Shown: piece by piece, positions 1 through 32,327 of the stretch
Layout: every line of letters begins with the position of its first letter
How positions within the stretch are numbered: the stretch's first letter is position 1
DNA from: a virus
IMG/VR virus record: IMGVR_UViG_3300037191_000644
Coordinates: 1-32,327 of that record
DNA length: 32,327 nucleotides
Strand: one strand, 5' to 3'
The notes under the pieces: generated by a model
Told to the model about the DNA's origin: nothing
What the model saw: the letters and a program-made list of their open reading frames with translations, nothing else
The model's database searches: none
Translations under genes and position numbers: made by a program

Positions 1-263
1 CTATCATACCAGTGAGATTCAGACATATATGGAGTGATGTAAAATTTGTAGAGGTCCATAGAGGTCATTTCCATGGAGTAAAGACTATATCTGTGGGTCA
101 AGCTGAAGAGGTTAATGGTATGATTATCAGACACTTATCTTCTATGTCGGCTACAGATCAATGGCATGATGAAAAGAATTATATAGGTAATATCAAGCGG
201 GCTCATGCTTTCGTTTGGTCTAAGACTTCAGGCATGCAATGTGAATATTATTACAATGTATAA
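1..263 (+). CDS. Calcineurin-like metallophosphoesterase, C-terminal part (partial at window edge)
   Basis: The open frame runs in from the left edge (frame from base 3). A GTG at 12 could serve as a start, but the protein clearly begins mid-domain, so the gene is truncated by the window. The visible part carries HRGHFHG (GHxH), the last metal-binding motif of calcineurin-type phosphoesterases. It is followed by a strand-rich tail with SMSATDQWH, as seen in phage phosphoesterases related to SbcD/Mre11-type nucleases. By family knowledge such enzymes cleave phosphodiester or phosphomonoester bonds using two metal ions. In phages they usually sit with DNA metabolism genes, which fits the PhoH gene just downstream. 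The substrate cannot be told from this fragment. The stop TAA is at 261-263, and about 30 bases of A-rich leader separate it from the next gene. Confidence 0.65.
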   Translation, partial: IIPVRFRHIWSDVKFVEVHRGHFHGVKTISVGQAEEVNGMIIRHLSSMSATDQWHDEKNYIGNIKRAHAFVWSKTSGMQCEYYYNV

Positions 264-292
264 AAATAACATAAACGTATAAAAACAAAACA

Positions 293-445
293 ATGAGCAA
301 AGAGAGAGAATCAGCCTTAAGAGCAGCCAAAATAGACGAGGTTAAAGATCCTGCGTTTGGGGACTGGTTAACCGATTTAGAGGAAAAAGATCAGCCAACA
401 TGTAATATCGATAACCCGGATGATTGTGAAGCTTGTGGCTCATGA
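293..445 (+). CDS. Small hypothetical protein with C-terminal cysteines (50 aa)
   Basis: This short frame starts at ATG 293 behind an A-rich leader (AAAAACAAAACA) and encodes 50 residues. It is acidic in its second half and ends in CNIDNPDDCEACGS, with three cysteines that could be part of a metal- or disulfide-binding knuckle. The fourth ligand of a classic zinc ribbon is not visible. Its TGA stop (443-445) overlaps the ATG of the PhoH gene at 442 in an ATGA arrangement typical of translational coupling, which is the main reason to believe the gene is real. I do not recognise the family. Confidence 0.6.
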   Translation: MSKERESALRAAKIDEVKDPAFGDWLTDLEEKDQPTCNIDNPDDCEACGS

Positions 446-1101
446 TGGAAAACATAGAAAAAAAGAAGCCGAAAGGTAACGTTAAATTTAATATAAGTCT
501 ATCTGATGAACAGAAGGTTGCAAAGTCACAGGTGATTGCGCATGCCTTCAACTTCATCGTTGGACAAGCAGGTTCTGGTAAAACTTTACTAGCCGTACAG
601 ATAGCCCTGGACATGTTTTTCAAGCGTGAATTCAATAAGATTATAATCACTAGGCCTACCATTGCTACTGAAGATAACGGGTTCTTACCTGGCACCGAAA
701 AAGAAAAGATGGAACCTTGGCTTGTACCTATTATGTCTAACATGAGAAAGGTATATAATAAGCCAGAGAAGATCCAGAAGATGGTCGACGACTCTGATAT
801 AGAATTAGTATCGCTATCACACTTCAGGGGTCGTACCTTTGAAAATGCAGTTATTATAATAGATGAGTTTCAGAACCTTACTAGAGCTCAATTTAATATG
901 GCTCTAGGTAGATTAGGTAAGAATTCCATCATGATCTTTTGCGGGGATAACCAACAGATAGATCTAAAGGATACTAATTATTCTGCTATACATGAAGTGT
1001 CTAAGATAAGAGACAGCAAGTATGTATACAAAGTGGTGCTGGAAGATAACCACAGACATCAAGCAATCAACGACGTACTGAAATTACTAACCGGATATTA
1101 A
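442..1101 (+). CDS. phoH: PhoH-like P-loop ATPase
   Basis: This 219-residue protein has the full PhoH signature: Walker A GQAGSGKT (residues 41-48), ITRP at about 69-72, GFLPGTEKEKM near 80-90, the GRTF motif at about 130-133, Walker B IIIDEFQN with catalytic D141/E142, and GDNQQID near the end. PhoH proteins are cytosolic ATPases related to the N-terminal part of superfamily 1 helicases. They are common in marine phages and their role is unsettled; proposals include phosphate-stress response and RNA handling. The start is taken at ATG 442, which overlaps the upstream stop; ATG 445 is equally possible. A TTG at 433 lies inside the upstream gene and is unlikely. The length is standard for short phage PhoH proteins. 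Confidence 0.9.
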   Translation: MMENIEKKKPKGNVKFNISLSDEQKVAKSQVIAHAFNFIVGQAGSGKTLLAVQIALDMFFKREFNKIIITRPTIATEDNGFLPGTEKEKMEPWLVPIMSNMRKVYNKPEKIQKMVDDSDIELVSLSHFRGRTFENAVIIIDEFQNLTRAQFNMALGRLGKNSIMIFCGDNQQIDLKDTNYSAIHEVSKIRDSKYVYKVVLEDNHRHQAINDVLKLLTGY

Positions 1102-1104
1102 ATC

Positions 1105-1332
1105 ATGGATAAAAATAAAAGCCCATACTACACTAATCCTGAAACCAGGAAAAAGATAGATGAACTCTTATGTGCTAATAGTAAAATATGGTGTAACCTA
1201 GGCACAGGGTCCGCTTTGGATCCCGGTACACGCAAACAAGGTGAGATTCAATGGAAAAGCTTAGCTAAGGAAATAAAGTCCTTAGATGCTAAGTTTTACA
1301 AAGTAGTGTGTCCTTACGGAATTGATTCCTAA
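1105..1332 (+). CDS. Hypothetical protein (75 aa)
   Basis: This small soluble protein starts three bases after the PhoH stop, so it is probably co-transcribed with it. It is mixed in charge and has three cysteines (in ELLCANS, IWCNL and VVCPYG). It shows no signal peptide and no membrane segment. I do not recognise a family. Its TAA stop at 1330-1332 directly abuts the TAA of the convergent minus-strand gene at 1333-1335, so this is the last gene of the rightward cluster. Confidence 0.6.
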   Translation: MDKNKSPYYTNPETRKKIDELLCANSKIWCNLGTGSALDPGTRKQGEIQWKSLAKEIKSLDAKFYKVVCPYGIDS

Positions 1333-1632
1333 TTAAGGTTTCAGATCTCCGTAATACACTTGCTTATCCTCATCCCAGGTATAATTTATACCATTACTAG
1401 AAAATGGACTACGGTCTCTTTTAGTCTTAGACTTCTTGAGTGTGCCCGGTGTTCTAGTCTTAGATCCTGAGGGGGGTAATACCTTAGGTTTAGATACTGT
1501 CTTGGGAGTTATACCTAACAATCCTGCTTTACCTGTGGCCATGTATGTAGTCAGGGCATTCTGGTATTCCTTTTCCGTTTTAAAATCTGATCTCTTAGGA
1601 GGATCTCCTTTAGTTCTTTTAGTTTTTCCCAT
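1333..1632 (-). CDS. Basic hypothetical protein, last gene of the late operon (99 aa)
   Basis: The protein begins MGKTKRTKGDPPKRSDF and is rich in Lys, Arg, Thr and Pro. A low-complexity middle (about residues 45-75) is followed by a more ordered C-terminus, INYTWDEDKQVYYGDLKP. The MGK-basic start recalls the two genes upstream, suggesting three similar basic late proteins. The ATG at 1632 lies inside the 3' end of the predicted frameshift extension of the upstream gene (14-base overlap), as expected for a compact operon. The function is unknown. A nucleic-acid-binding or virion-associated role is only an inference from charge and location. No terminator hairpin follows the stop. Confidence 0.65.
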   Translation of the reverse strand: MGKTKRTKGDPPKRSDFKTEKEYQNALTTYMATGKAGLLGITPKTVSKPKVLPPSGSKTRTPGTLKKSKTKRDRSPFSSNGINYTWDEDKQVYYGDLKP

Positions 1633-1909
1633 GTCGTTTTTGATAACTTATTCTTCTTAGTTCTTTGTTAATTTTCCTCTCCGCTAATACATCGCTCCTA
1701 TTCCGTAGCTTGGCTTTTCTATATTCGGATACATTAGCTTCAGCAAATCCGCTAATATTTCGTCTCTTAGCATAATTAGTCTCAAAGGTTTCGTTCAGAC
1801 CTAGGTCATGCAGAGTTACTCCCTGTTTATTATATTTGGGATCAGCCCATTTCTCATTCCAAGGGTCTCCGTTGTTGGGAGCTTCCGAACTCGTGGTTCC
1901 CTTTTCTAC
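1619..1909 (-). CDS. Minus-1 frameshift extension of the 217-aa basic protein (96 codons, no own start)
   Basis: This frame is open for 96 codons from GTA at 1909-1907 to TAA at 1619-1621. It contains no ATG, GTG or TTG. It begins VEKGTTSSEAPNNGDPWNEK and continues with a charged, helix-like sequence ending ISYQKRHGKN, so it has the composition of coding sequence. It lies directly after the slippery heptamer GGGAAAG (1915-1909), in the -1 frame relative to the upstream gene, whose TAG stop is at 1906-1908. The expected product is a 313-residue fusion of the upstream 217 residues with this part. The alternatives are an ancestral single gene broken by an indel, or a sequencing error. The exact slippery site in the correct phase favours programmed frameshifting. 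Confidence 0.7.
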   Translation of the reverse strand, partial: VEKGTTSSEAPNNGDPWNEKWADPKYNKQGVTLHDLGLNETFETNYAKRRNISGFAEANVSEYRKAKLRNRSDVLAERKINKELRRISYQKRHGKN

Positions 1910-2559
1910 TTTCCCGCTGTATCTGCTTTAGCTTTTTTACGAGATTCGACGGTACCTTTAAATCCAACTTCTTTCGTATTGCCGTCTTCGTCTATCCTCA
2001 TGTAAGAATCCTTGCCGGCCTTAATAGCCTTCGATCTAGCCACTTGGTTGGCTCTACCTCTTACTGAAGCCTTTTCTCGCTTAGTTACCTCTTCCTTCTC
2101 TTCCTTGCTAGTTGTGGTAGTCGTAGTCGTAGGTGTAGTCTTAGTAGTGGTTACAGGCTTAGTATCTGGTTTGACGTTATTTCTAGCTTCCTTTCTAGCA
2201 TTAGATTGCTTTAATTTGTTCGCTTTATGCTCAGTAAGGATATTTTTCCTAGTATTTAAAGCCTTAATAGCGACGTCTCTCTTAGCTTTGATTCTGGCTT
2301 GTTTCCTAGTCAACCCATCATTTCTGTAAGATTCTTTTGCTTCTTTAAGCTCTCCAGACTTCCTAGAAGTTTTTATAGAACTCTTAGTAGTATTGGCTTT
2401 TAGATTGTCTATGACGGACTGGTCCTTAATAGCCGTACCTTTATTTTTTTTCCTTTTCTTTGATTTAAAGAAGTCAGAAATTTTAGAAGGAGCATTATTA
2501 CGCTTACCTCCACCTTGATTATATAATCCGGTGCTCTTATTCAGTTTCGGTTTTCCCAT
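1906..2559 (-). CDS. Lys/Arg-rich protein with Thr-rich linker, zero-frame product (217 aa)
   Basis: The protein is highly basic and low in hydrophobic residues. It has a Lys-rich head (SKKRKKNKG near residues 33-41), a long basic helical middle, a Thr-rich linker (TTTKTTPTTTTTTTS, about residues 139-153), then an acidic/basic patch and a basic tail. Charge and gene position suggest a nucleic-acid-binding or virion-associated protein, but I do not recognise a family. The ATG at 2559 follows a 42-base gap that contains a TATATTTG promoter element. The zero-frame reading ends at TAG 1906-1908 immediately after a slippery heptamer. A fraction of ribosomes probably continue into the 96-codon extension, as in phage systems that make a short and a long form from one gene. 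Confidence 0.75.
   Translation of the reverse strand: MGKPKLNKSTGLYNQGGGKRNNAPSKISDFFKSKKRKKNKGTAIKDQSVIDNLKANTTKSSIKTSRKSGELKEAKESYRNDGLTRKQARIKAKRDVAIKALNTRKNILTEHKANKLKQSNARKEARNNVKPDTKPVTTTKTTPTTTTTTTSKEEKEEVTKREKASVRGRANQVARSKAIKAGKDSYMRIDEDGNTKEVGFKGTVESRKKAKADTAGK
1909..1915 (-). promoter_or_regulatory. Programmed -1 ribosomal frameshift site GGGAAAG
   Basis: Read on the minus strand the codons are GCG GGA AAG TAG, which places G GGA AAG in the X XXY YYZ phase needed for -1 slippage one codon before the stop. The same heptamer is the known slip site of the phage lambda G/GT tail genes. The previous stop in the -1 frame is at 1928-1930, so the two frames overlap for only about 18 bases and the heptamer sits within them. 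A small possible hairpin (1879-1892, five pairs around a CGGA loop) lies about 16 bases downstream. It is weak and may not be a true stimulator. Confidence 0.75.
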
Positions 2560-2582
2560 AACATTTTTATTTTTAATATCTA

Positions 2583-2590
2583 CAAATATA
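2583..2590 (-). promoter_or_regulatory. Bacteroidota-type -7 promoter element TATATTTG
   Basis: This is an exact TAnnTTTG match on the minus strand, in the short gap between the 104-aa basic gene and the start of the 217-aa gene at 2559. The spacing to the ATG (about 24 bases) suits a short leader. No clear -33 TTG/TTTG is visible at the ideal distance, so the call rests on the -7 match and the location. Confidence 0.45.
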
Positions 2591-2601
2591 ATACTTATTT
2601 T

Positions 2602-2916
2602 TTAACTAATGCCTCCAACGTGATGCACTTCTGGTAATCTCATTCTATTACCCACATTTCCAGGGGTAACTTTCCTAGTGATCTTCTTACGGTCTCTTCT
2701 ACGTTTGGACCGAGCTTTCTTGGCTTTACTAGATGCATGATACTTTTTGTATTCATACTTATAGTCTCTCTTACCTCCTTTGTATTTACCGTTAGCAGTA
2801 GACTTTTTACGCTTGCTACCTTTCTTCCTGGACTTTTCTGACTTACCTCGGTTACTCTTGTGAGATATAAGTCGTAATCCTTTGCTCTTCTTTTTTGCTC
2901 TCTTAGACTTAGCCAT
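2602..2916 (-). CDS. Protamine-like, extremely basic protein (104 aa)
   Basis: About 41 of 104 residues are Lys or Arg, in runs such as RAKKKSKG, KKGSKRKK and KARSKRRRDRKK. Only the C-terminal tail (NRMRLPEVHHVGGIS) looks non-repetitive. This composition is typical of DNA- or RNA-binding, protamine- or H1-tail-like proteins. In a late phage operon it could neutralise packaged DNA or coat nucleic acid, but this is inference. The start is placed at ATG 2914-2916, one base after the stop of the 3158-aa gene. A longer reading from 3036 would lie inside that gene and its extra N-terminus looks non-coding. No signal peptide or membrane segment is seen. Confidence 0.7.
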   Translation of the reverse strand: MAKSKRAKKKSKGLRLISHKSNRGKSEKSRKKGSKRKKSTANGKYKGGKRDYKYEYKKYHASSKAKKARSKRRRDRKKITRKVTPGNVGNRMRLPEVHHVGGIS

Positions 2917-2917
2917 A

Positions 2918-5900
2918 TTATCTCTTGTTGTTGTTATTCTTATTGGACTCCATCTTATTGTATAGTCCTTTCTTATCAGCTGCTTTATCGTAGTGGTATG
3001 GTTCAGTATGTAATAAATTATACAATCCTTCCCCAAACTTTTTCATCCCAGGATATGGTACTCCTCTAGATGTTGAAGCCGCTCCTATCTTGTCCGCCAC
3101 ATTCAATAACTGAGACCCTTCATCAAAGGCCATAATGGATTCGATTAGTTCTTCCATAGTTACTTCTTCCTGCATGACTTCTCCGACTAAATCGAATATA
3201 GAACCAGAAGCACTTAATATAGCCGTTCCAGCGGATTCTACAGGAGACAAATTATATTTATATTCTTTGTCTTCTACAGCATAGTTCATCGCATAATTAA
3301 ATATGTCACCTACTACGAATGCTCCGTTAAGCGGGCCCACAATACCAGCTCTGATTTGAGCTAGCCAAGCATCTCCGACTCCTTCTCCCCCAGATAATAT
3401 GTTACCTATTGAAGCTTCCTTACTGTCCCATTTTAGTTTAGCATCTATGAACTCATCATCCTCTCCCATGACATATTTGTCTCTGGCTAACACAAATCCT
3501 GTAGATACTCCCTGGAATAACTGAGGAAGTAGGAAATGATATATCATCAGTTGCTTCATATTTTCGCGCGGATTACCTCTAGACGCACTCAAATTCCTCA
3601 TTGCCGAAGCACTATGTCTGTAGTATGACATCGGTGAAGTCTTGTACATGGTCATAAGGTTTGCCATAGGATTCCTCATCGCATTAGTCTTATCAGCCTC
3701 ACTAGAAGCTTGCTGAGCTAAACGAGTGGTAGACATGAAAGCTCTTTCTGCTTCTTTCTTAGCAGCTTCAGGTTCCATACCCTCGGCTAATGACTTCTTA
3801 AGAGTATACTGATATACTGGCCAGCCTCCTACAATAATAGCAGTTTTATCACCTGCAATTACTGGACTCATTAGCATACTAACTAAGGCTTTTCCTACGG
3901 CTCCTTTATGAGAAGGTATATTATCGTATTCAGCAGACATTATTTGTCTAACAGCATCATCGAATTCCAATCTATGGTACCTCTGTTTCATTACAGGTAG
4001 CTCCGATAGAGTAGACCAGGCCTCTTTTAGATTAGCAAAGTTTTCCTGACCTTCAGTGCCCGGACTTAATAGAGCCATAACACCACTTCGCCATTCTCCC
4101 GAAGGCATATCAGCAGAGTAAGCTACAAGAGAGGTTAGTTGTTTAAATGCTAGGGAAGGTTTAGCTGCAAGTGTACCTACTACCCAATCCTTTCTTCTAT
4201 TCTGTAACCATCTCAGTCCGCTAGACCTACTTTTTTCTTTCCCCATTATATGCATGAGGTGATTATTCAACCTAGCATGAGTACCTTTACCGAAATCTTC
4301 GCCTATCTTTTTCTTTATCTCAGCATTATTAAACATATCGTTAAGTTGATTAGCTGGATCCTGGAAAGCCTTAAAGAATTCCATGGACTGCACAAATCTA
4401 GACAACATCTCGTTTATATCCTGTTTAGCTATCTCTTGCTTGTTATTAGACTTCTTCTTAAAGTGAGACGAACTGATTTGGCTAGAGACCCTATCGCCTG
4501 ACATTAGATCTAATACGAAATCTGTAGCTTCTGCGTCCATCTCTTTCAAGGTAGGAGAATAATTAGCCCTAACAGGTAAAGGGAAACCATATATCTCGGT
4601 AAACACTGAGTTTAGATTTTTATGACCTTCGTAGAGCTCACCGTTCGCATACTGAGGGAAGAAATCAGATACTAAATAGTCTGCCCATTGTTTTAGCTCA
4701 GGTCCCATTTGGTCTAGGATAGCTTTACCTTTGTTTGTTAAGATTAGACTTCCCGCTCTGTCTGCTTCGTAAGCCTTTTTAGCTTCACCCATAATGAGCT
4801 TTTCTCCTTTGTCGAGCATATCTTTAGCAGCTTGCAAATCTACAGAGTGTGTAGCCATTAATTTCTCATAATCGTCTTTTGCTTTTTTAATTACACGTTC
4901 ACGGTCCTTCTTAAAGGCGGCCTTTTCATCGGCAAACTTTATGTTAGGCAGACTCGTCATCGATAAGTAAGTCATCATCTTACTCTTCTTGCCGTATTTA
5001 CCTACGTTAGCTTTATTATACTCCCATGTTTCGTTCTCACGGTCCGTTATATGGTCTAAAGCGGTCTTTTGTTCTATCTCTATAGTCCTCTTCCCCGTTT
5101 TTATAGCCTTATTAATCGTAGCTACTTTGTTATCGTAACCTTTATTTATAGCTGTTTGAGCTTGCTCCACTGTTCTAACTCTCAGTCCTGCGAAGTCTTT
5201 ACCTAATAATTTGATTTCAGTTTCCAGATATTCTTGAGAACTAAGGAAAGATCCAAAGTCTTTAAAACGTTCTTTTATACTGAATTCCTTCTTTAGGATG
5301 CCCATTTTAGATAAGGCAGCTTCGTTAGTAGTATCTAAATACTTTATATATAGGTTAGCTATCTCATTGGGGGTCCATACTTCGTTCTCTCCAATACCAT
5401 CCTCTGTTTTCCACTGAATAGTTTGCTCTTTCTTATATGCTTTTTGAGTTTCTCTAAGTCTATTTAGTATTCTACCTTCATTCTTAGATAATGGACCCTC
5501 TGGACTTAAAGGACTCCATTCTGTTTGCTCAACTTCACCTCCAAGGTTGTGGATTTCCCTCATCTTATGATTTAGAATATCTAATACAGTATACTTACTG
5601 GAATACTCTTGTAATTCCGCTTCCTGGACAATATCCATAACGAACTTAGATAGAGGACTACCAAAAGATTTAGAGGTTGAATGGTTTATAGATAGTTCGT
5701 CTAATAGAGACCATATATTACCTGTACCCCACTCGACTAAATCGGATACTGATGACCCAAACTTGGAATCCGAATATTCTTTATCTAAACCAAACATCCT
5801 AGATAAGAAAGCTTGTCTACCTAATCTATTACCATCACCGTTTAAGACCTCCAGCATCATAGCTTTATTACGAGCTTTCAATTTGCTTTTCTCAGTCTTC

Positions 5901-8900
5901 TTGGCTTTGAATAACTTACGTCCAAAATCTTCTATCTCGAATATAGCTTTCTTGCTAGTTTCCCAGTTGTTGTCATACTCTTCTTTACCTAAATCTACAG
6001 GTCTAAGAACCGATAACCATTGTTTTAAATGGGTTTCGTAATCAGCCCCTGGATTTTTAGCTTCAAAAGCATCTTGAGCAGGTGTAGTTAATGTTTCTCC
6101 TTCGGCAGTAGTAGTTAATGCCTTGTAGTCCAGTATCTCTATTCTGAACTGACTGTACATATCATTATACTTAATAAGAGCATCCGCATCTAGCGTTTCA
6201 TGTGCTCGCATTATATTACCCAGAGCTCTTAGCTTCTCCGCCGTGTCTGGATCGTATTGTTTACCTGAACCGTGAGGTCCACCATCCTTAGATATAAAGG
6301 TATTATTTCTAGAGAATTTATCTAAATAGGTCTTGTAATCCGCTATAGTCTTTACTCTGTCTCTACTTAGGAACAGATTACTAGAACTAGGATCAATATT
6401 AGCCACGTTAGCGGCTTCCATTAAGTTATCTGGTAGTACATTAGCTGCTCCGTTTTCGAAGTTCTCAAAGGCTGTCTTTAAGAATCCTTTAGGCTTAGCT
6501 TTATTTATTATACTATTCTTAATCTGCTTAGTTCCTCTCTCTCCAATTTCCGTACTAGTACCTTTCGATTTAGGGTCGGCTAAGTCTAACCATTTTCTAG
6601 TAGACAATGCTACAGATAGATTTGCTTCAACTTCTCCATCTAGTTTTTTGTACGTAGAAAATTTATTTAGTAGAGTTTCTATAGCTTCAAGTCTTAGTTG
6701 AGCCTCTCTAGGCGACATATCCTTAATTCTACCATCTATACTGTTTGTCAAATCGAGTAGCAGCATAGCTAGTACACCTTTATCAGTAGAGGTATTACTC
6801 TCTTTCTCTCCTATTACTCTTTTGTTAGCATCACTTATAACTTGACGAAACTTCTCTATAAGGGTTTGAGCTACATCTATATCAGGCTCTATCCCTTCGA
6901 ATAGTTTAGCATATAAAAGTTGACCTTCGAACTTAGCAGCTTTTTCAAATATTTTATAAGCTGAAGTCTTTAAAGCTTTGTTATCACTTTTTAGTTCTGC
7001 CAGGTAGTCTTGGTATCTAACGAAGTCGGACCACAATTCTTTGTCAGCCTTTTCTTCGAAATTCATTCTATGGGTAGTTACATCAAAGTTTTTAAACTTA
7101 TTGTGCAAATCTACCATAGACCTAGGGGTTCCTCGGTGAACTCTACTATCTATAGTACGCTCTCCCTCAAACTTATCCCCTACCATTCTATCCGTCATGC
7201 CTCTTTTATCGAAGCTTTCCCACAATTGCTCTGCTCCTCTGGATAGGGTGTTACCATCTACTAGTCGCTCACCTTGTGCCCCTAAAGATTTAGCAACGGA
7301 TTCGTATAGTATTTTGCCAACTCCTAGTCTTTGTCTAAGCTCAGGCGTTACATAACTAAATACTACATACCTATGAGAATCTTTCATTCCCTCAGATGTA
7401 GTTAAAAAGGCTACTACAGTACTAACTGTTTCTCCTAGTTCTCCTTCCGTATCCATGTAAAGAGCAAAACCATCAAATTCTCCAGACTCTGTTCTAGTGA
7501 ATTTTAGATTTGAAACAATGTCATTAACATCTAAATCGGCTAATGGAGATTCTTCAAACGACATACTCTCTCCTTCAGCGTAGTTGCCTTCTACTACATC
7601 GACTAACTTACCTTCTATAGCAGTCTCAGGCAATGAGTTTTCGGTAGAAGTAAACTCCTCTAAAGCATTCTTAGCATTTATATTCTTATTAGCCATTTCC
7701 TTTTCTAGGATTTTGACTCTCTCAACTGTATTATTATCTACGTACAAAGAAGCAAAGTGTCGGTTAGTTCGTAGGTTACCACCTGTCCCCCAGCCTACTC
7801 CAGTCTCTTTGTTACCTATTACATGTTGAATTTCATGTACGATTATATTTTCGAATCCAGTCGAACTAGGTGCCTCAATCAAATCTGAGTCTAACAGACC
7901 TGCATAAGGACTATCGCGTTCTTTATTACCTTTTCCTAATAAGTCCATGGCTTCTCTAGGCGATCTATCGAACGCTTTAGAAAAGTCAGAAAGTAACTCA
8001 ATGGGTACTTCTACAATTAATCCTTCGCCTACAGCTGCTCCCTGAGCGGTCTTACCAAACTTTATGGTAACCTTAGCCTTATTTAACGCTGGATAATATA
8101 ACGAGAACGGACCTTCCATTATTTCAGATAGATCACAAGATATAGAATATCCTTCTACTCCCTTTCCTGCTATATAGTCTTTAGCTATACTGTTAATACT
8201 TGTAGCTAAACTTGTAAGATTCTCTGAGTTAAGCATAGCTGGCCCAGCAAAGTCCATCAATAGTCCATTGCGATTTTCGAATACACCAGTCTTAGCGAAG
8301 ATTTCCTTAGGCGATCTACCATCATCTCTTAATTTCCTAGCATACATCATGTTATCCAGCTTCTCAGTTTCTTGTTCTGTCAGCTTGTCTTTCTTAGACA
8401 GGATCTCAATTATCTTATGCTCACTTATTAAGTTAAAATGATTTTCGCTAGAGTTAGCCTCGTAATGTTCCAGGCCAATAGATTCATCAAAATTAAGTCT
8501 AACGTTATTACGTATAGCTCTAGTCAACTTAGCAGATATCACAGAAGCGTCGGATAAATCCTCCAGCTTAAGCGTACGCATATCCATCCCATTATGTTGC
8601 AACCAATCTAACGCAGGATTCTTAAACATCTTTTCGAACGCTACCGATAAAGGTCTAGTGATTCTCTTGTCTACCCTAGTGGATAAAGCTTTTTTGTTTA
8701 CATCTTGAGCTAACCATTCAGCAAGCGTTTCATTAAGGACTGTTCGCTCTATTTCTTTTGCTTGAGTAGGCGTTAGATCTCTACTCGAGTTACCGTATTG
8801 TTTCCTAGCCCACTTCAGTTTTTGTCTGAACTTAGGGTCGGACTGTGCTTGTTTCTCTAGCTTCGCATATTGTTCTGGATGCATCTTTTCGATAGAAGAC

Positions 8901-11900
8901 AATAACGGGTGCATAAGTTCATGAACCATTACCGCTCCTAGTGAAGCCTTGGTTATGTTACTTCCTGCCGTTAAGTCCAAGTGTATTGTACCCTTTGAGC
9001 CCATAACAACAGGATTCTTAGAAGCATTGAAGGCAAATTCGTTAGCCTTGGCTATCGCTACCATATATTCCTCAGCCGTAATTTCGCCAGTATTAAACTT
9101 CACTATCGCCTCTTGCCTCATCTCAGAGGTTCTTTGTATGATAACTCGGTTAAGAGTTCCGGGGGTGCTATGCAAGGCTATTCTATTACTAATGCTCTCA
9201 GGTAATATGTTTATTAACCTCTTAGCCATTTTCAAACCTTTGATGAGCTTAGAGTTATTAGCCCCATCCGCTTTAGCTTGTTCTGCTAGTTTTAATTGTT
9301 CCCCTATGTTCGTAGAGCCTTCAATTAGATTCAGAGTCTCACCTGTAAAGTTTCCTTTATCAGCAGCAGATCTCTTACCGCTAGCACTAACTTCAACCTC
9401 GTGATTGAATAGCTTCTCTCCAACTTTCACATCGGCAGCTCTTAAACTTTCTACCTCATGCTTAGCTAAAGTCTTCCATTTACCTTCAGCGTTGTATCGA
9501 CCGAAGTGTTGTTTTATTTCTTTACCTTCCTTATTAGCTGTTACTCTATGGTGTATCCCATTAGCAAAAATCGTCTCTCTAATTATAGGACGCTTTCTAT
9601 TCTTCAAGTATCTAGCGTGCTCTAATTCTGCAAGTCCCTGTTCTTTTAATAGGACTTCTAAAAATTCCTTTGCACCAAGATTTTCGTTCTCTACTTTATT
9701 AAGCAGATCAGATACTGATACAGGCTTACCTCCATGCAATTGGGCTGAAATAAGATTGTACTCTTTCATAAAAGCGGACAGCTTCTTTTGCCAAGCTAAG
9801 CCTTTATTATTAACGGTGCTAAGCATATTGACAAGTAAGGAATGTCTCGCACTCGTTACTACACCCAGAGTAGATTCACCATCTGGATTATCGAAAGCTT
9901 CTTTATCTATTATTACTCTATTCCAAACGTTATTTTCTGTAGTCAGTTCGAACTTGTGTAATCGTACTAGTCTTTCAGTTAATGCTTTTGCTATTGGATT
10001 ATTAATCTCATAAGGAGGAGCTTTAAAATGATTTATAGCTTCTATAAGTTCTGATTTTCTATGAGTGAAATCTAGAGTCCATTGATCCTTCATCATTTGT
10101 GCACCTGAAATACCATACTCCCCTGTTTTAGGATCGTATGTTTTCCTTCTCTTAAGTATATTACCTATACTATGAGGGTTATAAGATTGAGACACTCCTA
10201 GTAAACTGTTCATAGCTAAGTTAAATAGTACTCTTCTTCCCCAACTGTCTTCTGATCCTAAATCTGGATACAATTCATTGAATTTCTCGTTGAATGTGTC
10301 GTCATACTTAAGCATTTCCCAGGCACCTCCCATTACGCTCGCCATTTCCATAGAAGCAGTAGCAGTGGTAGCTCTACCTAGATTACCTAATACGTTGTGC
10401 TTAAACAGTTCCCCAAAAGCTGCTTTAGGTTTCCACTTACCGAGTATACTCAACGGTAGTCTGTGACCTATCCCAAATCCAAATCCATGACCAGTTTCGC
10501 CACCTACAGATCTAAAGGCTAATTCTTCAAATAGTCCTTCCATTAATATAACCTGAGCTTTTTGTGCAGTTGAGACTCCTTCTACGAATCCACCACCTAC
10601 TCCACCTACTACTCTAGCCCGGTAGAAATTACCTAGTAATCCGTTTGCAGCTATTCCCTCTACCCACTTTTTGGCTTTGGGAGCTTTCTTTAATATTTTT
10701 GCAGCATTAACGTAGGCTCCGGCTGCTTCTCCACCACCTATAAGCATAGGATTTATAATTCCTTTAGCAACGTATAGTTTTAGAACAAGAGAACTTATAT
10801 CTCCCATAAAACCTCCAACTTCTTCAGATAGAGAAATGCCTGTAGCACCTACTTCTTCTTCAGTGGCATTTATACCTAGTTCACCCATGATATCCAGGGC
10901 TGCTTGATCTTTTAGTTCGTTAGTACCAAAAATCATAGCGGCCTCTATACTTCCTATTCCTAATCCCTGGGCAAATCCTGCTCCATAATGTTGTATAGCT
11001 TCGGATTCGTTAGCTTCTCTAGACTCTAGGAAGCGGTGATTAAGTAGATAGAAGTGGTTTAAAGCATCTGCACGAATACCTGTACGATACAAAGCACTCC
11101 TTATAGCGTCGAACTCATCACTTTTACCTTTATCAACTCCCCATATAACAGGAGCTCCAGAATCGGAAGCTTCCTCTGATGATTCCATTGAGTTTTTCCA
11201 GTAGTTTTCATATTGCTCTTGCAACTGGTTCTTCAATAGATTTACTTTTAACCACTTGTTTTTAAGAGTGTGTAAAGTTTCCGGATTATCTAAGTCGTAA
11301 ATATATTGTAACTCGTTGAAAGCGGACTGAGAAGCTTCAGTTGCTTCAGTAGCCATTTCTTCTGTAACCCCTTCTAATGGAACTCCATCAGGGGCCCTAA
11401 GGAATCCTCCAAAGCCTAATGCGTTTCTTAAAGCTAGAACTTCTTCTCTTTTCTTATTGTAAGCTGCAGAATCTGTAGGGTCTAAATCCTCTAAATCACT
11501 TTGAGCTGTATACAAAGCATGTAAGTCAGGCTCTTCGGTTTGCAACTCTGTAACTACTTTTTCCTTGGTATCGTTAAACAGATTTGTGAAAGCAACATTT
11601 TTAGCTGTCAAGTCTGTAGGGTTATACCACTCTGGCTTTATTAGAATATTTTTCTCTGCCTCTTTCTGTTCTGCTATCCTGCCTTGGAATACTGCCTGGA
11701 AGGCCGTTTCTTCGGCATCCTCATTCCTTTTGTATATGATACTCTGCTTATATTCAGCTCTGTAAGCGTTTCGAAGCTCTTGTAGATCCTCTTCAGAATA
11801 TATATTACTCTTAGTAAGATATCCTTTTTCTAATAACTCAGCTTGGCGTTCGGCCGCTAATTGACGCTGTATCTCTTTATCTATATAAGAATCAAAATGC

Positions 11901-12394
11901 TCGTCTGTGCCTTTTTCGCCTTCGTGTAACCACTTTTCTATGTTAGCTTCGTTTACCTGTATATTGTCATCAGGATTTAAAGCATCAATACCTAAGAAAG
12001 TTTCCCCTTCATATGTATAGTCGTAATCTATTTCACTATAAGCATTTTTGGTGGCAGCAGCTGTCTGATTACCTGTGAGCTCTATATCTAAAGCATTAAA
12101 CACCTTAGCAGAATTCTTCTGGTTTTCCAAACGTTCTTCTACCCAACTCTTCGGAGGCTCCTCTGCTTTCTCTGCTATTGCTATAGATTGCTTATTAGCT
12201 TTGTTCTGGATTTCTCTTTCCTTGTACATCTCTATTATTGCAGCCACATCTGCAGGGTCCGCGGATACATTAAGCTTGTAGGCTTCAACCTTAGCTTTCA
12301 GTTCTTCACTCAATCCAGTAGTATCGTCTACCAACCCAGACACTACAGAATCTGGAGTAAGAGTTAAATCTTTTTCATCATCTATTACGCTCAT
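2918..12394 (-). CDS. Giant polyvalent virion protein with two zincin motifs and a GNAT-like domain (3158 aa)
   Basis: This is probably the largest ejection protein, delivered with or ahead of the DNA (inference). In order it shows: an acidic, helical N-terminus (1-460); a Gly/Ala-rich hydrophobic stretch (about 465-730) that could contact membrane; a zincin motif HELMH (1158-1162) with downstream ETLAE (1222-1226) as possible third ligand; a stretch with SPKEIFAKTG and LYYPALNKAKV leading to a second zincin motif HEIQH (1520-1524) followed by a Gly-rich loop, an arrangement known from phage large polyvalent proteins (LPD23-like, name from memory); a GNAT-type acetyl-CoA loop ELRQRLGVGK (1685-1694); long coiled-coil stretches; and a C-terminal region (about 2710-2935) with KPSLAFKQLTS and a TTRLAQQASS segment, typical of polyvalent proteins (LPD38-like). 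Neither an RNA polymerase DxDGD motif nor a convincing T7-type polymerase motif was found. It starts 10 bases after the 667-aa gene ends. Confidence 0.8.
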   Translation of the reverse strand: MSVIDDEKDLTLTPDSVVSGLVDDTTGLSEELKAKVEAYKLNVSADPADVAAIIEMYKEREIQNKANKQSIAIAEKAEEPPKSWVEERLENQKNSAKVFNALDIELTGNQTAAATKNAYSEIDYDYTYEGETFLGIDALNPDDNIQVNEANIEKWLHEGEKGTDEHFDSYIDKEIQRQLAAERQAELLEKGYLTKSNIYSEEDLQELRNAYRAEYKQSIIYKRNEDAEETAFQAVFQGRIAEQKEAEKNILIKPEWYNPTDLTAKNVAFTNLFNDTKEKVVTELQTEEPDLHALYTAQSDLEDLDPTDSAAYNKKREEVLALRNALGFGGFLRAPDGVPLEGVTEEMATEATEASQSAFNELQYIYDLDNPETLHTLKNKWLKVNLLKNQLQEQYENYWKNSMESSEEASDSGAPVIWGVDKGKSDEFDAIRSALYRTGIRADALNHFYLLNHRFLESREANESEAIQHYGAGFAQGLGIGSIEAAMIFGTNELKDQAALDIMGELGINATEEEVGATGISLSEEVGGFMGDISSLVLKLYVAKGIINPMLIGGGEAAGAYVNAAKILKKAPKAKKWVEGIAANGLLGNFYRARVVGGVGGGFVEGVSTAQKAQVILMEGLFEELAFRSVGGETGHGFGFGIGHRLPLSILGKWKPKAAFGELFKHNVLGNLGRATTATASMEMASVMGGAWEMLKYDDTFNEKFNELYPDLGSEDSWGRRVLFNLAMNSLLGVSQSYNPHSIGNILKRRKTYDPKTGEYGISGAQMMKDQWTLDFTHRKSELIEAINHFKAPPYEINNPIAKALTERLVRLHKFELTTENNVWNRVIIDKEAFDNPDGESTLGVVTSARHSLLVNMLSTVNNKGLAWQKKLSAFMKEYNLISAQLHGGKPVSVSDLLNKVENENLGAKEFLEVLLKEQGLAELEHARYLKNRKRPIIRETIFANGIHHRVTANKEGKEIKQHFGRYNAEGKWKTLAKHEVESLRAADVKVGEKLFNHEVEVSASGKRSAADKGNFTGETLNLIEGSTNIGEQLKLAEQAKADGANNSKLIKGLKMAKRLINILPESISNRIALHSTPGTLNRVIIQRTSEMRQEAIVKFNTGEITAEEYMVAIAKANEFAFNASKNPVVMGSKGTIHLDLTAGSNITKASLGAVMVHELMHPLLSSIEKMHPEQYAKLEKQAQSDPKFRQKLKWARKQYGNSSRDLTPTQAKEIERTVLNETLAEWLAQDVNKKALSTRVDKRITRPLSVAFEKMFKNPALDWLQHNGMDMRTLKLEDLSDASVISAKLTRAIRNNVRLNFDESIGLEHYEANSSENHFNLISEHKIIEILSKKDKLTEQETEKLDNMMYARKLRDDGRSPKEIFAKTGVFENRNGLLMDFAGPAMLNSENLTSLATSINSIAKDYIAGKGVEGYSISCDLSEIMEGPFSLYYPALNKAKVTIKFGKTAQGAAVGEGLIVEVPIELLSDFSKAFDRSPREAMDLLGKGNKERDSPYAGLLDSDLIEAPSSTGFENIIVHEIQHVIGNKETGVGWGTGGNLRTNRHFASLYVDNNTVERVKILEKEMANKNINAKNALEEFTSTENSLPETAIEGKLVDVVEGNYAEGESMSFEESPLADLDVNDIVSNLKFTRTESGEFDGFALYMDTEGELGETVSTVVAFLTTSEGMKDSHRYVVFSYVTPELRQRLGVGKILYESVAKSLGAQGERLVDGNTLSRGAEQLWESFDKRGMTDRMVGDKFEGERTIDSRVHRGTPRSMVDLHNKFKNFDVTTHRMNFEEKADKELWSDFVRYQDYLAELKSDNKALKTSAYKIFEKAAKFEGQLLYAKLFEGIEPDIDVAQTLIEKFRQVISDANKRVIGEKESNTSTDKGVLAMLLLDLTNSIDGRIKDMSPREAQLRLEAIETLLNKFSTYKKLDGEVEANLSVALSTRKWLDLADPKSKGTSTEIGERGTKQIKNSIINKAKPKGFLKTAFENFENGAANVLPDNLMEAANVANIDPSSSNLFLSRDRVKTIADYKTYLDKFSRNNTFISKDGGPHGSGKQYDPDTAEKLRALGNIMRAHETLDADALIKYNDMYSQFRIEILDYKALTTTAEGETLTTPAQDAFEAKNPGADYETHLKQWLSVLRPVDLGKEEYDNNWETSKKAIFEIEDFGRKLFKAKKTEKSKLKARNKAMMLEVLNGDGNRLGRQAFLSRMFGLDKEYSDSKFGSSVSDLVEWGTGNIWSLLDELSINHSTSKSFGSPLSKFVMDIVQEAELQEYSSKYTVLDILNHKMREIHNLGGEVEQTEWSPLSPEGPLSKNEGRILNRLRETQKAYKKEQTIQWKTEDGIGENEVWTPNEIANLYIKYLDTTNEAALSKMGILKKEFSIKERFKDFGSFLSSQEYLETEIKLLGKDFAGLRVRTVEQAQTAINKGYDNKVATINKAIKTGKRTIEIEQKTALDHITDRENETWEYNKANVGKYGKKSKMMTYLSMTSLPNIKFADEKAAFKKDRERVIKKAKDDYEKLMATHSVDLQAAKDMLDKGEKLIMGEAKKAYEADRAGSLILTNKGKAILDQMGPELKQWADYLVSDFFPQYANGELYEGHKNLNSVFTEIYGFPLPVRANYSPTLKEMDAEATDFVLDLMSGDRVSSQISSSHFKKKSNNKQEIAKQDINEMLSRFVQSMEFFKAFQDPANQLNDMFNNAEIKKKIGEDFGKGTHARLNNHLMHIMGKEKSRSSGLRWLQNRRKDWVVGTLAAKPSLAFKQLTSLVAYSADMPSGEWRSGVMALLSPGTEGQENFANLKEAWSTLSELPVMKQRYHRLEFDDAVRQIMSAEYDNIPSHKGAVGKALVSMLMSPVIAGDKTAIIVGGWPVYQYTLKKSLAEGMEPEAAKKEAERAFMSTTRLAQQASSEADKTNAMRNPMANLMTMYKTSPMSYYRHSASAMRNLSASRGNPRENMKQLMIYHFLLPQLFQGVSTGFVLARDKYVMGEDDEFIDAKLKWDSKEASIGNILSGGEGVGDAWLAQIRAGIVGPLNGAFVVGDIFNYAMNYAVEDKEYKYNLSPVESAGTAILSASGSIFDLVGEVMQEEVTMEELIESIMAFDEGSQLLNVADKIGAASTSRGVPYPGMKKFGEGLYNLLHTEPYHYDKAADKKGLYNKMESNKNNNNKR

Positions 12395-12404
12395 GTGCTA
12401 ATTT

Positions 12405-14408
12405 TTAAAGTCCTAAAAGTTTTTCTGCTGCTATAAACCATTCTGCTGGAAGTTGTCCAGAGCTGTGGATCTCTACTAATTCCTCTCTAGACAATAATCC
12501 TAAAGTGTGTTCAGGATCACTCATATTACTGAAGTTGTGATTTGTCAATTGTTCCATCTTACCTTTTATATCATTAAGAGGCACTAACATGGTATATTCA
12601 GCATTACCCTCAGAGGCACTTATCTTGAATTGTCCAGATACAGCCGAGCCGTAAGATATCATTTGTTCCCAAGTATCTGGGTGTTCTTCCTTAAGCATTG
12701 CTAATAATTCATCTGTAAGGATAGCACCTTTCTTAAGGTTAGAATTGAAAGCTTCCTCATTACGCTCGTCCCAGGTGAAAACTTTTCCTGTTGTTCTACT
12801 GGATCCAACTTGAGAATGATTAGGGAAATTAACGGCTACATTAAGCATTGGAACCATGTTCAGAACTCGCTCTGGACTGAAATTACCTCCTACGTCTAAA
12901 CTATGATGAGTATGATTTATAGGCTTACCTTTGCTTTTACCTGATGCATATTCACCAATCTGTCCTAGTATTATTGCTCCAGCATTTGCAGTAGGAGTAT
13001 AGTCCACTGTAACCAATGCTCCTTCAGCTGACTTCTCTATGTCGTATGCTAAGTGACCAAAACCTGTGTTATCGGTAATTCCTACTTCGTACTGATTAGG
13101 CTGGTTCTTGTCGTATTTAGTAACATCAGTATCGTAACGACGTTCTCCTTTGACTGTAGGACTTCCTCCTCTAGAAACTGTAAAGTTAACAACTCCTTTA
13201 GCTTTAACATCTTCATCAACATAACCAGCTGCTCCAGTCTCTTTTGCATTTGCTGCTTCCCATGCTTTAACAGAACTCGTTTCTCTCTTAACCCATGCAT
13301 CTAGTACATCGTCTTCGGTATAGTTTGAAGGGTAACCGGCAGATTTCATATATTCTGCCACCACTTCCATATCATAGTCTGTAAATGTATTGAGTTGGTC
13401 TTGCATGTACTCCCTTAGGTTGTCCTCGTTAGCGAAAGTTCCATCACTGTTTTCTGTAACATCACTGGACACATCTCCAGGTACCATAAACACTTTGTCT
13501 ACATCCGGTCGGCCAAGGGTAGGTTTAGATCCGGTTCTTTTAGCAGGGTTATGAGTATTACGCTTTCTTTCAGAAGCTGCTGACATAGCCTCATCTTGAT
13601 ACTTAGCATCCATAGCCATCTTTTCAATTCCATCAGGAGGCGAATTAGGATAGGTTTCTTCTAAATATTCCATTACGTACCCCAGGAAATTAGGACTTTC
13701 TCTACCTCCCATCTGTAGTATAGCCCCATTTATATCAGTCTCGTTTGATTTAGGATTATTATGCAATATGTCGCTTACCATCTTTGTATAATTCGGTTCG
13801 GCTACAGGTTTCATTATATTCTCGAAGTTCAAGTCCTCCCACTCAGAAAGTAGAATGTTATCGTCTTTACCTTCTTCTTCGTTCCATACCGCCACAGTAG
13901 CGTTACCGTTCTTATCGAAACCAAACCTGTCAGGGTCTTGTACTGTTTCATTAAGTCTACCCCACTTCTCTTGCAAAGCTTCATACTCATCCGGAGAGAA
14001 ATCTAAATCTCCCTTTGCATAAGCTTCTTGGAAAGTCTGGTAGTAACTCATGGCATTATTCATCTTCTTTATACCTGATATAGAAGATTTCTTTAGATTA
14101 GAATACATAGAAGCATTCTTTGGATTGTATACATCCGACTTATTACTTAAAGAGGCCCCGAAGTTAACGCCTGTGTCTTGTAATAGACCGTTTAAAGAAT
14201 TGTAGACTTGTCCGAAAGACTGATTAGCTTCGATCTGTAACGCCTCCGGAGTGAACGTACCTCTATCAATCTTCTCCTGCTCTTTCATCTTCATACGAAG
14301 AGCTTGCCTATTCTTGACGGCTGCATCGAATCTTTGAAAGTTGTTTTTAGAATTTGCTGTTACCCCTGAATTAAATGGGGCTCTGGTATATGGGTCTTGT
14401 TTAGGCAT
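12405..14408 (-). CDS. Putative internal virion (ejection) protein (667 aa)
   Basis: This large soluble protein has a basic, helical N-terminus (about residues 15-60), an acidic helical middle and a mixed, strand-rich C-terminal half containing KPINHTHHSLDVGG. No catalytic motif is certain and no signal peptide or membrane segment is seen. It lies between a 214-aa Ala/Gly-rich protein and the giant 3158-aa protein, all downstream of the nozzle gene. This small-medium-giant order matches the internal core or ejection proteins of podoviruses (gp14, gp15 and gp16 of T7) and the cargo proteins of crAss-like phages. The role is therefore inferred from position and size. It is spaced seven bases from the upstream gene and ten from the downstream gene, so all three are probably translated from one transcript. 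Confidence 0.6.
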   Translation of the reverse strand: MPKQDPYTRAPFNSGVTANSKNNFQRFDAAVKNRQALRMKMKEQEKIDRGTFTPEALQIEANQSFGQVYNSLNGLLQDTGVNFGASLSNKSDVYNPKNASMYSNLKKSSISGIKKMNNAMSYYQTFQEAYAKGDLDFSPDEYEALQEKWGRLNETVQDPDRFGFDKNGNATVAVWNEEEGKDDNILLSEWEDLNFENIMKPVAEPNYTKMVSDILHNNPKSNETDINGAILQMGGRESPNFLGYVMEYLEETYPNSPPDGIEKMAMDAKYQDEAMSAASERKRNTHNPAKRTGSKPTLGRPDVDKVFMVPGDVSSDVTENSDGTFANEDNLREYMQDQLNTFTDYDMEVVAEYMKSAGYPSNYTEDDVLDAWVKRETSSVKAWEAANAKETGAAGYVDEDVKAKGVVNFTVSRGGSPTVKGERRYDTDVTKYDKNQPNQYEVGITDNTGFGHLAYDIEKSAEGALVTVDYTPTANAGAIILGQIGEYASGKSKGKPINHTHHSLDVGGNFSPERVLNMVPMLNVAVNFPNHSQVGSSRTTGKVFTWDERNEEAFNSNLKKGAILTDELLAMLKEEHPDTWEQMISYGSAVSGQFKISASEGNAEYTMLVPLNDIKGKMEQLTNHNFSNMSDPEHTLGLLSREELVEIHSSGQLPAEWFIAAEKLLGL

Positions 14409-14415
14409 ATCTTTA

Positions 14416-15060
14416 TTAATTTCTCGGTCTCCACCCGTTTTCTATATTCTGTTCATATGTCAGGCTCTCATCATAGTCACCGTCTGGGGCTCCTGTCCGA
14501 CCCGGTCGCGCGTTCATATCTGCGAAACCATCCTCCTTGTCACCGCCACCGCCGCTTGGCATTCCGCCCATGCCCATAGTTACCGCAGACATTATAGTGT
14601 CATCTATGGCACCTAATCCCTGACTAGCTCGTTGCTTACCTTGTTGTATAAGATTCTTAGCCTCTCCACGTTGACCTAGGAAGTCGTTCCACTTCTTATC
14701 CATAACACTTACTTCTTCTGTCCTGAAAGTTTCTCGGGCTCCACTCTTTTTGCTATCCATAAACTTCAGTAGTTCCATATCCGACTTTAAACCGGCGTCT
14801 GTACTAGCACTTGAAACTTTAGCCATTGCCAGAGGATTCCTACCGGAGGCTCCGACTACATTAGCTTGGCGTTGAGCTTGGGAATTCTTCATCATATTGA
14901 CCATACTTTTGTCGTAAGGATTAAGCAGGTTCTCACTAGCTATAGTCGATATTTTAGGGGTAAGAGCTCCTCGACTAGCCTCTATATTTGCTAAATCAGC
15001 TTTACCTTGTCTTTTGTCTTTGATTCCTCCAAAGATCTCATTGATACCTTGTAAACTCAT
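14416..15060 (-). CDS. Putative small internal virion (ejection) protein (214 aa)
   Basis: The protein starts MSLQGINEIFGGIKDKRQG and is rich in Ala, Ser, Gly, Gln and Lys, with a helical N-terminal two thirds. A Gly/Met-rich stretch (MGMGGMPSGGGGDKEDG, about residues 162-178) is followed by an acidic tail. Small Ala/Gly-rich proteins encoded directly after the tail nozzle are typical of gp14-like ejection proteins in podoviruses. The call is by analogy and is not motif-proven. The 23-base gap upstream contains TATATTCG, one mismatch from the -7 promoter consensus. Confidence 0.55.
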   Translation of the reverse strand: MSLQGINEIFGGIKDKRQGKADLANIEASRGALTPKISTIASENLLNPYDKSMVNMMKNSQAQRQANVVGASGRNPLAMAKVSSASTDAGLKSDMELLKFMDSKKSGARETFRTEEVSVMDKKWNDFLGQRGEAKNLIQQGKQRASQGLGAIDDTIMSAVTMGMGGMPSGGGGDKEDGFADMNARPGRTGAPDGDYDESLTYEQNIENGWRPRN

Positions 15061-15083
15061 AAAAATTTATTTATACGAATATA

Positions 15084-18000
15084 TTAATTATTTTTGTAAG
15101 ATAGCGCACTATACTCTACATCTGCGTTGATAGAGTACAAACTAGTGTCCATCACCCCTTCATACGACAAATCTATAGTTGCATATACCCCTCTAATTCT
15201 CTCCCCCTCGTTAGTCGTATCTGTACTAGCTACTTGCACTAAAGCATGGTCTTCATAATTGGCCCAGGTGTTACCAACAGGTGATACAGTTAATACATTG
15301 GCGTTAATCTCTGTTATACTAAAGTAGATGTAAGCGATTCCATTGGTTAGAGCGTATATAGGTAAATCTAAAATAAAGTTGTATTCCCCGTCCTCAGATA
15401 ATGTAAGCTCATAGTCATCTACTACTACACTTTCTGCTATACCCACAATGTCTAAAGGAAGGTCTTCGTAGTCCCCTGTTCGAGTACCCGGCCTTATAGG
15501 TAAGTAATATACGCCCTCTTTCTTCTCAAAAGAACCCGTCAGGAAGGATGTAGTGTCCGGAGACTTCAGCATACCCGGATTCCAAGCAGAACTACCTTCT
15601 AAAGATAAGTTGTTGAAAATCTTAACGGTGGAAGGGTTAGCATTAAAAGCGGTTTTAATATAACTCTCTTGAGGCTTATCGTAGAATGACAGCACAGTTA
15701 GACCTTGATTATGTAAGTAAGGATAGGCTCCGTTGAAACTATACATATTAGAACCTAGCCTAGAATAGCCCTCCGGTCCGTAAGTGTAGAAAGACACAAA
15801 CTTATTTAAGCCTTCATAGAACCCCAAAGGATTCACCGGAAATATATTCCCATCTCCATGTGTTCTACTAGTTGGAGCATATATAAATTCAGAAGAGGCT
15901 GGGTCAATACCAGAGGTATTCATAAAGAAATTCTGTTTCTCAAGTACCTCGTGATAATCATGTGCACCTAACACATGACTATGTTTTCTGAAGAAATCTG
16001 TGAAATAGTGCTTCATCCCGTTGTTAGAGATAGCTGTTATTCCATTGGCTCCTAGTCTACATATTTCTGCTCTAACAGGATCCGCAAAATATACGTTAGA
16101 TCCATGCATCTGCACACTCTCACCCGCAAAGGCTGGGCCATGTTCCCCGGCATAAGGGGTAGCTTCTGACAATATCTTATCGCTTAAAGCGACATTGCTA
16201 TCACCCGTAGCACCCATTAACAATTGTTTCTGGACCATTACTCTACTTACCTTGTTTCGTTGGAATAGTAGTAAGTCAGAATCTCTTGATAATACTTTCT
16301 CTATTGGCCCATAAGATATAGAGAATTCTTTGAACGGCATGTCTATAGGATTGAACTCACTCAATCCATTTACATTAGATGAAGGTAAGTAAGCACCTGA
16401 ATAGTATACTGTAGTAGGCCTAGTCTCTGCTTTTACGTAGGGATTGAAGGCATGTTTTCTTCCTTTGTTGTAAGATTCGGACGAGATGAAATCATTTATG
16501 AATGTCCCTTCTGCAACTCTAGGAGCAAAGTGGAGTAAGTTTAAACTTTCTCGCTCATGCACCATTAAACGACCTTTAAAATAAGTATCTCCTTTTCTGA
16601 AGATACCTGAAGCAGGCGTTCCTATACTAATATCTTGATTAACAGCTCCTGTGTGATATCTAGTGCCATCTGACACATTCTTTTCGATCGGTAATTTATC
16701 GGTTAAGCCGTAGTAATATACTGGACCTTCCTCTAATTTCTTCTTAGGGTTGTATATTTCGAAAAAGAGACGTCTGTAGCCTCCATCGGTATTTACAGTG
16801 ACATCCTGATATCTGAAGGTATCCACGCTCGGAGCATCAAAAGATATATAATACCCTTCCATGTATTTCTTACGCCATACCGGGGATTCGAACTTAGATT
16901 CCCAAAAACCTCTAGTAGGATTACTGATAGCCGGATCTAAATCTGTCTCCTCAGTCATATATGAATACACTCGAGCCTCTTGTATGGGAATGTCTATATA
17001 TTCATTTATGATACCTCCCGAATTACTTATGAACCTTATTCTATCTCCTTCACCAAATACGTAGTCTATTTTTGGTGAACCCTGTTTCATATAACTATAT
17101 TGGGACCCCTTAAAGGAATTTAGATTTAGGTATATCTTATTATCACTAGGATTACTCAGGTTTGTTGCAACTCTTTCGGATGTGAACTGTAAATAGTCTT
17201 CTACCGAAGTGTTTCCTGAGTAAACCCATTTATACCATTCAGCCCAAGCAGGAGGTGCGTGGTCAATTGCCCATTTCATTACGGGTAAGCCTAAATTATC
17301 AGTCTGACCAGTAGCATAAGATTCCGTGCCTAGTAGGGTTGTTCTCTCAGTTAAGAATTTAACATAAGGATTCAGGGTCTCGCTTTTATTGACGAAAGAC
17401 ACCTGGTTTCTGTTATTACCATATACCAATCCAAAATTATGGAAAGCTCCGGTTTTAAAAGCCGTTTGAGTAGGAGGTATAGTGTGAAAAGCAGATACAT
17501 GGTTAAAAGTAAACTTTCTAAATCTAGATAGAACAAGTAAATCAAAACCGTGGGCTTGTCTAGAAGTGGCTCTAAAGTATACATAAACGGTTTGACCAGC
17601 TAGCCCGTCTGCGGGATTACCTGCTTCAGAGTAGAATGTTCCGTCATCAAATACCTCACAACCTTTCCAAGTGTCAGTTATTTCGTAGCCTGCTGGTTGT
17701 CCCTCACTTATGTTTACATCAGGTAAGGCCGCAAAAGCCGCTGCAATGGAGGCTCCAAACTGGGCTAGAGTTGTAGTCGGGTTATCTATAGATACATTTA
17801 CACCTTCCCAAGCATGTCCCATACCATATCTAGTCGCTCCAAGATCACCGCTCAACCCTGAAAATGTCGACCCATGCCTATAGATAAACATCATATTTCC
17901 GCTGGAAGTGAAGGAGGTACCTAAAGGAACAAACCCACCTTCTACAGGGCATTGACTTAGGTCAAACTGAGCTATCACTCTGGCTCTTTGCCACATATCT

Positions 18001-19940
18001 CTTTGAGCATTACTAGCATCATCCCACCCCTGACTACCTGAAAAAATTGATCCATTATTACCAGGCCACGTTATAAGAGCATTGTCGTCATCAAGACCGG
18101 GGCAAGGATTGCTAAAGTTATAAGGAGGAGCTAGATTGTCTAAATCCATATCCGATCCTAATGTACTCTGATCCCCTTCATGTAAAGCATCAGGAGATCC
18201 CCAGGAAGTTGCCTCAGAGGCTGGAATTTGATTTATATATGCTTGTATTCTAGACCCCGTAGTAACAGGAAAGCTCTCTCCAGCAATCCCATACTCTTCA
18301 TCATCCTTGCTAATATATGAGGCGTTAACCGCAGCTTTCATTTCACAGGCGATGTCAAAACCATCTGTTACATTTGCATATAACATACTGCTGCTGTCTA
18401 TAACGGTTTGAGTCTCAGCTGTATGAGGGACCCAATCATATAATTTTTCGCCATCTCTAGAACTTAGCATCTGGTATATACCGTCGTTGTAGAATACAAT
18501 CTCGAACGAGTCCCATGGGATAGCTTGATTAGTATCGCGGCCTGGCAGTAACTCTTCAGTACAAATATTAGAATACCATCCTTTAGTTTCTATAAGTGTC
18601 CATGGAGCGTTGTTTCCCTCCCTAGCATATACTTCAATAGCTTTTATATTAGTAGGTCTAGAACTTAGTACCTCTGGTAAACCTTCATGGGGACTGTGCA
18701 CTAAGCCAGTACTACTACTTCCTGTGGTGCCCGAATCGGTATTCCACGACTGTAGATTATCCTGTCCATCAGTCATGTTAGGTATGGTAATGGTGATGCG
18801 ATTATCAATAGACTGTGCATATGAACTACCTACTACAGAATTCAGTGCTAGCTGTTCTGGTACTTCTATGTTTGATATTAAGGATAGAGCAGATAGTTCG
18901 TCATCATCATACAAATATCTGTAAGCGAATTGCCATACTCCAGTGAACAGGTCGTTTTTCTTTCTAGTGCTATCGGTGCTATATAGATGAGTAGGCTTAT
19001 CTCTAGGACCTCTCTTGTGCACGTTTATGTATTGTTCTTTTACGTGCTTATATATATTACTAAAAGCATCCGGCCAATAAGCAAGCCTAGGATCTAAGGG
19101 GTATGTATAGCTGCCATCTATAGTATCCCACGCGGCCACTTTCCATAAGCTACCGGGAGTAGCAGGAGAATTGCTTATAAAATCCTTACTTATTACCGCT
19201 GATTTGCCATCATCAGATACTGCTTCGACTACTGCATATCCATTGTACTCATGATACGAAAATCCTGGATCTTGTTCTACGAAGATTACGTCCTCAGCTT
19301 CTAGATCTAAGACATCGTTTGATATTATTACTAGGCTGTCTCCATAGGAATTAAGTTCAGTCGCAGCCGTTGCACTGGCCATGTTGTTATCTGTAAAAGT
19401 TTTTCTATGAGAATCATGAGTGTAGAAAGCATACCCCAGCCTAGCCTTTTTTATGTTTAATTTTTTAGGCGTACCTACTCCGGTCGTCCACGTTAAGAAT
19501 GTACTATTAATAACATCTATACTGTGAATCTTCTTAACCTTATTTAGGTTTAGAATACCCTCTGGTCCTTGAAATTCCTCAAATATTATATTTATTGTAT
19601 TCTGTACTTCATCGTACTCTAGTATCCAATCTCTATGCTCTTTATCGGTGGTACCTGGTATCTCTGACGCAAACCAGTATAGTTTCCTGGAAGATTCATC
19701 CCTAACCGTACCCGTACACACAACAGCAGTAGGTTCTGCATCTCCGATGGAAGTGAAAGGAAATTCAAAGGAAGCACCTACACGGACTGTACTAGGAGTC
19801 GGACTTATGGTACCTGCATCACCTTCTTCTCCATATAAATTTCTTATATTCTCACCATGTATATACTGATCTGGTGCTAGTAATCTCTCATCTACATCTT
19901 TATTCATTCCTCCACGGAACGTTTTCTTATCTATAGCCAT
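15084..19940 (-). CDS. Tail nozzle/muzzle-like structural protein (1618 aa)
   Basis: The N-terminus (TFRGGMNKDVDERLLAPDQY, then a GEEGDAGTISPTPS segment) matches the opening of T7 gp12-type nozzle and crAss-like muzzle proteins, where a GGxNxDV motif starts the family. The C-terminal third has family-typical stretches: YFADPVRAEICRLGANGI and the following SNNGMKHYF (about 1290-1320), GAHDYHEVLEKQNFFM, and FVSFYTYGPEGY with a YSFNGA segment (about 1380-1405). Such proteins form the distal hexameric end of a short tail and gate the channel that releases DNA. At 1618 residues it is about twice T7 gp12 and close to crAss-like muzzle size. It begins three bases after the upstream ring protein ends. 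Repeated Ser/Thr-rich beta segments suggest inserted surface domains. Confidence 0.75.
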   Translation of the reverse strand: MAIDKKTFRGGMNKDVDERLLAPDQYIHGENIRNLYGEEGDAGTISPTPSTVRVGASFEFPFTSIGDAEPTAVVCTGTVRDESSRKLYWFASEIPGTTDKEHRDWILEYDEVQNTINIIFEEFQGPEGILNLNKVKKIHSIDVINSTFLTWTTGVGTPKKLNIKKARLGYAFYTHDSHRKTFTDNNMASATAATELNSYGDSLVIISNDVLDLEAEDVIFVEQDPGFSYHEYNGYAVVEAVSDDGKSAVISKDFISNSPATPGSLWKVAAWDTIDGSYTYPLDPRLAYWPDAFSNIYKHVKEQYINVHKRGPRDKPTHLYSTDSTRKKNDLFTGVWQFAYRYLYDDDELSALSLISNIEVPEQLALNSVVGSSYAQSIDNRITITIPNMTDGQDNLQSWNTDSGTTGSSSTGLVHSPHEGLPEVLSSRPTNIKAIEVYAREGNNAPWTLIETKGWYSNICTEELLPGRDTNQAIPWDSFEIVFYNDGIYQMLSSRDGEKLYDWVPHTAETQTVIDSSSMLYANVTDGFDIACEMKAAVNASYISKDDEEYGIAGESFPVTTGSRIQAYINQIPASEATSWGSPDALHEGDQSTLGSDMDLDNLAPPYNFSNPCPGLDDDNALITWPGNNGSIFSGSQGWDDASNAQRDMWQRARVIAQFDLSQCPVEGGFVPLGTSFTSSGNMMFIYRHGSTFSGLSGDLGATRYGMGHAWEGVNVSIDNPTTTLAQFGASIAAAFAALPDVNISEGQPAGYEITDTWKGCEVFDDGTFYSEAGNPADGLAGQTVYVYFRATSRQAHGFDLLVLSRFRKFTFNHVSAFHTIPPTQTAFKTGAFHNFGLVYGNNRNQVSFVNKSETLNPYVKFLTERTTLLGTESYATGQTDNLGLPVMKWAIDHAPPAWAEWYKWVYSGNTSVEDYLQFTSERVATNLSNPSDNKIYLNLNSFKGSQYSYMKQGSPKIDYVFGEGDRIRFISNSGGIINEYIDIPIQEARVYSYMTEETDLDPAISNPTRGFWESKFESPVWRKKYMEGYYISFDAPSVDTFRYQDVTVNTDGGYRRLFFEIYNPKKKLEEGPVYYYGLTDKLPIEKNVSDGTRYHTGAVNQDISIGTPASGIFRKGDTYFKGRLMVHERESLNLLHFAPRVAEGTFINDFISSESYNKGRKHAFNPYVKAETRPTTVYYSGAYLPSSNVNGLSEFNPIDMPFKEFSISYGPIEKVLSRDSDLLLFQRNKVSRVMVQKQLLMGATGDSNVALSDKILSEATPYAGEHGPAFAGESVQMHGSNVYFADPVRAEICRLGANGITAISNNGMKHYFTDFFRKHSHVLGAHDYHEVLEKQNFFMNTSGIDPASSEFIYAPTSRTHGDGNIFPVNPLGFYEGLNKFVSFYTYGPEGYSRLGSNMYSFNGAYPYLHNQGLTVLSFYDKPQESYIKTAFNANPSTVKIFNNLSLEGSSAWNPGMLKSPDTTSFLTGSFEKKEGVYYLPIRPGTRTGDYEDLPLDIVGIAESVVVDDYELTLSEDGEYNFILDLPIYALTNGIAYIYFSITEINANVLTVSPVGNTWANYEDHALVQVASTDTTNEGERIRGVYATIDLSYEGVMDTSLYSINADVEYSALSYKNN

Positions 19941-19943
19941 CGA

Positions 19944-20648
19944 TTAGTGTTTAGGTGATTGTCGTTGATGCTTTCTAGACTGAACTAATGCTTCGTCTTT
20001 TGTCATCCCTTGCGATCTAGCTCTAGCTAAACGCTTCTGATTGTAGAAATCCTTCTTAGCCATATCCTTATCAGTAGCAGAGAAGTCTCTTTTGTATTTT
20101 ATATGAGACCAGTATATGTACGTTTTAAGAGCCTCGGATAGGAACGAGTGTATTTGCACCTCAGAATCAGAATCGACGTTCCCTAAGCCATCCGTAATGT
20201 ACTCTAGGACTAGTTGTGTTCCCGATATATTAGATGATAACTCAATAGTATTAGCTTCTCTGTTCAATCTGTATTCTCCGTGAGTATTCTGACCTCCGCC
20301 TTTACCATAAGAAGGACTTCCTCCCGTAGTAGTATCACTACTTGGTACTAAGGAATTCGGGTGAATAGCTCCCATATATAAATCGTTGTTTTGAGCTAGA
20401 TACTCTATCTTACCATCACTACTAGGAATTCCCACTTTAACATAGCTAACAAAGTCAACAGGTAATAAAGCACTGTTGGTGGCTGTATTAACAACCAGTA
20501 AACTAGTTTTAACGTGTCTAGCAGTATCGAAAGTTAATTCTCTCAATCCAATACGAGCTAGTTCAAAGAATCTGAAATAAGAATGCTCCCCAGCTAATTC
20601 GAGTTGTAACAGCAAGGACTTAATAATCTCGTCTAAAGAAGTATACAT
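19944..20648 (-). CDS. Tail ring / tubular protein A-like connector (234 aa)
   Basis: The N-terminal helical part (YTSLDEIIKSLLLQLELAG, then FFELARIGLRELTFDTARH) leads into a beta region with LLPVDFVSYVKVG and LVLEYITDG, ending in a helix with ALKTYIYWSHIKYKRDF and a basic tail. This helix-barrel-helix plan, with a 'PxDFVxYVKV' strand, is that of T7 gp11-like tubular proteins and crAss-like ring proteins, which join the portal vertex to the nozzle. Its ATG (20646-20648) shares a base with the TAA of the preceding gene (TAATG), showing tight coupling. The assignment to the lowest ring, next to the nozzle, follows from gene order only. Confidence 0.65.
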   Translation of the reverse strand: MYTSLDEIIKSLLLQLELAGEHSYFRFFELARIGLRELTFDTARHVKTSLLVVNTATNSALLPVDFVSYVKVGIPSSDGKIEYLAQNNDLYMGAIHPNSLVPSSDTTTGGSPSYGKGGGQNTHGEYRLNREANTIELSSNISGTQLVLEYITDGLGNVDSDSEVQIHSFLSEALKTYIYWSHIKYKRDFSATDKDMAKKDFYNQKRLARARSQGMTKDEALVQSRKHQRQSPKH

Positions 20649-21289
20649 TATTGGTCTATATTATCATTTATAAAATCCTGCTTAACGGCGTTCATTAAGT
20701 TATACAGTTCAACTACAGACTTGACAATGCCTTGTTCATCACCAGGACTTAGAGGATATAGATCATCGTCACCTAAAGAAGCTGACATAGCTATTAAACC
20801 TACTATTGCTTTCTTAGGAGCATTTTCTCCACCGAAGAATAATCTACTTCCTATACTAACGTAGTAATCCTTATTAGCTGCCTTAAAGCTAGGCATGGAG
20901 GCATACATAGCTTCTGTACCCGCACTAAGCTTAGCGTAAGTCTTTGATAAATCTCCAGCATCTTTAACGTACAAAATTCCTGCTTCATCAGGTAAATCTA
21001 TAGGAGTTGTATCTAATGTTATACTTTTCTGTTTACGAGGAATGTCCATTGATGTACCATAAGATTTCTCTGATACATAACTACCTAATACAGAGTGTCC
21101 TGCGAAATCTTGAGAAGTTATTTGACGTAAGCCTTTGTAAGACTGTACTAGTTTCTCTTGTACCATATTATCGCGTTCACTGTCAACGTGAAGCATTATC
21201 TCTCTAATATCTATATCTGTATCCGTAGTTATATCTCCGCCTTGTAGAATTCTTAGAATCCTTTCAGCGATTTGTTTTCGACTAGCCAT
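20648..21289 (-). CDS. Head-tail connector / ring protein (213 aa)
   Basis: The N-terminal helices (QIAERILRILQGG and DIREIMLHVDSERDNMVQEK) are followed by a strand-rich middle with KSITLDTTPIDLPDEAGILY and a C-terminal helix (VKSVVELYNLMNAVKQDF). This fold outline is shared with phage connector and ring proteins that stack below the portal, and the gene sits between two similar-sized proteins of the same plan. It begins two bases after the upstream gene ends and overlaps the next gene by one base. No enzymatic motif is seen. The exact position in the ring stack cannot be told from sequence alone. Confidence 0.6.
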   Translation of the reverse strand: MASRKQIAERILRILQGGDITTDTDIDIREIMLHVDSERDNMVQEKLVQSYKGLRQITSQDFAGHSVLGSYVSEKSYGTSMDIPRKQKSITLDTTPIDLPDEAGILYVKDAGDLSKTYAKLSAGTEAMYASMPSFKAANKDYYVSIGSRLFFGGENAPKKAIVGLIAMSASLGDDDLYPLSPGDEQGIVKSVVELYNLMNAVKQDFINDNIDQ

Positions 21290-21291
21290 TG

Positions 21292-21993
21292 TTATTTACT
21301 TGTTAATTCGTTAGTAGCGTAGCTTAGTACTTCTCCGTCCTTCATATGAATGCCCATAAACTGTAGCATCTTATTCATAATCTTAGGATGTTCTGACTTA
21401 GGAGCCATAAGAGCTGTAGATGTAGTGGTATCAAAGTACCCAACAACTCCGGTTGAGTAATGACCCACAGCAGGTACACTAGGACGAGCAAGGTATACTA
21501 CTCTATAAGTTATTTCGTCCTCTCCAACTGCGCTTGTATAAAAGTTTAATTTAGTTTCCGGTGTATCCGGGACTCCATCTATAAAATCTAGGGTTGGAGC
21601 AATTGTATATATAGGTTGTGTTTTGGTTGGACTGACAATTGAGCTATTTAAAGTCTGGCCTAATTCAGAGTGTCTTATGAATTTGACTGCGTATGATCCA
21701 CTGTATACTCCTACTACGTGCATGCAAGCTACATCTAAAGCCACACTCGATCCTATTCCACTAACTTGACGTAAGTAAGGGGATAAAGCATCTGTACGCT
21801 GTGAGTCAGATTCTACTCCACGTTGTATCTTGTTAGGAGCAAGACTATTGAAGTAGTTGTCCTCGAATATTTCCAACTCTGCCTGCTGTAGTAAAGTATT
21901 GAACTCAGAAGTCTTAAGGTAACCCTTTTGCTCTTTGTTCGTTATAGCATTAATAGTCTTAAATATATGGTTAACGTCGTTCTTTGTTGACAT
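21292..21993 (-). CDS. Head-tail connector / ring protein, first gene of the neck operon (233 aa)
   Basis: The N-terminus (VNHIFKTINAITNKEQKGYL, then EFNTLLQQAELEIFEDNYF) matches a pattern I associate with crAss-like ring proteins: a helix, 'NKEQxGYL', 'EFN', then an amphipathic helix. A beta-rich body with GVPDTPETKLNFYTS and a C-terminal helical tail follow. It probably forms one of the rings between portal and tail. It is the first gene after a terminator and has its own TATATTTG promoter element about 25 bases before the ATG. The ring genes, nozzle and ejection genes therefore probably start a separate transcript here. Confidence 0.6.
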   Translation of the reverse strand: MSTKNDVNHIFKTINAITNKEQKGYLKTSEFNTLLQQAELEIFEDNYFNSLAPNKIQRGVESDSQRTDALSPYLRQVSGIGSSVALDVACMHVVGVYSGSYAVKFIRHSELGQTLNSSIVSPTKTQPIYTIAPTLDFIDGVPDTPETKLNFYTSAVGEDEITYRVVYLARPSVPAVGHYSTGVVGYFDTTTSTALMAPKSEHPKIMNKMLQFMGIHMKDGEVLSYATNELTSK

Positions 21994-22017
21994 AATATCC
22001 TATTATTTTATTTATTA

Positions 22018-22025
22018 CAAATATA
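22018..22025 (-). promoter_or_regulatory. Bacteroidota-type promoter (TATATTTG) for the neck/tail genes
   Basis: This is an exact TAnnTTTG -7 element on the minus strand, 25 bases before the ATG at 21993. A possible TTG -33 element lies 16 bases upstream inside the terminator hairpin loop, so terminator and promoter overlap. That spacing is slightly shorter than usual for Bacteroidota promoters. Confidence 0.5.
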
Positions 22026-22026
22026 C

Positions 22027-22059
22027 AAAAAAAAGTGGGACCAACTTAATGACCCCACT
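22027..22059 (-). terminator. Rho-independent terminator after the 303-aa gene
   Basis: On the minus strand AGTGGGG (22059-22053) pairs with TCCCACT (22040-22034), giving seven pairs including one G-U, around a 12-base loop. Eight T residues (22034-22027) follow directly. This is a standard intrinsic terminator placed 30 bases past the stop of the 303-aa gene. Confidence 0.85.
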
Positions 22060-22088
22060 CCAATTATAAAATAAGTATATATATTTTA

Positions 22089-23000
22089 TTATCCTATTAT
22101 AGCATTTAATCTATTCTCTAGGTCATTCTTGAATTCATCAAAGCGATTTTCATCCTTTAAATACGTCACCAAAGCTTCAAATGGGTCTTGTCCCAGAGGT
22201 ATAGCCATGATAGATGCACCAGTTTCCCACGCGATTTCAGTAGAAGTCAACTTTATAACTCCATATTCGATAGCCATCTTGCAAGTTCCTTTGAACATCG
22301 CTTCCTTATTATCGAATAAATTAATGAAAGCCTTTGGATTCTTAACAGCTAAACTCTTTAACTTGTATCTAATCTCGTCTAATGAAGCATTAGTATTGAT
22401 ATTTAGATACTTAGCTATAGGAATAACCTTATCGATAGGGGCTCTTAAAGCTAGTGTACTAGCCTCCAGTATAGTTACCTCTTCTTCCATAGATTTCCTA
22501 GCTACTACTACAGCACTAACTTCAAAAAATTTAGCAGGTGCATCAGTTATCCTGCTTGCATTACTACTATTCATATTAGACAATCTCATATATTCCATGA
22601 AAGCTGGGTCGTGAGGCATAGCCACTACCACTCCCTTCTCAAACTTGACCATAACAGCTTTAGCTAGCTTTGATTGTTTGTCTACATATATACTGCTTTC
22701 TCCTTTACTATATCTTATCATTCGTCTCTCTTTTAGTTGAGGATCATAGATATAGTCCTCGGCTAGGAAGAAAACTTCAGCTTGATACTTTTTGGCCCCA
22801 TTACGAAGCTTCTTATGTTTTATAAGTTCGAAAATTACGGGTCTTTCTCTTTCTAATTCTTTATCGTAAGAACTTTTCCAAGCCTTAGCATATAAATCTG
22901 AATTAGTATTTCTTTGAACGGGTGCAGCCATAACTGGACGTTCGGTTCTTCCCTGTATAGGGTTAGCGCTTGGAGTAGCACTACTTACTTTTTTAGCCAT
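22089..23000 (-). CDS. Hypothetical protein in its own transcription unit next to the capsid gene (303 aa)
   Basis: The first 30 residues are disordered (Ser, Pro, Ala, Gln). A mixed alpha/beta body follows with KYQAEVFFLAEDYIYDPQ and AVMVKFEKGVVVAMPHDPAF, then a helical C-terminal half containing RYKLKSLAVKNPKAFINLFD and ending in an acidic/basic helix. There is no signal peptide, no membrane segment and no known catalytic motif. Intrinsic terminators lie on both sides, so it is probably made as a separate short transcript or by read-through from the capsid gene. Location suggests a head or neck component made in its own amount, such as a decoration or completion protein. I do not recognise the family. 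Confidence 0.6.
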   Translation of the reverse strand: MAKKVSSATPSANPIQGRTERPVMAAPVQRNTNSDLYAKAWKSSYDKELERERPVIFELIKHKKLRNGAKKYQAEVFFLAEDYIYDPQLKERRMIRYSKGESSIYVDKQSKLAKAVMVKFEKGVVVAMPHDPAFMEYMRLSNMNSSNASRITDAPAKFFEVSAVVVARKSMEEEVTILEASTLALRAPIDKVIPIAKYLNINTNASLDEIRYKLKSLAVKNPKAFINLFDNKEAMFKGTCKMAIEYGVIKLTSTEIAWETGASIMAIPLGQDPFEALVTYLKDENRFDEFKNDLENRLNAIIG

Positions 23001-23020
23001 TATATTTTGTTTAATTTAAT

Positions 23021-23052
23021 TAAAATAAAAAGAGAGCCCCGAAGGACCCTCT
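23021..23052 (-). terminator. Rho-independent terminator after the major capsid gene (UUCG tetraloop)
   Basis: On the minus strand AGAGGGTCC (23052-23044) pairs with GGGCTCTCT (23039-23031), nine pairs with two G-U, closed by a TTCG loop. The run TTTTATTTTA follows. It lies 15 bases past the stop of the capsid gene. Confidence 0.85.
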
Positions 23053-23066
23053 AATAATAATACTTC

Positions 23067-24500
23067 TTAGATAGAAGAAATCATGAAACGATTAGCTCCA
23101 AATACTTGAAGACCACGCTCTGTTCTGTAGTGACAGTTTAAAGCATCTTCAGTTGAATTTGGATTCTGTAAAACCGCTGAACCTGTTAACCAGTGCTCCA
23201 TCTTACGAGAATAACCATTAGCTTCTCTAAAGCGAACAGCTAAAGCCGGTAAGTTTGTTCCTGATTTAGGGTCTTTACTTACTCCTGCAGGTACAAATAA
23301 AGCTTTGTTACGGTAACCTAAAGATCCACCCATTCCTCTGTCGTTAAACAAATCATAGTTTTTCTTATGGAAAGTATAACCAGCACGAGTGAATGAATTA
23401 AAACCTAAGTTTAAAGCCATATCCTTACTGTTATTAAATGCTCCCCAGTTCTGAGCTCCAGAAATAGCAGCTGCATTGTTCTTAGAAGCCATCCAGTCAT
23501 CGATAGCCATGTTGTAACTAAGACCACACCATGCAGTGTATTCTTTAGCTCCACGTTGCTTATCGAATGCATCGATCCAAGCATCAACTGTAGTATCGTT
23601 GATTTCACCAGCAGTAGCACCAGAAGCTAAATCTTCAATACCGTCGTTAAGGATAGAAGGTAATAAACCAGCATATCCAGTAAGACTTGAATCTGCGTCA
23701 GAAGGATCAGCTAAACCAGTAGCTTCTTCCATAAACATCATCTGAGCTTCCATATAATCAGCGAAACGTTGACGTGTGTCATTTTCACCTTTTAAATACC
23801 ATACGTAACCAGATTTGCCTGTAGCTGGGTTATTTACTTTTACATAAGTAACTTGAGTAGCATCAGATCCTGAAACTGCATACGATTCTTTAAAGATCGC
23901 TGTACGTCCATAAACCTTGTCTACTAACGGTTCAACTCCAGTAGGTTGTTTAGTACCTTTACCGAATTCTAAACCAATTACTACAAACTTAGCAGCGTTG
24001 TATTTAGCCGCATCTGTAGCCTGAGCAAATACACCAGAATAAGGAGCAACTGTAATAGTTGTGTTATCCGCAGCCTTAGCTGTAATAATACAAAGTTCTC
24101 CAGCTAAATCAGCCTCTTGGAACTTGATAACTGCATTCACACGCAGTTGTTTACCTAGAGCAGCTGTAATCGCTAGTGTTCTAGTAGCATCATCAATAGC
24201 TATAGTACCAGTCGCGTTATCATCAGCAGCAGGAAGAACAAACTCTTCGTGTAACATACGCTCTTCAAAGTGCATGAACTCGTCAGAGCCTACAGCTTTC
24301 TCAGCTCCGATAGCTTGCAAGTAGCCTTGAAGACCTTGCATTCCGTATCGCTTAATTAATGTTTCGTCAATCTCGTGCTTTTGTAAGCCGATTGAACTGA
24401 TAGTTGAAGCATCAACATAGTTACCTTTTGTTGCAACTGGTTGTGAAGAAGGTTCGAAACCTGCCATCTTCATGTTATTTAATCCGTCAATTTGTGCCAT
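23067..24500 (-). CDS. Major capsid protein, HK97-fold (477 aa)
   Basis: This protein would form the icosahedral shell. It has an N-terminal arm, then LIKRYGMQGLQGYLQAIGAE and FMHFEERMLHEEF (about residues 48-85), a pattern found in many Bacteroidota phage capsid proteins. A strand-rich domain with repeated Ala/Thr segments (about 90-180) may be an inserted domain. A long helical region with FADYMEAQMMFMEEATG follows, then the C-terminal part with GYTFHKKNYDLFND. The length suits crAss-like capsids. The gene follows an acidic scaffold-like gene by 17 bases and ends at a strong terminator, as expected for the most abundant virion protein. No capsid protease gene was found nearby. The HK97-fold is inferred from context and pattern, not from a structural comparison. 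Confidence 0.8.
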   Translation of the reverse strand: MAQIDGLNNMKMAGFEPSSQPVATKGNYVDASTISSIGLQKHEIDETLIKRYGMQGLQGYLQAIGAEKAVGSDEFMHFEERMLHEEFVLPAADDNATGTIAIDDATRTLAITAALGKQLRVNAVIKFQEADLAGELCIITAKAADNTTITVAPYSGVFAQATDAAKYNAAKFVVIGLEFGKGTKQPTGVEPLVDKVYGRTAIFKESYAVSGSDATQVTYVKVNNPATGKSGYVWYLKGENDTRQRFADYMEAQMMFMEEATGLADPSDADSSLTGYAGLLPSILNDGIEDLASGATAGEINDTTVDAWIDAFDKQRGAKEYTAWCGLSYNMAIDDWMASKNNAAAISGAQNWGAFNNSKDMALNLGFNSFTRAGYTFHKKNYDLFNDRGMGGSLGYRNKALFVPAGVSKDPKSGTNLPALAVRFREANGYSRKMEHWLTGSAVLQNPNSTEDALNCHYRTERGLQVFGANRFMISSI

Positions 24501-24517
24501 TAGTGTTGTATTTATTA

Positions 24518-25579
24518 TTAATAGTCGTTATTTGCTTTCATAGCCGCTTGTATCTGCTGAGCCATTGATGGTGCCTCAGATCCAGCCGGTTTTGAATCTT
24601 GTCCCCCATAAGAAGGATTTTTCAATTCCTGAACAACTTCTTCAGTTCCTTGAGATTTATAATGATTAGCCACGGACTTAACTATAGAGTCAATGTTGTT
24701 TAGTATGAACATATCAGTATTAAGACTGTCATAATCCCAGTTTCCGTCTTCACCAACGTACTTGCCAAAGAAATTATCTAACTGGCCTACATAAGCATCT
24801 GCGGCGGGTCTATTATCATCGTTGATGGCAAAAGTGAATTCTGCACCTTTATCATCAATGTCAAACGTTAAACCTTCTATCGCTTGCATATCTTCTACAA
24901 CGTCTGAGTAGAACTGATTCTGCTCTGCAGTCACTTGTTCTGATACAGCTGCATCTGCGGCTGACTCGGTTGTAGGAGCTTGGTAATGAGCTTTGAATTG
25001 AGATATCTCATTCTTAGACTTGATAGCTTCCTTCTTTAGTGCAATTTGACCGAATCTCTTTTCTGAGGAATCATCTGCTGCTTCCAGCTTGTATGTTTCA
25101 CTCATGAAGAATTTCAAGTCTTCTTTTGATAAACCTGGGTTATCACGCTCTAGCATGAATAACACAGCTTCTTCATCCGACATTTCGTCAGGTTGCAAAG
25201 ATTGAGTAGTCATATAATCCTCAACGCTTCGTCCAGTCTCCTTTATGTAATCATTTATCTGCTGTAACGTTTCGTTAGCAAATGGTGATTCCGGGGTTTC
25301 TTTAGAATGACGCTCAGTTATATAATCCTCGTAAGCACTAAAGTCGTTAAACTCTTGTCCGTATCTTTCAGACAACATCGCACTTAGTAAATGCTCATCC
25401 GTCATTTCTTCTTCTTCACCTGAAGCAATTTCTGCATCTAGGGGAGCGTCATGATTTTGTTCGGTTGAGATTGGCTCTGCGCTAGCTGAGTTGTCTGAAT
25501 CTTCAGTATTTGAAAGAACTTGAGGAGTCTCTTGATCTGCATCTAGGACCCACTCTGGTTGTGGTTGATCTTCTACCAT
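24518..25579 (-). CDS. Acidic scaffold-like head assembly protein (353 aa)
   Basis: The protein is strongly acidic and helical. Its first ~65 residues are disordered and rich in Asp, Glu, Ser, Gln and Pro (for example IASGEEEEMTDEH). Helical segments with SERYGQEFNDFSAYEDYI and VLFMLERDNPGLSKEDLKFF follow, and the C-terminal tail ends AQQIQAAMKANNDY. An acidic, low-hydrophobicity protein directly upstream of the capsid gene is typical of phage scaffolding proteins, which guide capsid subunits and then leave the shell. There is no protease motif, so it does not look like a protease-scaffold fusion. It has its own TATATTTG element in the 42-base gap before the start. Confidence 0.6.
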   Translation of the reverse strand: MVEDQPQPEWVLDADQETPQVLSNTEDSDNSASAEPISTEQNHDAPLDAEIASGEEEEMTDEHLLSAMLSERYGQEFNDFSAYEDYITERHSKETPESPFANETLQQINDYIKETGRSVEDYMTTQSLQPDEMSDEEAVLFMLERDNPGLSKEDLKFFMSETYKLEAADDSSEKRFGQIALKKEAIKSKNEISQFKAHYQAPTTESAADAAVSEQVTAEQNQFYSDVVEDMQAIEGLTFDIDDKGAEFTFAINDDNRPAADAYVGQLDNFFGKYVGEDGNWDYDSLNTDMFILNNIDSIVKSVANHYKSQGTEEVVQELKNPSYGGQDSKPAGSEAPSMAQQIQAAMKANNDY

Positions 25580-25604
25580 TTTGATTTGATTTAATTAATT
25601 ATTG

Positions 25605-25612
25605 CAAATATA
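25605..25612 (-). promoter_or_regulatory. Bacteroidota-type -7 promoter element TATATTTG for scaffold and capsid
   Basis: This exact TAnnTTTG match lies in the short gap between the 210-aa gene and the scaffold-like gene, 26 bases before the ATG at 25579. No good -33 element is visible. The position would allow extra transcription of scaffold and capsid up to the terminator at 23021-23052. Confidence 0.45.
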
Positions 25613-25621
25613 TGCATAATT

Positions 25622-26254
25622 TTAAGGATTAGGAACATTTACCGCTGTGATTTTGTTTATATTATAAAAAAGATCGGCTAGTGCTCCGCTGTTGGCTTCT
25701 ATTAGAGCCGTATGTAACTCAGCTTCTAATGTGTCTAGATCAGTTATTTCAGTAAACATATCTACTGTAGTAGCGATGCTGTCTATCCCTGTATCTATCC
25801 CAACTATATCTACTGTACCTAATGTAAACTTAATGTACCCATTGTCATAATACAATCTGACTTGTTCTGAAAGACCTACTATAGATCTTTCAACTCTATC
25901 AATTCTGGAGTAAGGTATAGACATCGAAGATCCCTCAATTTGGACCTGTTCAATCGTAGATGATATATCAGCGGGTACCGTAGAGGATATAGTGGGTATA
26001 TCCGATGATCCTGAAAGTCGTTGTAATCTAAACTCTAAAGCTGTATCGGTTGCATTAGTACCTATTAATATATTGTTACTTCCACATGAAAGATACAGGT
26101 AGTCTACTATACCATCTACATCCTTAGTAACAGAGTCTATAAGTATATCTGAACCGTCGAAATTTATATTAAGTTCGCCTGTCACTGAAGCGGCTAAAGT
26201 ATATTTAACTATTTCCGGTGTAGGTGCAATATTACGTATACGTATAAGTCCCAT
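25622..26254 (-). CDS. Beta-rich hypothetical protein between portal and scaffold (210 aa)
   Basis: The sequence is rich in Ile, Val, Ser, Thr and Asp with alternating hydrophobic residues, suggesting a mostly beta fold. Examples are GELNINFDGSDILIDSVTKD and VRLYYDNGYIKFTLGTVDIV. A short helix closes the C-terminus (LEAELHTALIEANSGALADL). There is no signal peptide, membrane segment or enzymatic motif. Its ATG shares a base with the portal stop (TAATG), so it is translated with the portal. In this position crAss-like phages carry head-surface or accessory virion proteins, so a decoration or fibre-base role is possible but unproven. Confidence 0.6.
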   Translation of the reverse strand: MGLIRIRNIAPTPEIVKYTLAASVTGELNINFDGSDILIDSVTKDVDGIVDYLYLSCGSNNILIGTNATDTALEFRLQRLSGSSDIPTISSTVPADISSTIEQVQIEGSSMSIPYSRIDRVERSIVGLSEQVRLYYDNGYIKFTLGTVDIVGIDTGIDSIATTVDMFTEITDLDTLEAELHTALIEANSGALADLFYNINKITAVNVPNP

Positions 26255-28791
26255 TATATAAGAGTATCTAGTGGAGGCCCAGATTGTTCAGGTTGTCCAG
26301 GTTGTCCAGGCTGTCCCGGTTGTTTTGGTTGCTCGTTAGGACTTGCTAATCCTTGCATCATATCCATAGGCATCTCTTCTGTTAATCCCGATAACGGATC
26401 CGGAGATAATGGTTGTCCACCCATTGGTGAATCCATACCAGGTAAAGCGATTCCATCGGTAGGAGGTGAATTAGGCATCAAGTCTTTTTTACCCGCATTA
26501 GCAGTCTCTTGTACCTTATTACTACCCTCTACTTTGATTTGCTCTTTGTCTGTTAAGCCTGAATTCTCAAGAGTCTTAAGTTCCATCTTCAACTTATATT
26601 CCAACTCTAAGCGCTCCATTTCGTGTTCGTGCTTAAGATTTTCCAATTCAGCGCTGGCTTTAGAATCAAGTTCTTTACTCTGAGCTATAGCTTGTTGCTG
26701 AGCCGCGGCCTTCTGTTGTTCTAATTGCTGAGCTCCCTGCATCTTCTGCTGCTCCGCTGCTTGAGCTTCCTTTAGATACTTACCTCTTCTTATTACTAAG
26801 GTTTGGTTAGCCATCTTAACATTCTTTATAGATCTAAGGAATATAGCATCCTCCAGTCTAAGTTCTTTCTGCTGAAGAGACATTTGTATATTCTGTTCGA
26901 ACATCTGGCGTTCTTCCTCATCTGGAGCCATTTCTATATCTAGTCCAAATTCATTCAAATGAAAGTCTTTACCTATAGATATACTTTCGACTACTGCTTC
27001 GCCTAACATATTAATGTATTTCTTCTTCAACGGGGAATACTTTATAAGATCTTGTAATCTTAGTATAGTATGTTCAGCAATCCTTCGTGTTATACTTAGC
27101 TCTCCTTTATTAATATGCTTAGTAGCATTATTAGAAGCCATTAAAGCTAGTTTCTGTGTACCGATCAAAGCTTTGTTAGAAGGCTGTGTAGCATCTCTAG
27201 CTTCGTTTATACCGGTTACATCTCTTATTACTTGTAAATTGTGATTGTATATAGCTATTAGACTTTGCATGTCTTTACCTATTCCATTTTCAAGCTCTTG
27301 AATTGGTAACGATTGGGACTGCGTACCCTCATCATCTTGTCTACGGTAATATATGTTACCAGTTTGGTCATATATATCTTGTAACTCTAATGGAGTGAAA
27401 GTAGCACCATCTCCTTTACCTACGTTTTCTAGAGAGCCTAACTCGAATGCAGCCCCTTTAGGTCTAGCCTTAGCTATAACCAGTTGCATCTTTAAGTGAG
27501 CTAGTTGAATCTGATCAGCAAAAGGAATCATTCTTTCTACTAAAGATTTACCACTCGACTTATGCACATTAGGTATATATACTATATAAGGACATGGTGT
27601 ATCATCCAGTGTAGATGTCTTACGTACCATATTCTTAGCAGGACCATAACCTATTACATGTTCTGTACCTACTAAATATATACCTGTGTAGTATATAGCT
27701 GCTGGTTGCTCTACGATTTCTCTTTTGAACTTAGAGCGTTTAGGAGCCTCGTATCCATCTTTCTTTCTATAGATGTTTGAATGTCCATGCTTGTTCTCTT
27801 TCTTCTCGTAGACTACGTTATAATCACTTTTAAAGCAACCATCTAAGACCTCTATAGTAAACATATCATAATCATATTCGTCGTATCCCAGGGAAGCATT
27901 GAAGTTGCTGCCTGATCTAAAAGAAGATGGATTATTATCTCTACCTGCGTATCTTCTAGCTACCTCTTCTAGCTGAGGTTCGCTTAACTCAGAAGGACCA
28001 GCTAATCGTCTGATCTCTCCGATAGTCATACGTCTGATTTCACCCGCATGGTATAAGTCCTTGCAATCTGGAGCTTTACTGTACGAATGAATAAAGTTGG
28101 AGGGATCTACATATGTATGCTTAATACCCCTGACAGGGTCGGTGTGAGTTTTAGCCACAGCCATATTACATACAGTAAGATCCCTTATAAGTTGAGCACG
28201 AATTTCATCGTAATCATTAAGAGCTTTTATAGCTGTAAGAGCTTGTTCCATAGCCAATTCATTCTTCTGCTTGTAATTCAGATTCATGAACAGATCTAAT
28301 TCTTCGATAGATTCAGGACCACTAGCTTTTTCTTGCGTAGGCTGGTCGGTTATTCTAGCAAACTCTTCGTTGTAATCTTTGTTTATCATTTCGACAAACA
28401 TCTTATCTTTATCCTTAAGACGCTTGTTCAAAGATGTAGTATCCATAGCGGTTACCTTCATCTCGTATTCCTGTTCTACTAATCCGTTAACTATTACATC
28501 TACGAACTTTGGAACAATACTTAATATATCCCAGTTAAGGTTCATATAAGACTGGTCCCCACTAGAATTAAGCATGCTACGATACTTGCCATCTCCTTGA
28601 GTACCATTAGCATAGGCTCTGGCTGTATCAAATCTTCTCTTCTTTCCTTTGATAGAAGAAGATCCTTCTCCCTGCCAGTCTTTGTACATACCCTGGAAAT
28701 ACTTCAAGCCATAAGCCTTACTGTCTTTTATTTCCTTCTTAGCAAACGGTGACGGATACCCTCCAACGTTTTCTATATCTTTATGGCTCAT
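26254..28791 (-). CDS. Portal protein (845 aa)
   Basis: This is a large portal of the type found in crAss-like and related phages. The dodecameric portal is the DNA gate and the docking site for terminase and tail rings. The sequence shows an N-terminal region with WDILSIVPKFVDVIVNGLVE, a strand-rich wing, the stretch SLVERMIPFADQIQLAHLKM (about residues 410-435) followed by IYNHNLQVIRDVTGINEARD, which is portal-like, and a crown/barrel region. The C-terminal part (about 675-760) is a Gln/Ala/Glu-rich coiled coil (QQKAAAQQQAIAQSKELD). A Pro/Gly/Met-rich tail ends in a short PGQ repeat. It starts one base after the terminase stop. The identification rests on neighbours plus these segments and is solid. 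Confidence 0.85.
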   Translation of the reverse strand: MSHKDIENVGGYPSPFAKKEIKDSKAYGLKYFQGMYKDWQGEGSSSIKGKKRRFDTARAYANGTQGDGKYRSMLNSSGDQSYMNLNWDILSIVPKFVDVIVNGLVEQEYEMKVTAMDTTSLNKRLKDKDKMFVEMINKDYNEEFARITDQPTQEKASGPESIEELDLFMNLNYKQKNELAMEQALTAIKALNDYDEIRAQLIRDLTVCNMAVAKTHTDPVRGIKHTYVDPSNFIHSYSKAPDCKDLYHAGEIRRMTIGEIRRLAGPSELSEPQLEEVARRYAGRDNNPSSFRSGSNFNASLGYDEYDYDMFTIEVLDGCFKSDYNVVYEKKENKHGHSNIYRKKDGYEAPKRSKFKREIVEQPAAIYYTGIYLVGTEHVIGYGPAKNMVRKTSTLDDTPCPYIVYIPNVHKSSGKSLVERMIPFADQIQLAHLKMQLVIAKARPKGAAFELGSLENVGKGDGATFTPLELQDIYDQTGNIYYRRQDDEGTQSQSLPIQELENGIGKDMQSLIAIYNHNLQVIRDVTGINEARDATQPSNKALIGTQKLALMASNNATKHINKGELSITRRIAEHTILRLQDLIKYSPLKKKYINMLGEAVVESISIGKDFHLNEFGLDIEMAPDEEERQMFEQNIQMSLQQKELRLEDAIFLRSIKNVKMANQTLVIRRGKYLKEAQAAEQQKMQGAQQLEQQKAAAQQQAIAQSKELDSKASAELENLKHEHEMERLELEYKLKMELKTLENSGLTDKEQIKVEGSNKVQETANAGKKDLMPNSPPTDGIALPGMDSPMGGQPLSPDPLSGLTEEMPMDMMQGLASPNEQPKQPGQPGQPGQPEQSGPPLDTLI
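26276..26322 (-). repeat. PGQ tandem repeat in the portal tail
   Basis: Near the 3' end of the portal gene a nine-base unit (forward CCAGGTTGT with small changes) repeats in tandem and encodes PGQPGQPGQPEQSGPP, a collagen-like or flexible tail. Bounds are approximate. Confidence 0.7.
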
Positions 28792-28792
28792 A

Positions 28793-30865
28793 TTATTGAA
28801 TATTTTTTCTACTATTAAACGCTCTTACAAACGGGATATGTTCCGTTATTTCTTTTTTCTTCTTAATTACTTTTGTCGTAGCTATTAACGCTAGTGCTGC
28901 TGCTATGGACGCATCGTATTTGGTTCTATTATCAATCTCAAATACACTCCAATCCTTTAGTAACACATTAAAATGACATCTACCCATCGATCCATCTGGT
29001 CTATATCCCACATTATCATGAATGTGAGCCTCAGTTAAATCACCCATTAGGTTTATGACCTCGGCTCCTGCTGTAGGAATACCTGGGGTTACCTTCTTAC
29101 CTGGGGATGGTAGTCTACTATAAGTGTATTCCGGACGCGCCATTAAATATCCTGCAAATCCGTTGTCACGAAAGTAGTTAATTATTCCGACTTTATTATT
29201 TTCTATGAGTATCTCTGCACCATAAAATACACAAGCCTTCAATACATCCTCATAAAAGATAGAAGCTTTAGGAGGCCTGTTGATATACTCACATACAAAT
29301 ACCTGACTAACCTCTTCAAAAGGATTAAACTTCTTGAAAATATATAACGCCCCATCGGACCTACGTCCATCAACGGTATAGTCATGATCGAAGGGATCGC
29401 AGCCGCCAACATAATCCACAGCATTGCCAGGATATCGGCCCTTGCTTCGCATAACTTTCGCATTTCTTTTTTCTTCTGGAAGTAAAAACGTTGTTTTGAA
29501 TTTGCCATTTTTATTAGGAACCCACTTTACTGCTTGTTTAGTAGTCGGATCCTCCCATAAGAAATTACCTGTTACGGTTAATTCTGGGTGTTCCTCATTA
29601 TAATCCATCTGTTGAAATATCTTTTCTACATCAAAAGTGGACCTGGAAGCATCGGCTCTGAAAGCTTCTTCTTCTGTAAATGGGAACTGGCGCTTAAATT
29701 CGTTTAAATCAATATTATTGTCTGCTAATGCTTTTCTTCTGTTACTTAAGTATTCTTTAGAACCTATTTCTACTTCGAATTCATCAATACCCATTATAGG
29801 GACCTTGGGAGAAGTTATAACCGAGTATCCATATATGTCTATGAAACCCTCTAGGTTATCGAAGGCTGGTATAAATAGCGAGTATAATCCGGATATAGTC
29901 TGCCCATTCTGATCACGCTTAGTTACGTCCGATGAGTAGTAAATATCTTTGTACTCTTCACCCCCACTATCCTGAGCGTTGGCAGTAGTACCCATCATAC
30001 ACTTACCTACTATCTTTCTACCTAATAATAAACAAGTTCTAGTAACTCTCCAGTTCTTTTTAATACTATTAGGTTTCGACCATTTAGCACTTTCATCGTG
30101 TACTAATAATTTCAGTTTTTGACCATCATAAGAGTTAGAACCTGTATTTCTCCAACTTATACTAGAATTTAAAGATTCATCGATAGATGCATACTTATTG
30201 TTCTTTGTCATCTTCTGCGAAGGAGTTCTAAAAGCAAGCTCCATACGAGGATTTGAAGAACCATCTTGAATGGGCTTGAAGAACCACGGGTAGTTTCTAA
30301 AGATATAAACAGCTTTATCTGTAAACAAATCCTGTGCATCTTTACCTGTCTTCGATAATATCCCTGACACAGCATTTTCAGCACTAGACGTTATATTCAC
30401 TATCTCACTAGCCGAACAATAACTGAATCCACTCCTTCTATTCTTTAGATAGCATACTCCAAAGCACCTATGATCTAACTTGCATGCTTCCCAGAACATG
30501 AATAAGCGACGATTAGCATCCCTGTATTCAGGATAACCAATATCTATCTTACTCCACTGTACATACATGTAATGAGAACCAGTCATATAAGTAGGCTCTC
30601 CGTTGTTAAAGAACCATATACCTTCTCGTCGTCTTCTGTATTCTTCTACGATATAGTCTTCAAAGTCAGCTGCGTTTTCTCTACTACACATTACGCTCAT
30701 TTCTTGGCGTACCCAAACCTGGTCTTTTTTCTTCACTCCTACATTAAGAAAATGTGATCTAGGCGGTTGCTTAGGTAATCCGATCTTGAGATTCTGTATC
30801 TCAATAACCTTACCTCTAGTCCCATTAGGACACAACCACACTGTATCAGTTTTCTTATCGTACAT
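28793..30865 (-). CDS. terL: Large terminase subunit (690 aa)
   Basis: This is the ATP-driven motor and nuclease that packages DNA through the portal. The ATPase half has an unusual Walker A-like segment KNRRSGFS (141-148), Walker B LKLLVHDE (251-258) and a coupling segment MGTTANAQDSGGEE (about 291-304). FPFTEEEAFRA (394-404) is a familiar TerL junction sequence. The nuclease half has the three acidic positions expected of the RNase H-like fold: VGGCDPFDHD (D490), ILIENNKVG (E555) and KYDASIAAAL (D651). The ATG at 30865 overlaps the upstream gene by 11 bases. No obvious small terminase is seen, although the 101-aa coiled-coil protein just upstream is a candidate by position. Confidence 0.9.
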   Translation of the reverse strand: MYDKKTDTVWLCPNGTRGKVIEIQNLKIGLPKQPPRSHFLNVGVKKKDQVWVRQEMSVMCSRENAADFEDYIVEEYRRRREGIWFFNNGEPTYMTGSHYMYVQWSKIDIGYPEYRDANRRLFMFWEACKLDHRCFGVCYLKNRRSGFSYCSASEIVNITSSAENAVSGILSKTGKDAQDLFTDKAVYIFRNYPWFFKPIQDGSSNPRMELAFRTPSQKMTKNNKYASIDESLNSSISWRNTGSNSYDGQKLKLLVHDESAKWSKPNSIKKNWRVTRTCLLLGRKIVGKCMMGTTANAQDSGGEEYKDIYYSSDVTKRDQNGQTISGLYSLFIPAFDNLEGFIDIYGYSVITSPKVPIMGIDEFEVEIGSKEYLSNRRKALADNNIDLNEFKRQFPFTEEEAFRADASRSTFDVEKIFQQMDYNEEHPELTVTGNFLWEDPTTKQAVKWVPNKNGKFKTTFLLPEEKRNAKVMRSKGRYPGNAVDYVGGCDPFDHDYTVDGRRSDGALYIFKKFNPFEEVSQVFVCEYINRPPKASIFYEDVLKACVFYGAEILIENNKVGIINYFRDNGFAGYLMARPEYTYSRLPSPGKKVTPGIPTAGAEVINLMGDLTEAHIHDNVGYRPDGSMGRCHFNVLLKDWSVFEIDNRTKYDASIAAALALIATTKVIKKKKEITEHIPFVRAFNSRKNIQ

Positions 30866-31160
30866 TTTTCTTCGCCATCTTCTCTACAAAACCTTGCTGG
30901 AAGTCTTTTTTAGCATCGTCTAATTGATCCAGGTAGTCTTCTTCACTGGATAATTGCTTTTCTATCTTTACTATACCTTCTAGTATCTCCTGAGCATCTA
31001 AGAAGGCTCTTTTCTTGCTGTCTAACGCACTCTTACGTCTCTCGTCTAATACTTCGTCTGATATAGGCTTTTCTATGTCCAAGAGGAGTGTTTCAATAGC
31101 AGACTTACCAGCCTCTATTAGCTTTTGAAGGGTCCCTTTTATATATTGTTTATTCTCCAT
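30855..31160 (-). CDS. Small coiled-coil protein upstream of terminase (101 aa)
   Basis: This charged, almost entirely helical protein has heptad-like segments, including QEILEGIVKIEKQLSSEEDY and DQLDDAKKDFQQGFVEKMAK. No membrane segment or signal peptide is seen. It overlaps the co-chaperonin-like gene upstream and the terminase downstream by 11 bases each, so it is translationally coupled to both. By position it could be a small terminase subunit or a packaging or assembly adaptor. The usual helix-turn-helix of small terminases is not evident, so the call stays open. Confidence 0.55.
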   Translation of the reverse strand: MENKQYIKGTLQKLIEAGKSAIETLLLDIEKPISDEVLDERRKSALDSKKRAFLDAQEILEGIVKIEKQLSSEEDYLDQLDDAKKDFQQGFVEKMAKKNVR

Positions 31161-31743
31161 CGACTACAGCATAAATACTAGTTGCTCTCACTCTATATAC
31201 TACATCGCCGTTATCCATAGTTATATCATAATCAACTCCTTTGTCAAACAATACTACATCGCCTAAAGCACCTCCAGCATCTAAAAACTCCTCACATACA
31301 GCAAGAACCTTTCCTTTACCTTCTTCGTAATTTTTAGTTTCACCTGTGTATATACCAGAATTCGTTGTTATTTCAGAATCTTCTTCTTTAGTTATAATGC
31401 AGAAAGGTCCTACGGCTTCAAATCCACCGTCTGGACTGATACTCATATAAATAAATCCTTGATCTATTCTAAAATATATACCCTCGTCGTCGTAGTCAAT
31501 TGGCTTTGACTCTTGAGTCGCAAAATGGTGTATGAGTACTTTATCTCCAATACTTATGTTTTTATGCCTTTTAACTTTATTAAGAGGTTCATGAATAATG
31601 GTAGCTGTACTCTGAGCATTTTCTAAGTTATTGAAAGAGTTATCCATATAGATTTCCTCCCCATTCAAATACTTCTTTTTATGCAATGAGTCCACTTTTA
31701 TAATGTACTCGTGCAACGCTGAATTTCCTTTAGGCCATTTCAT
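31150..31743 (-). CDS. GroES-like co-chaperonin, Cpn10-type, with extra N-terminal half-barrel (197 aa)
   Basis: Residues 112-195 follow the order of bacterial GroES. FCIITKEEDSE aligns with the first strand, ITTNSGIYTGE (125-135) sits where the GroEL-binding mobile loop lies, then come GKGKVLAV (142-149), GDVVLFDKG (161-169) and NGDVVYRVRATSIYAVV (178-194). GroES caps GroEL during protein folding, and phage versions such as T4 gp31 help fold the capsid protein. That is a plausible role here, upstream of the head genes. An N-terminal segment (65-102: GDKVLIHHF, then DDEGIYFRIDQGFIYMSI) resembles the C-terminal half of the same barrel, suggesting partial duplication. The first ~60 residues are unique. 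The ATG at 31743 overlaps the upstream gene by 14 bases. The match is by eye and moderately strong. Confidence 0.6.
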   Translation of the reverse strand: MKWPKGNSALHEYIIKVDSLHKKKYLNGEEIYMDNSFNNLENAQSTATIIHEPLNKVKRHKNISIGDKVLIHHFATQESKPIDYDDEGIYFRIDQGFIYMSISPDGGFEAVGPFCIITKEEDSEITTNSGIYTGETKNYEEGKGKVLAVCEEFLDAGGALGDVVLFDKGVDYDITMDNGDVVYRVRATSIYAVVDGE

Positions 31744-32002
31744 TGGTTGTGACTGATTTTAGATTATATTCAAATGCAATTGGCATATCTTGGAAACTTT
31801 TCCATATGCGTTCTTCACCAGCGGCCATAGTTATATATAGATCCACTTTTAAGGTACCGTACTTGATCCAATGACGTTCGTCATATACTATACTCGTTAA
31901 AGTAAAAGCAGCTCCTGGTACGCGATGTTTAGAACCTACTACATAGTGCATACCGTCTTTCATATCTGAACCGATAGTCACTTTTCTAATTTGTTCGTAC
32001 AT
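31730..32002 (-). CDS. Small hypothetical protein (90 aa)
   Basis: This short protein is probably beta-rich (VTIGSDMKDGMHYVVGSKH and YGTLKVDLYITMAAGEERIW). It has no signal peptide, membrane helix or known motif. The start at 32002 follows an A/T-rich leader with two TTAAA repeats and no Shine-Dalgarno sequence, typical of Bacteroidota. It lies three bases after the upstream small membrane protein gene and overlaps the co-chaperonin-like gene by 14 bases. I do not recognise the family. Confidence 0.6.
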   Translation of the reverse strand: MYEQIRKVTIGSDMKDGMHYVVGSKHRVPGAAFTLTSIVYDERHWIKYGTLKVDLYITMAAGEERIWKSFQDMPIAFEYNLKSVTTNEMA

Positions 32003-32005
32003 AAT

Positions 32006-32239
32006 TTAATTTAATTTTTTCTCGAATGCTGAGGCTATTAGGGGAGCAACTGCTATCCCGGCCATTATACAACTCTCTATGGTTATTCCCTTAGCCGTTA
32101 CGTCCATCATAACAGCTCCTACTAATATACCAGATACCGATCGTTTGGCTGACCATTTCTTGTTGTCACCTTTGAACACTTCTGATATTTTAGCAACTGA
32201 TGCTGCAATTCCTTTTAAACTACTTAATGGATTTGCCAT
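32006..32239 (-). CDS. Small membrane protein, holin-like (77 aa)
   Basis: A soluble, Lys-containing N-terminus (about residues 1-32) is followed by two hydrophobic segments, SGILVGAVMMDVTAKG (about 36-51) and IMAGIAVAPLIASAF (about 58-72), and a charged end EKKLN. Small size, two possible membrane spans and a charged tail are typical of phage holins, which open the inner membrane for lysis. Many unrelated small membrane proteins look the same, so the function is tentative. The ATG at 32239 overlaps the upstream partial gene by 20 bases. Confidence 0.5.
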   Translation of the reverse strand: MANPLSSLKGIAASVAKISEVFKGDNKKWSAKRSVSGILVGAVMMDVTAKGITIESCIMAGIAVAPLIASAFEKKLN

Positions 32240-32327
32240 CTTTGGTATAGTTTGGGATTATAGCATTAAAGAAGTAATCGAACTTAGCGAATACCGCATC
32301 ATCGTTTAATGTTGGTGTTAACCTAAC
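32220..32327 (-). CDS. Unknown protein, C-terminal 35 residues (partial at window edge)
   Basis: An open frame enters from the right edge and ends at TAG 32220-32222. It encodes VRLTPTLNDDAVFAKFDYFF and a further 15 residues. It has no start in the window. It overlaps the next gene by 20 bases, the same compact style as the rest of the operon, which supports it being coding. A neighbouring holin-like gene would allow a lysis enzyme here, but nothing in these residues shows that. Confidence 0.45.
   Translation of the reverse strand, partial: VRLTPTLNDDAVFAKFDYFFNAIIPNYTKDGKSIK

Follow-up and report, generated by a model that had tools for sequence, protein, structure and literature searches.

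Known frameshift extensions and the late genes of the window

Virion proteins extended through frameshifting are known from gene 10 of the phages T3 and T7 (products 10A and 10B), from the Lactobacillus phage A2 and from the Listeria phages A118, A500 and PSA (PMC5009743). In these phages, slippage near the stop codon of a late gene yields a main form and a minor form with a C-terminal extension, and mobile modules can serve as the extension (PMC5009743). Ig-like modules have also moved into phage virion genes, and some that arrived out of frame came to be expressed through frameshifting (PMC5009743), and surveys note frameshift predictions outside the tail chaperones (PMC10885494). Here we analysed the window, meaning the whole of a 32,327-base virus record with its late genes on the minus strand, in which a 217-aa Lys/Arg-rich late gene (27% K+R; 1906..2559, -) ends at the slippery heptamer G_GGA_AAG. 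The predicted arrangement resembles that of T3/T7, A2 and the Listeria phages in that a late phage gene would give both forms by slippage near its stop, and T3 and T7 are podophages. On the other hand, the described cases are major capsid or tail proteins, and their products have been measured, whereas the window offers a small Lys-rich protein known from sequence and another heptamer, and the T7 site is less regular than the G_GGA_AAG of the window. Compared with the Ig-like domains, the window would work likewise with another kind of module. Considering that T3/T7 gene 10, A2 and the Listeria phages already extend virion proteins in this way (PMC5009743), the initial annotation went too far in proposing a new use of frameshifting. 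If confirmed, the locus would represent a known kind of frameshift extension, new for its protein family and its host group.

The lambda G/GT pair has the same heptamer class, G_GGA_AAG, as the window, and its -1 shift lies close to where the upstream gene ends, as predicted here. The window phage, however, carries podovirus-type head and portal genes, and its 217-aa gene follows the last structural gene instead of preceding a tape measure gene. A lambda-type tail assembly chaperone was considered and rejected, as there is no PHROG or Pfam match to tail chaperone families and the cluster lies between the last structural gene and a convergent PhoH gene.

The late genes of the window include those for the terminase (28793-30865, -) and the portal (26254-28791, -), a virion structural gene (23067-24500, -) and further structural genes, and they extend to a giant last structural gene of 3158 codons (2918-12394, -) with no Pfam match. 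Its relatives, genes of 2600-3900 codons, are only about 25% identical to it over the C-terminal third. The terminase and structural genes are 31-45% identical to those of Flavobacterium elemoviruses, Cellulophaga podophages, Maribacter phage Panino and an uncultured podovirus from Manatee Spring. This suggests that the source phage is an elemovirus-like flavobacterial podophage, with flavobacterial podophages as its terminase relatives.

Three small basic genes (2916-2602, 2559-1906 and 1632-1333, all -) follow the giant gene, and the convergent PhoH and 75-aa genes meet them. The first, at the stop of the giant gene, is a very basic 104-aa gene (39% K+R; 2602..2916, -) that belongs to the same small-basic late cluster; its middle part is similar to small basic ORFs on contigs of other marine phages (L140:447-689 and L080:3214-3462; pattern RDYxKEYxKF). 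The second is the 217-aa gene. The third is a basic 99-aa gene with its own ATG and the motif NGI[NT]YTWD (1333..1632, -), whose C-terminal motif NGINYTWDEDKQVYYGDL is common to a family of basic late proteins. Based on their position, charge and neighbourhood, these basic proteins are likely located in or on the particle.

The slippery heptamer and the overlap of the frames

The 217-aa ORF ends in D-T-A-G-K-stop, encoded by GAT ACA GCG GGA AAG TAG, which places the heptamer (1909..1915, -) in exact -1 slippage phase directly before the stop TAG (1908-1906); the window reads GGGAAAGTAG at this tract. The -1 frame is open for 102 codons (1622..1927, -), 96 of them after the heptamer, between a TAA at 1930-1928 and its stop TAA at 1621-1619, and contains no ATG, GTG or TTG. 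Before the TAG, frame 0 and the -1 frame overlap by 19 bases, and the heptamer lies inside this overlap in frame 0 phase. The initial annotation had described the phase of the heptamer, the start-less open frame and a short overlap, given as about 18 bases, and these descriptions were borne out by the sequence and by the codon list. If the reading is correct, the locus would also show how what looks like a gap of 273 bases may conceal a coding module in a phage genome.

The heptamer GGGAAAG is not enriched by count (three occurrences in the window vs 4.0 expected), and no other in-phase GGGAAAG is present among the 9956 codons of the window's genes. In-phase sites of the general form X_XXY_YYZ number 26 in these codons, which corresponds to 0.26% of codons and to 1.6% for a 6-codon overlap. 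In-phase heptamers are three times commoner in the lysine-rich genes of relatives (17 in about 2100 codons, or ~5% per 6 codons), and for this reason we put the weight of the heptamer by itself at a factor of no more than about 20 to 60. It is the joint presence of an in-phase heptamer and a long, start-less open frame that is unusual, rather than the heptamer count. Elsewhere in the 29 kb of late genes, off-frame sense stretches are at most 95 codons long, vs 102 here. Across the 2.29 Mb of viral DNA that was fetched, the extension of the window is the only start-poor coding continuation with an in-phase heptamer.

The frequency of such heptamers in Lys-rich genes also counts in favour of the main rival to frameshifting, namely that a formerly continuous 313-codon gene lost one base at the GGGAAA tract, by a real mutation or by a sequencing or assembly error, and that the slippery look is a by-product of short homopolymer runs. 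We regard this as a serious possibility, although on balance the less probable side of the question. Against it, a break at random would place an in-phase heptamer inside a 6-codon overlap only about 2-5% of the time, and the other genes of the window, some 30 kb, are unbroken. In the 2.29 Mb there was only one other convincing case, with no heptamer in its overlap, in Maribacter phage Panino of the same phage group. There, a large structural gene is split into an ORF of 946 aa and a -1 ORF of about 357 codons at AAGCTTTTTCCAAAG (L231:519-1650, corresponding to PP540027.1 36518-37650, -). The homologues of this split gene are continuous, with 1618 aa in the window and 1470 aa in the elemoviruses. 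This -1 break, at a TTTTT run and with no in-phase heptamer, looks like an indel, with frameshifting as the alternative, and such breaks therefore exist in this phage group, a point in favour of a lost base.

Coding character of the extension and its homologue

The 96 codons after the heptamer (1622..1909, -) encode a module VEKG...RHGKN, starting with VEKGTTSSEAP, which is predicted to form the C-terminal part of a 313-aa long form. The codon score of the extension frame is +0.07 vs -0.19 and -0.26 in the other two frames, and no off-frame segment of known genes reaches it; a synonymous-only score favours the same frame weakly. As is seen in translated operons, the stop of the extension overlaps with the ATG of the 99-aa gene that follows; the two coding stretches share 14 bases.

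A search of 50 related records gave a single match, between residues 49-83 of the extension and a stand-alone 117-aa ORF with its own ATG (E 4.6e-4 in that genome; L176:6807-7160), located on the 62.7-kb contig IMGVR_UViG_3300030390_001226 (hereafter G008). Pairwise, the two sequences are 32% identical over 66 aa, none of 5000 shuffles aligned with as high a score, and all fixed positions of the core YRxxKxxxRxDVLAERxI are identical between them. The 117-aa ORF stays the best match among the 17,275 ORFs of at least 40 codons in the fetched loci (E 0.006-0.007), and a looser pattern keeping the tyrosine, the arginines and DVLAER was found, over the viral contigs, in G008 only. Motif matches in bacterial genomes were dispersed over unrelated phyla, at about the number expected by chance, and were left out of the evidence. 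The 117-aa ORF is directly followed by a small basic gene with a KKKSFGVLKSD motif, which is common to the relatives of the 99-aa gene of the window. Helped by this similar gene context, the sequence comparison supports, with moderate confidence, homology between the extension and the G008 ORF.

The extension is a real coding sequence and the sole coding-like frame at this place; the initial annotation was thus right in calling its composition coding-like, as the contrast of +0.07 with about -0.2 in the other frames and the stand-alone homologue in G008 show. That the open -1 frame would instead be chance or decayed sequence that is not translated is very improbable. The frame has a lower codon score than 99% of the true in-frame segments of this phage, and a single clear homologue was found, which would fit decay; against this stand the 102 open codons with a clear frame preference and a homologue that shares both the conserved YRxxKxxxRxDVLAER and a similar gene context.

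The stand-alone G008 homologue with its own ATG raises another alternative, in which the extension would be a separate gene in the window as well, begun at a non-standard start codon or by re-initiation beside the TAG, and not fused to the 217-aa protein. CTG, ATT and ATA codons are indeed present in the extension frame. However, the earliest of them, a CTG, comes 32 codons into the extension, and the match to the G008 protein starts about 12 codons ahead of it. ATG, GTG and TTG are wholly absent, which holds for only 2% of the 96-codon in-frame segments of the window phage, so separate initiation would be hard. We consider a separate gene unlikely.

Mosaic relatives and the case for frameshifting

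An alignment-driven scan with the 99-aa module (NGINYTWDEDKQVYYGDL) showed that 11 loci carry it; the same kind of scan started from two rows only gave weak patterns and no match. The relatives of the cluster include multi-module basic late proteins on marine flavophage contigs (loci L225-L230 and G008), all with the 99-aa module and in late structural neighbourhoods. Three of them (L228, L229 and L230) also carry the 217-aa module (E 1e-9, 1e-10 and 3e-8), which comes first and is followed by the 99-aa module in one continuous frame; the N-terminus of L228 even has LNKSTGL...GGGKR, as in the 217-aa module of the window. In contrast to the window, the modules of these proteins are joined without a shift and stand in another order. 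L228 runs to 531 aa and has, near its C-terminus, a stretch similar to the core of the extension (NMSQKKKERLRKKSDKLDEKSMSK; 11 of 2000 shuffles were as good), while its similarity to the first 45 residues of the extension is not significant. A gene adjoining the basic loci of the relatives starts with MKSPKIKGIGEV and appears to run into repetitive fibre-like sequence, so that we read these neighbourhoods as structural.

Based on these comparisons, the 217-aa module, the extension motif and the 99-aa module are mosaic modules of small basic late proteins, joined in one chain or separate and varying in order. A single ancestral protein spanning all three ORFs in one frame was rejected. The 217-aa and 99-aa genes do share a reading frame, but stops interrupt it between them and the 99-aa gene starts at an ATG of its own; such an ancestor would also require two compensating indels.

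The continuous relatives are also an argument for a lost base, since they carry the 217-aa module in a frame that runs on into further modules, and the extension-like motif at the C-terminus of L228 points the same way. The initial annotation had named beforehand a continuous frame in homologues as what would refute frameshifting, and this is what the nearest relatives, L228, L229 and L230, have. Among the relatives found, all of them distant, none keeps the heptamer arrangement, with L228-L230 continuous and the G008 homologue stand-alone; searches that started from the extension, the final part of the giant gene, PhoH, the terminase or motif patterns gave no orthologous locus or close relative. 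The continuous relatives weaken the claim of frameshifting and do not settle it, because they are distant mosaics with a different module order. Of the proposal that a short and a long basic protein are fused by frameshifting, the phase, the start-less frame and the coding extension thus held up, and conservation of the heptamer found no support among these distant relatives.

Taking the evidence together, we favour -1 frameshifting onto an out-of-frame module, with one protein made in a short and a long form, over any other single explanation and give it about an even chance of being correct. The extension module (1909-1622, -), out of frame behind the 217-aa gene and with no start codon, would be reached as follows. 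Most ribosomes would end at the TAG (1908-1906) and release the 217-aa form, and a minority would slip back one base on G_GGA_AAG and translate 96 more codons into the 313-aa form. Both forms would be used, probably in or on the particle. As the TAG directly follows the heptamer, ribosomes that pause at this stop while the lysine tRNA occupies A_AAG might slip more often. Escherichia coli ribosomes are highly shift-prone on G_GGA_AAG (reviewed in PMC5009743); in a flavobacterial host, the tRNA and ribosome context may differ.

An RNA element was considered and rejected, since the RNA downstream of the heptamer, modelled without pseudoknots or a Shine-Dalgarno-like stimulator, folds no better than shuffled sequences (z between 0.2 and -1.0). 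A stimulator such as a downstream stem-loop or pseudoknot is not always required for -1 frameshifting.

More generally, mosaic basic late proteins of flavobacterial podophages may acquire out-of-frame modules by recombination and keep them through -1 frameshifting, a proposal that we put forward tentatively and hold at somewhat below even. We know of no earlier such frameshift case in these basic proteins or in this phage group. If true, frameshifting would extend beyond tail chaperones and capsids to small basic proteins that are annotated too short by gene finders, and the locus would be a natural test of slippage as a rescue of out-of-frame modules, an idea that has been stated for Ig-like domains (PMC5009743).

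Besides, no tRNA was found, and the sole Rfam match, a SAM-II riboswitch at 1918-2005 (-), was taken as chance (22 bits vs a gathering score of 44, that is half of it, with E 0.61). On the opposite strand, the PhoH-like gene (433-1332, +) is 74-87% identical to the PhoH of many otherwise unrelated marine phage contigs, about 20 of which have the same 75-aa gene after it (54-59% identity), and the two genes together look like a mobile cassette.
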